From Antarcticibacterium flavum (GTDB taxonomy: Bacteria > Bacteroidota > Bacteroidia > Flavobacteriales > Flavobacteriaceae): a stretch of DNA of 64,000 nucleotides. The notes beneath the pieces are model-generated. The model did not search any database, was not told the origin of the DNA, and saw nothing but the letters and a program-made list of their open reading frames with translations. Position 1 is the first letter of the stretch. Every line of letters starts with the position of its first letter. The stretch is taken from the NCBI RefSeq assembly GCF_006159205.1, contig NZ_CP040812.1:2294001-2358000 (forward strand). Reading direction: 5' to 3'. Positions 1 through 64,000 of the stretch are shown here, in pieces. The position numbers and the translations under genes are program-made.

Positions 1-491
1 ACATTAGGGACTATTACCAGGTAAGCCGCATCTTGAACCAATATTCCAGTATATCTGTGATCTGGGTGGTAATCTGCAGGTCTGGGGGATAATACAATAT
101 CTGAATTCCAGTTTCGTATTTCTCTAATTAGTTGATGACGTACATCAAGTGTTGGTAATAGCTCCCCATCATGGTTATCCAGGACCTTATATTCCTTAAT
201 ACCGAGCTTTTTAGCTGAATTTTCTGCTTCTTTACGTCTAATCCTGGCCAGAGCTCCGCCACCTTTATTATAATGCCCTGCATCGCCATTAGTGACAGAA
301 ACAAATTTCACATTATGTCCCATTTCTGCAAATAGAACAGCGGTACCTCCAAATTTGTTATCAGCATCATCAGGGTGGGCCCCAATAACAATTATATTCA
401 GGGGTTGATCAGGTTTTTGTTGTGCCTTTGCATTAACTGCCATCAGAAAAACAAAAGTACCTGCCATTATATTTAAAAATTGCTTTTTCAT
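1..491 (-). CDS. PIG-L family deacetylase (LmbE-like), C-terminus off the left edge
   Basis: Secreted N-deacetylase of the PIG-L/LmbE family, which removes acetyl groups from N-acetylglucosamine-type sugars using zinc. The reading frame opens at the ATG at 491 and stays open to base 1, so only the N-terminal ~163 residues are here. A signal peptide (MKKQFLNIMAGTFVFLMA... ending AKAQ) is followed by the family zinc motif AHPDD and by DYHPDH, which supplies the second metal histidine. It lies 73 bp downstream of susD on the same strand, separated by a strong hairpin, so it is probably a promoter-distal member of the susCD operon with lower expression. Its place in the operon suggests that the imported ligand carries N-acetylated amino sugars; that is inference. 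The family is clear; the substrate is not. Confidence 0.88.
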   Translation of the reverse strand, partial: MKKQFLNIMAGTFVFLMAVNAKAQQKPDQPLNIIVIGAHPDDADNKFGGTAVLFAEMGHNVKFVSVTNGDAGHYNKGGGALARIRRKEAENSAKKLGIKEYKVLDNHDGELLPTLDVRHQLIREIRNWNSDIVLSPRPADYHPDHRYTGILVQDAAYLVIVPN

Positions 492-512
492 ATTTCTTAA
501 ATATTAAAATAA

Positions 513-551
513 ATATCACATCAGGACTTGTTACAAGTCCTGATGTGATAT
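513..551 (-). terminator. Perfect 18-bp hairpin between susD and the PIG-L gene
   Basis: Arms at 513-530 and 534-551 are perfectly complementary with a TTA loop. Read on the minus strand the hairpin is followed by TTTATTTTAATATTT, a weak U-rich tail. It can end or attenuate transcription after susD, or protect the susCD message from 3' decay. Because the next gene starts only 22 bases further on, partial read-through is likely. Confidence 0.7.
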
Positions 552-564
552 GGCTAATTAGAAT

Positions 565-1950
565 TTAATTTTGAACGAAATTAGGATTTATGTCCATTTC
601 ACGTTGTGGAATGAAAAATAATTCCCTTACGTCAGAAGGATCAACCACAGGTTCGGCTGTTTCAAAAACCTCTCTTTCAAAGCCAAATCTTCTCAAATCT
701 GGCCACCGGTGATTTTCAAAAGCCAATTCCAGTTGTCTTTCCTTTAGTAATTTTTCTTCGAAACTACCAGGAGTAGTTTCATCTATTCCCTCCAGACCTG
801 CTCTTTGTCTTATCTGGTTTATCAAATTATAACTTTCGGTAGACTCTCCAATTGCTTCAGCAAGCATAAGTAATACATCAGCATATCTGAAAACAACAAA
901 ATTTACATCTGAATCATTTTCGGTAGGGGGATCACTTTCGTATTTACGAATATAATTCGCCATTACAGTCTCTCCCTGGGCATTTTCATATGAAGTGCCA
1001 AGAGACACCTGAAATCTTTCATCCTGGGGATCAAACGAATTTACTATTGCCGGTGTTGGCCTATTACGCCCAAAACCGGATCCAGTTTGTAAAAAGGCAC
1101 TAGGGGAAAAATCATTCGTGAAAGAACTTCCTTGTCCAATACCTCCACTAACAAATTGAACTTCAAAAATTGATTCATCATTGTTTTCATTCTGAGGGCC
1201 CCATAAATCTGCATAATTATCTAATAACGTATAATTATAATTATTAATAATCCGCCTTAAAACTTCTTCCGCGGAACTGTTTTGGTCTACAGTTAATAAA
1301 ATTTTCGCTAACAAAGTAGCGGCAGCTCCTTTTGTGGCTCGGCCTTTTTCTGAAGACGGATAAGAAATCGGGAGTAAATTTTCCGCCCTTTCCAGATCGG
1401 TAATAAGTTGAGAATAAACGATGTCAGCATTTACTTGTTCTAATTCATCTCCGGGGTTAAATGGTGTTAATTGCAAGGGTATATTTCCATAAGCAACAGC
1501 TAAATGGTAATACATTAAAGATCTTAAGAAGATTGCTTCTCCTGTAATTCTTTCTTTTACAGAATTATCCATTTCAACAGATTCAATCCTATTCAGGATG
1601 ACATTGGAATTGGCAATTACCTTATAAGAGTTTACCCAAGCGGAAGTAACTGTTTCATTTAAAGGATCTTCTGTGAAATTATTAATTTCAGTATATTGTC
1701 TTGCCAAACCAGTAGCATCGGGTCCTTGGTCGGTGTTTTCAGATCTCATTTCGAACATAGTCCAATAAGCTCTACCGTAAACACCATTATCCTGTAGCCC
1801 AGAATAGCTTGCATTTATAGCAACATTGAAATCATCTGCATTACGATAAAATTCAGCTTCATTTCTATTAGAAATGGGCGCTAGCTCTGTAAAATCTTCA
1901 CAGGAAACTAAAAGAATTCCTAAAAGGAAAAGTATATTAATATTTTTCAT
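565..1950 (-). CDS. RagB/SusD family nutrient-uptake outer membrane lipoprotein
   Basis: Surface lipoprotein that caps a SusC-type TonB transporter and captures the glycan or peptide ligand. The 461-residue product starts MKNINILFLLGILLVSC, a lipoprotein signal with Cys17 as lipidation site, followed by the TPR-rich helical fold typical of the family (residues about 25-330) and the C-terminal ligand-binding region with HRWPDLRRFGF and FFIPQREMDINPN, the normal SusD ending. The length is slightly short for the family (usually 450-600). It begins 10 bp after the susC stop codon, as expected for a susCD pair. The deacetylase downstream and the NagB fusion upstream suggest an amino-sugar ligand (chitin, peptidoglycan or glycoprotein glycan), but the sequence does not show the ligand directly. 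Confidence 0.93.
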   Translation of the reverse strand: MKNINILFLLGILLVSCEDFTELAPISNRNEAEFYRNADDFNVAINASYSGLQDNGVYGRAYWTMFEMRSENTDQGPDATGLARQYTEINNFTEDPLNETVTSAWVNSYKVIANSNVILNRIESVEMDNSVKERITGEAIFLRSLMYYHLAVAYGNIPLQLTPFNPGDELEQVNADIVYSQLITDLERAENLLPISYPSSEKGRATKGAAATLLAKILLTVDQNSSAEEVLRRIINNYNYTLLDNYADLWGPQNENNDESIFEVQFVSGGIGQGSSFTNDFSPSAFLQTGSGFGRNRPTPAIVNSFDPQDERFQVSLGTSYENAQGETVMANYIRKYESDPPTENDSDVNFVVFRYADVLLMLAEAIGESTESYNLINQIRQRAGLEGIDETTPGSFEEKLLKERQLELAFENHRWPDLRRFGFEREVFETAEPVVDPSDVRELFFIPQREMDINPNFVQN

Positions 1951-1960
1951 ATTTTTTTTG

Positions 1961-4900
1961 TTAGAAGTTTAAATTAACACCTAATGTTATTGATGTTGTC
2001 AATGGATATGCTCCATAATCTTCACCAGGTGTAAGACTGTTTATTGAAATACTACTTACTTCAGGATTGTAACCTAAATAATCTGTTATAGTAAGGAGGT
2101 TCGTTCCGGTTAAATAAATCCGGGCCTTATTAAAGGAGTTTCCTAAAAAGGTTTCTGGTAGGGTGTAACCTAATGTAACATTCCGTAAGCGGATAAAAGA
2201 TCCATCTTCTACTTGAAATGAGGATGGCCGGTTGTTATTCCCATGGTTACCGGTTAAACGGTCAGCTCTAGGAATATTCCCATTCCCTGGGTCAGAAGGT
2301 GATCTCCATCTGTCATTAAAAATTGCATATGAATTAAAATTACCTTCCCCGTTTTTTAGGTGTCTTGAAGTTAAATTTAGAATTTCATTCCCTTCTACTC
2401 CTTGAATTAGAACATTTAAATCAAAGCCTTTGTACCTAAAAGTATTCGTTAAACCCCAAGTAAAATCGGGAAAATAGCTACCAGTAACTGTTCTGTCATC
2501 GGGTGTGATAACACCATCACCGTTTATATCTTTAAACTTCAAATCACCCGGAGCCGGATTTGGGGCTTGCGTATCGTTTGGAGAATTTGCAATATCTTCT
2601 TCAGATTGATAAATACCTTCTACTACGTACCCGAAGTAACTTCCAATTGGATCACCTACACGGGTTACATGCCTAACTCCTGCACTTCCGGAAGAATAAA
2701 TAGGCTCATTATTATTTCCTAATGAAATAACTTCGTTCTTATTAGTAGAAAAATTAAAATTAGTATCCCATTGAAATTCACCTACGAGATTACGGGTTAT
2801 TAAAGCAATTTCAAATCCTTTATTCTCAACTTCTCCTATGTTCTGAAGAGTTGTTTCAAAGCCAGAAACAGAAGGAATGCTCACATTTAACAATAAATCT
2901 GTATTAATTGTTTTATAATAATCCGCTAGAAGGAATAGCCTATTATTAAATAAACCTAATTCCATACCAAAATTTGCTTGAGTGGCTTTTTCCCATGTCA
3001 AATTTGGGTTAGGAATTGTTGATTGTAGAAGACCATTTACGATATTTCCATTAAAGTTATAGTTTGATGGTGACAGCAAACCAATAGCACCGTAGTTAGG
3101 AATTTCAAAATTCCCGGTTTGTCCCCAGCTAAATCTGAATTTTAATTCAGATAAGGCATCAACATTATTTAAAAACGCTTCCTCATTAACCCTCCAGCCT
3201 AAGGAAAAAGAAGGAAAATAACCAGTTTGATTATTTGCTCCAAATCGGGAGGATTTATCTGATCGAATAGTTCCGGTAAAAAGATATTTGTCTCTGAAGC
3301 TATAATTTACCCTGAGTAAAGCAGAAATTAGTGACCATTGTTCTTTAACAGAAGTACCGGCAAAAACCTGGCCTCCACTTAATGTGGTTACTAGATCATC
3401 GGGGAAATTATCTGCTTGGAGTTGTTTAATAGTAAGATTATCCTTTTGAACTGAAACTCCAGCAACAGCGTTTATGAAATGATCATCATATTCCTGGACC
3501 CAGTTTACAGTATTTTCCCACAGCCAATTGACATCTGTTGAGGATGCGGCCTGGGCATAAGACTCACCTTCGGTTTGATCTCTGTAGAGTAAAGAATTTG
3601 CTCGATAAAAATCACGGTTATATAAATTTATATAAGTTCCACCAAATGTTTTAAAGGTTAAATTAGGAATTATTTCGTAAGACAAACCTAATGAAGCTCT
3701 TGTTTGGAATTGAAAAAGTTTGTCCTCTATGGCTGGAATAATTGCTAACGGGTTACTAGCAGTAGTTGTCCCTGCACCAAGATGTGATTGATTATTTGTC
3801 TGGTTTATAGTGCCATCCTCATTAAAAGGTCTTACCGTAGGGGAATGAACTAGGGCGGAGTATACAATACCAGGTGGTCTGGCAAAGTAGGGGCAGAGGC
3901 TGGTTGTCGATTATTTTCCGTCACGGTTGGGGCGAATTTTAAATCCAATTTGAGTTTGTCGGAAAGCTGAGAGTCCACGTTTAACATAAAAGTATAACGC
4001 TCGAAATTGGATTCCGGAATTATACCTTCTTGAGTAAAATATGCTCCTGAAGCATAAAAGCTTGTATTGTTTTCTATAGGTGAAGCATAAGAAAGATGGT
4101 AACTTTGAATTGATCCTGTTCTAAAGATAAGATCCTGCCAGGCCGTATCTGTTCCATCCCAGTTAACAAAAGATTCGGGTAGTTCGTAGTTTCCGTTTCC
4201 TCTTTGTCCTGGACCAATGGGATCTGAAAGAGAAGCCCCGGGAACATCTTGCAAATAAGCATTGTTTCTTGAGTCTCTAGTAAAATCAATGATCTCTTCA
4301 GCATTCATTAAATCCGCTTTATTTGCAACTTTTTGAGAGCTATAAAATGAATTAAAAGAAAAAACTCCCTTTTCAGCAGGAGCTCCATTTCTTGTTGTAA
4401 TAAGAATTACACCATTTCCTCCCCTTGATCCGTATATAGCCGCGGCTGAAGCGTCTTTTAAAACCTCCATTGAAAGAATATCACTAGGGTTTATTGTAGC
4501 TAATGGATTTACCGGTGGTTCTTGAAATGCACCTCCACGTCTCGCTAATTCACCTTGCAGACCTACAGATGTCAAATTCCTTGAGATTGGGATTCCGTCT
4601 ATTACATATAGTGGATCATTACCAGCTGATATTGACCCCGCTCCTCGAACCCTTATATTAGGACTTGCACCAGGTTCGCCGGTAACTTCCTGAACCTGAA
4701 CTCCTGCTACCTGCCCTATAAGAGCGTTTTCTACACTTGTTACAGGAATATCCGCGATTTGCTGAGGAGAGATTGAGGCTACTGAGCCAGTCACCCTTCT
4801 TTTGGAAAGAGTCCCATAACCCATCACGATTACCTCGTCCAAGGCAGCTGCATCAGGTAATAAAATAATATTAACTCCAGTTTCACCGGTGACATTAATT

Positions 4901-5238
4901 TCCTTAGACTCGAATCCAACAAAGGTTATAACTAAAATATTATTATTGTCTGGTAATAACAATTCAAAATTACCATCAAAATCTGCAATGGCTCCAATTG
5001 CAGTTCCTTTAACCTGAATAGTTGCCCCAGGTAAAGGCATTCCATTTTCATCAGTAACTGTTCCAGTAATTTTTCTTTGTTGAGATAAATAAGGCTTATC
5101 CTCAATGAATAATTCTTCAACAAGAGGCACATTGGCAAAATTCTCAGATGAAAAGAATAAAAAGAGGGACAAAATAAAAATTTTGTGACAGAAACTGCAG
5201 TTCATAGTTCTGCACTTGGTTAAAATCTGATTTTTCAT
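1961..5238 (-). pseudogene. SusC/RagA TonB-linked outer membrane transporter, interrupted by a frameshift
   Basis: TonB-dependent outer membrane transporter of the SusC family. The N-terminal part (3850-5238) has a signal peptide, a carboxypeptidase-regulatory-like beta domain (KITGTVTDENGMPLPGA), the SusC-type DEVIVMGYGT segment and the plug (YVIDGIPI, DASAAAIYGSRGGNGVI). The rest of the beta barrel continues at 1961-3850 in another frame and ends with the aromatic NLNF. Between them the first frame stops after LVLYTPP, while the second frame reads FARPPGIVYSALVHSP without a break, so one base is missing near 3884-3893, either in the AAA run (3884-3886) or in the GGGG run (3890-3893). Restored, the protein is about 1090 residues, normal for SusC. 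An alternative start is the ATG at 5205, which gives a more usual signal peptide. It pairs with susD 10 bp downstream. It is either a true pseudogene, a phase-variable frame or a sequencing error. Confidence 0.9.
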
Positions 5239-5344
5239 AAAGTGGACTATTGGTTATATTTAATGAATAAAATTTTCAATTATAATTTTGTACCAGTTCG
5301 AAAAATGGGTAGTAATATTTGAGATGAGGGATCTCCAAAAAAAA

Positions 5345-7267
5345 TTAATGAAATTCCCATTTAACGAATGCTTCCATAGCTTCATAGTTTGCTAAGCCTA
5401 ATTCATGATAACTCCTAGCGGTTTCTCTATTTCGTTCTTGTGCTCTTAACCAAAATTCTCTTTCATCATCTCCAGGGAACACTGGTTTGTCTTTCTGAGA
5501 TTGGTGCTGAAAAATGGCGTTTCTTTTTAACTCTACTTCCTGAGGAGATAACGGTACCGCCATTTCAATATCATGCGTTTTAAATTCAAGCCAGGCTCCT
5601 CTGTACAACCATAACCAACAATCCTTTGTCCAAGTTTCTTTGTTATTCAGTCTTTTAAGAGCTTCTAAAACAATTTCAAAACATACAATATGAGTTCCAT
5701 GTGGATCTTCAAAATCTCCAGCTGTAAATACCTGATGAGGCTTTATTTTTTGCAATATTTCCATTGTAATAAGTATGTCTTCTTCCTTACTGGGATTATT
5801 TACTGTCTTACCTCTATCATAAAAAGGTAATTCCAAAAAATGGATATTAGAATCTTGGACACCAGCATACCTGGCCGCTGCATAAGCCTCGGATTTTCTT
5901 ATAAAGGCTTTAACATTCTGAATTTCGTAAGGGTCAATTTCATTCGGTTTTTTTTGACTCAAAAATTTCCGTGTTCTATCGTAAATAGATGTTAACTCAC
6001 ATGTATTTTCACCGATACTTTTGTTGAAATCTATGGCAAACTCCATATATCTTAAAACATCTCTATCCCAAACTGCTGTATTGCCGGAGGTTTGATAGGC
6101 GATGTGTACGTCATGTCCTTGGTCTACTAATCTTATGAGTGTTCCACCCATTGAAATAACGTCATCATCGGGGTGGGGAGAAAAAATTAGGCTGCGTTTT
6201 TTTGTCGGCAGTGCTCTCTCAGGGCGTTGGGAATCATCAGAATTGGGCTTTCCTCCTGGCCATCCAGTTATGGTGTGCTGGAGCGTATTGAAAACCTGAA
6301 TATTTATATTGTAGGCAGGTCCTTGTTCAGTTACTAGCTGTGCCATTCCGTTGTTATTATAGTCTTCGTCTGTAAGCTTTAGAATTGGTTTTTCAATTTT
6401 TGAAGAAAGCCAAATCACCGCTTTTTTTATTAATTGCTCATTCCATAAACAATCCTTAACTAGCCAAGGTATATCATACCTTGTAAGCTCAGATGCAGCT
6501 TCTTTGTCTAAAACTATTTTAACTTTATTTGAATATTGTAAAAAAGTGGCCGGAACTGAACTACTTATTTCGCCTTCAACAGCTTTTTTTATTATTGATG
6601 ATTTTTTACCACTCCAAGCCATTAAAATTATTTTACGAGCTTTTAGGATAGTCCCAATTCCCATAGTGATTGCTTTTGTGGGGACATTTTCCTTACCACC
6701 AAAATCCCTGGCAGCGTCTCTGCGGGTAAGATCATCTAGTGTTACAAGGCGGCTTCCTGAATTCGGAGCAGATCCAGGTTCATTAAAACCTACATGACCA
6801 GTCCTACCAATACCTAATATCTGTAAATCTAACCCCCCTACCTCTTCAATTAATTTTTCATATTGGCGACAGTAATCTGCTATTTTTTCTTTTTGGAGAG
6901 TTCCATCCGGAATATGAACATTTTCTCTTTTAATATCAATATGGTCGAATAAGTTTTTATGCATGAATGACACATAACTTTGGTGAGAGGTAGGCTGCAT
7001 TGGAAAATATTCGTCAAGATTAAATGTTATTACATTTTTAAAACTCAATCCTTCTTCATTATGCATCCGGATCAGTTCTTCATATAGAGGAAGAGGAGTT
7101 GCACCAGTAGCAAGTCCAAGAACTGTTTTTTTTCCTATTGAATTCTTTGTAATGATTATTTGGGAAATCTCTCTAGCCACTCTTTGAGATGCCTTAATTT
7201 TGTCTGGAAAAACTTCAACAGACAATTTTTCATAACGTGTTTCCTCAAGAAAATTTAATACCGGCAT
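5345..7267 (-). CDS. nagB: Glucosamine-6-phosphate deaminase fused to a PIG-L deacetylase domain (copy 1)
   Basis: Two-domain cytoplasmic protein of 640 residues. The N-terminal NagB domain (about 1-280) should convert glucosamine-6-phosphate to fructose-6-phosphate and ammonia; it has LGLATGATPLPLYEEL, the catalytic Asp in NLDEYFPM and the His/Glu motif GRTGHVGFNEPGS. The C-terminal PIG-L domain (about 355-640) has the zinc motif FSPHPDDD and DPHGTH. This NagB-PIG-L fusion is a recurrent Bacteroidota architecture; a single protein could deacetylate an N-acetyl sugar (or sugar phosphate) and deaminate the product. No separate NagA is visible in the window. It lies upstream of susC (106 bp gap) on the same strand. 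It closely resembles copy 2 at 15341-17275 along its full length; copy 1 is more AT-rich by eye. Assignment of the domains is firm; the deacetylase substrate is not known. Confidence 0.93.
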   Translation of the reverse strand: MPVLNFLEETRYEKLSVEVFPDKIKASQRVAREISQIIITKNSIGKKTVLGLATGATPLPLYEELIRMHNEEGLSFKNVITFNLDEYFPMQPTSHQSYVSFMHKNLFDHIDIKRENVHIPDGTLQKEKIADYCRQYEKLIEEVGGLDLQILGIGRTGHVGFNEPGSAPNSGSRLVTLDDLTRRDAARDFGGKENVPTKAITMGIGTILKARKIILMAWSGKKSSIIKKAVEGEISSSVPATFLQYSNKVKIVLDKEAASELTRYDIPWLVKDCLWNEQLIKKAVIWLSSKIEKPILKLTDEDYNNNGMAQLVTEQGPAYNINIQVFNTLQHTITGWPGGKPNSDDSQRPERALPTKKRSLIFSPHPDDDVISMGGTLIRLVDQGHDVHIAYQTSGNTAVWDRDVLRYMEFAIDFNKSIGENTCELTSIYDRTRKFLSQKKPNEIDPYEIQNVKAFIRKSEAYAAARYAGVQDSNIHFLELPFYDRGKTVNNPSKEEDILITMEILQKIKPHQVFTAGDFEDPHGTHIVCFEIVLEALKRLNNKETWTKDCWLWLYRGAWLEFKTHDIEMAVPLSPQEVELKRNAIFQHQSQKDKPVFPGDDEREFWLRAQERNRETARSYHELGLANYEAMEAFVKWEFH

Positions 7268-7746
7268 ATTGTATACGGAATTAATGTTTGAAATTTTATA
7301 TTTGGCTTAATTGAAACAGAATATTAACTAAATGTTAAGCTTAGAATTTAAATGTATAAAAAAATATTAAACCATTCCTAACTTCTTTAAAAATTTTATA
7401 AAAGTTTTTTATGGTTATGATATTTATTAGCAAATAAAAATGACTTTAGCTTTAAAAAAGTATTATTGATTGTAAAACGGATTAAAATGGAAGGCGAGGT
7501 AGCAATATAAATAAATGAGCAAAAAAGTAATTTTTTTACATTCAAAAAAATAAGCAACATAAAAGAATAATGCTGTATTCATCTATCTTGTTCTAATTAA
7601 AGGTAAAAATTTATTAAAGTTTATATTTTAGCTGGCTACAAATTAATTCCGTTGTAGGTTAAGCTCTTACACGAATTCGTAAATTAAACTTTAAAGATCC
7701 TGCGTGAAAGCAAGAATATTTATGAACATCCTGCACAAGAAGCGTA
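7268..7746. other. Long AT-rich intergenic region between divergent genes
   Basis: About 550 bp separate the divergent NagB fusion and the GHL10 lipoprotein gene, much longer than most gaps here. It is very AT-rich and has no open frame with coding character and no tRNA-like fold. The only signal I can point to is the promoter-like pair at its right end. It may hold regulatory sites for both directions, but I see no clear operator. Confidence 0.4.
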
Positions 7747-7773
7747 TTTGTGCATTTTTCTCATTTATCTTTG
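7747..7773 (+). promoter_or_regulatory. Candidate promoter of the GHL10 lipoprotein gene
   Basis: A TATCTTTG box (7766-7773) fits the Bacteroidota -7 consensus TAnnTTTG, with TTTG at 7747-7750. The 15-base spacing is shorter than the usual 19-21, so the upstream element is doubtful. The start codon follows 42 bases after the box. Confidence 0.4.
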
Positions 7774-7815
7774 ACAGTTAAATATTACGCATCCAAACAA
7801 TAATACCTTCATCCT

Positions 7816-9447
7816 ATGTATCGTCCTTTTAGATTGATGCCAATTTTTTTAGTGATACTTGCTTTTATCACCGCCTGTTCTTCCCAAAAGACTGTAACAA
7901 ATCAAAAAAAAGAATCTCTTCCTGAAGCACCTCTTGAGATGCCAAAAGTAGTGGTTGAAGAAGCTTCGCCTGTAAGTCCGCTGCCGCCTCCTGCCCCGGA
8001 GCCGGAAGATATAAAGGAGTATATAACAAGGCCAAAGAGCCCGGCTATGAGAGAATTCCGTGCCGCATGGATCGCCACAGTTGCCAATATCAACTGGCCC
8101 AGTAAAGCGGGACTTTCTACTGCTGAACAGCAACGGGAGGCAATTGCTTTATTGGATTTCTTACATCAGCACAACTATAATGCTGTAATTTTCCAGGTTA
8201 GACCCCAGGCAGATGCTTTATATTTAAGTATACTTGAACCCTGGAGTATATATTTAACCGGGGAGCAGGGCAAAGCCCCGGAACCTTTTTATGACCCCCT
8301 GCAGTTCTGGATACACGCGGCACATGAGCGCGGGATGGAGCTTCATGTATGGTTAAATCCATATCGTGCTCATCATTCTACCGGCGGTAAAGTAACAGGA
8401 GCCTCTCTGGTAAGTCAAAAACCTCATTTGATGACCGGTCTTAAGAACGGAATGTGGTGGATGAACCCATCTTTGCAGGAAACGCAGGATCACACAGCTG
8501 CTGTAGTAATGGACATTGTTAAAAGGTATGATATTGATGGTGTTCATTTCGATGATTATTTTTACCCATATGCATCCTATAATAAAGGGGAAGATTTTCC
8601 GGATACGGCAAGTTATAACGATTATTTAGCAAAGGGAGGCACTCTTGCACGGGGAGACTGGCGTCGGGCTAATGTGAACCTTTTTGTAGAAAGGATATAT
8701 AAAGAAATTAAGGCAGAAAAGCCTCAGGTAAAATTTGGAATTAGCCCCTTCGGGATCTACCGCCCGGGTTATCCTGCATCTATTAAAGGAATGGACCAGT
8801 TTAGCGAACTTTATGCAGATGCTCGTTTGTGGCTTAATAAAGGATGGATAGATTATTACTCACCCCAGCTATATTGGAAAATTGGCCAGACTGCTCAAAG
8901 TTTCCCTGTTCTATTAGGTTGGTGGGAAAATGAAAATACTCATAACCGTCACCTCTGGCCCGGTATAAATATAGATTTTGGGGGAGATGAACCCAACGTT
9001 ATTGAAACGGTAAGCCAAATTATGATCACGAGGGGAATGTTACCTGAAAGTAAAGGTTCCATCCACTGGAGCATTGGTCCCCTTTTAAAATATCCAAATG
9101 TATCCAAAGGAATTCTGGAAACGGCTTATAAAAAACCCGCCCTGGTACCTTCAAGCCCCTGGCTGGATGCAGAAGTTCCTAAAGTACCGGTTGTAAATTC
9201 CCAACTTGTTGTCAACAAACTGAACGTCTCCTGGAATCACGATAATGCGCAGGATATCTTTAGATGGGTGGTGTATTACAAATACGATAACGGTCCCTGG
9301 GAATATAAGGTACTTAGTAAGAATGAACGTGCAGTAGAATTACCTAAAGTGCAGGAAGGGCGCAGCGCAACAATTAGTCATATAGCAGTAACAGCTGTGA
9401 ACAGGAGTGGAAATGAAAGTGACCTAAAAGAAATTCAAATAAGATAA
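7816..9447 (+). CDS. GHL10-family lipoprotein glycoside hydrolase (DigH/YddW-like)
   Basis: Outer-envelope lipoprotein of 543 residues. It has a lipoprotein signal with Cys21 (AFITACSS), a Pro/Glu-rich linker (about 45-72), then the GHL10 TIM-barrel domain (about 76-420) beginning EFRAAWIATVANINWPS, with IFQVRPQADALY, LHVWLNPYRA, DGVHFDDYFYPY and FGISPFGIYRPG, the conserved acidic strand ends of this family. A fibronectin-III-like C-terminal domain follows (about 445-543). The E. coli relative DigH cleaves denuded peptidoglycan glycan strands. Position at the head of a run of muropeptide genes (symporter 7 bp downstream, epimerase, NlpC/P60) supports a peptidoglycan role. The family is clear; activity on peptidoglycan is inferred. 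Confidence 0.9.
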   Translation: MYRPFRLMPIFLVILAFITACSSQKTVTNQKKESLPEAPLEMPKVVVEEASPVSPLPPPAPEPEDIKEYITRPKSPAMREFRAAWIATVANINWPSKAGLSTAEQQREAIALLDFLHQHNYNAVIFQVRPQADALYLSILEPWSIYLTGEQGKAPEPFYDPLQFWIHAAHERGMELHVWLNPYRAHHSTGGKVTGASLVSQKPHLMTGLKNGMWWMNPSLQETQDHTAAVVMDIVKRYDIDGVHFDDYFYPYASYNKGEDFPDTASYNDYLAKGGTLARGDWRRANVNLFVERIYKEIKAEKPQVKFGISPFGIYRPGYPASIKGMDQFSELYADARLWLNKGWIDYYSPQLYWKIGQTAQSFPVLLGWWENENTHNRHLWPGINIDFGGDEPNVIETVSQIMITRGMLPESKGSIHWSIGPLLKYPNVSKGILETAYKKPALVPSSPWLDAEVPKVPVVNSQLVVNKLNVSWNHDNAQDIFRWVVYYKYDNGPWEYKVLSKNERAVELPKVQEGRSATISHIAVTAVNRSGNESDLKEIQIR

Positions 9448-9454
9448 CCTGTCT

Positions 9455-10909
9455 ATGAGCCCTTTTCTGGTATTTGGAGTTATTATAGCCTATTTTGCCC
9501 TGTTACTGGTAATAAGTTACTTCACTTCAAGAAAAGCAGATAACAATACCTTTTTTACTGCCAATAAGCAGTCACCCTGGTTCCTGGTGGCTTTTGGAAT
9601 GGTGGGTGCAACCCTCTCCGGGGTAACCTTTATCTCAGTTCCCGGGGAAGTGGGAAACACCAATTGGACCTATTTGCAGTTCGTGATGGGAAATATGGTG
9701 GGCTATGCAGTTATCGCGCTGGTGCTCATCCCTTTATTTTACAGGCTTAAGCTGGTTTCCATATATGAATATTTGCGGGACAGGTTTGGACAAAACTCCT
9801 ATTTATCTGGCGCATCTTTTTTCCTTATCTCTCAAACCATTGGAGCCTCCTTCAGGTTATTTCTTGCAGCCCTTGTCCTGCAACTGGCATTCTTTGACTC
9901 GTTTGGAATTCCATTTTATGTAACTGTCCTCACCACAATTTCATTGATTTGGCTTTACACCTTCAGGGGTGGGATCAAGACTATTGTATGGACAGATACT
10001 CTTCAAACTACCTTTCTTTTGCTTGCGGTGGTAGTAAGTATTATAATGATCATTGACCACCTCGACTTAAATATATCCCAGGTCTTTACTGTTGTTACTG
10101 AAAGTGAAATGTCTACCATTTTTGAATGGGACTGGAGATCTGGTCAAAATTTCTTTAAGACTTTCCTGGCAGGAATCTTTATTACCATTGCAATGAATGG
10201 TCTTGACCAGAATATCATGCAAAAGAACCTTACCATTAGCAATACGGCCGATGCACAAAAGAATATTCTTTGGTTCTCTATCACCTTTTTTATTGCAACT
10301 GTCCTGTTCCTTGCCCTGGGAGTTCTTTTATATCAATATGCCCTGGCACAGGGAATTGGGATCCCGGCAAGGACAGATGAGCTTTATCCTATGCTGGCAC
10401 TTAACCATTTTGGAATGCTGGCGGGAATCGTTTTCCTGTTAGGTATTATTGCGGCAGCATTCTCCAGTGCCGACTCTGCTCTCACTTCTCTTACCACCTC
10501 CTTTTGTGTAGATATTTTGAATATAAAAAAGCACGAAGTAAAAAACCAGAACAGGACAAGGATGCTGGTGCATATAGGATTTACCATCTTGATGTTTTGT
10601 GTTATAATTATTTTTAACAGCCTCAATGACAGCAGTGTGGTAAGTGCGGTATTTAAAGTTGCGGGATTTACTTATGGGCCATTGCTGGGATTATTTGCCT
10701 TTGGACTGCTTTCCAAAAGGCCGGTGTATGATAAATATGTCCCCCTGGTAGTTATTTTGTCACCAATCATATCTGTGATCCTGGATTACAATTCTGCCGC
10801 CTGGTTCAATGGTTATATCTTCGGATTTGAAATTTTAATAGTAAATGCCGCCATAACCTGCCTGGGGTTATATCTTTTAAAAGGTAAACAACCCGTAAAA
10901 GAAGTGTAG
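9455..10909 (+). CDS. Sodium:solute symporter (SSS family)
   Basis: Inner-membrane Na+-coupled transporter of 484 residues with about 13 hydrophobic segments across its length. Family marks include the early TM2 region FGMVGATLSGVTFISVPGEV, RLKLVSIYEYLRDRFG, TFRGGIKTIVWTDTLQT and the TM8 segment AAAFSSADSALTSLTTSF. It starts 7 bp after the glycan hydrolase gene, so the two are almost surely co-transcribed. In muropeptide recycling the usual importer is AmpG; here an SSS carrier takes that place in the gene order, so it may import an amino sugar, anhydro-sugar or short peptide. The sequence cannot decide the substrate; SSS carriers handle sugars, amino acids, sialic acid and more. A weak AT hairpin follows the stop codon. 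Confidence 0.93.
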   Translation: MSPFLVFGVIIAYFALLLVISYFTSRKADNNTFFTANKQSPWFLVAFGMVGATLSGVTFISVPGEVGNTNWTYLQFVMGNMVGYAVIALVLIPLFYRLKLVSIYEYLRDRFGQNSYLSGASFFLISQTIGASFRLFLAALVLQLAFFDSFGIPFYVTVLTTISLIWLYTFRGGIKTIVWTDTLQTTFLLLAVVVSIIMIIDHLDLNISQVFTVVTESEMSTIFEWDWRSGQNFFKTFLAGIFITIAMNGLDQNIMQKNLTISNTADAQKNILWFSITFFIATVLFLALGVLLYQYALAQGIGIPARTDELYPMLALNHFGMLAGIVFLLGIIAAAFSSADSALTSLTTSFCVDILNIKKHEVKNQNRTRMLVHIGFTILMFCVIIIFNSLNDSSVVSAVFKVAGFTYGPLLGLFAFGLLSKRPVYDKYVPLVVILSPIISVILDYNSAAWFNGYIFGFEILIVNAAITCLGLYLLKGKQPVKEV

Positions 10910-10930
10910 ATAATTTCTTCCAGAAATTAT
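10910..10930 (+). terminator. AT-rich hairpin after the symporter gene
   Basis: A perfect 9-bp inverted repeat (10910-10918 with 10922-10930, loop TCC) starts right at the stop codon. It is AT-rich and lacks a U-run, so termination would be weak and read-through into the epimerase gene is likely. Confidence 0.35.
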
Positions 10931-11151
10931 TTGCGGAATAACATTCGGAAATGTAAGTAACCTGCCGAAAAATTGAGTGCAATTTTTAAACCTGGCAGTG
11001 TTTAAGAGATCAGTTTTCGGAGGAGGTTAGCGAATAATTTAGTGCTGGTCCGGTTTATGCAGTTTGTAATCTGAAGAATTTATGTTTCCCAAATCTGTAG
11101 GGAATTGCTAAATTGGAAATCATTTCCGAAGAATTTGAAGCCGAATAGAAA

Positions 11152-12189
11152 ATGGAACTGAAGACCTATAAATACAAATTAGAATTAAAGAATACCTTCC
11201 GCATAAGTCATACTGCAAGGGATTTTCAGGAAACTCTTATCGTTGCACTTTCAGATGGTGGTTTTACGGGTTATGGCGAAGCCGCAGCTACTTCTTATTA
11301 CGGGGTTGATGTGGAAAGTATGAGTGCCTCAATAAAGGCCATTGAACCTCTTATTGCCGAAAATATTCATAAAACTCCCGAAGAACTGTGGGAGATCACC
11401 AATAAGCATTTTAAAGGCAATTCCTTTGCCCAATGTGCGCTTGATATCGCAATGCACGACCTGTACGGGAAAAGGAATGGAAAGCCTTTATATGAGCTGT
11501 GGGGCCTGGAATTAAAGGATCTCCCGCTTTCCAATTATACCATTGGCATTGATACGCTTGAGGTAATGGTCCAAAAGATAAAGGAATTTCCCTGGCCACT
11601 CTACAAAATTAAATTGGGCACAGAGGAAGATGTGAAGATCATACGGGAACTTAGAAAACATACAGATGCAATTTTTCGGGTGGATGCCAATTGCGCCTGG
11701 ACGGCAGATCAAACCATCGAATACGCACCCATTATGAAGGAACTGGGGGTGGAATTCCTCGAGCAGCCCTTGCCGGCCGGGGATATGGAAGGAATGCAAA
11801 AAGTCTATAAGGAATCTGTCCTGCCGGTAATTGCCGATGAAAGCTGTATCACAGAAGCTGACGTGAGCAAATGTGCAGGATATTTTCACGGGGTGAATGT
11901 AAAGCTGACTAAATGCGGCGGATTAACCCCCGCAAGAAGAATGATCGCGGAGGCAAGGAAACTGGGAATGAAAGTGATGGTAGGTTGTATGACAGAATCT
12001 ACTGTGGGAATTTCTGCAATTGGCCAATTACTACCGTTGCTTGACTACGTGGATATGGATGGCGGCTTGCTTATCAAAAATGATATTGCAGAGGGTGTAA
12101 AGGTCTCTGATGGAAAAACACATTTCCCAAACCGAAACGGGACCGGCGCAAAATTGATTATTTTTACTGAAGAATTAAAGAATGAATAA
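11152..12189 (+). CDS. L-Ala-D/L-Glu epimerase (enolase-superfamily dipeptide epimerase)
   Basis: Cytoplasmic epimerase of 345 residues from the muconate-lactonising subgroup of the enolase superfamily. It converts L-Ala-D-Glu from peptidoglycan to L-Ala-L-Glu so that it can be hydrolysed. The catalytic set is present: the KxK motif in LYKIKLG (about K152 and K154), metal ligands in FRVDANCAW (about D178), LEQPLP and ADES, the second-side lysine in VNVKLTKCGG, and the DMDGG ending typical of this group. It sits 242 bp after the symporter and overlaps the NlpC/P60 gene by 8 bp, the same pairing as ykfB-ykfC in Bacillus, which strongly supports the dipeptide role. Confidence in the specific substrate rests on this pairing. 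Confidence 0.9.
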   Translation: MELKTYKYKLELKNTFRISHTARDFQETLIVALSDGGFTGYGEAAATSYYGVDVESMSASIKAIEPLIAENIHKTPEELWEITNKHFKGNSFAQCALDIAMHDLYGKRNGKPLYELWGLELKDLPLSNYTIGIDTLEVMVQKIKEFPWPLYKIKLGTEEDVKIIRELRKHTDAIFRVDANCAWTADQTIEYAPIMKELGVEFLEQPLPAGDMEGMQKVYKESVLPVIADESCITEADVSKCAGYFHGVNVKLTKCGGLTPARRMIAEARKLGMKVMVGCMTESTVGISAIGQLLPLLDYVDMDGGLLIKNDIAEGVKVSDGKTHFPNRNGTGAKLIIFTEELKNE

Positions 12190-13432
12190 AATGAACAGAG
12201 CAGGAATTTTTAAGATCGGGGCCCTTAGCCTTGTTTTAATGGCAGGAGGCTGTAAAACCTCTGAATTAAACTCATCTGGTACCCCTGAAACCACTCAGGC
12301 TACACCTGTGAATGAATCTGAACAACATATTAAAGCCGTAAAGAATGAATATGCACCAGATGGAAGAGTGGCATTATTTGACGTGGAATCTTATAATAAA
12401 AATGGAAGATATATTTTAAAAGGAGAGTCCAACCTTCCGGAGGCCGTGAGTGCTTTAAAACAAAAACTTCAGTCTCAGAATATTGCGTTTACAGACAGTA
12501 TCAAGATGCTTCCTTCCGCAGAAATGGAGGGTAATACAGAGGGGGTGATAAAAATATCTGTGGCCAACTTAAGGTCCAAACCCTCGCATTCTTCAGAATT
12601 AGTGACACAGGCAATTCTTGGAACTCCTGTGAAGGTTTACAAGAAAGACGGCGGCTGGTATTATATCCAAACCCCGGAAGGTTATCTTGCCTGGGTGGAT
12701 TATGGTGGAGTTAATCCGTTTACAAAAAATGATCTTGCAACCTGGAAGGCGGCAGATAAAGTGATCTACTTAAAAACATACGGTTTCGCCTATGAAGGTG
12801 CAAGTGCAGATTCCCAGGTAGTAAGTGATCTTGTAGCCGGAAACATCCTTGAGATCCTGGGAGAGGAGAATGGATTTTATAAAGTAAAATATCCTCATGG
12901 CAAACAAGGTTATGTAGAAAAAAACCACGCTCAACCTTACGAACAGTGGCTTGCAGGTTTACAGCCTACAGGAGAGACCTTAATTGAGACCTCAAAAGCT
13001 TTTATGGGAATCCCTTACCTGTGGGGAGGAACTTCAGCCAAGGGAGTGGATTGCAGTGGTTATACAAAAACTATTTTCTTCCTTAACGGGATCATCCTTC
13101 CGCGTGATGCTTCCCAGCAAATACATACAGGAGTAGAGGTGGATTCTACAAGAAATTTCAAAAACCTTATTCCCGGGGATCTATTATTCTTCGGAAGGAA
13201 AGCCACGGCAACTTCCCCGGAAAGAGTGATCCACGTGGGGATGTGGATTGGGGACAATAAATTCATCCACGCGATGGGAGATGTGCATATAAGCAACATG
13301 GATCCCAATGCCGAAGATTTTGACGAATACAATTACAATAGATACCTAAGGACCAAGAGGGTGCTGGGGGAGGAAGATGAGAAGCTCATCCAGTTAACAC
13401 AAAGTGATCTTTTCCTGAAAAAAACAGAATAG
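12182..13432 (+). CDS. NlpC/P60 endopeptidase with bacterial SH3 domains (YkfC-like)
   Basis: Lipoprotein cysteine peptidase of 416 residues, expected to cut the gamma-D-Glu to diamino-acid bond of stem peptides. It has a lipoprotein signal (SLVLMAGGCK), two SH3b domains (about 120-175 and 195-260, with VANLRSKPSHSSELV and LGEENGFYKVKYP) and the NlpC/P60 domain (about 265-400) with GVDCSGY (about Cys291) and HVGMWIGDNKFIHA supplying the histidines. The layout SH3-SH3-NlpC/P60 matches YkfC. It overlaps the epimerase gene by 8 bp, so the two are translationally coupled: the peptidase releases L-Ala-D-Glu and the epimerase processes it, though the peptidase here is predicted to act outside the cytoplasm. 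A good terminator follows. Confidence 0.93.
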   Translation: MNKMNRAGIFKIGALSLVLMAGGCKTSELNSSGTPETTQATPVNESEQHIKAVKNEYAPDGRVALFDVESYNKNGRYILKGESNLPEAVSALKQKLQSQNIAFTDSIKMLPSAEMEGNTEGVIKISVANLRSKPSHSSELVTQAILGTPVKVYKKDGGWYYIQTPEGYLAWVDYGGVNPFTKNDLATWKAADKVIYLKTYGFAYEGASADSQVVSDLVAGNILEILGEENGFYKVKYPHGKQGYVEKNHAQPYEQWLAGLQPTGETLIETSKAFMGIPYLWGGTSAKGVDCSGYTKTIFFLNGIILPRDASQQIHTGVEVDSTRNFKNLIPGDLLFFGRKATATSPERVIHVGMWIGDNKFIHAMGDVHISNMDPNAEDFDEYNYNRYLRTKRVLGEEDEKLIQLTQSDLFLKKTE

Positions 13433-13461
13433 AAATCCTGTCAATTAGAAGAGAAAGTGAA

Positions 13462-13503
13462 CAGAGGGAGTAGATAGCTCATCTATTCCCTCTGTTTATT
13501 TTT
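13462..13503 (+). terminator. Rho-independent terminator of the GHL10-symporter-epimerase-NlpC operon
   Basis: A 12-bp stem with one G-U pair (13462-13473 with 13483-13494) is followed by TTTATTTTT. It lies between convergent genes and ends the plus-strand run. Confidence 0.8.
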
Positions 13504-13558
13504 AAAGTTGTCTTCCGGGATTTCATTTCCTTCTCCACTTTCCTGATAGGAGAGGGCT

Positions 13559-14491
13559 CTACATATATTTCTTATAAAGATTATTCAGGATCTTCAGGTC
13601 CCGTGCAGTTAAATCAGAATTTACCTCTGTTTGTATAAAGTGGAGTTTAAAAGATTGGATGGCGGCTTCAAGGTTACTGGTATCATATCCAATAATGCGC
13701 AGGGCAATTTCGGGATCTACATCTATAAACTGTGATTGCAGACTGTCCTCCACAGCCTCAACCAATGTAGTGCCATTTTTTGAATCAGGATTCCATCTTC
13801 TCACTGCAGGTCTGCCATCGATAACTACTACGGGTTCTTCCTCATCAAGGTCATCATACCAAAGGCCAAATCCCTCCTTAGCTAATAATTCCCACGGGAA
13901 GGTGGGATTGGGATCAACCTTACGTCCCGGCGCGATATCTGAATGTCCAATGAAATTGGCGGTAGGGATCTTATGCTTTTCCTTAAGTACTTGCAGCAGT
14001 TCCAGAAGGCTGTTCAGCATTGCCGGGGTAAATTCTTCAAAGCCGTTGTTATCCAGTTCTATGCCGATGGAAGAGGAGTTAAGATCGGTGACATTTCCCC
14101 ATTTACCTACCCCTGCGTGCCAGGCGCGGTAATGATCATTGAGCATTTGGTATATATCTCCATCCCTGCTTATCACATAATGGGAACTTACCTGGGTGCG
14201 GCGCAGTGTAAAAGTGTACAGGGTTTGGGCAACAGAATCCTGCTCTGTGTGATGGATAATAACAAAATTTGGTTTTCGCAGATTGAAGTTTGTAGTACCT
14301 ACCCAATCTTCAGCGTGCTTTAAGCCCGCCTCTGCAGGAGTTCGATCAGGAGGAAAAGTATTTAATTGCCGGGTGAGTTGCCGGGATTGATCCTGGTGCT
14401 GTTTATTGGTAGTTGCATAGGGGTTACTTCCGCAAGAAATTGCAGTGTGAATGAGTAAAACCAGTGTAAGGAACCGTGCAATCTTTATCAT
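13559..14491 (-). CDS. N-acetylmuramoyl-L-alanine amidase, lipoprotein (AmpD/AmiD-like)
   Basis: Zinc amidase that cuts between MurNAc and L-Ala. The Amidase_2 domain has the zinc histidine in FVIIHHTEQDS, the substrate loop SSHYVISRDGDIYQM, HAGVGKWGN, SIGIELDNNG and the second histidine plus catalytic region in FIGHSDIAPGRKVDP. I choose the ATG at 14491, which gives a lipoprotein signal ending in SCGS and about 310 residues; the open frame extends to 14533 but would overlap the kinase gene and bury the signal. The C-terminal ~110 residues after PWELLAKEG carry a peptidoglycan-binding-like helical part. It is the last gene of the NagB-kinase-amidase operon, 10 bp after the kinase stop. As an envelope lipoprotein it resembles AmiD more than cytoplasmic AmpD. 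Confidence 0.9.
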   Translation of the reverse strand: MIKIARFLTLVLLIHTAISCGSNPYATTNKQHQDQSRQLTRQLNTFPPDRTPAEAGLKHAEDWVGTTNFNLRKPNFVIIHHTEQDSVAQTLYTFTLRRTQVSSHYVISRDGDIYQMLNDHYRAWHAGVGKWGNVTDLNSSSIGIELDNNGFEEFTPAMLNSLLELLQVLKEKHKIPTANFIGHSDIAPGRKVDPNPTFPWELLAKEGFGLWYDDLDEEEPVVVIDGRPAVRRWNPDSKNGTTLVEAVEDSLQSQFIDVDPEIALRIIGYDTSNLEAAIQSFKLHFIQTEVNSDLTARDLKILNNLYKKYM

Positions 14492-14501
14492 AAGTATAAT
14501 G

Positions 14502-15341
14502 TTAATCTTCAAAGCATAATGCTGCCGCACCAAGTATACCAGGATGATGCAAATTAGAATTTATCAGCTTAAAATTTTCCAATTGTTTTTGATAAGCAAA
14601 GGATTTAAGGCTGTCATTAACAGGATTGATAAAGTAAGGAAAGGCGTTACTTATTGCCCCTTCCAAAATAACAGCCTCCGGGGAGAAAAGGTAAAGAATG
14701 CTCTTTATTGCCTCTCCTAAATGCCGGCCGTATTCAGTAAAGGCCTCAATACCTGTTTTTTCTCCTTTTGCAGCTAGACGGAACAATTCCTCCCCGGTTG
14801 CATTATAATGAGAAGAAAAGAAGAAACTCCCGGTATAATCCTCAAGGATACCATCTTTATAAGGCAACATTCCCACCTCCCCGGCACCGCATAATACGCC
14901 ATTGTACAGGTGGCCATTAATAATGATGCCCATTCCAATTCCCGTCCCAAGGGACAAGCCTATAAAATTATTAAAATCCCTTCCCTGGCCGTAGATTTTT
15001 TCTCCCAGGGCAAAACAGTTTGCATCATTGTTAATAGTAACCGGCAATGCAAATCGATCTTCTATAATATCCTTTAAAGCTATCTTCTTCCAGGCGGGTA
15101 TATTTTGAACGTCGTAAACAATTCCTGTGACAGGATCTACTACTGCAGGTACACCTATTCCTATTTTTGTAGTATTTTCTGTAATAACAGCTTCAATACA
15201 GCGGTACAGGTCTTCAAGGGTTTTTTGAGAAGCGGCCGCCCTTTCAACCGCAATTGTAAATGTCCCATCTACGGCACCATTTTTCACCCTGCCGGTTTTT
15301 AATGAGGTCCCTCCAATATCCACTCCCAGCACTTCCTCCAT
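14502..15341 (-). CDS. ROK-family sugar kinase, probable amino-sugar kinase
   Basis: Cytoplasmic sugar kinase of 279 residues. ROK marks are the phosphate loop LGVDIGGTSLKTG, the catalytic Asp in TINNDANCFALGE and the second ATP loop SLGTGIGMGIIINGH. The usual ROK zinc motif (GHxxxxxxGxxCxCGxxGCxE) is absent: here the same place reads GAGEVGMLPYKDGILE without cysteines. The start codon overlaps the stop codon of the NagB fusion by one base (TAATG), so the two are coupled, and the kinase product (a GlcNAc-6-P or ManNAc-6-P type sugar) would feed the deacetylase-deaminase. GlcNAc or MurNAc are the most likely substrates from context; the sequence does not prove which. Confidence 0.85.
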   Translation of the reverse strand: MEEVLGVDIGGTSLKTGRVKNGAVDGTFTIAVERAAASQKTLEDLYRCIEAVITENTTKIGIGVPAVVDPVTGIVYDVQNIPAWKKIALKDIIEDRFALPVTINNDANCFALGEKIYGQGRDFNNFIGLSLGTGIGMGIIINGHLYNGVLCGAGEVGMLPYKDGILEDYTGSFFFSSHYNATGEELFRLAAKGEKTGIEAFTEYGRHLGEAIKSILYLFSPEAVILEGAISNAFPYFINPVNDSLKSFAYQKQLENFKLINSNLHHPGILGAAALCFED

Positions 15342-17275
15342 TACCTTACTTCGTCACTAAATTTCCACCTTACAAAAGCTTCCATAGCCTCGTAGTTTGC
15401 CAATCCTAATTTGTCATAGTTAACTGCAGTTTCCCTGTTCCTTTGTTCAGCCCTTACCCAAAACTCCCTTTCATCATCCCCGGGAAATACAGGGTGGTCT
15501 TTTTGCGACTGGTGCTGGAAAATAGCCTGCCGTTTCTTTTTTACTTCCATTGGAGAGAGAGGTACTGCCATTTCGATCTCATGGGTCTCAAATTCATTCC
15601 AGGCCCCTCTGTACATCCATAGCCAGCAATCTTTGGTCCACTCTTCGGTTTCCCTTAAACCTTCCAAAGCAGCAAGAATGATCCTGAAACAAACAATGTG
15701 AGTGCCATGGGGGTCATCAAAATCCCCGGCAGCGAAAACCTGGTGGGGCTTTATTTCCTGAAGCAAATCCATGGTAATTTCTATATCCTTTTCCTTAACA
15801 GGGTTGCGAACTGTCTTGCCGGTTTCGTAAAAAGGCAGGGCCATAAAATGGATATTGCTGTCATTAAGTCCGGCATATCTGGCTCCCGCATAGGCTTCAG
15901 TTTTTCTTATAAATGCCTTTACATCTCTAATTTCCGGAATGTCAATTTCATTTGGCTGCTTTTTACTTAAAAAAGAACGCATTTTTTCATAGGTGGACTC
16001 AAGTTCTTTCGTGTCCTTTCCAATACTCTTGTTAAAGTCTATAGCAAACTCCACATACCTTAAAACATCTGTATCCCAAACCGCAGTGTTTCCCGAGGTT
16101 TGATATGCTACATGAACATCGTGCCCCTGGTCTACCAGCCGTATGAAAGTACCTCCCATAGAAATTACATCATCATCCGGGTGTGGTGAGAATATAAGAG
16201 AACGTTTCCTTGCGGGTTCCGCCCGTTCGGGTCGCTGGGAATCATCGGCATTTGGTTTACCTCCGGGCCAGCCGGTTATACTGTGCTGCAGCTGGTTGAA
16301 GACATGTATATTGATGTCATAGGCCGGCCCCTGTTCTGTGGCCAGCTGGGCCATACCGTGATTGTTATAATCCTCATCTGTTAACTTAAGGATGGGTTTT
16401 CCTGTTTCAGAAGAAAGCCATATTACCGCTTTTTTGATCAGGGCTTTATTCCAGTCGCAATCCTTAACCAGCCAGGGAGTATCAAAGCGAGTAAGTTCTG
16501 ATGCTGCATCCTCATCCAATACAAATTTGACATTATCTGAAAGCTGCAGGTAGGTAGCCGGTACATTGCCGGAAATTTCCCCCTCTACAGCCTTTTTAAT
16601 AATTGAAGCTTTCTTCTTGCTCCAGGCCATAAGAATGATCTCCTTTGCCTTGAAGATGGTTCCAATTCCCATAGTAATAGCCTTGGTGGGTACATTTTCC
16701 TTTCCACCAAAATCCCTTGCAGCATCTCTGCGGGTAAGGTCATCAAGTGTTACCAGCCTTGTACCTGAATTTGGAGCAGAACCCGGTTCATTAAAGCCTA
16801 TATGGCCGGTCCTTCCTATTCCAAGTATCTGCAGGTCCAGGCCGCCCACTTCTTCAATTTTGTGCTCGTAAGAAAGACAGTATCCCGCTATCTCTTCTGC
16901 TGCCAAAGTACCATCGGGGATATGGATGTTCTTGCGGTCTATATCCACATGGTTAAAGAGTTGCTCATCCATGAACGCCACGTAGCTTTGTTTGGCATCT
17001 GGTTGCATTGGGTAGTATTCGTCCAGATTGAAGGTTATTACATTTTTAAAACTAAGTCCTTCCTCCTTATGCATTCTTACCAGTCTGGCATAGACTTCTA
17101 CAGGAGTTGCTCCTGTGGCGAGGCCCAGGACAGCATTCTCTCCTTTCTCCTGCTTCAATTTTATAATCGTCCCAATTTGCTGTGCAATCTCCTCTGCCGC
17201 CTCCTGCTGGTCTTTATAAACAGTGACCGGTAATCTTTCAAATCTTGTTTCTTCGAGCAGGTTTAATCTCGCCAT
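15341..17275 (-). CDS. nagB: Glucosamine-6-phosphate deaminase fused to a PIG-L deacetylase domain (copy 2)
   Basis: Two-domain protein of 644 residues, the same architecture as the copy at 5345-7267. The NagB domain (about 1-280) has LGLATGATPVEVYARL, NLDEYYPM and GRTGHIGFNEPGS with the catalytic Asp, His and Glu; the PIG-L domain (about 355-640) has FSPHPDDD and DPHGTH. It is first in a minus-strand operon with the ROK kinase and amidase, giving the order deaminase/deacetylase, kinase, amidase. This context points to use of sugars from peptidoglycan, while copy 1 sits with the SusCD system. Most residues match copy 1, with extra substitutions in surface segments. Both copies keep every catalytic motif I can recognise. 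Confidence 0.94.
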   Translation of the reverse strand: MARLNLLEETRFERLPVTVYKDQQEAAEEIAQQIGTIIKLKQEKGENAVLGLATGATPVEVYARLVRMHKEEGLSFKNVITFNLDEYYPMQPDAKQSYVAFMDEQLFNHVDIDRKNIHIPDGTLAAEEIAGYCLSYEHKIEEVGGLDLQILGIGRTGHIGFNEPGSAPNSGTRLVTLDDLTRRDAARDFGGKENVPTKAITMGIGTIFKAKEIILMAWSKKKASIIKKAVEGEISGNVPATYLQLSDNVKFVLDEDAASELTRFDTPWLVKDCDWNKALIKKAVIWLSSETGKPILKLTDEDYNNHGMAQLATEQGPAYDINIHVFNQLQHSITGWPGGKPNADDSQRPERAEPARKRSLIFSPHPDDDVISMGGTFIRLVDQGHDVHVAYQTSGNTAVWDTDVLRYVEFAIDFNKSIGKDTKELESTYEKMRSFLSKKQPNEIDIPEIRDVKAFIRKTEAYAGARYAGLNDSNIHFMALPFYETGKTVRNPVKEKDIEITMDLLQEIKPHQVFAAGDFDDPHGTHIVCFRIILAALEGLRETEEWTKDCWLWMYRGAWNEFETHEIEMAVPLSPMEVKKKRQAIFQHQSQKDHPVFPGDDEREFWVRAEQRNRETAVNYDKLGLANYEAMEAFVRWKFSDEVR

Positions 17276-17616
17276 AAGTTTACTGGTATTTTAAGTTCTC
17301 ATTGAATTTCAGGTCCTGGTTGAATTTAAAGGCACCATTTCACATCGGGTAAGCATTAACCAATGAACTTAAGAAATAAATTCTATAAAGCGATAATTTT
17401 AAACAATTTTTTCCTGATTTCTAAAAGACCCTGCATAGAAAAGTGTTGTAAGATTTTTATATTGAAACCCACATTTCAAAAAACTATATTTACGGAAAAT
17501 ACATGAACAACTAAGAAAGCCTCTTCCAATTTTTACCTCCGGGTAATGTGCTTCTTACTTATATAAAAAAGTTTAATTTTCTGCTGGAGAAAAAATGCTT
17601 CCAAACCCTCTTTACA
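17276..17616. other. Intergenic region between the divergent NagB and NagZ operons
   Basis: About 340 bp of AT-rich sequence between divergent genes, which must hold both promoters. I see no consensus TAnnTTTG box with proper spacing on either strand; the nearest match on the plus strand is a TATATTTA at about 17487. No small gene or RNA fold is evident. Confidence 0.3.
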
Positions 17617-20556
17617 ATGAAAAAATTACCCTGGCTATTATTAATACTCTTAATATGCAATCACCAGTTAATCGCCCAATCCACGGAAACGAAGACACCC
17701 GAATTTCTTAAATATGAACACCACAAATGGGTAGACTCCATAATGGAAACCCTTTCTCCAGATGAAAGGATCTCGCAGCTTATTATGGTGGCCGCTTATT
17801 CCAACAGGGGAGAGGAGCACCGGCAGGAGATCCTGAAGTTGATAAGAGAACAAAAGATTGGCGGGCTCATTTTCTTCCAGGGTGGACCCGTGAGGCAGGT
17901 ACGGCTTATGAATGAATACCAGGCAGCGTCAAAAGTGCCGCTGCTGGGCGCAATAGATGCTGAGTGGGGACTGGGGATGAGGCTGGATACCACCATAAGT
18001 TATCCATTCCAAATGACACTTGGTGCAATACAGGATGAATCGCTTATCTACGATATGGGAGCAGAAGTTGCCCGGCAGATTAAAAGAACCGGCCTGCACC
18101 TTAATTTTGCACCGGTACTGGACGTGAATAATAATCCTAATAATCCGGTGATAAATTTTCGGTCTTTTGGTGAGGATAAGTATAATGTAACCAGCAAATC
18201 CATCGCCTACATGAGAGGAATGCAGGACAATAGCCTGCTCACCACCGCCAAGCATTTCCCCGGGCATGGAGATACAGATACAGATTCCCATTACGCGCTG
18301 CCACAAATAAACCACGACAGGGCCAGGTTGGATTCCCTGGAACTTTATCCTTTTCGGGAAGTGGTGAAAGCCGGGATTGGCGGGGTGATGGTAGCCCATC
18401 TCGATATTCCTGCCCTTGACTCCACAGGCGTTCCTTCTACTTTGTCGAGGCCAATAATCACTAACCTTCTAAAAGAAGAGCTGGGTTTTAAAGGCCTTAC
18501 CGTGACAGATGCGATGAATATGAAAGGGGTTACAGACGGGAATGAACCCGGGGTGGTGGACAAGGACGCCATTCTTGCAGGAAATGACCTGCTGGAGTTT
18601 ACTGAAGATGTGCCCAAAGCCATCGCCGAGATAAGGAAAGCCATCAATCAGGGTTTAATAAGTCAGGAAGAAATAGACAGGCGTTGCCGTAAAATACTGG
18701 CGGTGAAGTATTGGGTGGGGCTTAAGGACTTTGAACCTACCTCTCTTGAAAATATTATTGAAGAACTGAACACCCCGGATGCAAATCTCCTTAACCGGAA
18801 ACTCACTGAGGCTTCCCTCACTGTTCTTAAAAACAAGCTGAATATCCTTCCACTAAGGCAACTTTCAAATTTAAGGATAGCTTCCGTCTCCATAGGCGCA
18901 GAGGAAGTCACTCCTTTTCAGAAAACCTTATCTCTTTACACCGGGATAGAGCACTTCAATTTAAAAAATGATGCCTCCCCGGAAGAAATTACCGTGGTAA
19001 AGGCAAAATTACTGGATTATAATCTCGTGATAGCGGGTATCCACGATGACAGCAAATTTCCGCGAAATACTATTAAAATGACTGCGGAAGTACAGGAATT
19101 TCTAAGGGAACTAATAGAACAAAAAGTAACGCTAGTAAGCCTTTTCAAAAATCCTTATGTGATGGATAAGCTGCAGAATATTGAAGATGCAACTGGATTG
19201 ATACTTACTTATCAGGATAGCAGGAATGCTCAGGAACTGGCGGCACAGGTCATATTTGGAGGGGTAGGTGCAACCGGAAAATTACCTGTGAGCGTTGGAG
19301 AAAAGTTTAAAGCAGGAGAAGGACTACCGGTGCAGGGTGGAATAAGGTTATCCTATACTTTGCCTGAAGAAGTAGGAATGGACTCAGGTATTTTGAACAA
19401 AAGAATAGATTCCCTTATGCAGCAGGCAATTAACGCAAAGGCTATACCGGGAGGGGAGGTGCTGGCGGCAAGGAAAGGGAAAGTATTCTTTCACAAAGCT
19501 TACGGGGAACATGTATATCATGACACCCTAAAAGTGAAAAAGGAAGACCTTTACGACCTGGCTTCGGTTACAAAGATCTCAGCTTCCATGGCAGCGCTTA
19601 TGAAGTTGCATGATGCGGGGAAATTTGAGCTGGACCAAACCCTGGCCAGTCATCTTCCATCCTTCCGCAGGTCTAATAAGGCAGATATTCCTTATCACGA
19701 TATCCTCACGCACCAGGCAGGTTTTAAACCCTGGATCCCTTTCTGGAAAAACACCCGCAGGAAGAATGGCAGTTACCGCTGGTTTACCATTAAGAAGGAT
19801 TCTTCAGCAAAATATCCTATTAAAATTACAGAGGAGATGTACCTGCATCGTAATTACCCAGATAAGATCGTAAAGGAAATAAGAAAATCTCCGGTGAGCG
19901 GTGAGAAGAAGTATGTGTATTCAGATTTCTTCTTCATACTCGCCCCACGGGTGGTGGAGAGTATGACCGAACCGGATTTTGCTGATTATTTACAACAAAA
20001 TTTTTACGATCCCCTGGGAGCCACCACCCTGGGTTTCAATCCTGAATTTCCGAAAGACAGGATAGTACCTACAGAGAATGATTATAAGTTTAGGCGTGAG
20101 CCAATTCACGGGACGGTTCACGACGAGGGAGCGATAATGCTTGGAGGGGTTTCGGGGCACGCGGGATTATTCAGCAATGCCAATGATCTGGCAAAATTAT
20201 TACAGATGTACCTTAATAAAGGGGAATATGGCGGGGAGCGATATCTTTCAGCAGGGACCATTGAAAAATTCACCAAACGTACTTTTCCAGATAGCGATAA
20301 CCACCGTGCCCTGGGATTTGACAAACCAAATTATAATGAGGAGGGGATAAGCAGGAATACCGCGCAGGACGCTTCCCTTGCCAGTTATGGCCACACCGGG
20401 TTTACAGGTATTATGGTTTGGATGGACCCCGAGGAGGACCTGCTGTATATTTTTCTTTCAAACCGGGTTGCTCCCACCCGTGATAACTCACGATTATATC
20501 GCCTTAATACACGAACAAATATTCACCAGGTGATTTATGATGCCATCCTTGACTAA
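17617..20556 (+). CDS. Beta-N-acetylhexosaminidase (GH3, NagZ-like) fused to a class C beta-lactamase-fold domain
   Basis: Exported two-domain enzyme of about 979 residues. I start at the ATG at 17617, which gives a signal peptide (MKKLPWLLLILLIC..., cut near IAQS); the frame is open upstream to 17548. The GH3 domain (about 30-380) has the NagZ motif KHFPGHGDTDTDSH with the Asp/His acid-base pair and the nucleophile Asp in TVTDAMNMKG; a GH3 C-terminal domain follows (to about 560). The serine beta-lactamase/DD-peptidase domain (about 600-970) has SVTK as the SxxK motif, YSD in place of YxN and HTG in place of KTG. The GH3-lactamase fusion is a known Bacteroidota form. It would release GlcNAc from muropeptides; the second domain may act as a peptidase or amidase on stem peptides. 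It faces the kinase-amidase operon. Confidence 0.92.
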   Translation: MKKLPWLLLILLICNHQLIAQSTETKTPEFLKYEHHKWVDSIMETLSPDERISQLIMVAAYSNRGEEHRQEILKLIREQKIGGLIFFQGGPVRQVRLMNEYQAASKVPLLGAIDAEWGLGMRLDTTISYPFQMTLGAIQDESLIYDMGAEVARQIKRTGLHLNFAPVLDVNNNPNNPVINFRSFGEDKYNVTSKSIAYMRGMQDNSLLTTAKHFPGHGDTDTDSHYALPQINHDRARLDSLELYPFREVVKAGIGGVMVAHLDIPALDSTGVPSTLSRPIITNLLKEELGFKGLTVTDAMNMKGVTDGNEPGVVDKDAILAGNDLLEFTEDVPKAIAEIRKAINQGLISQEEIDRRCRKILAVKYWVGLKDFEPTSLENIIEELNTPDANLLNRKLTEASLTVLKNKLNILPLRQLSNLRIASVSIGAEEVTPFQKTLSLYTGIEHFNLKNDASPEEITVVKAKLLDYNLVIAGIHDDSKFPRNTIKMTAEVQEFLRELIEQKVTLVSLFKNPYVMDKLQNIEDATGLILTYQDSRNAQELAAQVIFGGVGATGKLPVSVGEKFKAGEGLPVQGGIRLSYTLPEEVGMDSGILNKRIDSLMQQAINAKAIPGGEVLAARKGKVFFHKAYGEHVYHDTLKVKKEDLYDLASVTKISASMAALMKLHDAGKFELDQTLASHLPSFRRSNKADIPYHDILTHQAGFKPWIPFWKNTRRKNGSYRWFTIKKDSSAKYPIKITEEMYLHRNYPDKIVKEIRKSPVSGEKKYVYSDFFFILAPRVVESMTEPDFADYLQQNFYDPLGATTLGFNPEFPKDRIVPTENDYKFRREPIHGTVHDEGAIMLGGVSGHAGLFSNANDLAKLLQMYLNKGEYGGERYLSAGTIEKFTKRTFPDSDNHRALGFDKPNYNEEGISRNTAQDASLASYGHTGFTGIMVWMDPEEDLLYIFLSNRVAPTRDNSRLYRLNTRTNIHQVIYDAILD

Positions 20557-20642
20557 CAAAGGGCTGCTGTAGGTTAGAATTAAATTTTTGTAGGAATAAT
20601 TTAAGTTTTTCAGGAAAAATTTAGATGTTTTTAGGGAAATGG

Positions 20643-20650
20643 TATATTTG
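20643..20650 (+). promoter_or_regulatory. TAnnTTTG -7 box before the barrel protein gene
   Basis: TATATTTG lies 44 bp before the start codon at 20695. I find no matching TTG at the usual distance upstream, so support is the box alone. Confidence 0.35.
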
Positions 20651-20694
20651 TTTGAGCTAAACCAAATCATATCCTTAAATATCTGCCCCCACTA

Positions 20695-23118
20695 ATGAAG
20701 AAATTCTGCTTCAGTCCCCTGTTTTTACTAACCCTACTCTTCCCTACATATATATTCTCTCAACACGAAGTTAAAGGTAACCTGCAGGACAAAGAGTCGG
20801 CGCCGGTGGCTTTTGCAAATGTGGTCCTTTTTGAAACAGACTCAGTTACCGTATACCGCGGGGCTGTTTCCAATGAGGAAGGAGAGTTCGTTTTTGAAAA
20901 TATAGCTCCCAATGACTATGTGCTGGCGGTGAGCTTCATTGGTTTTGAACGCTATGTCACCAGAGTAAATGTGACAGAAAACACCACTATACCTACTTTG
21001 ATCCTGAATGAGGACGCGGGAGAACTTGGAGAAGTAACAATTAATGGCCGCAATCCCACGGTTACCAAAACTATTGACAGGATGGTGTTTAATGTAGAGA
21101 ACACTACGCTTTCCACCGGCAGTACCTACGAATTGCTAAAGAGAACACCCGGGGTGATTGAAAGTCAGGGGCAACTTCTGGTAAAGAACAGGCCGGCTAC
21201 GGTTTACATTAATGATCGCAGGGTTTATCTCACCCAGCAGGAGCTGCAGCAGCTTTTGGAAGGCTTCTCGGGTGCCAATATAAAGTCTGTTGAAGTGATC
21301 ACCAATCCCCCGGCAAAATATGATGCAGAAGGTGGTGCCATCCTTAATATAAAGACCAGCAAGAATATTTCTGTTGGATATAAAGGGAGCCTTAATGCTT
21401 CCAATACAGTTGCTGTGGTACCTAAATATTTACTTGGTACAAGCCAGTACTATAAAAATGACTGGGTGAATGTTTTTGCCAGTTATAATTTTAATTCCCG
21501 GTTTGACTACAAAAATGACGAAGGCTTCATTGAATTCTATGAACCGGGTGGGGGTGTTGATTCCCGCTGGTTCAATGATTTCGAAAAAGATAGCAGGAGG
21601 ATCTCCCATAATCTTAATACCATCATAGATTTCACCCTAAGCGAAAGAAGTTCCCTAAGCCTTAGTGCAAATTTGCAACTGACCCCAAAATCTGATTCAG
21701 ATATTCGGGGGTTAACCCAAATTTACAATCCGCAGGGCCAATTGGACTCTCTTTTTACAACCAGGAGTGATCTAAGAAATGAGCAGGATAATATCCTGTT
21801 AAGTGCAACCTATACGACTGAAGTAGGAGAAAATGGCGGGTCACTCTCTGCGGTGGCAAATTATTTAAAATATGATGATGAACAGCTACAGGACTTGCTT
21901 ACCCGTTACAGCTCGCCGGGAGGAGATTTACTTAATAGAAATTCCTTTTCAACCATCTCGGGTCAAAACACCGATATTTATACAGGTAAAATAGATTATT
22001 CCACTCCTGTGGCAGGTTCCAGCCTGGAGACCGGGGTGAAGTATTCGGGAATAAGATCTCAAAGCGGTATGGATTTTTTTGACACCAATGCAGGGGGAGG
22101 GTTTGTAGAAGAATTTTCAGATCATTTTGATTATGATGAGGATATCTATGCAGCCTATTTAAGCTGGTCAAAGGAATGGGATGCCTGGAGCATAAAAGGA
22201 GGTTTAAGAGGGGAATATACAGATGTTACAGGGAATTCCATTTCCATGGGACTGGTGAACACCCAGGAGTATTTTGAACTTTTTCCTACCTTTTATTTGA
22301 TGCACTCGCCGGGTGAAGATCATTCTTTCGGTTTGGATTACAGCCGCCGCATTGGCCGCCCGCGCTTCCAGAGTCTTAATCCTTACAGGTATTTTATAAA
22401 TGAGAACAACTTCCAGGAAGGAAATCCAAATTTAAGGCCATCTATAGCCAACAGGATAAATTTCAATTATACATATAAGAATAAGCTTTCGTTCGATCTT
22501 TACTGGGATAAAGCAGATAATGCTATGGCCACCCTGCCTTTCCAGGACAATGAAAACAGGCAGCTGCGATCTGTTTATGCCAACATGGATTTTTCAGAAC
22601 AGTTTAGCCTGGATATCATGTACTATGATTACGTAACAGAGTGGTGGTATTTATATGCCTATGCATCTATGTTCTATATGCAGAATGATTTTGTAGCATT
22701 GGAGAGTGGCAATCAGGTCGTAACGAATGATATTTATACTGCCTATATTCAGGCGCAGAATTTCCTTACCCTTTCAAAAGACGGAACATTTTCAGCAGAA
22801 GTTACAGGCTCCTTTCTTCCCGGATATATCGAAGGATCGTATAACTTTGATGAACCTCAAACAATTCTTTCCGTGGGACTTAGGAAAAGCTTTCTCAATG
22901 ACAGGCTGGTGGCCACTATTAATGTCGATGATATCTTCAACGGACAAAACATTCCTCTTGTTTCCAACTATCTTAACCAGAACAATTCCTATTTTGTGAG
23001 AGAGGGCGAAACCAGGAGAGTTAGGTTTGGAGTGATCTATAAATTTGGAAACTTTAAACTTAGAGACAACAGCCGCGCGATTGAAGCGGAAGAAGGAAAG
23101 AGGTTGGGGAGTAATTAA
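20695..23118 (+). CDS. Outer membrane beta-barrel protein, TonB-receptor-like
   Basis: Outer membrane protein of 807 residues. It has a signal peptide (ending YIFSQ), a carboxypeptidase-regulatory-like domain (about 23-105, VKGNLQDKESAPVAFANVVL and SFIGFERYV), a plug-like section (about 120-225, RTPGVIESQGQLLVKNRPATVYIND and NPPAKYDAEGGAILNI) and a long beta barrel ending in KFGNFKLRDN. This layout is that of the Bacteroidota outer membrane beta-barrel family related to TonB-dependent receptors, but the plug lacks the DEVVV box of the SusC type. No SusD partner is near. The substrate is unknown. The stop codon is followed at once by a GC-rich repeat element. Confidence 0.85.
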   Translation: MKKFCFSPLFLLTLLFPTYIFSQHEVKGNLQDKESAPVAFANVVLFETDSVTVYRGAVSNEEGEFVFENIAPNDYVLAVSFIGFERYVTRVNVTENTTIPTLILNEDAGELGEVTINGRNPTVTKTIDRMVFNVENTTLSTGSTYELLKRTPGVIESQGQLLVKNRPATVYINDRRVYLTQQELQQLLEGFSGANIKSVEVITNPPAKYDAEGGAILNIKTSKNISVGYKGSLNASNTVAVVPKYLLGTSQYYKNDWVNVFASYNFNSRFDYKNDEGFIEFYEPGGGVDSRWFNDFEKDSRRISHNLNTIIDFTLSERSSLSLSANLQLTPKSDSDIRGLTQIYNPQGQLDSLFTTRSDLRNEQDNILLSATYTTEVGENGGSLSAVANYLKYDDEQLQDLLTRYSSPGGDLLNRNSFSTISGQNTDIYTGKIDYSTPVAGSSLETGVKYSGIRSQSGMDFFDTNAGGGFVEEFSDHFDYDEDIYAAYLSWSKEWDAWSIKGGLRGEYTDVTGNSISMGLVNTQEYFELFPTFYLMHSPGEDHSFGLDYSRRIGRPRFQSLNPYRYFINENNFQEGNPNLRPSIANRINFNYTYKNKLSFDLYWDKADNAMATLPFQDNENRQLRSVYANMDFSEQFSLDIMYYDYVTEWWYLYAYASMFYMQNDFVALESGNQVVTNDIYTAYIQAQNFLTLSKDGTFSAEVTGSFLPGYIEGSYNFDEPQTILSVGLRKSFLNDRLVATINVDDIFNGQNIPLVSNYLNQNNSYFVREGETRRVRFGVIYKFGNFKLRDNSRAIEAEEGKRLGSN

Positions 23119-23685
23119 GCCCCCGGCCCCCTAAGGGGGAGAAAGAATAGACCGCTGCGCAGTTCTTAGTTGTAGGTTGTATGGTTGTAAGTTGTAGGTT
23201 GAACAAATGTGGAGAGAGGAGAGTTGAAAGGCCCCCCGGCCCCCAAAGGGGGAGGGAGAAAACAAATCGCTTGTGCTGCTGGGGTCTAATTTTTTAAACC
23301 GCTTCGCTGTTAGACTGTTTAGAGGATATGGAAAAGCCCCCGGCCCCTAAGGGGGAGAAAAGAAAAAAGACTGCTGCGCAGTTCTTTGTTGTAGGTTGAA
23401 CAAAGTGGAGAGAGGAGAGTGTAATGTGGAAAGTTGGGGCGGGATACTCTCTTTTTTTAGTCCTTTGTAAAAGGAAATTCATTAATCTTTTTTGAAATTT
23501 GGTGCTTGGTGCTTGGTGCTTGGTGCTTTTCGTTTTTCTCTTCTCTCTGTTCTCTGGTCTCTGGTCTAATGCAAAACGTTCAGCCTCCAGACTCCAGACT
23601 CTTTTTCTTCAATTCTTATGTCTTCCTATCCTCATAGTCAAAGGTCTAGACTCCAGACTCTAGATTCCAGACTCTCAGAATAGAG
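23119..23685. repeat. Intergenic repeat mosaic: GC-rich elements and seven-base tandem arrays
   Basis: This non-coding stretch holds three copies of a GC-rich inverted element, CCCCCGG followed by CCCC and then AAGGGGGAG (23119-23141, 23231-23254, 23336-23357). Two of them are followed by the same string with CTGCGCAGTTCTT and GTTGTAGGTTG, so about 100 bp (23119-23223) recurs at 23336-23422. Further on are seven-base tandem arrays: GGTGCTT four times exactly (23501-23528), degenerate CTGGTCT units near 23540-23570, and GACTCCA-type units at about 23583-23680. Open frames across it reflect the repeats only. A dusB promoter begins at the right end. Confidence 0.8.
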
Positions 23686-23716
23686 TTGCCATTAGAACTT
23701 TAATTTGCTAATTTTG
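23686..23716 (+). promoter_or_regulatory. Promoter of dusB
   Basis: TTG at 23686-23688 and TAATTTTG at 23709-23716 are separated by exactly 20 bases, matching the Bacteroidota consensus. Transcription should start near 23722, leaving a short leader before the GTG at 23736. Confidence 0.6.
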
Positions 23717-23735
23717 CATCCTCAAATAAAAAACT

Positions 23736-24728
23736 GTGGCCAAAATAGGAAACATAGATGTAGGGGAATTTCCGTTGTTGCTAGCACCAATGGAAGATGT
23801 GAGTGATCCGCCGTTTCGTGCGTTATGCAAGGAGCAGGGGGCAGATGTTGTTTTCACAGAGTTCATTTCTTCTGAAGGGCTTATTCGTGACGCGGCAAAG
23901 AGCGTGATGAAACTGGATATTTACGAGAAGGAACGTCCTGTTGGGATACAGATCTTTGGCGCAAACCTGGAATCTATGCTGGAAAGCGTGGAGATCGTCG
24001 AGAAGTCGGGGCCTGATATGATCGACATTAATTTTGGCTGTCCGGTAAAAAAGGTGGTATCCAAAGGTGCCGGAGCGGGAATCCTGAAGGATATTGACCT
24101 TATGGTCTCTCTTACAGCCGCGATGGTTAAACACACAAATCTACCTATTACTATTAAGACCCGACTTGGGTGGGACCATGATTCCATTAAGATAGTAGAG
24201 GTGGCAGAGAGGCTTCAGGATGTGGGGGCAAAGGCAATTTCCATTCACGGCCGTACCCGTGCCCAGATGTACAAAGGAGAGGCAGACTGGAGGCCTATTG
24301 CAGAGGTAAAGAACAATCCGCGTATGCATATTCCTGTCTTCGGAAACGGGGATGTGGATACCCCGGAGAAAGCTATGGAAATGCGTGACAGTTATGGCCT
24401 GGACGGCGCAATGATAGGCCGGGCAAGTATTGGCTACCCGTGGTTCTTCAGGGAAGTGAAACACTTCTTTGAGACAGGGGAACATATGGCTCCTCCAACT
24501 TTAGAAGAAAGGGTGAATGCTGCCAGAAGGCATCTTCAAATGTCCATAGACTGGAAAGGGGAGAAGCTTGGGGTGTTCGAAACCAGAAGACATTATACCA
24601 ATTACTTTAAAGGCATTCCGCACTTTAAGGAGTTCCGACAAAAAATGGTGACCAGCGATGACGCGGTAGATGTTTTTGCTGCCTTTGATGAGGTGGAAAA
24701 GGAGTTTGCCGGTTACGAATTCGCTTAG
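23736..24728 (+). CDS. dusB: tRNA-dihydrouridine synthase
   Basis: Flavoenzyme of 330 residues that reduces uridines in the D-loop of tRNA. The TIM-barrel motifs are LLAPMEDVSDPPFRALC, MIDINFGCPVKKVVSKGAGA (with the catalytic Cys), TIKTRLGWD, ISIHGRTRAQMYKGEADW and FGNGDVDTPEKA plus IGRASIGYPWFF. A GTG start is chosen because it precedes the first conserved block and lies 19 bp behind a good promoter; no upstream ATG is in frame. Its 3' end overlaps the convergent permease gene by 4 bp. The gene is alone in its transcript. Confidence 0.96.
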   Translation: MAKIGNIDVGEFPLLLAPMEDVSDPPFRALCKEQGADVVFTEFISSEGLIRDAAKSVMKLDIYEKERPVGIQIFGANLESMLESVEIVEKSGPDMIDINFGCPVKKVVSKGAGAGILKDIDLMVSLTAAMVKHTNLPITIKTRLGWDHDSIKIVEVAERLQDVGAKAISIHGRTRAQMYKGEADWRPIAEVKNNPRMHIPVFGNGDVDTPEKAMEMRDSYGLDGAMIGRASIGYPWFFREVKHFFETGEHMAPPTLEERVNAARRHLQMSIDWKGEKLGVFETRRHYTNYFKGIPHFKEFRQKMVTSDDAVDVFAAFDEVEKEFAGYEFA

Positions 24729-25924
24729 GCTTCCAAAGCTTTTTTGCTTCTGGTAGCTGCTATCCAGGACGCCAGGATCCCAAGGCTGCCAATGGTGAGA
24801 AATACTATGAGGAGGTTTTCCAATCTTATTTGCACCGGGTAAGCCAGGCTTGGAGTGATCATCACCAGGTTAAATTTTAGCTGCAGGTATACCACCAACA
24901 GGGCACCCAGAATTCCTATGATCCCACCCACGACGGTCATAAGCGCACCCTGCATAAAGAAAATGTTCCTGATTTCAGCCGGGGAAGCACCCAGGCTGTG
25001 AAGGGTTTTAATATTTTCCCTTTTATCCAGAATCACCATAATTATAGAACCCACAACATTAAAAAGTGCAATGATCACCACCAGGGTGAAAATAAGATAT
25101 ACCGCCAGGTTTTCGGTATTAAGCATTTTATAGAGAGTTTCGTTGAGCTGTGCACGGTTACGTACCTGTACCCGGTTGTCAAATAACTTTGTTAAGGCCT
25201 CGCTTACTTCAGCTGGTTTAGCCCCCGGGGAAAGTTTTATTTCGATATTTGTTACCTCATCCTCTGCCAGATTTAGCAGAGACCTGGTAAAGCCTGTAGT
25301 GGCAAAGACATATTTACTATCCAGGTCCTCATTCACACTATAAACGCCGGTTACCACGACCCGCTCCCGGTTAAAAGCATTGGTAGGATCTGTGATTTGT
25401 CCCCTTCCCGGGCGGGGCACCATAATACTTAGAAGATTCTGGTAATCATTCACACTAAGCGAAAGAAGACGGGTGATCCCGGTGCCGGCAACTACCTGGT
25501 ATTCATTTTGCGTAAGCCAGCTGCCAAAAATAATGGAATTCTCTACATTATTCACCTCCCTGTAACCAGGGTCAACCCCTTTAATAAAGGCTGTATGGGT
25601 TTTGGATTTATATTCCAGGAAAATGCGTTCTTCAATGACTTCTGAAAAAGACGCTATCCCTTGCAGGTTTTTAAGTTGCTCTTTCTTTTCTTCATCAAAG
25701 CTGAAGGTTTTTCCCGTTACAGGAAACACCTTTAGATCGGGGTCAAATTCATTGGTAAAACTTAAGCTGAATTCCTTAAGTCCTGAAAATCCTGAAAGGA
25801 CGATGAAAAGAGAAAATGCCCCTGCAAACACTCCAATGGCGGCAATGATCGTAATAATGTTGATAGCATTATTGCTGCTTTTTGTAAAAAGGTATCGCCT
25901 GGCAATGTAGAGGGAAAAATTCAC
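24725..25924 (-). CDS. LolC/LolE-like ABC transporter permease (FtsX domain)
   Basis: Inner-membrane permease of about 400 residues in the FtsX/MacB superfamily, close to the lipoprotein-releasing LolC/E type. It has one N-terminal membrane segment (IITIIAAIGVFAGAFSLFIVLSG), a periplasmic domain (about 55-265) and three C-terminal membrane segments (about 280-395, with NVVGSIIMVILDKRENIKTL and LHSLGASPAEIRNIF, the hallmark cytoplasmic loop). The start is a GTG at 25924, one base after the rbfA stop codon; it begins VNFSLYIARRYLF, the normal family start, whereas the longer frame to 26026 would lie inside rbfA. No LolD ATPase is adjacent. Lipoprotein release is a family inference. Confidence 0.88.
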   Translation of the reverse strand: MNFSLYIARRYLFTKSSNNAINIITIIAAIGVFAGAFSLFIVLSGFSGLKEFSLSFTNEFDPDLKVFPVTGKTFSFDEEKKEQLKNLQGIASFSEVIEERIFLEYKSKTHTAFIKGVDPGYREVNNVENSIIFGSWLTQNEYQVVAGTGITRLLSLSVNDYQNLLSIMVPRPGRGQITDPTNAFNRERVVVTGVYSVNEDLDSKYVFATTGFTRSLLNLAEDEVTNIEIKLSPGAKPAEVSEALTKLFDNRVQVRNRAQLNETLYKMLNTENLAVYLIFTLVVIIALFNVVGSIIMVILDKRENIKTLHSLGASPAEIRNIFFMQGALMTVVGGIIGILGALLVVYLQLKFNLVMITPSLAYPVQIRLENLLIVFLTIGSLGILASWIAATRSKKALEA

Positions 25925-25925
25925 C

Positions 25926-26321
25926 TTATGACTTTTTCCTGCGATCCAGCAAATCGGGGTTATTAATTGGATTATCCTCTCCTTTAATAGACTTTTCGAT
26001 CTTCTCGATATGATCAAGGGAATCATCCACGAAAAAGTCCAGGTCTGGCATTCTTCTTAGCTGGTTCTTGGTACGCTGCGCCAGCTCGTGCTTGATCTTA
26101 TTCTTGATAAGGTTAAGTTCCTTAAGGATATCCTGTGCGTGACTCGAAGGGAATATACTTAAGTATGCCTTCGCAATAGAAAGGTCTGTAGTGACCTTTA
26201 CTTTAGAAACCGAGATCAAAATTCCCGTCTTCCCCGCGTCCCTCAAATGATTCTGAAGGATCTCTGCCAGGTCTCTCTGCAAAACCCCGCCTATCTTTTT
26301 CTGTCTGTTTGTTTCTTCCAT
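25926..26321 (-). CDS. rbfA: 30S ribosome-binding factor A
   Basis: KH-fold assembly factor of 131 residues that matures the 16S rRNA 5' end and helps in the cold. Family features are the start METNRQKKIGGVLQRDLAEIL, the central VSVSKVKVTTDLSIAKAYLS type strand and the KIKHELAQRTKNQLRRMPDLDFFVDDSLDH block. Its stop codon is one base from the GTG of the permease gene, an arrangement seen in many Bacteroidota, so the two form an operon. The N-terminal residue reads MEETNRQK. Confidence 0.96.
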   Translation of the reverse strand: MEETNRQKKIGGVLQRDLAEILQNHLRDAGKTGILISVSKVKVTTDLSIAKAYLSIFPSSHAQDILKELNLIKNKIKHELAQRTKNQLRRMPDLDFFVDDSLDHIEKIEKSIKGEDNPINNPDLLDRRKKS

Positions 26322-26882
26322 GTTACAAAAGTAGTATAAATATGGTTAAATTTGAATGGATGATGTTGTAGGTTGTAAGTTGTAGGTTGTAGGTTGTCGG
26401 TTATCGGTTGTCGGTTGTCGGTTGTCAGTTGTCAGTTGGAAAAAGTGGAGAGTGGAAAGAGGAGAGAGGAAAGTCAGGGCAGAGCCCCCTAGCCCCCAAA
26501 GGGGGAAAAAATGACTCGATGTTTAAATTTCAATGTAATCCGCTAAAATCCGCGAAATCCTTTTTCTCCGTGAAACTCTATTTTAAACTCATTTTAAAAT
26601 TCTGTGGTTAAATCAGGTATGAGTGAGATTTTAATCCTTAACCCGCGAAACCCTTAGAAAATATTCGTGCATTAGTGGCTAATAAAAGGTGGAAAGTGGA
26701 AAGAGGAGAGAGGATAGTCAGGGCGTGTTAAAAAAGGAAAAGTTCAGAAAAACCAACTCCGTGAAACTCCATTTAAAACTCATTTTAAACTCTGTGGTTA
26801 AACCGGGTATGAGTGAGATTATAATCCTTAACTCGCGAAACCCTTAGAAAATATTCGTGCATTAGTGACTAACTTTTTTAAA
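26322..26882. repeat. Intergenic repeat region with heptamer array, GC element and 117-bp direct repeat
   Basis: No gene is credible here. At 26365-26434 ten seven-base units of the form GTTGTAG/GTTGTCG/GTTGTCA run in tandem. A run of GTGGAGA, GTGGAAA, GAGGAGA and GAGGAAA units follows (about 26445-26475), then a GC-rich element (26484-26506). Two near-identical 117-bp copies (26566-26682 and 26757-26872) begin CTCCGTGAAACTC and end ATTCGTGCATTAGTG; they are separated by 74 bp that again hold seven-base purine units. A short frame at 26408-26611 is a by-product of the repeats. Confidence 0.8.
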
Positions 26883-26917
26883 CAGCAAACAGAAAACGGA
26901 AAACAGAAAACAGAAAT
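26883..26917 (+). repeat. Five seven-base units abutting the start codon of the epimerase gene
   Basis: CAGCAAA, CAGAAAA, CGGAAAA, CAGAAAA and CAGAAAT fill the 35 bases right up to the ATG at 26918. The array therefore forms the ribosome-entry and leader region of the gene. A change in copy number would move the promoter relative to the start codon without touching the coding frame. Confidence 0.75.
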
Positions 26918-27355
26918 ATGAGAAACATAGAACATATTGGAATTGCAGTAAAAAACCTCGAAGAAGCCAACAAGACCTACAAAGCCATATTGGGCAGTGA
27001 GCATTATAAAACCGAAGAAGTAGAAACTGAGGGCGTGAGCACTTCGTTTTTTAAGATAGGGGAAAGTAAGATAGAGCTGCTGGCTGCAACGAAAGAAGAC
27101 AGTCCAATCGCGAAATTCATTGAAAAGCGAGGAGAGGGAATCCACCATATCGCTTTCAATGTGGAAGATATAAAAGCTGAAATTGAGAGGTTAAAAGCTG
27201 AAGGGTTCACCCTCCTCAACGAAACTCCAAAGCCAGGGGCAGATAATAAGATCGTTGCCTTTATGCACCCCAAGAACGGCCATGGCGTATTGGTAGAGCT
27301 CTGCCAGGACAAAGGACCAACCACAAAAGAAGTGTATGAGGATGGGATGAGGTAA
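26918..27355 (+). CDS. mce: Methylmalonyl-CoA epimerase
   Basis: VOC-superfamily enzyme of 145 residues that interconverts (R)- and (S)-methylmalonyl-CoA in propionate metabolism. Metal-binding residues are visible: His in IEHIGIAVKNLEEA, His in GIHHIAFNVEDI and Glu in GVLVELCQ. The two beta-alpha-beta-beta-beta halves span about 1-65 and 75-140. Length is normal for the family. It has an unusual leader made of seven-base repeats and stands alone; methylmalonyl-CoA mutase is not in the window. It converges with the porin-like gene, 4 bp between stop codons. Confidence 0.93.
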   Translation: MRNIEHIGIAVKNLEEANKTYKAILGSEHYKTEEVETEGVSTSFFKIGESKIELLAATKEDSPIAKFIEKRGEGIHHIAFNVEDIKAEIERLKAEGFTLLNETPKPGADNKIVAFMHPKNGHGVLVELCQDKGPTTKEVYEDGMR

Positions 27356-27359
27356 GGCT

Positions 27360-28463
27360 TTAAAACCCAAATACCCTGTCAAGCTGATAGCCCATTGTAA
27401 CCATCAATTCCCAACGCTTATGCCGGCTATAGCTGCCGGAAAAAAGAGCTGCATTATCATCAAGGTCTAAAAACCTGGCCTCTCCCCGAATATAGGAGTT
27501 GGGATCAGGTTTATATTCAATTCCTAAAGTGAGGCCCCACAATTCCAATCCCTGCATACCGGAATTTTGTGTAGGGATAAGTCCGCTAATAAAGCCGTGC
27601 CTGTCATTGAATACCTCTGCCCTCCCGGTGACAGACCATTTATCGGTGAACAGATAGCGTAGCGTAGTGAGGGCGTTATACATTATTGCTGTCTCCTCCA
27701 TATTTGGCAGTTTGGAATTGGATTGTGTTCCCACATCTCCTCCTACGATCAATATGAGACGTTCGGTTAATACAGTGTTTAGATATAGGTTTTGATAAAT
27801 GCGGTATTGCTTTACTGCAGATCCTTCAGCAGACTCTGTACCCAGCAAATTGGTGTAGGTAAGAGAAGTGTTTTCAGAAAAATTGTAGCTGAACAGTACT
27901 CCGATAGATTTCGCATTATTGTTGTCCAGAAACCTGTTATAGCCGTTGAGCACCCAAAATTCTGTATAAAAATCATCAGATCCTTCATATGTCAGCTTCG
28001 CCCCGGCCTGGTAGAAAGGTTCATTATAGGTAGCCACGGCAGTAGAGCTTAAGAAATCGTTCTTTGGAAGAAAACTTTCAGTCCCTATATGTGTGGCAAA
28101 GAACCCGGCATCTATCCACCAGCCATTTGCCAGTTTGAACCCCAGGTTTGCTTCCTGCACATTATTGTACTCTTCGCTCCAGGTAGCCTTTGCAATATCG
28201 CCCCAATGAAGAATAAGATTGGCTCTCACAAATTGAGAATCATAGGCAAGTCCTATTTGGGCGACATTTAGTCCGAAGCGCTCGCTCCTGGGAGACACAG
28301 TTGTAAAAGGCTGCAGCGCATTTGGCTCCATCTCATTGCTGAAATATGAGTAATATACATCTGTATAAGCTGAAAATGCCAGACTGGAAGAATTTTCCTG
28401 GGCCATAACACCTCTCCACAGGAACAAGAAGGTGATCAAAAATGCAATTTTCCTTATTTTCAT
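27360..28463 (-). CDS. Porin-like outer membrane beta-barrel protein
   Basis: Outer membrane protein of 367 residues with a signal peptide (LITFLFLWRGVMAQE) and alternating hydrophobic beta strands to the C-terminus, which ends LDRVFGF with a terminal Phe as in barrels recognised by BAM. It resembles the Bacteroidota putative porin-2 (OmpL-like) group: FSAYTDVYYSYFSNE at the N-terminus, GLNVAQIGLAYDSQFVRANL and ANGWWIDAGFFATHIG. No pathway can be read from its neighbours. A TATTTTTG box on the minus strand at 28523-28530 may belong to its promoter. Confidence 0.75.
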   Translation of the reverse strand: MKIRKIAFLITFLFLWRGVMAQENSSSLAFSAYTDVYYSYFSNEMEPNALQPFTTVSPRSERFGLNVAQIGLAYDSQFVRANLILHWGDIAKATWSEEYNNVQEANLGFKLANGWWIDAGFFATHIGTESFLPKNDFLSSTAVATYNEPFYQAGAKLTYEGSDDFYTEFWVLNGYNRFLDNNNAKSIGVLFSYNFSENTSLTYTNLLGTESAEGSAVKQYRIYQNLYLNTVLTERLILIVGGDVGTQSNSKLPNMEETAIMYNALTTLRYLFTDKWSVTGRAEVFNDRHGFISGLIPTQNSGMQGLELWGLTLGIEYKPDPNSYIRGEARFLDLDDNAALFSGSYSRHKRWELMVTMGYQLDRVFGF

Positions 28464-28578
28464 ATGTTGGTTTCCATCCTTTCCTGTTTAGATTCCTCCT
28501 GCAACCGTAAGTTACATAAAAACAAAAATAGCTTGCAAACCTTTTGGAAGCTTAGCTCTATCGCGCTAATCACTCCTT

Positions 28579-28641
28579 TCTAAAGTCTCAAATCTCAAGT
28601 CTAAAGTCTAACATCTCACTACTCAATACTAACTACTCACT
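28579..28641. repeat. Degenerate seven-base tandem array before the tRNA gene
   Basis: Nine units of seven bases in register: TCTAAAG, TCTCAAA, TCTCAAG, TCTAAAG, TCTAACA, TCTCACT, ACTCAAT, ACTAACT, ACTCACT. The period is seven although the unit sequence drifts. It lies between the porin-like gene and the tRNA promoter and encodes nothing visible. Confidence 0.7.
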
Positions 28642-28667
28642 ACTATTTAATTTATTTTCAGAAAATG

Positions 28668-28699
28668 TTTGTAGACTAAGCGGCAATTACATAAATTTG
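28668..28699 (+). promoter_or_regulatory. Promoter of the tRNA gene
   Basis: TTTG at 28668-28671 and TAAATTTG at 28692-28699 with a 20-base spacer match the full Bacteroidota consensus. The tRNA begins 24 bases downstream. Confidence 0.7.
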
Positions 28700-28722
28700 C
28701 GCCCTCATAACACCAATGAGCC

Positions 28723-28796
28723 GGTCCTATAGCTCAGCTGGTTAGAGCACCTGACTCATAATCAGGTGGTCCCTGGTTCGAGTCCAGGTGGGACCA
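28723..28796 (+). tRNA. tRNA with CAT anticodon, most likely tRNA-Ile2 (lysidine type)
   Basis: A full cloverleaf of 74 nt: acceptor GGTCCTA pairs with TGGGACC, D-arm AGCTCAGCTGGTTAGAGC, anticodon arm CCTGA-CTCATAA-TCAGG, T-arm CCTGG-TTCGAGT-CCAGG, discriminator A, no encoded CCA. The anticodon CAT could be Met or Ile2. The acceptor has C4-G69 and C5-G68 and the loop has A37, which are known recognition features for TilS on tRNA-Ile2 in E. coli, so I favour Ile2 decoding AUA; an elongator tRNA-Met is the alternative. It has its own promoter and terminator. Confidence 0.9.
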
Positions 28797-28803
28797 CAAA
28801 TAA

Positions 28804-28836
28804 AAACCCTCGCTTTTAGCGGGGGTTTGTTGTTTT
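28804..28836 (+). terminator. Terminator of the tRNA gene
   Basis: A 10-bp stem (28804-28813 with 28819-28828, one T-G pair, loop TTTTA) is followed by GTTGTTTTT. Confidence 0.75.
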
Positions 28837-28899
28837 TGAAGGTTGAGAAGCCCGGGCTACGGACCTTCCAGCGTCATAAGGTTCACAGTAAAAAATAAA

Positions 28900-28922
28900 A
28901 AAATCCCGCTCAGCGGGATTTT
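28900..28922 (-). terminator. Terminator of the fasciclin gene
   Basis: A perfect 10-bp stem, AAAATCCCGC with GCGGGATTTT around a TCA loop, lies 22 bp after the fasciclin stop codon. It has A and T runs on both sides and can act in both directions. Confidence 0.75.
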
Positions 28923-28943
28923 AAATAGAGTTAAATTTGAAGA

Positions 28944-29570
28944 CTATGACTTTTTCATAACTACTGCATCTATAATATGTACCACACCATTTGAAGCGTC
29001 CACATCTGCCTGTACGATGTTGGCGGTTTGACCGTTTCCATCTTTAATGACGATATTGTCACCTTGCATGGTCGCTGTTAATTCAGCTCCTTCCACTGTT
29101 GAGAAACTATAGGTTCCATTGTTGGCAGAAATTTGTTGAGCAAGGTCTGAAGCCATAACTTCCCCGGAAACAACGTGATATTTTAAAACAGTTTGCAACT
29201 GCTCCTTATTTTCAGGCTTTAAAAGATTTTCTAAAGTAGCCTGGTCAATTTTAGCGAATGCATCATTGGTAGGAGCAAACACGGTGAAGGGTCCCGCTTC
29301 TTCTTTCATCATTTGTGCCAGCTCAGCAGCTTGTAGCGCACTTACCAAAGTGCTTAATTGCTCTGTACCCATTGCTTTGGCGGCGATGGAATTGGATTCC
29401 ATTTCCATTTTTTCTTCATTGGCTCGCATTTCGGCCTCTCTTTCGGCTTCCATTTGCTCCATTTCCATTCTTTCACTCTCTGCCTGTTCTTTTTTCTCCT
29501 TGTCCTCACAGGCTGTAAAAGAGATTATAGAAATAAGGGCAACTGCTAAAAATTTATAAGATCTTATCAT
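28944..29570 (-). CDS. Fasciclin-domain lipoprotein
   Basis: Envelope lipoprotein of 208 residues. The signal ends ISFTAC (Cys21), followed by a Glu/Met-rich helical spacer (about 24-62) that should form a coiled coil or extended stalk, then one fasciclin (FAS1) domain (about 68-205). FAS1 marks are FTVFAPTNDAFAKI, the central LKYHVVSGEVM and the closing NGVVHIIDAVVM. Such proteins are thought to serve in adhesion or surface interactions; nothing in the neighbours narrows the role. It has its own terminator. Confidence 0.92.
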   Translation of the reverse strand: MIRSYKFLAVALISIISFTACEDKEKKEQAESERMEMEQMEAEREAEMRANEEKMEMESNSIAAKAMGTEQLSTLVSALQAAELAQMMKEEAGPFTVFAPTNDAFAKIDQATLENLLKPENKEQLQTVLKYHVVSGEVMASDLAQQISANNGTYSFSTVEGAELTATMQGDNIVIKDGNGQTANIVQADVDASNGVVHIIDAVVMKKS

Positions 29571-29844
29571 ATTTTTTATGTTAAAAGTTCAACGCAATGT
29601 ACGGCTTAAACAATGAATATTGCATAAACAATAATTTAATTAGAGTTAAATTTTGAATCTGTATAAATATGGGTTTAAATTATCTATGAACCTTATCAAT
29701 TGACCCACAATTCATATTGAACAAAGAACGTTCATTGAAGCGCAGAATACTATATAGGGCAGATGAAGCTTTATGATTGCCACAAGTCATATATTATATG
29801 TCCTTAATGAGTAGCAATTTTTTGTTTATTGAAACGGGCAAAAT
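29571..29844. other. Intergenic region with no recognised feature
   Basis: About 270 bp of AT-rich sequence upstream of the fasciclin gene and downstream of hsp20. I see no coding frame, no consensus promoter box on the minus strand and no RNA-like fold. Confidence 0.3.
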
Positions 29845-29866
29845 AAAAAACCACCCTTTTGGGTGG
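29845..29866 (-). terminator. Terminator of the hsp20 gene
   Basis: On the minus strand CCACCC-AAAA-GGGTGG is followed by six T residues, 15 bp after the stop codon. Confidence 0.75.
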
Positions 29867-29880
29867 CCTTTTCATCTCTC

Positions 29881-30318
29881 TTAGGAGATCTTAATGGTTC
29901 TTGGAGGCTTTCTTTTAGCTTCCTCCTTTTTTGGGATCATCAACCGCAGCATGCCATCCTCGTATTTGGCTTTGATCTTATCTGCTTCCACGGTGTTAGG
30001 CAGATAGAAGGACCTGGAAAAGGATTCATAGCTAAACTCCCTTCTTGTATAGGACTCATTATTATCCTCGTTTGTTTGTTCTTTTTCTGTCCAGATCTTT
30101 AGCATGTCATTGTCCAGTTCTACGTGGAAATCATCCCGTTTCATCCCGGGCGCTGCCATCTCTACGAGGAATTCATCATCTGTCTCCCTGATATTTGTTT
30201 TGGGAGAGGCAGCGATCCCGCTCATCTCATTACGCCAGTTAAAAAAACTGTCATTTAAAAATTGGTCTACAGTAGATGTTGCAGGCCAAAATCCGTTTCT
30301 CTTCATCAAATTGCTCAT
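29881..30318 (-). CDS. Small heat shock protein, Hsp20/alpha-crystallin family
   Basis: ATP-independent holdase chaperone of 145 residues. The alpha-crystallin domain (about 40-135) includes NIRETDDEFLVEMAAPGMKRDD and SYTRREFSYESFSRSFYLPNTV, and ends with the IxI-type tail RTIKIS that contacts neighbouring dimers. Length and order are normal. A TAGATTTG box on the minus strand (30347-30354) stands 29 bp before the start codon. No CIRCE-type operator is seen. Confidence 0.95.
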   Translation of the reverse strand: MSNLMKRNGFWPATSTVDQFLNDSFFNWRNEMSGIAASPKTNIRETDDEFLVEMAAPGMKRDDFHVELDNDMLKIWTEKEQTNEDNNESYTRREFSYESFSRSFYLPNTVEADKIKAKYEDGMLRLMIPKKEEAKRKPPRTIKIS

Positions 30319-30346
30319 GGCTCAAAATTTTTAAGGTTAAACAATT

Positions 30347-30354
30347 CAAATCTA
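30347..30354 (-). promoter_or_regulatory. TAnnTTTG -7 box of hsp20
   Basis: Minus-strand TAGATTTG, placed 29 bp before the start codon. No partner TTG lies at the normal distance, so an alternative sigma factor or activator may be involved, or the match is chance. Confidence 0.4.
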
Positions 30355-30519
30355 TATATATGATACGGCCTTCTTCAGGTCCGTAGATCCTTCGGCTTTC
30401 CATTTAATTTTCAGCAAATTAAGTGCCGTTCAGAAAAAATGAAAAGTTGTCAGTTTTCCGCAGTAAAAATTGTCAGGATCCCGTTGTTAGAGGGTTTTAG
30501 GGGTTTTCAGAAATAAAAA

Positions 30520-30541
30520 GACCTGCCGGTGAGGGCAGGTC
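30520..30541 (-). terminator. Terminator of the M16 peptidase gene
   Basis: An 8-bp stem GACCTGCC/GGCAGGTC with a six-base loop, followed on the minus strand by TTTTTATTT. It lies 27 bp after the stop codon. Confidence 0.8.
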
Positions 30542-30567
30542 CTTTGTATAAATGAGAAATGGATATT

Positions 30568-33438
30568 TTACATTTTTACTTGCGTGAGTTCCACTTCCTC
30601 GCCATTCTTATCCAGAAGTTTCACCTCATCAAAGCCCATATCTGTGAACTGTTCAAACTGCGTGGCGGCATCACCAACTACGAGGTAAGCCATCTTGGAC
30701 TCATCCAGGTATTTGTTGGCAAGCTCCTTATGCTGCTCGAGGGTCATAGCGCCCACGATCTCTTCTTCCTTTTCGATATAATCTGGCTCCAGGCCATATG
30801 CACTCATTTCCTGAAGCATTCCAAGTAGCGATCCCTGGGTCTCAAATCTCAAAGCATTGGATTTGATTAACGCATTTTTCGTAAACTCAAGGTCTTCTTC
30901 AGAAATACCCTGCTTGTACTCCTTTATCGCATTTCTGAAGATATCTACAGACTCTCCTGTGGTATTTGTCCTTACACTGGAAGAAGCTGTAAAGGTACCC
31001 GGGATCTTGGAGCCGCTGAATCCTGAACGTGCCCCATAAGTGTATCCTTTTTCTTCTCTAAGGATGAGGTTTACATTCCCTGAGAAAGAACCTCCAAGTT
31101 TATAGTTCATCACCTCTGCCGGATAGAAATCCTCACTGGTCCTTGGAAGGGCTATATATCCTATTTGAATAACAGATTGCTTGGCATCTGGCACATCCAC
31201 GAAATATAAGGATGCCTTATCGCGGTCACCGGCGATCTCATATTCCGGAATGTTCACTTCTTTGGCTTCCCAGCCAGATTCCAGACCTTTAAGAGCGGCA
31301 AGTGTTTCAGCTTTTGAAACATCACCAACTATATGCGCACGGCTCACAGAAGGTGAGAAATTGCGATTGTAAAAGTCCTTAAGATCCTGGATCGTTATTG
31401 CTTCCACGCTCTCTACAGTCCCCGAAACAGGATGTGCAAAAGGATGATCCTCACCATAAAGTATCTTATTATAGACATTCCTGGCTATTACGTTAGGATT
31501 TGCCTCATTTCTCTTGATGCCATTTATGGTGCTGGTCTTGATGCGGTCAAATTCCTCTTCATCCCAACGTGGTTCAAGCAGGATCTCCTGTACAAGGTCC
31601 ATAGTCTTATCAAAATTGCGCTTAAGGGTATTACCACGAATAATGATGGATTCGTTGGAAGTGTACATATTGATATTGGCCCCCAGCAGGTCAATCTCTT
31701 CCTCCAGCTCTTCCGGGGTTTTATTGGCGGTACCTTCCATCATGATATCTGTCATAAGGTTTGCAACCCCATTTTTGGTAAGATCATCCAGCATATGCCC
31801 TCCTTCCAGTACAATACTGAAATTAACAAGTGGCAGCTCTGTTTGCTCAATACCATATACTTTCATTTGGTTACTCAATTCCTCTCTCCATGAATCCGGA
31901 ACATCAAGACCGGGAGCTTCCCCAACTTCAGGTTGTTTGGAACGGTCTATCTTTGAAGGTGTCTTCTCGATCTCCTGCTCGGTATCCACTACCTCTGTTT
32001 GTACATTCTCTGTGATCTCTTCCTCTACCACTTCTGCTTTTTCAGAATTTGCAGCTATGAGTTCCAGCTGTCCTTTAGGAACGAAACTGGTAAGTACAAA
32101 AGGTTGTCCTTTTATATACTCATTATAAACCCTAATTACATCTTCCTTAGTAACAGCTTTGATATTTTCCACGTCCTGGGTGATGAATCCCGGATCATTT
32201 TTAAAAACATCATAACGTGCCAGCTGGAAGGATTTTCCAAGCACACTGCTTATACCGTTATAAAAGTCTGTTTCCAGGCCGGCTTTGATTCGCTCAATAT
32301 CCCTCTCTGTCACTCCTTCTTCCTCAAAAAGAGCAAAAGCTTCATTGATCCCTGCCTCGATACTATCCAGATCCACTCCGCTATTTGCGGTCACAGATAT
32401 CCTGAATTGTCCTGCGATCTCGCCGGGATTGTTGTAAGCAAAAGGCCTCGAGGTTAACTTCCTGTCCTTCACAAGAACCCTGTAAAGAGGAGCCTTCTTC
32501 CCCTGGGAAAGGATCTCTCCAAGAAAATCCAGGGCATAGGCATCTTTGCTGTATTGTTCTACTGCCGGCCAAACCATATTAAGCTGTGGTGCGGTGGCAA
32601 AATTGTCTTCGTGATATAAACGTTTTGTCTCATTAAGTGAAGCATATTGTACTTCCATTGGCTCTACTTCCTGGCGTCTTTTTATTTCACCAAAATATTT
32701 TTCTACCAGCTCCTTGGCTTCAGCTTTTTCAAAATCCCCGGCTATAACAAGGGTCGCGTTATTTGGCCCGTAGAATTTATCATAGAATTCCTTCACGTCC
32801 TCAACGGTAGCACTTTGAAGATCCTCAAGTTCTCCAATTACCTGCCAGCTGTAAGGGTGTCCATCTGGATATAGATGCTTGTCGATTACCCAGTTGGTAT
32901 GGCCGTAAGGATTATTGTCCACACGCTGGCGTTTCTCATTCTGTACCACTTCCTGCTGATTTGCAAAAGCAGATTCTGTTACCGTGTTGATGAAATATCC
33001 CATCCTGTCGGCCTCCAGCCACATTACCATTTCCAGAGCGTTCTTTGGTACCACCTCATAGTAGATGGTCCCGTCCTGCCAGGTTCCCCCATTCAGGGTT
33101 CCTCCAACATCCTGGATCTTCTTGAAGAACTGGTCCTGTCCCACATTTTCAGACTCCTGGAAGAGCATGTGCTCGAATAAATGGGCAAAACCTGTACGTC
33201 CTTTTTTCTCCCGGTTGGATCCCACACCATATTGTATGGCTACAGATACTATGGGATCTGACTTGTCCTGGTGAAGGACTATGTTAAGCCCGTTCTCCAG
33301 TTCATACTTTTCGAATTTGACCGATAAACCTTCATCCTGCGTATCATTTTCATTCCCCTGAGCTTTGTCACAGGAAACAAAAGCTACAAATACTAAGGGC
33401 ATGATGAGTGCCATTAGCCTAAACTTAAATTGTCTCAT
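30568..33438 (-). CDS. M16-family zinc metalloprotease, two fused units (pitrilysin-like)
   Basis: Envelope protease of 956 residues. A lipoprotein signal (PLVFVAFVSC, Cys23) is followed by two M16 units. The first (about 40-485) carries the inverted zinc motif HLFEHMLF and the distal Glu region ANQQEVVQNEKRQR, and is catalytic. An acidic linker rich in Glu and Val (about 490-525) leads to the second unit (about 530-950), which lacks HxxEH and ends with FNP-like motifs such as EEKGYTYGARSGF. One active and one inactive unit in a single chain is usual for this family. Substrates are likely peptides in the periplasm; none is indicated by context. Confidence 0.94.
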   Translation of the reverse strand: MRQFKFRLMALIMPLVFVAFVSCDKAQGNENDTQDEGLSVKFEKYELENGLNIVLHQDKSDPIVSVAIQYGVGSNREKKGRTGFAHLFEHMLFQESENVGQDQFFKKIQDVGGTLNGGTWQDGTIYYEVVPKNALEMVMWLEADRMGYFINTVTESAFANQQEVVQNEKRQRVDNNPYGHTNWVIDKHLYPDGHPYSWQVIGELEDLQSATVEDVKEFYDKFYGPNNATLVIAGDFEKAEAKELVEKYFGEIKRRQEVEPMEVQYASLNETKRLYHEDNFATAPQLNMVWPAVEQYSKDAYALDFLGEILSQGKKAPLYRVLVKDRKLTSRPFAYNNPGEIAGQFRISVTANSGVDLDSIEAGINEAFALFEEEGVTERDIERIKAGLETDFYNGISSVLGKSFQLARYDVFKNDPGFITQDVENIKAVTKEDVIRVYNEYIKGQPFVLTSFVPKGQLELIAANSEKAEVVEEEITENVQTEVVDTEQEIEKTPSKIDRSKQPEVGEAPGLDVPDSWREELSNQMKVYGIEQTELPLVNFSIVLEGGHMLDDLTKNGVANLMTDIMMEGTANKTPEELEEEIDLLGANINMYTSNESIIIRGNTLKRNFDKTMDLVQEILLEPRWDEEEFDRIKTSTINGIKRNEANPNVIARNVYNKILYGEDHPFAHPVSGTVESVEAITIQDLKDFYNRNFSPSVSRAHIVGDVSKAETLAALKGLESGWEAKEVNIPEYEIAGDRDKASLYFVDVPDAKQSVIQIGYIALPRTSEDFYPAEVMNYKLGGSFSGNVNLILREEKGYTYGARSGFSGSKIPGTFTASSSVRTNTTGESVDIFRNAIKEYKQGISEEDLEFTKNALIKSNALRFETQGSLLGMLQEMSAYGLEPDYIEKEEEIVGAMTLEQHKELANKYLDESKMAYLVVGDAATQFEQFTDMGFDEVKLLDKNGEEVELTQVKM

Positions 33439-35882
<2,444 letters not shown>

Positions 35883-35909
35883 AGAACAGATCTTTTTAAA
35901 TTTCCTAAG

Positions 35910-35941
35910 ATCCCCGGAATAAAATCACCGGGGATTTTTTC
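35910..35941 (+). terminator. Terminator of the GH97 gene
   Basis: An 8-bp GC-rich stem ATCCCCGG/CCGGGGAT with a ten-base loop is followed by seven T residues. Confidence 0.85.
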
Positions 35942-35961
35942 ATGCCCTGGAAAAATAAAAG

Positions 35962-37036
35962 CTAATTATAATCCCTTACAAGATTATTCCATTCCATGGT
36001 TTTAAGAGTAGATACAAGAATAGGGTTAATAACATCCACCAGTTCTGAGTTCTTTGGGAAACTATAGCTGTAGTAATCCCTTTTCAATGTTCGTGGTAAT
36101 ACTTCTATTTCATCTCCCAGCTCCCGGCGATCTATTTCATACTTTTAATATAGGTTGATCATAAACGAACAGGCTGTAATTGTCATCAAGAATCCCCTGT
36201 ATTCCTTCCTGAACATTCGGGACATCATCACTGGTGATATTATACTGTTCCAGTAGTTCCAGCGCGCTTGAACCCGAAACTGTAACCACGTCAAACCGGT
36301 TAAGGTCCTGGACAGAATTTATTTCATCATAAATGCTTTGTACGGTAAGTGAGGAGGCTATCCCAGCCGTTAAGCTGGAGATCATTATTATGGCCATGAA
36401 CATCCAGATAACCCCAATTACCCGGCCTCCCAGGGTCAAAGGAGCCTTGTCTCCATATCCTACCGTGGTCATTGTAACCGCACTCCACCAAAAACTCTGT
36501 AATAAGCCACGTGTCCCACCTCCAAATTGCTCCGGATTCCGTTTTCTCTCAAAGATCCAAACAAGGAATCCAAAAATGAATATCACTCCAATAAGGATAA
36601 GAATGGCCGAGATGAAATTCCAGCTGAAAATATTGGCAAGGTAGGTCCATATGCTGGTATCAGATTTTTTTGCAACCCCCGTATGAGAAATAAAGTAAGG
36701 CTGGGAGAAGTCCAGGCGTTCCATGCGGCTGTCTGTTACCGTGATGGGATTAATACTGAAATCAACCTCCCCGGTCTCTACAGCTGTCATCAAAGCTGTC
36801 AAAGAAGAATAGACCTTGTACTCAAAATCAAGATCCAGTTGCTGGTTGACCAGTTTCCAGGAGGATATACTAAGGCCGGAGAACCTGCCATTCTCCACTG
36901 TGATAAAGGGAGGGGTGGGAGTAACACCTATCACTAATTTTTCGTTGGAAGCTGGCATGCTGGTCTGGGCAGGTGAGGATGTTGTAAAGAGTAAGAGTAA
37001 AATGAAGAATGGGATACCTAATGCTTTGAATTTCAT
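35962..37036 (-). pseudogene. GluR0-like ligand-gated potassium channel, frameshifted near the C-terminus
   Basis: Inner-membrane channel joining a periplasmic amino-acid-binding fold with a two-helix potassium pore, as in the prokaryotic glutamate receptor GluR0. It has a signal peptide (LLLFTTSSPAQ), binding lobe 1 (about 30-130, LVIGVTPTPPF), the first membrane helix (about 137-160), the pore with filter TTVGYGD (about 190-205), the last helix (about 210-235) and lobe 2. The frame ends early at 36137 after YDQPILKV. Removing one base near 36142 lets the frame continue as YEIDRRELGDEIEVLP to a TAG at 35962, giving about 358 residues and the full lobe 2. So either the last ~60 residues are lost in the living cell or the base is a sequence error. 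Confidence 0.88.
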
Positions 37037-37395
37037 TTGGCTTTTGATTTAAATTTAAATGAGCTTCAAATCTAGAGAATTATTTTCTTAATCATCCACC
37101 ACTTCTCCCAGCCTGGTAACTTGTCAAATTGTTCCTCACTATAGAAGGTACGGTGAGGTCTTTTTTGTCAGGTCTTGCTTGTCTTTACAATTATATAAGA
37201 AGATTCGGCAATAATTATAAGTAATATATTGGGATATAAATATTTAAGTTATTAATATCCAAAATAAAATTTATATTTGAAATCAATTGGTGAAAAGCTC
37301 CCTCACAGTATTTCATCGAGTAAATAAAGCCCTATATCGAAAATCTATTGAAACCGTTGCGAAATAGAATAAGTTTGTTATTCCCCAAATTCTAA
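37037..37395. other. AT-rich intergenic region, nothing recognised
   Basis: About 360 bp upstream of both the channel gene (minus) and the first PID-CTERM gene (plus). It is strongly AT-rich. I find no frame with coding character, no terminator and no convincing promoter pair. Confidence 0.3.
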
Positions 37396-37668
37396 ATGAA
37401 AATATTTGTAAGGCATATTATTGTTATACTTGTCTTGTTGTTTTCAATGAGTTATACTTCCTATGGTCAATCTCCTTGCGAACCGGGTTTTGTGCAATGT
37501 AGAGGCCGTACAGAGTGTATTCCTGCTAGGAATTGCGGGGTAGGCCCACCACCTCCAGGTCTTGTAGTGCCCATAGATACTAATATTGGCCTTCTTCTTG
37601 CCGCCGGTTTTGGTCTTGGTATTTATTTCCTGGTATCTTCGGGTAAAAAAAAGGAGGCCGATTCCTGA
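37396..37668 (+). CDS. Small secreted protein with PID-CTERM type sorting tail (copy 1)
   Basis: Protein of 90 residues: an N-terminal signal peptide (about 1-24, ending SYGQ), a short Cys-containing middle (CEPGFVQCRGRTECIPARNC, four cysteines at about 28-47), then PPPPGLVVPID, one hydrophobic helix (NIGLLLAAGFGLGIYFLVSS) and a basic tail GKKK. A Pro-rich run, the PID triplet, a membrane helix and lysines are the layout of the PID-CTERM sorting signal of Bacteroidota, thought to be handled by an exosortase-like enzyme. No exosortase gene is in the window. The four cysteines suggest disulfides. A related gene follows at 37847. Confidence 0.75.
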   Translation: MKIFVRHIIVILVLLFSMSYTSYGQSPCEPGFVQCRGRTECIPARNCGVGPPPPGLVVPIDTNIGLLLAAGFGLGIYFLVSSGKKKEADS

Positions 37669-37846
37669 TTCTTCCGCTGTTCAGCGTTGTTACATTTTCT
37701 CTTCAGTTTATTCAAATAAAAATAAGGATCTCTTTTATGAGATATCTTTCTGAATTTCAGCGTATAAACATACAAATTCAGAAGTGTGTTAATGCTATTG
37801 CTGATAAATATATCTTGTAGTATATTGCCTATAAAAATATTCTTCA

Positions 37847-38055
37847 GTGAAGAAAATATTACTTTTATCGGTTATATTATGCTTTTTATCGATTTACGGA
37901 TATGCTCAGGAGCATCATTTGCCACAACCAAGAATGGACGATACCAAAGCAGCGGTCCCACCTCCTCCGGGTCTGGTAGTGCCAATTGTACCCACATTTC
38001 CCTGCTTGCGGCAGGTGGGTTAATTTTAGGAGTTTACTATTTGAAGAAGAAATAG
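37847..38055 (+). pseudogene. Second small PID-CTERM type protein, frameshifted at the PID motif
   Basis: A GTG at 37847 opens a frame with a signal peptide (KKILLLSVILCFLSIYGYAQ), a short spacer (EHHLPQPRMDDTKAA) and PPPPGLVVPI, then runs out of frame. The next frame carries THISLLAAGGLILGVYYLKKK to the TAG at 38055. One base added after 37988 turns ATTGTACC into ATTGATACC and gives VVPIDTHISLLAAGG, the same join as copy 1 (VVPIDTNIGLLLAAG). Restored length is about 69 residues; the Cys-rich middle of copy 1 is absent. The upstream part of the frame at 37786 is not its true N-terminus. It ends one base from the convergent ribE stop. Confidence 0.75.
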
Positions 38056-38056
38056 G

Positions 38057-38644
38057 TTAGGAAAGCTCTGTCAACCGTTTTACATATTTCCCTATAACAT
38101 CAAACTCAAGATTTACAGTAGCTCCTTCTTTAAGATGTTTAAAGGTGGTGTTGTTGTAGGTATATGGAATAATGGCAACGCTAAATTGATGCTTTTTAGA
38201 ATTCACCACAGTAAGGCTTACCCCATTTATGGTTATAGATCCCTTTTCAATGGTGATATTGGATAAGCTGGGGTCATACTCAAAGGTGAAAACCCAGCTG
38301 CCGTTTTCCTCTTTGATACTTTTGCAGATCCCGGTTTGGTCAACGTGGCCCTGGACTATATGGCCATCGAGGCGGGCTCCCAGTTTCATTCCCCGCTCCA
38401 GGTTAACAGCCTGGCCAATTTCCAATTTTCCCAGGTTTGTCTTATCAAGGGTTTCTTTAATGGCGGTCACTGTATAAGTACCGGCATCGGCCTTAACTAC
38501 AGTAAGACATACCCCATTATGAGCTACACTTTGGTCTATTTTTAGCTCTGAAGCCATTTGAGCTGCCACTGTTATATGGAGATTGTCATTTTCTCTCCTG
38601 GTTTCTATCACTTCTCCTAGTTCTTCAACAATTCCGGTAAACAT
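38057..38644 (-). CDS. ribE: Riboflavin synthase, alpha chain
   Basis: Enzyme of 195 residues that forms riboflavin by dismutation of two 6,7-dimethyl-8-ribityllumazines. It has the two lumazine-binding repeats: the first starts MFTGIVEELGEV and contains NGVCLTVV, the second starts near GHIVQGHVDQTG and contains INGVSLTVV. Length is normal. It diverges from pdxA with only 59 bp between start codons. No FMN riboswitch is visible upstream. Confidence 0.95.
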   Translation of the reverse strand: MFTGIVEELGEVIETRRENDNLHITVAAQMASELKIDQSVAHNGVCLTVVKADAGTYTVTAIKETLDKTNLGKLEIGQAVNLERGMKLGARLDGHIVQGHVDQTGICKSIKEENGSWVFTFEYDPSLSNITIEKGSITINGVSLTVVNSKKHQFSVAIIPYTYNNTTFKHLKEGATVNLEFDVIGKYVKRLTELS

Positions 38645-38660
38645 GGTCGTAGATTATTCT

Positions 38661-38668
38661 TACATTTG
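38661..38668 (+). promoter_or_regulatory. TAnnTTTG -7 box of pdxA
   Basis: TACATTTG lies 35 bp before the pdxA start codon in the short divergent gap. The expected -33 element would fall inside the first codons of ribE and is not seen. Confidence 0.4.
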
Positions 38669-38703
38669 TGAGGTAAAAATAGAAATAAAAAAGGGGAAAA
38701 ATT

Positions 38704-39750
38704 ATGAAGTCTGGTCAAAAGATAAAACTTGGAATTAGTATAGGAGACCTAAACGGAATTGGAGGAGAGATCGTCCTAAAGACTTTTGACGACTCCCGGA
38801 TGCTGGATTTTTGTACTCCTGTTATTTTTGCCTCAGTAAAAACCCTGAGTTTCTTAAAGAAACATTTTGACCTTGGTATTAACATTCACGGGGTAGACGA
38901 GGTTTCCCAGGTGATCGAGGGCAAGATCAACGTGGTGAATGTTTGGAAGGAAAATGTGAATATCAATTTTGGGGAAGAAGATCCTGCAATTGGAAAATAT
39001 GCCTTTCGCTCCCTGGAAGCTGCGACCAAAGCCCTTAAAAATGATGAAATAGATGTACTGGTAACAGCTCCAATCAATAAGAATACTATCCAGAGCGAAG
39101 ATTTTAATTTCCCGGGTCATACAGATTATCTTGCTAAAGAACTTGAAGGAGACAGCCTTATGTTCATGGTAACAGATAAACTTAAGGTGGGATTGCTTAC
39201 AGATCATGTAGCCCTAAAAGATATTGCCAATGTTATCACCCCTCAACTCATAGAGAAAAAAATAGAGATTATCCATAAAACCCTGCAGCAGGATTTCAGG
39301 ATCTCAAAGCCAAAGATCGCAGTGCTGGGAATAAATCCGCATAGTGGAGATAACGGGCTTATTGGTAAGGAGGATGAAACGATCTTAAAACCAACACTTC
39401 AAAAAATTAGAGATAAGGGGAAGCTGGTATTTGGTCCCTTTGCTGCCGATAGCTTTTTTGGGTCAAAGAACCACGAGAACTTTGACGCTGTTATAGCTTC
39501 CTATCATGACCAGGGGCTCATCCCTTTTAAAACCCTTTCTTTTGGAGAAGGAGTAAACTACACTGCCGGCCTTAAAAAAGTAAGGACTTCTCCAGACCAC
39601 GGGACGGCCTTTGAAATCGCAGGCAAGAACACCGCCAATATCAACAGTTTTAAGGAGGCGGTTTTTAAAGCCCTGGAGATCTATAAAACGAGGAAAGAAT
39701 ATAAAAAACTCACCAGGAATCCCCTTAAAAAACAGGGAAAAAAGATATAA
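38704..39750 (+). CDS. pdxA: 4-hydroxythreonine-4-phosphate dehydrogenase
   Basis: NAD-dependent, metal-requiring enzyme of 348 residues in pyridoxal phosphate synthesis. Family marks are the start IKLGISIGDLNGIGGEI, VTAPINKNTIQ, FPGHTDYLAKE with a metal His, LLTDHVALKDI, GINPHSGDNGLIGKEDE and ASYHDQGLIPFK with the remaining metal residues, and VRTSPDHGTAFEIAGK. It lies upstream of the DUF177-rpmF operon, which has its own promoter. Confidence 0.96.
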   Translation: MKSGQKIKLGISIGDLNGIGGEIVLKTFDDSRMLDFCTPVIFASVKTLSFLKKHFDLGINIHGVDEVSQVIEGKINVVNVWKENVNINFGEEDPAIGKYAFRSLEAATKALKNDEIDVLVTAPINKNTIQSEDFNFPGHTDYLAKELEGDSLMFMVTDKLKVGLLTDHVALKDIANVITPQLIEKKIEIIHKTLQQDFRISKPKIAVLGINPHSGDNGLIGKEDETILKPTLQKIRDKGKLVFGPFAADSFFGSKNHENFDAVIASYHDQGLIPFKTLSFGEGVNYTAGLKKVRTSPDHGTAFEIAGKNTANINSFKEAVFKALEIYKTRKEYKKLTRNPLKKQGKKI

Positions 39751-39773
39751 ACAAAAAATTGTTTATAAGGAAG

Positions 39774-39801
39774 TTGTAATTCATTATATTTTATATCTTT
39801 G
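39774..39801 (+). promoter_or_regulatory. Promoter of the DUF177-rpmF operon
   Basis: TTG at 39774-39776 and TATCTTTG at 39794-39801 with a 17-base spacer, inside the range known for Flavobacteria. The start codon is 46 bp downstream. Confidence 0.55.
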
Positions 39802-39846
39802 CACCTGCCTTTCTGAGAAGGGCATATGCATGAAAAAGAAGATGTT

Positions 39847-40395
39847 ATGAGGAAACTAGCAGCGTTTACAATTCCATTTGTGGGATTGAAACTAGGCAGC
39901 CACGGGTTTGATTACCAGGTGGATAAAGAGTTCTTTGAGCACTTTGAGTATGAGGATTTTAATGATGCAGATGTGAAGGTTAAGTTGGTGCTTGAAAAAA
40001 AACCAACAATGCTGGAACTTACTTTTGCAGCCACGGGAGTTGTAAATGTGAATTGTGATCTTACAAATGAGCCCTTTGACCAACCTGTAGAGGGAGACCT
40101 TAGGCTTGTAGTAAAGTTTGGAGACGAACTAAATGAAGATAACGAGGAGCTGCTCATACTGCCACATGGAGAATATCAAATAAATGTAGCTCAATACATT
40201 TATGAAATGATCGTTCTCTCTGTACCTTTAAAAAGGGTGCACCCGGGAGTTCTGGACGGGAGTCTGGAGTCTGATGTACTTGAAAAACTGGAAGAACTGA
40301 GCCCTAAAGAGGCCGGGGAATCAAATGAGAAGGAAAACGAGGAAGAAATAGACCCTCGCTGGAATAAATTAAAAAACTTATTAAACGATAAATAA
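39847..40395 (+). CDS. DUF177 (YceD-like) protein
   Basis: Protein of about 182 residues from the YceD/DUF177 family, which is encoded next to rpmF in most bacteria and is linked to 23S rRNA or ribosome assembly. I choose the ATG at 39847 (MRKLAAFTIPFVGLKLG), the normal family start; the frame is open to 39826. The core is the C-(13)-D-like region NVNCDLTNEPFDQPVEGDLRL and LPHGEYQINVAQYIYEMIVLSVP. The tail is acidic (about 150-170, rich in Glu) followed by DPRWNKLKNLL, which is conserved in this family. It is 9 bp from rpmF. Confidence 0.9.
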   Translation: MRKLAAFTIPFVGLKLGSHGFDYQVDKEFFEHFEYEDFNDADVKVKLVLEKKPTMLELTFAATGVVNVNCDLTNEPFDQPVEGDLRLVVKFGDELNEDNEELLILPHGEYQINVAQYIYEMIVLSVPLKRVHPGVLDGSLESDVLEKLEELSPKEAGESNEKENEEEIDPRWNKLKNLLNDK

Positions 40396-40404
40396 TACGT
40401 AGCA

Positions 40405-40602
40405 ATGGCACATCCTAAGAGAAAGACCTCGAAAACCAGAAGAGATAAAAGAAGAACGCATTATAAAGCTTCTGTTCCACAAATCGCCAAAGATCCTACA
40501 ACAGGAGAAGCGCATTTGTATCACAGGGCTCACTGGCATGAAGGAAAACTTTATTACCGCGGTCAGGTTCTAATCGATAATACAGAAGAAGTAGAAGCTT
40601 AA
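40405..40602 (+). CDS. rpmF: Ribosomal protein bL32
   Basis: Large-subunit protein of 65 residues. It starts [20 protein letters not shown], the canonical basic N-terminus, and has no CxxC zinc pairs, so it is the cysteine-free (zinc-independent) form. It is co-transcribed with the DUF177 gene and followed by a strong terminator. Confidence 0.97.
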
Positions 40603-40627
40603 TTAAAAAAGAGCTTTGCTGGAATAC

Positions 40628-40659
40628 AAACTCTCACCTCGTGGGAGTTTTTTGTTTTT
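40628..40659 (+). terminator. Terminator of the DUF177-rpmF operon
   Basis: A 10-bp stem (AAACTCTCAC with GTGGGAGTTT, one T-G pair, CTC loop) followed by a T-rich run. Confidence 0.8.
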
Positions 40660-40771
40660 AGTTGAATAAGTCCTAAAAAGGCCTTAATTTGCACGCCGGT
40701 TCAGAGAAATTTTAGTACTTTTCTTGAAAAGCAAGCTTTTTTTGTTCCGGGTGGCTTTAAATTAGAATTTT

Positions 40772-41767
40772 ATGAGTAAAAACACAGCAGCCATTACCGC
40801 TGTAGGTGCTTATGTCCCTGAAGATGTATTGACCAACCAGATGCTGGAAAAAATGGTTGATACTAATGACGAATGGATCACTTCCCGCACCGGAATAAAA
40901 GAACGCCGCATCCTGAAGGATCCTGAAAAAGGAACCTCTTATATGGCCATCAAGGCCGCCGAGAATTTGATCGAAAAATCGGGTATAGACCCAACAGAGA
41001 TCGACCTTGTTTTACTTGCAACTGTAACCCCCGACCTTCCTGTGGCGGCAACTGCCGTATATGTCGCAACTCAAATTGGTGCGACAAATGCCTTTGCCTA
41101 TGACCTGCAGGCTGCCTGTTCGGGTTTTCTCTATGGAATGTCTACTGCCGCCGCATATATCGAGGCAGGACGGTACAAAAAGGTACTATTAATAGGGGCC
41201 GATAAAATGTCCTCTATTATTGATTATACAGACAGGACTACCTGTATCATATTTGGAGACGGGGCAGGAGCTGTGCTTTTTGAGCCAAATTATGAAGGGC
41301 TTGGACTGCAGGATGAATATTTAAGAAGTGATGGGATAGGAAGACATTCGCTTAAAATTGAGGCGGGTGGTTCTTTGATGCCACCTTCTGAAGTGACAGT
41401 GGCCAAAAAATTGCATTTTGTGCAACAGGATGGTAAAACTGTTTTCAAATTTGCGGTTTCAAATATGGCCGATGTAAGTGAACTCATTATGAAGAGGAAT
41501 GACCTTACCAATAATGATATAAACTGGCTGGTTGCCCACCAGGCCAATCAAAGGATCGTGAGTGCCACCGCCAACAGGATGAAACTTGAAGACGAAAAGG
41601 TGCTTATGAACATTGAACGTTATGGGAATACCACCTCTGCCACATTACCGCTTTTACTCAGCGATTTTGAACAACAATTTAAAAAAGGAGATAATATAGT
41701 CTTTGCCACATTTGGAGGCGGATTCACCTGGGGGTCTATCTATCTTAAATGGGCTTATAATTCTTAA
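40772..41767 (+). CDS. fabH: Beta-ketoacyl-ACP synthase III
   Basis: Enzyme of 331 residues that starts fatty-acid synthesis by condensing acetyl-CoA (or branched acyl-CoA) with malonyl-ACP. The catalytic triad is visible: Cys in LQAACSGFLYG, His in LVAHQANQRI and Asn in ERYGNTTSATLP. It is followed by accB (20 bp) and accC (58 bp), so malonyl-CoA production and chain initiation are encoded together. A terminator separates it from rpmF, so it needs its own promoter; the sequence before it (40660-40771) has no perfect box. Confidence 0.96.
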   Translation: MSKNTAAITAVGAYVPEDVLTNQMLEKMVDTNDEWITSRTGIKERRILKDPEKGTSYMAIKAAENLIEKSGIDPTEIDLVLLATVTPDLPVAATAVYVATQIGATNAFAYDLQAACSGFLYGMSTAAAYIEAGRYKKVLLIGADKMSSIIDYTDRTTCIIFGDGAGAVLFEPNYEGLGLQDEYLRSDGIGRHSLKIEAGGSLMPPSEVTVAKKLHFVQQDGKTVFKFAVSNMADVSELIMKRNDLTNNDINWLVAHQANQRIVSATANRMKLEDEKVLMNIERYGNTTSATLPLLLSDFEQQFKKGDNIVFATFGGGFTWGSIYLKWAYNS

Positions 41768-41787
41768 TAAACCAACACCCTAATATT

Positions 41788-42300
41788 ATGGATTTAAAAG
41801 AAATTCAGAATTTAATCAAGTTTGTAGCAAAATCTGGTGCCAGTGAGGTGAAGCTGGAAATGGATGATGTAAAGATCACCATTAAAACAGGAGGAGAAGA
41901 CAGAGAGCCTACCTACATTCAGCACGTGCCTATGCAGCAACAAATGCCGCAGCAGCAACAGCAAATGCCACAACAACAGCAACAGCAGCAATCCCCATCA
42001 AATCAGGAAGCACCTGCTTCAGGAGGGAAACAGGATTCAGCATCTCAGGATGATTCCAAATACGTTACCGTAAAATCTCCAATCATTGGAACTTTTTATC
42101 GTAAGCCATCACCAGATAAGCCTGCATTTGTAGAAGTTGGGGATACTATTAAAGAAGGAGATGTACTTTGTGTGATCGAAGCTATGAAGCTCTTCAATGA
42201 AATTGAAAGCGAAGTTTCAGGAAAGATCGTAAAAGTTATTGTAGATGATTCATCGCCGGTGGAATTTGACCAGCCTCTATTTTTAGTAGATCCGTCATAG
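41788..42300 (+). CDS. accB: Biotin carboxyl carrier protein of acetyl-CoA carboxylase
   Basis: Carrier of 170 residues. The N-terminal part starts MDLKEIQNLIKFVAKSGASEV, a linker rich in Gln follows (about 50-72, many QQQ runs with MPQ units), and the biotinyl domain (about 90-170) has the biotin-accepting lysine in VIEAMKLFNEIE. The Gln linker is encoded by CAG/CAA repeats and is longer and less Pro/Ala-rich than usual. It is directly upstream of accC. Confidence 0.96.
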   Translation: MDLKEIQNLIKFVAKSGASEVKLEMDDVKITIKTGGEDREPTYIQHVPMQQQMPQQQQQMPQQQQQQQSPSNQEAPASGGKQDSASQDDSKYVTVKSPIIGTFYRKPSPDKPAFVEVGDTIKEGDVLCVIEAMKLFNEIESEVSGKIVKVIVDDSSPVEFDQPLFLVDPS

Positions 42301-42358
42301 GTTTTTCTTTATTTAAGGAAAATTAATCTTTACCGCTCAGTAGAAAATATACAGGTAT

Positions 42359-43711
42359 ATGTTTAAAAAAATATTAATTGCCAACAGAGGGGAAATTGCC
42401 CTGCGTGTTATAAGAACCTGCAGGGAAATGGGGATCAAGACGGTTGCAGTGTATTCTACCGCAGATGCTGAAAGCCTTCACGTAAGATTTGCTGATGAAG
42501 CCGTGTGTATTGGCCCTCCTCCAAGTAATTTATCCTATCTTAAGATCTCCAATATCATTGCAGCTGCAGAGATCACTAATGCCGATGCAATTCACCCGGG
42601 ATATGGTTTCCTATCAGAAAATGCGAAATTCTCTAAAATCTGCCAGGAACACAATATAAAATTCATAGGCGCCAGCCCAGATATGATCGATAAAATGGGT
42701 GATAAAGCCTCTGCGCGTGCAACAATGATGGCCGCAGGAGTACCCTGTATCCCCGGAAGCGACGGGATACTAAAAGATTATGACGATTGTCTTGCCACTG
42801 CCAAAGGAATGGGATTCCCTGTAATGCTTAAGGCAACTGCAGGTGGAGGTGGTAAAGGAATGCGTGCTGTTCACGAGGAGAAAGATCTTCGTGCGGCCTG
42901 GGATTCTGCAAGACAGGAAGCCGGTGCAGCCTTTGGAAATGACGGGATGTACATGGAAAAACTTATCCTAGAACCAAGGCATATTGAGATACAGGTTGTA
43001 GGGGATAGTACAGGTAAAGCCTGCCACTTAAGCGAAAGGGATTGTTCCATACAACGTCGTCACCAAAAACTTACAGAGGAGACTCCATCTCCTTTTATGA
43101 CAGACAAACTAAGAAAGCAAATGGGTGATGCAGCCGTAAAAGCTGCTGAATTTATTAAATATGAAGGAGCAGGTACAGTGGAATTCCTGGTAGATAAACA
43201 CCGGAATTTTTACTTCATGGAAATGAATACCCGTATACAGGTAGAACATCCTATTACCGAACAGGTGATAGATTATGACCTCATAAGGGAACAGATCCTT
43301 GTGGCTGCAGGGGTGCCAATTTCAGGTAAGAACTATGTGCCACAGTTGCATTCAATTGAATGCCGTATCAATGCTGAGGATCCTTATAATAACTTTAGGC
43401 CATCTCCAGGAAAGATAACAAACCTTCACGCGCCGGGTGGGCACGGTGTACGCATAGACACTCATGTTTACAGCGGCTATTCAATCCCGCCTAACTATGA
43501 TTCTATGATCGCAAAATTGATCACCACTGCCCAAACAAGGGAAGAAGCGATCAATAAGATGAAACGTGCCCTGGATGAATTCGTAATAGAAGGTATTAAA
43601 ACCACGATCCCTTTCCATAGGCAATTGATGGACCATCCAGACTATATTGATGGAAATTATACCACCAAGTTCATGGAAAGCTGGAAGATGGATCCTATAA
43701 AAGAGGAATAA
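42359..43711 (+). CDS. accC: Acetyl-CoA carboxylase, biotin carboxylase subunit
   Basis: ATP-grasp enzyme of 450 residues that carboxylates the biotin of AccB. It has the start [23 protein letters not shown] loop [38 protein letters not shown], the metal-binding region [20 protein letters not shown] and the C-terminal domain with [11 protein letters not shown]. Length is canonical. AccA and AccD are not in the window. A terminator follows. Confidence 0.97.
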
Positions 43712-43734
43712 GATCATTTAAAAGAATATAAAAT

Positions 43735-43760
43735 AGCCCGGGGGAATTATCTTCCGGGCT
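43735..43760 (+). terminator. Terminator of fabH-accB-accC
   Basis: A 10-bp stem with two wobble pairs (43735-43744 with 43751-43760) followed by TATTATTT. Confidence 0.7.
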
Positions 43761-43851
43761 TATTATTTACTTCTTGTTTTATGACTGCAAAATAAAGGGA
43801 GGAAAAAATTACTATTCTTAATTTATGTAATTTCATAAAAAATTTAAATGC

Positions 43852-44967
43852 ATGACTTTTTCATACTGGGAGCGCCAAAGCTGGTTCTCTAATGTAGATT
43901 TCACGATTATAGGCAGCGGGATCGTAGGGCTTAATGCTGCGCTGGATCTAAAACAGCGGTTCCCCAATTCCAAAGTACTTGTCCTTGAGCGCGGCCTGTT
44001 ACCCAATGGGGCGAGTACCAAAAATGCCGGATTTGCCTGCTTTGGAAGTATTTCTGAAATTCTTGAGGATCTTAAATATCAAAGCGAGGAGGAAATAGTG
44101 GAGCTGGTTAAAAAACGATTGGAAGGCCTTGAATTGCTTCGAAAAAACCTGGGAGATGATCATATTGATTACCAGTCATATGGTGGCTATGAGCTTTTTA
44201 CCCAAACTGATGAGGAGTTATATAACGAATGCCTTGAAGGATTGGAGCGGGTAAATGAACTTTTACGGCCTGTTTTTGAAAAGTCTGTCTTTTCGGTGAA
44301 AGAAAACACCTTTAAATTCCAGAATATTAAAGAAAAACTGGTCTACAGTGCCTTTGAAGGACAAATAGATACAGGAAAGATGATGACGGCTTTGTTGCAC
44401 AAGGTACAGGCCACCGGCGTGAAAATTCTCAATAATGTTAACGTGGACGAATTTGCAGAGAACGAAAATAATGTGGAGGTGGTAACAAAGGAATTCAGTT
44501 TTAAAACCGGAAAACTTCTTATAGCAAATAATGGATTTGCCTCTCAATTGGGGATTATGGAAGTTAAACCGGCCCGCGCACAGGTATTGATCACCAAACC
44601 CATTAAAGATTTACATATACAGGGAACATTTCACCTGGAAAAAGGTTATTACTACTTCCGGAATATCAATGGCAGGATACTTTTAGGAGGGGGGAGAAAT
44701 TTGGACCTCAAAGCAGAGGAGACAACAGAGATGGAACTTACCGCTCTTATACAGAACAAACTGGAAGAGCTGTTGCAAAAAACTATTCTACCGCAAACCG
44801 CATATGAGATTGATCATCGCTGGACCGGCATAATGGGAGTGGGAAACACTAAAAAGCCTGTTGTGAAACAAACATCAAACAATATTTTTTGTGGGGTGAG
44901 GCTTGGTGGTATGGGAGTTGCTATAGGCAGCCTTGTGGGTAGGGAACTTGGACAACTAATTAAATAA
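43852..44967 (+). CDS. FAD-dependent oxidoreductase, D-amino-acid-oxidase (DAO) fold
   Basis: Flavoprotein of 371 residues. The dinucleotide fold IIGSGIVGLNAALDLKQRFP binds FAD, followed by VLERGLLPNGASTKNAGFAC, the DAO substrate region (YYYFRNINGRILLGGGRN) and the C-terminal HRWTGIMGVG and GGMGVAIGSLVG loops. It is in the group of DAO proteins similar to glycine or sarcosine oxidase and GlpD-like enzymes. The substrate cannot be told from sequence. It lies 61 bp upstream of mtgA on the same strand, but no functional link is evident. Confidence 0.88.
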   Translation: MTFSYWERQSWFSNVDFTIIGSGIVGLNAALDLKQRFPNSKVLVLERGLLPNGASTKNAGFACFGSISEILEDLKYQSEEEIVELVKKRLEGLELLRKNLGDDHIDYQSYGGYELFTQTDEELYNECLEGLERVNELLRPVFEKSVFSVKENTFKFQNIKEKLVYSAFEGQIDTGKMMTALLHKVQATGVKILNNVNVDEFAENENNVEVVTKEFSFKTGKLLIANNGFASQLGIMEVKPARAQVLITKPIKDLHIQGTFHLEKGYYYFRNINGRILLGGGRNLDLKAEETTEMELTALIQNKLEELLQKTILPQTAYEIDHRWTGIMGVGNTKKPVVKQTSNNIFCGVRLGGMGVAIGSLVGRELGQLIK

Positions 44968-45028
44968 TACAGAAAGAAAGCAGAAAGAAACTACATGTTT
45001 CTCCTGGCCATAATTATATAGCACCTCA

Positions 45029-45697
45029 ATGAAAAGATTTTTTAAATTCCTTCTTAAGCTTGTCCTCTGGTTCTTTGCCTTCACTATTCTTTTGGTAATT
45101 TTATTCAAGTGGGTCCCTGTGCCGTTCACACCGTTGATGGCCATTCGATATTTCGAGAATCCGGAAGAAAGCATCCAACACCAATGGGTACCTTTTGAGG
45201 AGATATCCAATAATCTTAAGCTGGCGGTAATAGGTAGTGAGGACCAGAACTTTCCAGTACATAATGGTTTTGATGTACAGGCTATTGAAAAAGCTATTGA
45301 AGATAATAAGAAAGGTAAAAGAGTTAGGGGAGCAAGTACCATTTCCCAGCAAACTGCTAAAAATGTTTTCCTCTGGCCTCAACGCAGCTGGTTGCGTAAA
45401 GGTTTTGAGGTGTATTTCACATTTCTCATAGAAACGATTTGGGGAAAGGAGCGGATATTGGAAGTTTACCTTAACAGTATAGAAATGGGAAAGGGAATTT
45501 ACGGGGCAGAAGCTGCTTCGCAATTCTGGTTCAAGAAATCGGCCTCGCAATTATCACCTTATGAAGCTGCAGCAATAGCAGCTATTTTGCCAAACCCAAG
45601 ACAATACAGGGCGAATCCTGCAAGTTCTTATATCGAGGGCAGGAAGTCCTGGATCGTAAGGCAAATGAATAATATGGGACCTATAAGATTAAAATAG
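45029..45697 (+). CDS. mtgA: Monofunctional peptidoglycan glycosyltransferase
   Basis: Membrane-anchored GT51 enzyme of 222 residues that polymerises lipid II. An N-terminal membrane helix (about 7-25) is followed by the five GT51 motifs: SEDQNFPVHNGFD with the catalytic Glu, RGASTISQQTAKNVFL, KERILEVYLNSIEMGKGIYG with the second Glu, and EAAAIAAILPNP. There is no transpeptidase domain. It is followed at 11 bp by a GreA-like gene. Confidence 0.95.
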   Translation: MKRFFKFLLKLVLWFFAFTILLVILFKWVPVPFTPLMAIRYFENPEESIQHQWVPFEEISNNLKLAVIGSEDQNFPVHNGFDVQAIEKAIEDNKKGKRVRGASTISQQTAKNVFLWPQRSWLRKGFEVYFTFLIETIWGKERILEVYLNSIEMGKGIYGAEAASQFWFKKSASQLSPYEAAAIAAILPNPRQYRANPASSYIEGRKSWIVRQMNNMGPIRLK

Positions 45698-45708
45698 CCC
45701 TGCAGGTA

Positions 45709-46161
45709 ATGAAAGAAATAAAAAGCAAGCTTATAAAAGCCAGTGTGGAGTATGTTGAAAGCCGTATTGGAAGGTTTAATGAAACCATGCGGGAACTGGA
45801 AGAGGCACTTAAGCCTGAGAGCCGGAGTTGTATGGGTGATAAGTATGAAACCAGCAGGGCCATGCTGCATTTGGAATTTGAAAAAGTATCTGGACAGATG
45901 GAACAGTTCAATACGCTTCGCAAAACCGCCAGCCTTATTGACAAACAACCGGTGTTATCCAAAGTGGGATTTGGGAGTGTGGTTAAGACCACAACTTCCA
46001 ATTATTTTATAGCTATTCCTGCGGGAGAAATTAAGGTGGAGGAAGAAAGTTTTTATGTGGTAGGTGTCAATTCCCCGGTAGCCAGGGAACTTATGGGAAA
46101 GGAAGAAGGGGATGCTTTTAATATCAATGGGAAAACCTCGACAATCAAGAAAATATTTTAA
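45709..46161 (+). CDS. Small protein with a GreA/GreB C-terminal-like domain
   Basis: Protein of 150 residues. The N-terminal half (about 1-85) is a predicted helical hairpin with long charged runs (ESRIGRFNETMRELEEALKP, EFEKVSGQMEQFNTLRKTA), as in the coiled coil of Gre factors, but shorter. The C-terminal half has GSVVKTT and the Gre signature-like NSPVARELMGKEEGDAFNIN, comparable to SPlGraLlGkkvGDev. It may bind RNA polymerase as a Gre-like factor; related proteins are sometimes labelled 3-oxoacyl-ACP synthase without support. The tip residues typical of GreA (acidic pair) are not obvious. It ends in a 4-bp overlap with the convergent ABC gene. Confidence 0.65.
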   Translation: MKEIKSKLIKASVEYVESRIGRFNETMRELEEALKPESRSCMGDKYETSRAMLHLEFEKVSGQMEQFNTLRKTASLIDKQPVLSKVGFGSVVKTTTSNYFIAIPAGEIKVEEESFYVVGVNSPVARELMGKEEGDAFNINGKTSTIKKIF

Positions 46162-47144
46162 TCTCCTTTTTTTATAGGCTTTTGACGGGATTTAAGGATA
46201 TCATCTGCTACGTTAACAAGAACGTCTATGTTTTTTTCCAGCCGCATATGATGTTCAAAAAAAATCACTTGGCCATTTAGCCGTGCTTTAATAAGGTAGT
46301 CCTTTCCTTTAAAAAAACTTTCTATCACGGTCGCTTTTGCTCCGCTGGAGGATGATAGTTTTAATTCATGTGGATAAAGCAGCACTTTCTTCCTGCTTTC
46401 TTCTGCAGGCCTTAACAATCTTATTTCAATTTCATTAATATCCCCAAAAAGGGATGCTACATATTTATTCGGCGGATTTTTGTACAATTCAGCAGGAGGG
46501 GCTTCTGCAAAGATCTTCCCATTTTTTAGCACCATCGTCCTGTCGGCAAACGAAAGTGCATCTGTGCTGTCGTGGGTGGCCGTAATACAGGTAATATCAT
46601 TCTCTTTTAAATAGGAATAAATCCTCCTGCGTAAATTGTTTTTTCTGAAATGATCAATATGGCTAAAGGGTTCATCAAGGAGCAGTATTTCCGGTTCACG
46701 GGCCAAAGCACGGGCAAGTGCTACCCTTTGTTGCTGGCCCCCACTAAGATGCTTCGCCTTAACTGCAGAGAGTTCACTCATCTCTACCACCTCCAGGAGC
46801 TCCTTTATCCTTTGATTCTTTTTGCGGGGATACATGTTGCTAAGGTATTTGCCTACATTATCTGCTACACTTAAAGGGAGCATAAGGTCAAAATCCTGAG
46901 CAAGATATTTTATAAAAGGTTCTCCCGGTACCAAATTGAAGTTAGGGCCCAGAAGTTCCTTCTCCTCCCAAAATATCCTTCCGGGGGTGTGATGTAAACC
47001 ATATATAAGCTGCAGTAAGGTGCTTTTGCCGCATCCGCTTTCTCCTATGATCGATAGCTGCTCTCCCTTTTCCAGCTTAAAATTAATATTGCGAAGAATG
47101 GGCTTTTTGTCGTAAGCAAAGGTGACATTTTTAAGCTTTAGCAT
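46158..47144 (-). CDS. ABC transporter ATP-binding protein, no permease nearby
   Basis: ATPase of 328 residues. The nucleotide-binding domain (about 1-235) has Walker A GESGCGKSTL, signature LSGGQQQRVALARALA, Walker B ILLLDEPFSH and switch His in ITATHDSTDA. The layout is that of importers of the Fe3+/polyamine/sulfate type, and the C-terminal ~90 residues (RPAEESRKKVLLYPHELKL onward) form an extra regulatory-like domain. No permease or binding protein gene lies next to it, so the partner is encoded elsewhere or the ATPase works with a non-transport protein. The ATG start agrees with family length. Confidence 0.9.
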   Translation of the reverse strand: MLKLKNVTFAYDKKPILRNINFKLEKGEQLSIIGESGCGKSTLLQLIYGLHHTPGRIFWEEKELLGPNFNLVPGEPFIKYLAQDFDLMLPLSVADNVGKYLSNMYPRKKNQRIKELLEVVEMSELSAVKAKHLSGGQQQRVALARALAREPEILLLDEPFSHIDHFRKNNLRRRIYSYLKENDITCITATHDSTDALSFADRTMVLKNGKIFAEAPPAELYKNPPNKYVASLFGDINEIEIRLLRPAEESRKKVLLYPHELKLSSSSGAKATVIESFFKGKDYLIKARLNGQVIFFEHHMRLEKNIDVLVNVADDILKSRQKPIKKGD

Positions 47145-47492
47145 AGATAAGGAAATGCGGTTTGGTAAAGTTACAAAGAAAAAAAGAGGGCGGACTTTTC
47201 TATGGGAAAATCTGAATAGTTATTCTTACCACGAATCAAATGTCTTTCAATTTCGGTAATTAAGAGGGTGAAAAAATTTAGCCACGAATGCACGAATGTT
47301 TTCTTTGGGTCGTTCCCTTAGAGATGAATATAAAAAGGTAGTATTTGTAAGGGAGAGTTTTTTTGGATTCCTATTGATCTACGGTTATGTTTTAATAAAT
47401 GCAATAAAAAATTATTCGTGCATTAGTGGCAGATATTAAGCCGCAAAAGCACAAATGTTTTTTAATTAATTTGATATCAGAATTATTCCAAC
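47145..47492. repeat. Intergenic region with ATTCGTGCATTAGTGGC-type repeats
   Basis: About 350 bp without a gene. GCCACGAATGCACGAATG at 47281-47298 and its inverted relative ATTCGTGCATTAGTGGC at 47414-47430 face each other about 115 bp apart; a further weaker copy (GCCGCAAAAGCACAAATGTTTT) follows at about 47440-47461. The same word occurs in the direct repeats at 26663-26679 and 26853-26869. The family is the common Bacteroidota intergenic word TTCGTGxATTxGTGGC; its function is unknown to me. A POP terminator follows. Confidence 0.65.
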
Positions 47493-47524
47493 AAAAAATC
47501 CCCCGGGGAGCCGGGGGATTTTTT
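47493..47524 (-). terminator. Perfect 14-bp terminator of the prolyl oligopeptidase gene
   Basis: AAAAAATCCCCCGG pairs with CCGGGGGATTTTTT around GGAG. T-runs on both strands make it bidirectional. Confidence 0.9.
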
Positions 47525-47542
47525 CAATGGAAAGAATTATTC

Positions 47543-49699
47543 TTATCCTTTGATCTTCTTGTTCGTATTCTCAGGTAATACTTCATAACCCATATTATAT
47601 AGAGTAAATGCAAAAATATCTGCATACTCATCTATGATCATTGAAGTAGGTTTTCCTGCCCCGTGTCCTGCTTTGGTTTCAATTCTAATAAGTGTAGGAT
47701 TTGTTCCTGCCTGTTTCTCCTGCAGTTCAGCTGCAAATTTGAAAGAATGTGCGGGTACCACCCGGTCATCGTGATCTCCGGTGGTAACCATTGTTGCAGG
47801 ATATTCCACTCCGGCTTTGACGTTGTGAACAGGAGAATAGCCTTTAAGATATTCGAACATTTCCGGGTTGTCCTCTGCAGTACCATAGTCATAAGCCCAT
47901 CCTGCACCTGCTGTGAAAGTATGATATCTAAGCATATCCATTACCCCTACTGCCGGCAATGCTACTTTCATAAGTTCAGGGCGCTGGGTCATTGTAGCTC
48001 CTACCAGAAGTCCACCGTTCGAACCTCCCCTTATGGCCAGGTATTCACTTGAGGTATAATTGTTATCAATCAAGTATTCTGCTGCAGCTATGAAGTCATC
48101 AAACACATTTTGCTTGTTAAGCTTTGTTCCTGCATCGTGCCAGGTCTTTCCATATTCTCCACCTCCACGTAAGTTTGGTACCGCATAAATACCTCCCTGT
48201 TCCATCCAGACTGCATTTGCCGTGCTGAATGAAGGAGTAAGACTAATGTTAAAACCACCATAGGCATACAGTAAAGTGGGATTCTTTCCGTTCAACTCGA
48301 TACCTTTTTTGTGAGTAATGATCATTGGAACTTTAGTGCCGTCTTTGGAAGTATAAAATACCTGGTTGCTTTCATAATCCTCCGGATTAAAGTCTATAGC
48401 CGGCTTGTTATAAAGATTAGAAGTTCCAGCCTCGATATCATATTTATAAATAGTCCCTGGTGTTACATAATTGGTAAAAGAATAGTATAAGTGATCGTCA
48501 TCCTTCTTTGCACCAAAGCCTCCTGCAGTTCCCACACCCGGTAATTCTATTTCTCTTACAAGCTCACCATTGTAGTCATATTGCTTAACTTGTGAAACAG
48601 CATCCACCATATATTTGGCAAAGATGTAACCGCCACCCGTAGAAGGGCTAAGTACATTTTCGGTTTCAGGTATAAGGTCTTTCCAGTTTTGAGGTGCAGG
48701 GTTTGCAGCGTCTACAGTTACCACCCTCATATTTGGGGCATCAAGATTTGTAACAAGGAATAATTTACTTCCTTCATTATCCATCACCCCGGTATCTGTA
48801 TCCTCATTGTCCAGAATAGTTACCAATTCTGGATTTTCCTTTGAGAGGTCCATCATAAAGAGCTTTCCTCCTGAAGTTGAATTCCTGGCAGAGATGAACA
48901 GGTAACGGTTATCTTCAGAAACACCACCACCTACGTAACGATGTTTTTGTTGCGGAGTATCGCCAAAGATCACTTTGTCCTCACTTTGAGCAGTGCCCAG
49001 TTTATGATAATACAAACGGTGCTGATCTGTCTTTGCTGAAAGTTCACTTCCTTCCGGCTTTTCATAGCTCGAGTAGTAAAAGCCTTCATTTCCCTTCCAT
49101 GAAATTCCGCTGAACTTTACATCTTTAATAGTGTCTTCTATAGCTTCTTTAGTTTCGGTATCAAGGATGATGATCTTTCTCCAGTCGCTTCCACCTTCAG
49201 AAATAGCATATGCTGCCCGCGTGCCATCTTCAGAAAAGCTTAGACCTGCAAGGGAGGTAGTTCCATCTTCACTAAATTTATTGGGGTCAAGAAACACCTC
49301 TGCCTCATCATTTTCTCCTTTTTTTCTATACACTACATACTGGTTTTGTAAACCGTCATTTTTGCTGAAATAAGTGTAATCTCCCTCCTTAAAGGGAGCT
49401 CCCAGTTTTTCGTAATTCCAAAGCCTGGTGAGGCGGTCATTAAGGTCTTTCCTGTAAGGGATGTTCTCGAGGTAATTAAAGGTTACTTCATTTTGCCTTT
49501 TAACCCAATCCCCTGTTTCCTCACTGCGGTCGTCTTCCAGCCAGCGATAAGGGTCCTTAACTTCTGTTCCAAAGTAATTGGTAACGGTATCTACTTTTTT
49601 TGTGTCGGGGTAATTCAAAGCCATTTTTTCTTTTTTGGAATCGTCGTCGCAGGAGAATAGGATCGCAACTGCAAAAATTCCGGGTATTATTTTTTTCAT
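47543..49699 (-). CDS. Prolyl oligopeptidase family serine peptidase (S9A), lipoprotein
   Basis: Serine peptidase of 718 residues that cuts short peptides after proline. A lipoprotein signal (AVAILFSC, Cys16) precedes the S9 N-terminal region ([18 protein letters not shown]), a seven-bladed propeller (about 90-440) and the alpha/beta hydrolase domain (about 450-718). The catalytic Ser is in [13 protein letters not shown], the Asp in [15 protein letters not shown] and the His in [23 protein letters not shown] is the oxyanion block. Export as a lipoprotein is usual in Bacteroidota. It is followed by a perfect terminator; on its upstream side a TATTTTTG box (49726-49733, minus) may drive it. Confidence 0.96.
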
Positions 49700-49725
49700 T
49701 ATTAGGGGTTTATAGGGTAATCGCC

Positions 49726-49733
49726 CAAAAATA
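49726..49733 (-). promoter_or_regulatory. TAnnTTTG -7 box of the prolyl oligopeptidase gene
   Basis: Minus-strand TATTTTTG, 26 bp before the start codon; no partner TTG at the normal distance. Confidence 0.35.
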
Positions 49734-49771
49734 GGGATTTTTTCCGCATTATTAGAATAGGTGTGAAATTA

Positions 49772-49798
49772 AAAAGGCCGCCTTTACAGGCAGCCTTT
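49772..49798 (-). terminator. Terminator of the metal-uptake operon
   Basis: Stem AAAGGC-x-GCC/GGC-x-GCCTTT with one mismatch and six-base loop; the minus strand continues TTTTTAATTT. It lies 23 bp past the DUF4625 stop codon. Confidence 0.75.
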
Positions 49799-49821
49799 AT
49801 AGATACTAAAATTGATGAAAT

Positions 49822-50325
49822 CTAGTGGTCGTGACCGTGATCGTGATCTTCGTCCCCGTGATCACCTTCAATGTGGATAGAAAGAAAGGCCTGCTCTTCA
49901 TTTCCAGAAGTATCGGTAACATACACCCCTAAATGATATATGCCTTCACTTATTGGTTCCCCGTTAAATGTAGTTGGAACATCAATATGTTGTTCTGCTT
50001 CAAAACTCCTTTGACCGGCAGGGATTTGGAATACCTGCTCAAAACTCCATGGGTTTAGATCATGGCTGCTTTTTAGCTGCGCATGGGTGTGATCATCAAA
50101 GTCATCATGTATCTCAATTTTATAAGAAGCCAGTTCTACATTATCTGAAAACAAGGCTTCAAAATGAATTTCTCCTCCCGGTGCAATTTCATCATCGTTA
50201 TGAGGTTCGATTATGGCAATTGTAGGCTTTTGAGTGTCTGGAGTAGCATCATCATCACTACTACAAGATGTGAATATTAAGGCTGCTACCAATAATGTTA
50301 GGATTGAATTTAATTTAATTTTCAT
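49822..50325 (-). CDS. DUF4625 lipoprotein with a histidine-rich tail
   Basis: Lipoprotein of 167 residues. I use the ATG at 50325, which gives the signal LVAALIFTSCSS; the frame reaches 50361. The body (about 28-150) is one Ig-like beta domain of the DUF4625 type (KPTIAIIEPHNDDEIAPGG, GIYHLGVYVTDTSGNEEQ), and the C-terminus is HGDEDHDHGHDH with further His/Asp in DDFDDHTHAQL. Such His/Asp tails bind zinc, copper or nickel in many proteins. It is the last gene of an operon with the TonB receptor and two small secreted proteins, so a surface metal-capture role is inferred. Confidence 0.82.
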   Translation of the reverse strand: MKIKLNSILTLLVAALIFTSCSSDDDATPDTQKPTIAIIEPHNDDEIAPGGEIHFEALFSDNVELASYKIEIHDDFDDHTHAQLKSSHDLNPWSFEQVFQIPAGQRSFEAEQHIDVPTTFNGEPISEGIYHLGVYVTDTSGNEEQAFLSIHIEGDHGDEDHDHGHDH

Positions 50326-50372
50326 TTTAATTACTTTTTTGTGTTTAATATAAATAGGCATTATTCTTTGGA

Positions 50373-50705
50373 CTAATCACTAAACAGTGGTGGGCCTCTA
50401 AGGGAATAATGAAAGGCTAATTCATTAATAAAACTAATAGAATAAAAATATTTTTCTTCTTCTTTATTTAATGGAACAGCCGGGATATCAAAAGGCTGAT
50501 CAAAATTTAAAAAGTATTTTAAGCTGTTGAATTGGTAATCACAAGTATGATAATCATAGGGCGGGCTGGCAAGCTCGTAAGACTCCCCTGTGGAATCCTG
50601 TGAGGAATGGGGGATGAGCAGGTAATGCATAGCATTTGCCGCCTGCGGGAAGAGAAATCCCGTAAGAAGAAAATATGCTATATATAAATTAAACCTGTTC
50701 ATCAT
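50373..50705 (-). CDS. Small secreted protein with conserved CD(Y/F)xF and SLRxPP motifs (copy B)
   Basis: Protein of 110 residues with an N-terminal signal (about 1-25, FLLTGFLFPQAANA). The mature part contains DYHTCDYQFNSL (about 53-64) and ends with YSLRGPPLFSD. Two features, CD(F/Y)xF(S/N)SL and SLR(A/G)PP, also occur in the same places in the protein at 53160-53477, so the two are distant paralogues flanking the TonB receptor. The start codon overlaps the receptor stop codon by four bases (ATGA), so translation is coupled. I do not recognise a named family; a Cys/His metal-handling accessory role is inferred from the context. Confidence 0.7.
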   Translation of the reverse strand: MMNRFNLYIAYFLLTGFLFPQAANAMHYLLIPHSSQDSTGESYELASPPYDYHTCDYQFNSLKYFLNFDQPFDIPAVPLNKEEEKYFYSISFINELAFHYSLRGPPLFSD

Positions 50706-53080
50706 TTATTTAAAGGGATCTTTATCATTAGCTGGATATTCCTTCCCATTTCAGGAATTTCCAATGCCCTGTAAAAATTCGTATGATTAAAATATTTGGT
50801 GTTAAAAAGATTGCTTACCTGGAGATTCAAACTGGCTTTAAATTTTCCTGCAGTAATACCTGTCCTTAATCCCGTTCCAAAGATCATGTAGCCGGGGGTG
50901 ATCTCTTCGGTTTGCGCGATCCTATCCTGCTCAAGGGCAAAAGTGGTATTTATGAAAAATTCTGTATTATTAAAAGTTTTTGAATTTTCCATAAATAAAT
51001 AACCTGCCTCTCCAAATCCATTCACCGGTGGGGAGAAAGGAAGTGGATAGTTCCTCGAGCGACTCGAGGTCACCTGCCGGTTATATAAATATTCAAAGAC
51101 GGCCAGGGTCCTTAATTTTTCAAAAAAGGTCTTCTCAATCTCCAGTTCTACTCCCGTCAAAACAGCCTCACTTTGAGTGAATTTATAGATTTGTCCAGAA
51201 TGTGGCAGTACAGAGAACACACCGCTGGGATTTAGAAATATATAGTTGTCAAAATAATAGAGATATGGGCTCACGGAAGCCTTAAAGCCATTATTTGAAT
51301 AATTTACCTTGGTATCTATAACATATCCCTTTTCAGGATCCAGGGTTGCATCCCCCTGTTCATGTCTAAAGGAGCCGTGATGAATACCATTGGCTCCCAG
51401 TTCAATGGCAGTGGGAAGGCGAAAACTAGTTCCCGCGTTTGCAGAAAAATCCCAATTACTGTTGATATTATACAAAAATCCACCCATAAGGTTGAAATTG
51501 GTAAAATCCCGGTTTATTTCCTCACTTCTTGTAGCATACCGGGCCGCGATAACTTCATTTTGACCCCGGTTCACCAGGTAGGAGAACAGGAGATCATCAT
51601 AATTTTCCTCTATTGCAATACTGCTGTAATCAAATCTCCCACCAATGTTTAATTTAATTTTATTGGATGCCTGGTATTCGTGGGTAAGGTAAATTCCTGT
51701 AGCAGCCCTGAAATACTGCGGAAGAAGGAAGTTATATCCCCCTATTGTATTATCCTGGATCTGGGTTTGTATACCAATGGCAGAGGTGTGGTTTGGGGAA
51801 AAATTATAGGTATACTTTGCCTGGACATCAAAAGTATTCAGGTTGAAATCCAGTTCGAGGTCGGGATTTGTTGCAGGTGGGGTTTGGCCTGCATAGTGGG
51901 TGTGAAACCTGCTCCATTCCTGCCTGTGATTATTTTGAAAACCTAAGATCACATCGAGGGAGGATTTATCAAAAAACCATTCATTTTTATTAATAAGCTT
52001 AAAATGATTAACCTGCTGGAAGGGTAGGTCTATATTCCTTTGGTCCCCGTCATCCTGCACCCTGTTAATTGAAGGTACCCCATGTGCACCGGGAAAGAAA
52101 CCACCTTTAAAAAAAACATTGCTAAGGCTTAAAGTACCTTTGTAGTTATGGTCTATAAAACCAATTTGCCCATACAGATCCACCTCTTTTCCTGCGGTAT
52201 TCTTGAGGCGCTGGTTATATACCGGTATATTAAAATTTAAATAAACAATATTATCTGTGGGTACAGAGTAATCACCAAATTCACTACCCGTAGCTTTTAT
52301 CTTATAAAAGAACTTATCCTTTTTGTAGGCGAGGTTGGTGGATGCTGCAACAGTGTTATTCACTGTCTTTCCCAGGGCGATCACTTCGCCGCTAAAACCT
52401 TCCATTGGAATACGGTCATTGATGATCTTTATTACCCCGGCAATGGCATCACTACCATGCTCAATAGCCCCCACTCCTTTTATAACCTCCAGGTTTTCTA
52501 CAGAAAAGGCATCTATCTCCAGTCCATGGTCTGCACCCCACTGCTGCCCCTCCTGTTTAATTCCGTTTTCACTTACCGCCACTCGATTAAATCCCAGTCC
52601 CCGGATAATAGGCTTGGATGTACCTGCACCAATTTCACTGGAATTGATCCCCGGCAACCTTTCGAGCGTCTTGGCAAGGGAGCCTGTGAACTGCTCCTGT
52701 ATATACGCCTGGGACACAACTTCCCTGTTCTCTGAGCTGCTTCTTCTCGCCGTGGAACTTAACACTACCTCTGTCAATGATGAGGTGTCCTCCTCCAGGC
52801 GAAGATTCATTTTTTTATCCTCATCCATAGTGATAAGGGTGTCTATAGATTTAAAACCTAAATAAGTAACCGTCATCCTGTATGTGCCTCGTGGTAAATT
52901 GGCAATCCTAAAATAACCTCCTGCATTGGTTAAGGTGAAACTGTTTTCTACGTGCACATGTGCCCCTTCCAATGGAGAATTCTGCGCGTCTCTTATTTCC
53001 CCTTCCAGGTCAAAATCCTGGGCTAGGCTCAGCGAAGGAATGGCTAAGAAAACTAAGAAAACAAAAAAGGTTTGCTTCAT
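50702..53080 (-). CDS. TonB-dependent receptor, probable metal-ion (ZnuD-like) transporter
   Basis: Outer membrane receptor of about 792 residues. I start at the ATG at 53080 (MKQTFFVFLVFLAIPSLSLAQ), which is a proper signal peptide; the frame is open to 53131. A carboxypeptidase-regulatory-like domain (about 22-100) precedes the plug (about 105-225, SLAKTLERLPGINSSEIG, IIRGLGFNRVAV, GADHGLEIDAFSVENLEVI and GVGAIEHGSDAIAGVI) and the barrel, which ends in a short aliphatic/basic tail (LMIKIPLNK). The GQQWGADHGLEID segment and His-rich extracellular pieces (NNHRQEWSRFHTHYAG, GIHHGSFRHEQGD) resemble receptors of the ZnuD type. The neighbouring His-rich lipoprotein and Cys-containing small proteins support a transition-metal role; the exact ion is not known. 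Confidence 0.88.
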   Translation of the reverse strand: MKQTFFVFLVFLAIPSLSLAQDFDLEGEIRDAQNSPLEGAHVHVENSFTLTNAGGYFRIANLPRGTYRMTVTYLGFKSIDTLITMDEDKKMNLRLEEDTSSLTEVVLSSTARRSSSENREVVSQAYIQEQFTGSLAKTLERLPGINSSEIGAGTSKPIIRGLGFNRVAVSENGIKQEGQQWGADHGLEIDAFSVENLEVIKGVGAIEHGSDAIAGVIKIINDRIPMEGFSGEVIALGKTVNNTVAASTNLAYKKDKFFYKIKATGSEFGDYSVPTDNIVYLNFNIPVYNQRLKNTAGKEVDLYGQIGFIDHNYKGTLSLSNVFFKGGFFPGAHGVPSINRVQDDGDQRNIDLPFQQVNHFKLINKNEWFFDKSSLDVILGFQNNHRQEWSRFHTHYAGQTPPATNPDLELDFNLNTFDVQAKYTYNFSPNHTSAIGIQTQIQDNTIGGYNFLLPQYFRAATGIYLTHEYQASNKIKLNIGGRFDYSSIAIEENYDDLLFSYLVNRGQNEVIAARYATRSEEINRDFTNFNLMGGFLYNINSNWDFSANAGTSFRLPTAIELGANGIHHGSFRHEQGDATLDPEKGYVIDTKVNYSNNGFKASVSPYLYYFDNYIFLNPSGVFSVLPHSGQIYKFTQSEAVLTGVELEIEKTFFEKLRTLAVFEYLYNRQVTSSRSRNYPLPFSPPVNGFGEAGYLFMENSKTFNNTEFFINTTFALEQDRIAQTEEITPGYMIFGTGLRTGITAGKFKASLNLQVSNLFNTKYFNHTNFYRALEIPEMGRNIQLMIKIPLNK

Positions 53081-53159
53081 ATTGCAGTAATTAAATAAAA
53101 GGTGGAAACTCTTTGTTCTTGCTTTAAACAAGAGAGTGGAATTCTTTTAGGTAGCCAAA

Positions 53160-53477
53160 TTAGGCTATTACTGCAGGGGGTGCCCGTAAGGAAAACAGGT
53201 TTTGTGGTAAAGTATATACGTTCGCCTTAACCGGCAAATTATGTACAAATTCCTTAAAGGGAATAAAGGTGTCGAAATTATTATATCCCGGGATGTCTAA
53301 AGAAGAAAAATGAAAATCACAAAGGTCACAGTCAACAGTAACAGGAATCACTTTTGCCTCCTGAACATTATCGTTTGTAGAAAGATCATGACCCAGCGCA
53401 TGCAACGAGGGCAACAGCGTCGCTGCAATCATTATAAGGCCTAAAAGACCGCTTATATGGGCGCTTAATAATTTCAT
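53160..53477 (-). CDS. Small secreted protein with CD(Y/F)xF and SLRxPP motifs (copy A)
   Basis: Protein of about 105 residues starting at the ATG at 53477 (a TTG at 53486 is also in frame but unlikely). A signal peptide (LLGLIMIAATLLPSLHA) is followed by a His (HALGHDL), then DCDLCDFHFSSL (about 49-60, with two cysteines) and a C-terminus with FSLRAPPAVIA. It is the first gene of the metal-uptake operon, 80 bp upstream of the receptor start. The CxxC pair and the His are absent or changed in copy B, which keeps only one Cys. No named family is recognised. Confidence 0.7.
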   Translation of the reverse strand: MKLLSAHISGLLGLIMIAATLLPSLHALGHDLSTNDNVQEAKVIPVTVDCDLCDFHFSSLDIPGYNNFDTFIPFKEFVHNLPVKANVYTLPQNLFSLRAPPAVIA

Positions 53478-53483
53478 TAATGG

Positions 53484-53513
53484 CAAAAATAGGGAACAAG
53501 CTTACATTTCCAA
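53484..53513 (-). promoter_or_regulatory. Promoter of the metal-uptake operon, giving an almost leaderless message
   Basis: On the minus strand TTG (53511-53513), a 19-base spacer and TATTTTTG (53484-53491) match the full consensus. Only six bases lie between the box and the ATG at 53477, so transcription must begin at or next to the start codon. The box overlaps the T-run of the asd terminator. Confidence 0.65.
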
Positions 53514-53526
53514 GTCCCGTTCCCTA
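53490..53526 (-). terminator. Hairpin behind asd that overlaps the next promoter
   Basis: TAGGGAAC (minus strand, 53519-53526) pairs perfectly with GTTCCCTA (53490-53497), with a 21-base loop, followed by TTTTTG. It lies 24 bp past the asd stop codon. The same bases could serve as a regulator-binding palindrome over the -33 box. Confidence 0.6.
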
Positions 53527-53550
53527 TATTTAACATCTGTGCAACAATAA

Positions 53551-54540
53551 TTACACCAAATTCTTACCTACCAGGTATTCTGTAATTTGGACAGCATTGG
53601 TGGCTGCGCCTTTTCGAAGATTATCTGCGACAATCCACATGTTGAGGCTGTTTGGTTGGGAATAGTCCCTTCTAATGCGGCCTACGAAAACATCATCCTT
53701 GCCTTCAGCATAAATTGGCATTGGATAGGTATTAACATCTGTATTGTCCTGTACTGTTACCCCGGGAAAGTCCTGGAGGATCCTGCGAACGTCATTTTCT
53801 TCAAAATCCCTTTCAAACTCTATGTTTACAGATTCGCTATGTCCACCTACAACCGGGATCCTGATAGCCGTGGCACTTACTTGTACACTGTCATCTCCAA
53901 GGATCTTTTTTGTCTCATTGGTGAGTTTCATTTCTTCTTTAGTGTATCCATTTTCTGTAAAAACATCACATTGGGGAATGGCATTCCTGTGGATAGGGTA
54001 AGGATAGGCCATTTCTCCTTTTTCCTGCCTGTACTCATTTTCGAGCTGCTGTACCGCCTTTACCCCGGTTCCGGTAATGGATTGATATGTGGAAACGACT
54101 ACCCTTTTAATCCTGTAGGTGTCGTGCAGGGGCTTTAGAGCCATAAGAAGTTGTATAGTGGAGCAGTTTGGATTTGCTATGATCTTGTCTTCTGAAGATA
54201 ACAAAGAGGCATTGATCTCCGGGATCACCAGCTTCTTTGAAGGATCCATTCTCCAGGCAGAAGAGTTATCCACCACTGTTGTTCCTGCTTCTGCAAATTT
54301 TGGGGCCCATTCGAGAGATGTCTCCCCTCCGGCTGAAAATAAAGCGATATCTGGTTTTAAGCTCACCGCTTCCTCCAGGCCAATTACCTTATAATTTTTT
54401 TTATTAAATGTGATCTCTGTGCCTATAGACCTTTCAGAAGCTACAGGGAATAATTCAGAAACAGGGAAATTCCTTTCCTCCAGTACCTGCAGGATAACTC
54501 TACCTACCATTCCCGTTGCTCCAACTACTGCTATTCTCAT
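53551..54540 (-). CDS. asd: Aspartate-semialdehyde dehydrogenase
   Basis: NADP-dependent enzyme of 329 residues for the lysine, threonine, methionine and diaminopimelate branch. It has the nucleotide motif VVGATGMVGRVILQVL, the P-loop-like FSAGGETSLEW, the catalytic Cys in ANPNCSTIQLL, the substrate His region IRIPVVGGHSESVNIEF and the C-terminal GAATNAVQI. Length is canonical for the bacterial class. A TACATTTG box (minus, 54578-54585) stands 37 bp upstream. Confidence 0.97.
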   Translation of the reverse strand: MRIAVVGATGMVGRVILQVLEERNFPVSELFPVASERSIGTEITFNKKNYKVIGLEEAVSLKPDIALFSAGGETSLEWAPKFAEAGTTVVDNSSAWRMDPSKKLVIPEINASLLSSEDKIIANPNCSTIQLLMALKPLHDTYRIKRVVVSTYQSITGTGVKAVQQLENEYRQEKGEMAYPYPIHRNAIPQCDVFTENGYTKEEMKLTNETKKILGDDSVQVSATAIRIPVVGGHSESVNIEFERDFEENDVRRILQDFPGVTVQDNTDVNTYPMPIYAEGKDDVFVGRIRRDYSQPNSLNMWIVADNLRKGAATNAVQITEYLVGKNLV

Positions 54541-54577
54541 ATTATTTTATTTTTGCCCTTAAGGCTATATTTTTTTG

Positions 54578-54585
54578 CAAATGTA
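54578..54585 (-). promoter_or_regulatory. TAnnTTTG -7 box of asd
   Basis: Minus-strand TACATTTG, 37 bp before the start codon, without a well-placed TTG. Confidence 0.4.
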
Positions 54586-54676
54586 TTATACCAAAACTAT
54601 AATAATAGGCTTCTAAAAGCTAAATTTAAAGGGATGTCCATAATTGAACACCTTTGTTTTTTTTGTTAAAAAAAAG

Positions 54677-54697
54677 ACCCCCCGAAAATCGAGGGGT
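54677..54697 (-). terminator. Terminator of the mscL operon
   Basis: Stem ACCCC-x-CGA/TCG-x-GGGGT with an AAA loop; the minus strand continues with a long T-run. It lies 40 bp beyond the small membrane gene. Confidence 0.7.
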
Positions 54698-54736
54698 TTA
54701 GGGTTAAAACATGTAGTGTAGCGGTAAGCGTACTTC

Positions 54737-54988
54737 TTATTTATCAAGGTAAAGTTCCCTGAAATATTTTGCCCGCAGCCCGTGGGTTATGACCTTCCAC
54801 CTTTCCTGCTTATTTATTAAACCTTTATCAATTAATCTTTGCCCGTCCAGCCATGTCCTGTACAATAAAACATACAAGAGCAACAGAGAAATGGATAGCC
54901 ACGCCGGTAATAAACTCTTTTGAAATACGGCTGCCAAAAGCAGTAAAGGAAAGAATAGAGCTATATAATATATTGACAATTTCTTCAT
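54737..54988 (-). CDS. Small hypothetical membrane protein coupled to mscL
   Basis: Protein of 83 residues with two adjacent hydrophobic helices (about 5-22 and 27-45), then a soluble basic tail (TWLDGQRLIDKGLINKQERW and RAKYFRELYLDK). Its start codon overlaps the mscL stop codon by one base, so the two are translated together. I do not recognise a family. Partner or regulator of the channel is only a guess from coupling. Confidence 0.7.
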   Translation of the reverse strand: MKKLSIYYIALFFPLLLLAAVFQKSLLPAWLSISLLLLYVLLYRTWLDGQRLIDKGLINKQERWKVITHGLRAKYFRELYLDK

Positions 54989-55425
54989 TAGACAGTTCCT
55001 CTATTGTTCTGTCGTTTTAATTCGTCTCTAATTTCAACAAGTAATTCTTCCTGAGTTGGCCCTTTTGGTGCGGCAGGTGCTTCTTCTTTCTTTCTTTTAG
55101 TTCTCTCATAGGCCCGCAGTACAAGAAATATAAAAAATCCAACTATTATAAAGTGAATTATTGCATCAATGAGATTTCCATAGGTTATAATTGCAGCCTC
55201 TGCTTCAATAGCTGCTTCCAGGGTCTCATAGTAATTGCCATCCAGGGAAATAAACTTTTGTGAAAAATCCTCTCCCCCGGTGAGCAGGCCAATAATGGGC
55301 ATAATAATATCTGAAACTACAGAGGAGACTATTTTATTAAAGGCAGCACCAATTACCACAGCCGTTGCAAGGGCTATGATATCACCTTTCATAAGAAAGG
55401 TTTTAAAATCTTTAAAAAATGACAT
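54988..55425 (-). CDS. mscL: Large-conductance mechanosensitive channel
   Basis: Inner-membrane pentameric channel of 145 residues that opens under osmotic downshock. It has the N-terminal helix [20 protein letters not shown], pore helix TM1 ([21 protein letters not shown]), a periplasmic loop (about 45-75), TM2 ([21 protein letters not shown]) and a charged C-terminal helical bundle ([15 protein letters not shown]). Length is typical. Confidence 0.97.
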
Positions 55426-55483
55426 TTTTTGAAATGTGAGGGGTTAGTATGAGTCTAATATACATAAATTTATTCGTGTAAGA

Positions 55484-56596
55484 TTAATTCTCGTTTATAA
55501 ACTTGCGTTTTACGCGTTGGGAGATCCCTGTGATGAGTTCATAGGAAATAGTATTTCCCTTTTTTGCAAAATCTGTCGCATGCTGTGGTTCTCCAAAAAT
55601 GATCACTTCATCCCCTTCCTCACAGTCTATTCCCGTAATGTTTATCATTAACATATCCATACATACATTGCCTATGATTGGAGCATAATTCCCATTGACC
55701 CACACCCCGGCCTTTTCATTGCCGTATTGCCTGTTGATCCCATCTGCATGCCCAAGAGGAAGGGTAGCCATCTTTATTTTCTCCTTAGCCTTAAAAGCAC
55801 GGTTGTATCCTACAGTCTCTCCCTTGTCAAGATGGTGGATCTGGGAGATGAGGGTTTTTAATGTTCCAATTGGCTTAAGCTGTTTATCGAGTTCGGGGTC
55901 ATTCCCAAAACCGTATAGGCCTATCCCACTTCTCACCATATCAAAATGAGCTTCGGGATAATTGATTATCCCGCTGGTATTGCAAAGATGTAACAGCGGT
56001 TTATACTTGATGGTCTCAACTAAATGATAAGTCATTTTTCTAAACCGGTCAAGCTGCTTAAGGGTAAACTCGCGTTCCCTCCAGTCCTCGCTTGCAGCAA
56101 GATGAGAAAAAATACCTTTGAGTTTTATCGTATTGGTTTGCTGCAGGGTGTCCAGAAGGAATTCCATATCATCCTCAGCAAAACCCAGCCTGTTAAGCCC
56201 GGTATTTAGTTTAAGATGTACGGGATAATCTGTTTGGGCTTTACCTGTAGCCGTCTTTACAAATTCATTCAGGACGAACCTGCTGTAGATACTGGGTTCC
56301 AAACAATGGTCAATAATGCGCTCAAAATTTGCCGATTGCGGGTGCAGGACAAGAATAGGTTCTTCAATTCCCTTTTCCCTTAGAGCCACTCCTTCATCTG
56401 TATAAGCAACGGCAAAATAATCTACTCCCAGGCTGGATAATTTTTTGGCAAGGGTAGAGGCTTCATTTCCATATGCATAAGCTTTAACCACAGCCATGAA
56501 TTTCACATTTGCAGCTGCCCGGGATCTTAAATGATGGTAATTGTGTGCCAGTGCTTCAAGGTCAATCTCAAGTATGGTCTCTCCTGTTTTAAACAT
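55484..56596 (-). CDS. alr: Alanine racemase
   Basis: PLP enzyme of 370 residues that makes D-alanine for peptidoglycan. The PLP lysine is in FMAVVKAYAYGNE (about K38), the phosphate-binding and RxxxxY region is MVRSGIGLYGFG, and the catalytic Tyr of the other subunit lies in KGETVGYNRAF; CMDMLMINITG closes the C-terminal beta domain. The start codon directly follows the tdk stop codon (no gap), so they form a two-gene operon. Confidence 0.97.
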   Translation of the reverse strand: MFKTGETILEIDLEALAHNYHHLRSRAAANVKFMAVVKAYAYGNEASTLAKKLSSLGVDYFAVAYTDEGVALREKGIEEPILVLHPQSANFERIIDHCLEPSIYSRFVLNEFVKTATGKAQTDYPVHLKLNTGLNRLGFAEDDMEFLLDTLQQTNTIKLKGIFSHLAASEDWREREFTLKQLDRFRKMTYHLVETIKYKPLLHLCNTSGIINYPEAHFDMVRSGIGLYGFGNDPELDKQLKPIGTLKTLISQIHHLDKGETVGYNRAFKAKEKIKMATLPLGHADGINRQYGNEKAGVWVNGNYAPIIGNVCMDMLMINITGIDCEEGDEVIIFGEPQHATDFAKKGNTISYELITGISQRVKRKFINEN

Positions 56597-57244
56597 CTAT
56601 TCTTTTTCTTCTTTTTCAGAAGGTTTTATTTGCCGGGCATCAGTCACCGGGAAAGCTTTTACCCGTTCCCGAAGCATTGCCTTATAATAAGCACCCCTGC
56701 TTAAAGGTTCATATTCTTCATTCTCCCCAAGGAATACCAGGTCATCATTCACAGATTTCCTGTAACTAAACTGTGCCAGATTGCCTGTGCGGGTGCAAAC
56801 AGCGTGTACCTTGGTCACATACTCTGCAGTGGCCATTAAATTGGGCATTGGCCCAAAAGGATTGCCTTTGAAATCCATGTCCAGGCCGGCAACAATTACC
56901 CTTACCCCACGGTTTGCAAGATCGTTACAAACAGTGACAATTTCATCATCAAAGAATTGCGCCTCGTCTATTCCCACAACATCACAGCCATCTGCCAGCA
57001 ACCTGATGTTGGAGGCAGCCGGCACCGGGGTAGAACGTATCTCGTTGGAGTCATGAGAGACCACCATTTCCTCATGATATCTTTTATCTATGGCCGGTTT
57101 AAAGATCTCTACCTTTTGCCTGGCGAATTTGGCTCTTTTAAGGCGTCTTATAAGCTCTTCGGTTTTACCGGAGAACATTGAGCCACATATAACTTCAATC
57201 CAGCCAAATTGCTCTTTATGATTTACTGTATTTTCGAGAAACAT
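56597..57244 (-). CDS. tdk: Thymidine kinase
   Basis: Type II (TK1-like) thymidine kinase of 215 residues in nucleoside salvage. It has the P-loop [15 protein letters not shown], Walker [11 protein letters not shown] with the catalytic Glu, and the lasso region; the zinc knuckle is partly changed ([12 protein letters not shown] has one Cys of the usual CxxC, and the second pair is not obvious). I take the ATG at 57244 as start; the frame reaches 57391, but the added 49 residues look non-conserved and cover the promoter region. Confidence 0.95.
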
Positions 57245-57297
57245 TTTGTAATTTTCAGTGCCGAAAAGGAAAAATCCCCTTCCGCATAAAGTTGGAA

Positions 57298-57305
57298 CAA
57301 ATTTA
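57298..57305 (-). promoter_or_regulatory. TAnnTTTG -7 box of tdk-alr
   Basis: Minus-strand TAAATTTG, 53 bp before the tdk start. It mirrors an identical box on the plus strand 42 bp away. Confidence 0.4.
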
Positions 57306-57339
57306 TTAAAATTCCAACCCCGGCAGGAGGCTGGTTGTT

Positions 57340-57347
57340 TAAATTTG
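57340..57347 (+). promoter_or_regulatory. TAnnTTTG -7 box of the coiled-coil gene
   Basis: Plus-strand TAAATTTG, 85 bp before the start codon at 57433; no TTG at the normal distance. Confidence 0.4.
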
Positions 57348-57432
57348 TGAACCGGGAAAAATAAAGTTTGTGTTAATTCAATAGGGCGCAATTAAAGGCT
57401 TTGGGGGAATAACCATAATTAAAAAATACGCT

Positions 57433-58392
57433 GTGATGAAAAATAAACTGAAAGCCGAACTTAAAGAACTGGCGAAAAAAATACAGGAAAGCGATGATTC
57501 TTCCATTGCAGGACTTCAAAAACAGGCAAGGGAAATATATGAGAAATTGACCATTCTTGCCTTTACAGAAGAAAACCTCGGCGCCTATTCTTCTGAAAAA
57601 GAACCTGTCCATATGAAGGAGGCAGCTTCAAAAACCAAACAACCGTCACCTTTCCAGGCATATTCCAATGGAGCTTCGGCTGAAAGGGATGATTATTTAC
57701 CCGATGGAACCGAATATAATGACAGTGATGCCATCACCGAACCCAATACAGAAAAGATCAAGGATATAGTTGCACAAATGCCTCCCGAAACCCAAAAGCT
57801 GGACTTTTTGGTACAGGATATTTTCTCACAGGAGAAAGTTTCCCCAAAAGAAGAAAAGCATAGTCCGGAACCGGTTAAGGAAGAGCCTAAAAAAGAAGAA
57901 GCACGAAGAGAGGAGCCTAAACAGGAGCAGCCGGCAAAGCAGGAACAGAAAATAGAAGAGACGCAACAAGAGGAAAAGAAAGAGGAACCAAAGCAGGAAC
58001 CAAATCCCGAAATAAAGCAAGAGGAGAAGAAAGAGGAGAAGAAAGAGGAGAAGAAAGACTTCCGGGATATTGGAGTGGATTATGATAACCTGCCCTCCTT
58101 TGAACCTGTTAAAAGGCAACAGGAAAAGGAACGCCCAAGGTCTCTTAACGACAGGCTTAAGAAAGGTTTTAATATAGGGCTTAATGAAAGGCTTGCTTTT
58201 ATAAGACATCTGTTTGAAGGAAATACGGCCGACTATAACAGGGTGATTTCTCAACTCAATACATTTAATTCCCTCGAAGAGGCCAGGAAATTCATTCAGC
58301 TCGTCGTGAAACCAGATTATAAACACTGGCAGGGTAAGGAGGAATATGAGAACAAATTCATGGAACTTGTAGAGAATAAATTCAGCCAATAA
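57433..58392 (+). CDS. Hypothetical protein with a Lys/Glu-rich middle, flavobacterial type
   Basis: Protein of 319 residues with no enzyme motif I recognise. It has a helical N-terminus (about 1-45, ELKELAKKIQESDDSSIAGL), a middle with KIKDIVAQMPPETQKLDFLV (about 108-130), a long low-complexity charged segment (about 135-210, EEKKEEPK-type repeats) and an ordered C-terminal domain (about 212-319: SLNDRLKKGFNIGLNERLAF, IRHLFEGNTADYNRVISQLN). The ordered parts joined by a disordered linker suggest a scaffold. It is 9 bp upstream of rsmI, which points to one operon with rsmI and recJ. A second ATG one codon later is possible. Confidence 0.8.
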   Translation: MMKNKLKAELKELAKKIQESDDSSIAGLQKQAREIYEKLTILAFTEENLGAYSSEKEPVHMKEAASKTKQPSPFQAYSNGASAERDDYLPDGTEYNDSDAITEPNTEKIKDIVAQMPPETQKLDFLVQDIFSQEKVSPKEEKHSPEPVKEEPKKEEARREEPKQEQPAKQEQKIEETQQEEKKEEPKQEPNPEIKQEEKKEEKKEEKKDFRDIGVDYDNLPSFEPVKRQQEKERPRSLNDRLKKGFNIGLNERLAFIRHLFEGNTADYNRVISQLNTFNSLEEARKFIQLVVKPDYKHWQGKEEYENKFMELVENKFSQ

Positions 58393-58401
58393 GGATCCTT
58401 C

Positions 58402-59072
58402 ATGTCAAAACTTTACCTGGTACCCACCCCATTGGAAATCTGGAGGATATAACCCTGCGGGCTATACGTATTTTAAAGGAAGTAGATCATATTCTTGCTG
58501 AGGACACTAGGACCAGCGGAAAGCTTCTTAAGCATTATGACATCTCCACCCCAATGCACAGCCATCATATGCATAATGAGCATAAGACGGTAGAGGGGAT
58601 AGTGCACCGCATCCAGGCAGGAGAAACTTTCGCGCTCATAAGTGATGCCGGTACCCCTGCAATAAGCGACCCTGGATTCTTACTCACCCGTGCCTGTGTG
58701 GAAGCAGGGGTGGAAGTGGATTGCCTGCCGGGCGCTACGGCTTTCGTGCCGGCCCTGGTAAACAGCGGGTTCCCAAATGATAAATTCGTCTTTGAAGGCT
58801 TTCTTCCGGTCAAAAAAGGAAGACAAACGAGATTAAACCTTTTGGCTGAAGAAGAACGAACCATCATTTTCTATGAATCGCCTCATAAGTTGTTGAAAAC
58901 ACTATCACAGTTTGTAGAATACTTTGGGGAAGACAGGCCTGTCTCGGTTTCCAGGGAGATCACAAAAATGCATGAAGAAACAATTCGCGGTACTGCCACA
59001 CAGGTTCTCGAACATTATACTGCAAAACCTCCAAAAGGGGAAATAGTAGTAGTGGTAGGCGGGAAGAAATAA
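58402..59072 (+). pseudogene. rsmI: 16S rRNA (cytidine-2'-O)-methyltransferase, frameshifted at codon 10
   Basis: SAM-dependent enzyme that methylates C1402 of 16S rRNA. The frame opens at the ATG at 58402 as MSKLYLVPTP and then breaks at the CCCC run 58427-58430. Adding one C gives VPTPIGNLEDITLRAIRILK, the normal start of RsmI, and joins it to the downstream frame with LAEDTRTSGKLLKHY, ISDAGTPAISDPGFLLTRA and GEIVVVVGGKK. Restored length is about 223 residues, normal for the family. A shorter start at 58554 would lose the SAM-binding N-terminus. Since rsmI is widely conserved and its neighbours are intact, a sequencing error in the C-run is plausible. The stop overlaps the recJ start by one base. 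Confidence 0.9.
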
Positions 59073-60772
59073 TGAATATGCGCTGGACCTTAAAACCAAA
59101 ACCAGATAGCCTTAAAGTTGCTCAACTTGCCTCAAGCCTGGGAGTGGAAGCCCCTGTTGCATCTCTTTTGGTACAAAGAGGAATAGAGACTTTTGAAGAG
59201 GCAAAGAAATTTTTCAGGCCAAGCCTGGATGATCTTCATGATCCTTTTCTTATGAAGGATATGGACCTGGCCATAGAGCGCATAGAGAGAGCGATTGCAA
59301 CAAATGAAAATATCTTGGTGTATGGAGATTATGATGTAGACGGTACTACCAGCGTCGCCCTTATTTCCTCCTGGCTTAAAACTTTTTACCCTAATGTGGC
59401 TACTTATATACCAGATCGTTATGATGAAGGCTATGGCGTCTCCTATAAAGGAATAGATTTCGCGGCAGATAATGATATGAGCCTTATCATAGCTCTGGAT
59501 TGCGGGATAAAGGCTATAGAAAAAGTTGCCTATGCCACCGGGAAAGGGATCGACTTTATAATTTGTGATCATCACCGCCCGGGAGCAGAAATACCAAAGG
59601 CTGTCGCAATCCTGGATCCAAAACGGGAAGATTGCAAGTACCCCTATAAAGAATTGTGCGGTTGCGGGGTTGGTTTTAAATTAATGCAGGCGTGGATCCA
59701 AAAGGAAGGAAAGACTATAGATGTGCTGCTTCCATACCTCGACCTGGTTGCTACGGCTATTGGTGCCGATATTGTTCCTATAACCGGAGAGAACAGGATC
59801 CTGGCCTATCATGGGCTACGGGTGATAAATATCGCTCCGCGACAGGGGTTTAAAGCCATACTTGAGCAGGTCAAAAAAGAAACCCTCACCATAACAGATG
59901 TTGTTTTTATTATTGCCCCCCGTATCAATGCTGCCGGAAGGATGAAACATGGATTGCACGCCGTGAACCTGCTGGTGGAGGAAAACGAGGAGACTGCCAA
60001 GGCCTTTGCAGCAGAGATAGAAACCTATAATTCAGAAAGAAGGGATACAGATAAGGTCATTACCGTGGAGGCACTGGCCCAAATTGAGGAATTGCAGGAG
60101 CAGGACAGGTTCACTACAGTAGTCTACAATGAGAGCTGGCATAAAGGCGTGATTGGAATAGTAGCCTCCCGCCTTACTGAAACTTACTACAGGCCCACTC
60201 TGGTCTTTACCAAAAGCGGGGAAAAACTTGCAGCCTCTGCCAGATCTGTCAGGGATTTTGATGTATACGATGCCCTCGAGGCCTGTAAGGAATATATTGA
60301 ACAATTTGGCGGGCATAAATATGCAGCAGGCCTTACTCTCCTGGAATCACAGTATGAGGATTTTAAGCAAAAATTTGAAGATGTGGTTGCAGGGAGTATT
60401 GATAGCCGGTTGCTTACGCCAGAGATCCTTATTGATGAGGAGATCGACCTGGAGGATATTACCCCTAAGTTTCATCGTATTTTAAAGCAGTTTGCACCCT
60501 TTGGTCCCGGCAATATGACGCCTGTATTCCTTACCAGGAATTTAAAGGATTGCGGGTTTGGAAAATGTGTTGGGGGGGATGACCTTCATCTTAAATGCAG
60601 GCTTAAACAGGGAAATAAACCGGCTGCTATTGATGCTATTGGGTTTAATCTTGGACCCAAACTAAATGTTATAGGGCCGGGAAGTACTTTCAAAGCTGTT
60701 TATACCATAGATGAAAATGAATGGAACGGGAATATAAGTCTGCAGCTCAAATTGAAGGATGTAAGTGCCTAG
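59072..60772 (+). CDS. recJ: Single-stranded-DNA-specific exonuclease
   Basis: 5'-3' exonuclease of 566 residues acting in recombination and repair. It has the DHH domain with YGDYDVDGTTSVAL, DRYDEGYGVS, LDCGIKAIE and the metal motif ICDHHRPG, then the DHHA1 domain with RINAAGRMKHG, ARSVRDFDVYDALEACKEYI and FGGHKYAAGLTL, and the C-terminal OB fold (PFGPGNMTPVFLTRN). The first ATG overlaps the rsmI stop codon (TAATG), so translation is coupled; a second ATG two codons on is possible. It converges with lpxH. Confidence 0.97.
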   Translation: MNMRWTLKPKPDSLKVAQLASSLGVEAPVASLLVQRGIETFEEAKKFFRPSLDDLHDPFLMKDMDLAIERIERAIATNENILVYGDYDVDGTTSVALISSWLKTFYPNVATYIPDRYDEGYGVSYKGIDFAADNDMSLIIALDCGIKAIEKVAYATGKGIDFIICDHHRPGAEIPKAVAILDPKREDCKYPYKELCGCGVGFKLMQAWIQKEGKTIDVLLPYLDLVATAIGADIVPITGENRILAYHGLRVINIAPRQGFKAILEQVKKETLTITDVVFIIAPRINAAGRMKHGLHAVNLLVEENEETAKAFAAEIETYNSERRDTDKVITVEALAQIEELQEQDRFTTVVYNESWHKGVIGIVASRLTETYYRPTLVFTKSGEKLAASARSVRDFDVYDALEACKEYIEQFGGHKYAAGLTLLESQYEDFKQKFEDVVAGSIDSRLLTPEILIDEEIDLEDITPKFHRILKQFAPFGPGNMTPVFLTRNLKDCGFGKCVGGDDLHLKCRLKQGNKPAAIDAIGFNLGPKLNVIGPGSTFKAVYTIDENEWNGNISLQLKLKDVSA

Positions 60773-60776
60773 GCAT

Positions 60777-61544
60777 TTAATCACTTGAAGAATGTAATTT
60801 TTTCAACACTGCTTTCTCCCCGTCAAAGACTGCAAAAGTATAGTGGCTTATCCAGTCACCCGTGTTGATATACGTGGAGCTATCGTTGAGGTTAATTTCC
60901 AGTGGCAGGTGGCGGTGACCAAAAATGAAGTAATCATAATGTTTTGTTTCCAGCTTCCTCCTGCAGTATTGAATAAGCCATTCCTTTTCCTCTCCCAGAA
61001 ATTCCTGATCTTCCTCTCCCGAGATCATCTTGTTCTTGACTGAAAAATATTGGGCTAGAGGTACTCCAAGGTCAGGATGCAACCAGCGGTAAAGCCATTT
61101 TGAAAAAGGATTTGTGAAAACCTTCTTCATTCTTTTATAACCATTATCTCCGGGGCCCAGGCCATCCCCATGGCCAACCAGGAAATTCTTATCGTTGAAT
61201 TGAAACTCACGGGGATGGTGGTAAACGGGGATATTAAGCTCCTCCTCAAAATAATCTTTCATCCACAGGTCGTGATTCCCCACAAAAAAATAAACCGGAA
61301 TACCGCTGTCCTTAATTTCTGCAAGTTTTCCCAAAGTGCGAACAAATCCTTTTGGTACCACATGCTTATATTCAAACCAAAAATCGAAGAGGTCTCCCAA
61401 AAGAAAAATAGCCGCTGCATCTTCCCTGATCTCATCCAGCCATTTCACGAACCTGGCCTCCCGGGGCCTGCTTTCTTCCATAGTGGGGGCACCAAGGTGA
61501 TTATCGCTTGAAAAATAGATCTTTTTACCTTGCGGGATGTTCAT
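60777..61544 (-). CDS. lpxH: UDP-2,3-diacylglucosamine hydrolase
   Basis: Metallophosphoesterase of about 255 residues that forms lipid X in lipid A synthesis. It has metal motifs YFSSDNHLG, LLGDLFDFWFEY, FVGNHDLWM, VGHGDGLGPGD and FGHRHLPLEI. I take the ATG at 61544 (MNIPQGKKIYFSSDNH); the longer frame to 61589 overlaps the end of queD by 65 bases. The order lpxH-queD on this strand is common in Bacteroidota. Confidence 0.93.
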   Translation of the reverse strand: MNIPQGKKIYFSSDNHLGAPTMEESRPREARFVKWLDEIREDAAAIFLLGDLFDFWFEYKHVVPKGFVRTLGKLAEIKDSGIPVYFFVGNHDLWMKDYFEEELNIPVYHHPREFQFNDKNFLVGHGDGLGPGDNGYKRMKKVFTNPFSKWLYRWLHPDLGVPLAQYFSVKNKMISGEEDQEFLGEEKEWLIQYCRRKLETKHYDYFIFGHRHLPLEINLNDSSTYINTGDWISHYTFAVFDGEKAVLKKLHSSSD

Positions 61545-62160
61545 AGAAGACTTGTGTGATGTAAATATAAAGTTTTTTCCGAAAGACATTTTTAGGAAAA
61601 AAGGAGCTGGTATTTATTGCTGAATTGTAAAAAACTCTTTTGTTTGAAAAAAAGTAGTTCAACTCCCTTTTTACTCCCCCTTCGGGGTTGGGGGATTTAT
61701 TATGCCGGGGGGCTTGATCACTCGCAAACCATTCAGCAAATGAAGTTTCTGTTTCCTGCAGTTTAAGGGAAAATAACTGGATATTGGCGGGTAATTGCCT
61801 TTTGATCTTTTCAGCAAAATCCACCACCATATTCTCGCTGGTAGGTTGATAATCCACAAGAATAACACTATGATCCCGGCTTTCCAGCTCTCTCGCGAGT
61901 TCTATGTGGGGCGTGTTTTTATTAAACACTGTGGCGTGATCAAACTTATCCACGATCTCAGACTTTACGATTCGCTTAAGGTCTCCAAAATCTATCACCA
62001 TCCCGTACTTTACATTTGAAGTATCGGTTATAGGAGTACCAATTACCGTAACATTGAGTTTATAGCTGTGGCCGTGAACATTCTTACATTTCCCGTCGTA
62101 TCCATAAAGGGCGTGCCCTGTTTCAAAAGAGAATTGTTTGGTGATCCGGATCTTATTCAT
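61525..62160 (-). CDS. queD: 6-carboxytetrahydropterin synthase with an abnormal C-terminal extension
   Basis: Enzyme of the 7-deazaguanine (queuosine) pathway. The core (about 1-147) has zinc histidines in ETGHALYGYDGKCKNVHGHSYKL, the catalytic Cys in GKCKN, FDHATVF and the Glu near LQETETSFAEWFASD, where the family normally stops. Here the frame runs on for about 60 residues (QAPRHNKSPNPEGGVKREL and so on) through a GC-rich repeat element (61674-61713) and into the lpxH gene, which it overlaps by about 20 bases. The extension is repeat-derived and probably adds no function. A TATCTTTG box (minus, 62177-62184) stands 16 bp upstream. Confidence 0.92.
   Translation of the reverse strand: MNKIRITKQFSFETGHALYGYDGKCKNVHGHSYKLNVTVIGTPITDTSNVKYGMVIDFGDLKRIVKSEIVDKFDHATVFNKNTPHIELARELESRDHSVILVDYQPTSENMVVDFAEKIKRQLPANIQLFSLKLQETETSFAEWFASDQAPRHNKSPNPEGGVKRELNYFFSNKRVFYNSAINTSSFFPKNVFRKKLYIYITQVFYEHPAR
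61674..61713 (-). repeat. GC-rich repeat element inside the 3' end of queD
   Basis: On the minus strand GCCCCCCGG, a short AT spacer and CCCCCAACCCCGAAGGGGGAG form the same type of element as at 23119-23141, 23231-23254, 23336-23357 and 26484-26506. It lies at the place where a queD stop codon is expected. Confidence 0.7.
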
Positions 62161-62176
62161 AACTTTAAATTTACTG

Positions 62177-62184
62177 CAAAGATA
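62177..62184 (-). promoter_or_regulatory. TAnnTTTG -7 box of queD
   Basis: Minus-strand TATCTTTG, 16 bp before the start codon; no TTG at the normal distance. Confidence 0.45.
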
Positions 62185-62231
62185 ATAGATTTTTAACGTC
62201 AGCTTTCAGTAGGAACAAAAGCTTGCTTATG

Positions 62232-62239
62232 TATATTTG
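62232..62239 (+). promoter_or_regulatory. TAnnTTTG -7 box of the 2OG oxygenase gene
   Basis: TATATTTG, 21 bp before the ATG at 62261. It covers the alternative TTG start at 62237, which is why that start is rejected. Confidence 0.45.
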
Positions 62240-62260
62240 CCGGCTTTTAAAACCCAAACT

Positions 62261-62911
62261 ATGGATGCAAATGTAGAGTTGTTCGAGCAATTGGAATTTC
62301 AGGAGAACCCCCTCTACGAAAAAATAATATCTGGATTGCTGGAAGACCAGTATTGCATCGTGGAAGATTTTTTTGATGCTGAAGAGATCCAGGTCTTAAG
62401 AAGATCCCTGCTTCAAAAGTACGAGGAGGATAATTTTAAAAAAGCGGCGATTGGGAACAAACTGAATGAGACCATCGAAAAGGCGGTTCGCGGGGATTTT
62501 ATACTTTGGATCAATGAGGCCGATGCAGGGGAAGCTGAAAGAATCTTTTTTAATAAAATAAATTCCCTTGTCTCCTACCTTAATAAAACCTGTTTCCTGG
62601 GAATCCTTCAAAAGGAATTTCATTACGCGGTGTATCCCGAAGGCACTTTTTATAAAAGACACCTGGATACCTTCCAGAACGACGACAGGAGAAAACTATC
62701 CCTGGTTTGTTACCTCAATGATGAGGACTGGGCACCGGAAAATGGCGGGGAACTGGTAATCTACAAGGAGGAGAATGGAGTGGAGACAGCAAAAAGCATA
62801 TATCCATTTCCAGGGCGGGTAGTGATCTTTGAGAGTCAGTTACTGGAGCACGAGGTGAAACCTGTCAAAACCACCCGTCTCAGCATTACCGGCTGGTTGA
62901 AGACCCGCTAA
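62261..62911 (+). CDS. 2-oxoglutarate/Fe(II)-dependent oxygenase (prolyl 4-hydroxylase type)
   Basis: Oxygenase of about 216 residues. The double-stranded beta helix has the iron motif FYKRHLDTFQ (His-x-Asp), the distal His in LLEHEVKP and the Arg that binds 2-oxoglutarate in TTRLSITGWLK. The N-terminal half starts MDANVELFEQLEF and contains YCIVEDFFDAEEI. It is in the P4H/SM-20 group; protein hydroxylation is likely but no target is evident. The next two tiny genes are convergent with it and touch its stop codon. Confidence 0.92.
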   Translation: MDANVELFEQLEFQENPLYEKIISGLLEDQYCIVEDFFDAEEIQVLRRSLLQKYEEDNFKKAAIGNKLNETIEKAVRGDFILWINEADAGEAERIFFNKINSLVSYLNKTCFLGILQKEFHYAVYPEGTFYKRHLDTFQNDDRRKLSLVCYLNDEDWAPENGGELVIYKEENGVETAKSIYPFPGRVVIFESQLLEHEVKPVKTTRLSITGWLKTR

Positions 62912-63043
62912 TTATTTTTTGAATTTCTTGTAAATAACAACAGCGATAAGTATTACTGCAATGATGAGCCAAAGACCCATACCGCTTAAATAACTAAAAA
63001 TTGTGTAGGTGTTCTCACTCACCGGGATATCGTCCTGTACCAT
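62912..63043 (-). CDS. Tiny single-helix membrane protein (43 residues)
   Basis: The frame runs MVQDDIPVSENTYTIFSYLS, then a hydrophobic helix (GLWLIIAVILIAVVIYK) and KKFKK before TAA. It starts at the ATG at 63043, whose first base is shared with the stop codon of the 57-residue gene upstream (TAATG). It has the Lys-rich cytoplasmic end typical of an N-out single-pass protein. Both genes share a [F/Y]xx[L/I]SG patch before the helix, so they may be relatives. No known family; called by coupling, start codon and clear membrane topology. Confidence 0.6.
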   Translation of the reverse strand: MVQDDIPVSENTYTIFSYLSGMGLWLIIAVILIAVVIYKKFKK

Positions 63044-63216
63044 TACCTGTTGTTCCTTTTAAAATAATACCTGGCGTAGAGAAAGATTCCCAAAACTATT
63101 AGGATACCCAGCAGGTACCAAATATTCCCGCTAATGAACTCCCAAAAGGTATAGCCCCATTCCTGTTCCCTGGTGGCATCTTTATCTTGTGGTAAATGCT
63201 GAATTTGAAAACTCAT
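63043..63216 (-). CDS. Tiny single-helix membrane protein (57 residues)
   Basis: The frame starts MSFQIQHLPQDKDATREQEW, continues GYTFWEFISGN, then one hydrophobic helix (IWYLLGILIVLGIFLY) and a basic end (ARYYFKRNNR). It ends on TAA, which overlaps the next ATG by one base. It is 44 bp upstream of the enoyl-CoA hydratase end on the same strand, so read-through from that gene is likely. No known family. Confidence 0.6.
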   Translation of the reverse strand: MSFQIQHLPQDKDATREQEWGYTFWEFISGNIWYLLGILIVLGIFLYARYYFKRNNR

Positions 63217-63260
63217 AACCTGCTTTTTTTACAAGATACTTATTTTCAAACCAACCGGTT

Positions 63261-64000
63261 CTATTTTTTGAATTTGTTAAGAGCATTCCTTGTAAAGTCT
63301 GATAGTACCAGTTCGCCTGAAATTGCTGCCCGTTCCTGAAGAAGGTTGTCCCAGGAATCTGTTCCTTCCCAAAGAACCTTTTTCATTTCATATAGGGCCT
63401 GCGGGTTATAAGATGCTAGCTTTTCGGTAAAGAGCTCTAATTCGCGGTCAAGCTCCTTAATGGAATCAAAAACCCGGGCATAGAGTCCTTTCTCTTTTGC
63501 CCAATAGGCATTTTTCCAGTCGGTCGCTGCAAGAGTGAGTTCTGCCAGGGCTGCCACACCCATTTTGCGTTTTACGGCGGGGGCAATTACAAAAGGGCCA
63601 ATTCCTATGGAAAGTTCAGATAATTTTATTGCAGCGGCCTCTGTAGCAAGAGCGTAGTCACAGGCTGCGGCGAGTCCTACCCCTCCACCCACGGTCTTCC
63701 CCTGGATACGGCCCACAATGATTTTTTTGCATCTTCTCATTGCATTAATCACCCCTGCAAATCCAGAGAAGAAGACTTTTCCCTGCTGCATATTCTCAAT
63801 TGCCATTAATTCGTCAAAAGATGCACCGGCACAAAAGGCTTTCTCTCCTTCTGACCTTAAAATGATCACACTTACGCTGTCATCACCAGAGAGTTTGTCA
63901 ATCTCTTTTTCCAGTCTTTCCAATAATTCAGAAGGGAAAGAATTGCTGGCTGGGTGCCCAAATTCAACAGTGGCGATCCTGTTTTCAATCTTGGTATATA
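63261..64000 (-). CDS. Enoyl-CoA hydratase/isomerase family protein, N-terminus off the right edge
   Basis: Crotonase-fold enzyme; at least 246 residues lie here and the frame is open to the window end. The oxyanion-hole segments are EKAFCAGASFDELM and GRIQGKTVGGGVGLAAACDYA; the N-terminal strand YTKIENRIATVEFGHPASN is visible in frame up to base 64000, so the TTG at 63923 is not the start. The family's catalytic Glu positions (LSELSIGIGPF) are only partly conserved. Fatty-acid or amino-acid degradation is likely; the exact substrate is not shown. Confidence 0.9.
   Translation of the reverse strand, partial: YTKIENRIATVEFGHPASNSFPSELLERLEKEIDKLSGDDSVSVIILRSEGEKAFCAGASFDELMAIENMQQGKVFFSGFAGVINAMRRCKKIIVGRIQGKTVGGGVGLAAACDYALATEAAAIKLSELSIGIGPFVIAPAVKRKMGVAALAELTLAATDWKNAYWAKEKGLYARVFDSIKELDRELELFTEKLASYNPQALYEMKKVLWEGTDSWDNLLQERAAISGELVLSDFTRNALNKFKK

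Follow-up and report, generated by a model that had tools for sequence, protein, structure and literature searches.

Short tandemly repeated repetitive (STRR) heptamers, i. e., degenerate 7-nt units in tandem, are known from cyanobacteria. For prokaryotes at large, the survey of long simple sequence repeats (SSRs) by Huang and Mrazek (2014; PMC4060949) gives a median 7n3 value of +0.75 for Bacteroidetes as compared to 0 for 4n4, 5n4, 6n3, and 8n3 in its Table 2, and a value of 1.27 for psychrophiles in its Table 3. With regard to the number seven itself, MacGregor (2015; PMC4679880) credits Mrazek (2007) with the idea of a polymerase contact, and the polymerase explanation of the period is also given, under its reference 33, in a paper on Xanthomonas and Nostoc (PMC4692102). 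In the passages concerned, MacGregor describes TAACTGA direct repeats in intergenic regions of Beggiatoaceae, Cyanobacteria, and Bacteroidetes, including Gramella forsetii and Aequorivita sublithincola, in which they stand next to other heptamers; for three of four sets, relatives have shorter, repeat-free gaps, and strain-to-strain indels in Cyanothece mostly occur in 7-nt steps. The heptamers GGGAATC and GGGGAYT of Xanthomonas and Nostoc form many intergenic arrays of variable unit number (for example, an array between the same genes differs in length between two Xanthomonas), according to the sections of PMC4692102 devoted to them, which also contain a brief mention of the STRR heptamers of Calothrix.

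The DNA considered here (the window, a stretch of 64 kb at C1:2294001-2358000) belongs to a marine bacterium whose genome (G000) comprises a single contig of 4.35 Mb. The genus is that of Gillisia marina, given that a congener, G302, matches Gillisia marina CBA3202 without any difference across 2190 bp compared. A sequence-only reading had listed several intergenic arrays with a period of seven bases, all of which were recovered by tandem-repeat finding and unit counts, together with the further ones marked in Table 1.

Table 1. Heptamer arrays and the intergenic gaps that hold them (positions within the window).
Feature	Position	Strand	Description
Gap A	23119..23735		617 bp; upstream of the dihydrouridine synthase gene dusB (DusB, TIGR00737)
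GTTGTAG array	23169..23201	+	4.6 units, one indel (TRF, units); additional to the sequence-only list
GGTGCTT x4	23501..23528	+	exact; word family C
TCTCTGG-type array	23540..23567	+	frame shared with the GGTGCTT array
CAGACTC array	23581..23601	+	3 units
TCTAGAC/TCCAGAC (TCYAGAC) array	23645..23679	+	word family F
Gap B	26322..26917		596 bp; rbfA on one side, methylmalonyl-CoA epimerase gene on the other
Compound array	26365..26473	+	single frame, family H, then family G; GTTGTAG/GTTGTCG (family H) portion at 26365..26434
GTGGAAA/GAGGAGA array	26689..26718	+	second family G copy of gap B; additional to the sequence-only list
AAACAGA x5 (AAACAGA/AAACGGA) array	26880..26916	+	on the reverse strand family B, GTTTTCT/GTTTTCC
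Gap C	28464..28722		precedes a tRNA-Met gene
TCTAAAG/TCTCAAG into ACTCACT	28579..28644	+	one frame, 9.4 units

The self-match at lag 7 amounts to 0.452, 0.402, and 0.357 in gaps A, B, and C, respectively, as compared to 0.255, 0.271, and 0.280 in shuffles (z = 9.7, 6.5, and 2.5), with z reaching at most 2.9 at the remaining lags from 5 to 9. All seven lag-7 segments of the window fall within 23119-28722, and in the rest of the window lag 7 is not elevated. In the compound array of gap B, the family H portion, counted as ten units in the sequence-only reading, comprises 10.6 units by unit analysis, after which the frame continues as GTTGGAA AAAGTGG AGAGTGG AAAGAGG AGAGAGG. Family H passes via GTTGGAA into family G (AGTGGAA/AGAGGAG), and the join, GTTGGAAAAAGTGG, is of an A-run type found at many loci. 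Such in-frame passage from word to word fits drift within one array equally with the joining of modules.

The claim that the period recurs beyond chance was borne out by a genome-wide check of the lags, for which 40 stretches of 20 kb, one every 108 kb, were sampled (800 kb, including 119 kb of intergenic DNA). Segments scoring at least 13 number 104 at lag 7 as compared to 0-11 at lags 4-6 and 8-13, and intergenic runs of at least 10 number 85 at lag 7 and 0-4 at each of lags 2-6 and 8-13; the high count at lag 14 (89) is due to 14 being a multiple of 7. At the two-copy level, 107 lag-7 runs of 7-13 and 41 longer ones compare to 18.4 in dinucleotide-based shuffles. Mild rises are seen at lag 8 (38 vs. 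22.0), lag 9 (34 vs. 20.4), and lag 12 (36 vs. 23.4), at none of which longer runs occur, and all lags from 4 to 12 other than 7 stay within 1.8-fold of the shuffles. Seven is the sole period in marked excess in the sampled genome. The arrays are mainly intergenic (85 runs vs. 17 in ORF-masked DNA, though intergenic DNA makes up 119 of the 800 kb), and some of the masked ORFs are open frames running through arrays. Furthermore, they are clustered, with a mean of 2.6 and a variance of 18.6 per 20 kb and half of the stretches (20 of 40) devoid of any. Array density per kb is 0.68 in co-directional, 0.49 in divergent, and 0.83 in convergent gaps.

For the most part, the arrays of G000 draw on roughly ten families of words, a small vocabulary whose members recur at unrelated places. 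The 221 exact tandem heptamer pairs within 864 kb fall into 106 word classes, with ~181 expected and a minimum of 164 in 200 simulations, and same-class pairs number 547 vs. 56 expected (simulation maximum 103). Runs of at least 9 drop from 117 to 7 after removal of the common words and their one-mismatch variants (shuffle mean 1.75), the word list being derived from the same data on which the vocabulary was tested. ACCGACA, TTCCAAA, ACCTACA, and ACTAACG are the commonest words, and single GTTATCA units are present within some arrays. A universal vocabulary was rejected on control words: in viral contigs, TTAGTCK and its reverse were detected in 12 and 14 stretches, respectively, GTTGTCG in 17 vs. 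11 and 7 for two rearranged words, and a fourth control, TTCAGTK (close to family B), in 74, and several of 395 Bacteroidota genomes are rich in the reversed control of GTTGTCG while lacking GTTGTCG itself (e. g., G593 and G672). The idea of a GT/AC motif common to all words did not hold up either (z = 0.6 for G000 and 1.5 for the other genomes pooled; 2.6 for G299 alone); AT is depleted in the tandem words of G000 (z = -3.3). Nor could avoidance of structure be upheld: when compared to permuted versions of the same letters, the tandem words show no significant loss of foldability (z = 1.7 in G000, 1.3 in G308, 1.8 in G299, and -1.25 in G254 and G127 combined).

The most telling result is that the arrays of several families have fixed ends. 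Among TTAGTCK arrays, 40 of 43 finish in ...GTTAG or ...GTTAGT (phase 4 or 5), and about half measure 30-34 nt. Part of these 43 arrays was retrieved by a match to that very word; when the end test was limited to the window and the evenly spaced stretches, all 15 TTAGTCK arrays showed the fixed end (from six stretches, nine of the arrays from stretch L062). In the same restricted set, GTTGTMR arrays end at phase 3 or 4 in 23 of 30 cases, mostly closing on GTTG or GTT and often ahead of an A-run, which comes next in 18 of the 30. Moreover, 9 of 16 AGWGGAR arrays end at phase 6 and 6 of 9 CAAGAAM arrays at their preferred end. The end preference of GTTTNCN is weak (p = 0.018) and TTTGGAA/TTTGGTG has no fixed end in the evenly sampled part (p = 0.32), end-phase p-values counting copies as independent. 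Within the wider array set, GTTTNCN and AGWGGAR have preferred ends, and TTTGGAA/TTTGGTG weakly so.

Order and orientation are similarly constrained. In a test of eight word families in 18 multi-family clusters, 61 family pairs lie on the same strand and 7 on opposite strands (61 of 68), and 55 are arranged downstream and 12 upstream with respect to the usual order, which runs TTAGTCK, GTTTNCN, TTTGGTG, TTTGGAA, then ACTNTCC and CAACCKA. The polarity of the composites follows the leading strand in 11 of the 16 clear clusters (two mixed ones of the 18 being dropped), which is not significant. Modules are linked by short A/T runs and shared linkers. A join recurring at many loci consists of a GTTG-ending array, an A-run, an AGTGGAG array, and TAGTC....CGTGT, to which some copies add GGGGTTGGGCTTGCCCC, a hairpin-like stretch. 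A 70-nt linker of this type, with array edges at both ends, gave 16 matches in G000 and a single 24-nt match in G299, which corresponds to an array edge of the query; an array-free linker, TTTAACCACGGAGTT..., gave 49 matches in G000. Among 15 congeners, the array-free linker has no match and the 70-nt linker none beyond the 24-nt one in G299. Array-masked sequence is shared in 31 of 41 repeat-rich vs. 47 of 337 other regions, a comparison confounded with length because repeat-rich gaps are longer (median 776.5 vs. 176.5 bp). Larger blocks are repeated as well, namely an alternation of GTTGTGG and GTTGTCG, 35-nt (five-unit) blocks at 725 kb, and a 14-mer alternation at L043 and L059; growth is therefore not restricted to single-unit steps. 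Separately, a MITE-like repeat was observed to adjoin arrays.

Synteny at the gene pairs in question is kept in all seven relatives compared. Gap A measures 76-142 bp in G111, G312, G303, G306, G299, and G301, and gap B 77-225 bp in G312, G111, G303, G306, and G301, in each case without lag-7 segments. Of the three gaps, B and C hold related arrays in G308 and A holds none, and gap B of G299 contains different heptamers. The orthologous array of gap C spans 66 nt in G000 (9.4 units) vs. 52 nt in G308 (7.4 units), i. e., a two-unit difference by hand count between species. Per 100 kb, lag-7 segments number 17 in G299, 15 in G308, 1 in G306, and 0 in G312 (0-3 at other lags except 14), and, per 80 kb, 3 each in G301 and G305 and 0 in G303, G304, and G111. 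A single branch (78/99) splits the three sampled rich from the six sampled poor genomes, which is too weak to date a gain. In other genera, G254 and G127 have 13 lag-7 segments each per 200 kb, with 0-7 at other lags except 14, the excess in G254 being small (13 vs. 7 at lag 8). Across 80 named Flavobacteriaceae loci, no clear overall lag-7 excess was found; real arrays were confined to Salinimicrobium catena and an Aquimarina MAG, a third match being a run of N. Of the exact tandem words, 4 of 13 in G308, 3 of 16 in G299, 1 of 9 in G254, 1 of 11 in G127, and 2 of 12 in G301, G305, and G306 pooled belong to the vocabulary of G000. In G096, which represents another genus, TTAGTCG runs in frame into TTTGGAG/TTTGGAA, and TTTGGAA arrays were matched in 100 of 299 genomes of the family, strongly in a few genera.

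Given few words, one order and orientation, and, in several families, a fixed stop phase, most arrays of G000 look like copied modules of a lineage-specific composite repeat rather than separate births. We consider it probable that two layers are at work, a tendency toward tandem amplification in 7-nt units and the copying of the resulting modules. The first would account for the occurrence, in scattered Bacteroidota lineages, of non-coding arrays with a mostly 7-nt unit, which may expand and contract by slipped-strand replication or unequal exchange in multiples of 7, including 14 and 35. In the second, an ancestral composite, already consisting of several heptamer arrays, would have been copied to many intergenic sites in the lineage of this species, conceivably via ectopic recombination or gene conversion between repeats or via mobilization in trans, and the unit number would afterwards have changed within the fixed ends.

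The sequence-only reading had pointed to a single process that makes or spreads the arrays. Its spreading part is well supported, and a process that makes arrays at period 7 is still required because G308, G299, and, more weakly, G254 and G127 have a lag-7 excess with mostly other words; a single enzyme did not emerge. The candidates failed throughout: Ku (PF02735) occurs in 12 of 16 genomes of the genus, including the poor G111, G312, G303, and G304; the reverse transcriptase family PF00078 counts 0 in the rich G308 and 16 in the poor G306; and neither the Y-family polymerase (PF00817) nor MutS_V (PF00488) separates rich from poor genomes. One shared ancestor sequence, which that reading had set against its own proposal, explains a part: much of the agreement within the genome does reflect shared ancestry, as seen from the limited vocabulary, order and strand, fixed ends, and repeated linkers, but the period of seven exceeds a single ancestor.

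Other readings can be weighed against the same data. It is doubtful that a transposase acting in trans moves the composite as a non-autonomous mobile element, with the arrays as passengers. Fixed module ends, empty orthologous gaps, the MITE-like repeat beside arrays, and dispersed linkers that are restricted to G000 within the genus would suit such an element. However, the outer ends of composites differ from copy to copy, whereas several families have fixed ends at the level of the module, which resembles a mosaic rather than one element, and with the low-complexity filter on, composite L067 had no match in plasmids and L062 none in phages.

It is unlikely that the arrays are selected binding sites or 3'/5' UTR signals, comparable to the proposal for TAACTGA in Beggiatoaceae. 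While some begin a few bases from the stop codon of a predicted ORF and the TTAGTCK family has a fixed form, the corresponding gene pairs of five congeners are free of arrays, words differ between species, and the density is not bound to one gene arrangement. Most likely, the arrays represent tolerated filler from stop codon to promoter rather than a regulatory code.

Slippage in place as the sole cause, by which arrays would be born independently from local sequence with the polymerase setting the period, is quite unlikely. The recurrence of period 7 with differing words across genomes and the published 7-mer excess are what it would predict, yet limited vocabulary, order and strand, end phases, and shared linkers are unexpected from independent births and already disfavor it. 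A dedicated copying activity that proceeds in 7-nt steps, active in certain lineages of the genus and silent in others, appears very unlikely. In this view, modules, which often start behind an A-run and combine a 4-nt core with a variable spacer of 3 nt before ending on the core, would look as though they had been extended on a short template and subsequently spread. Chance or base composition can be dismissed, as the shuffled lag-7 counts given above already refute it.

Amplification in 7-nt units combined with copying of modules thus remains our preferred reading, and it bears on the question of why heptamers are the favored long tandem repeat of bacteria. This question becomes testable in the present genus because it comprises both rich (G299, G308) and near-free species with syntenic empty gaps. 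Fixed ends and order suggest that much of the heptamer excess within a genome results from copying; surveys that treat arrays as independent events may therefore overstate the birth rate of heptamers.

With 7-nt tandem units above expectation and other unit lengths near expectation (8, 9, and 12 being mildly raised at the two-copy level), the arrays of G000 belong to the published class of prokaryotic heptanucleotide long SSRs, for which neighboring unit lengths are likewise near expectation in the tables of the survey concerned (PMC4060949). Such surveys count repeats, and the text drawn on here does not describe a composite of several words in a set order with fixed ends; a description for flavobacteria was not found in the open-licence PMC literature either. 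The STRR heptamers are alike in their degenerate tandem 7-nt units and differ in belonging to another phylum. The heptamers of Xanthomonas and Nostoc, as presented in the sections on them, are G-quadruplex words, whereas the main words of G000 lack a run of three G. Intergenic location and shorter, repeat-free gaps in relatives are shared with the TAACTGA system, which, in the passages describing it, has one favored word, located in Beggiatoaceae mainly just upstream of starts, in contrast to about ten families in a set order in G000. As other words are commonest in G000, it falls outside the TAACTGA class, in which TAACTGA dominates and single-base variants are rarely repeated. Summed up, the heptamer excess, including that of Bacteroidetes, is already published, and the ordered, fixed-ended, multi-word composite is the feature that G000 would add to it.

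DNA rich in heptamer arrays, that is, tandem repeats with a 7-nt unit, is not limited to low GC, since three IMG/VR contigs with GC contents of 0.61-0.67 (L295, L301 and L306) carry 7, 9 and 14 of them, respectively, in 8-13 kb. In the viral-contig scan, TTCAGTK x3, picked as a rearranged control, matched 74 stretches, whereas each of the five further heptamer patterns scanned matched 7-17.

The number of reverse-transcriptase genes does not track array richness: the array-rich A. flavum genome has five, and an array-poor congener (G306) harbors them at 16 places. Scores are near-identical among these genes, which are perhaps group II introns in both genomes.

Heptamer modules (word arrays in fixed order and orientation) are repeatedly adjoined by GGCCCCCTAAGGGGGA-type palindromes. 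The gap between rbfA and the methylmalonyl-CoA epimerase gene also holds a longer, non-heptamer repeat (CCGTGAAACTC...CTGTGGTTAAA...ATTCGTGCATTAGTG) with an internal period of 11 (TRF), to which pieces at many loci are related.

Positions of further repeats and reverse-transcriptase genes
Feature	Position	Remarks
GGCCCCCTAAGGGGGA-type palindromes	window 23127-23139, 23240-23252, 23338-23354, 26493-26505	
Non-heptamer repeat, 2 copies	window 26566-26682, 26757-26872	92% identity between copies
12-bp tandem repeat AAGAAAGAGGAG x3.7	window 58015-58058	within ORF 57433-58392
Dispersed repeat, ~226 bp	L040:7675-7900	further copies in L064, L039, L050, L061, L034
Reverse-transcriptase genes, n=5	G000:C1 526686, 1864849, 1930098, 3280170, 936683	A. 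flavum

A dispersed repeat with the termini CATTGTTGTCCG...CGGACAACAATG is multicopy in A. flavum, where heptamer arrays frequently adjoin its copies; by its appearance, this element resembles a MITE.
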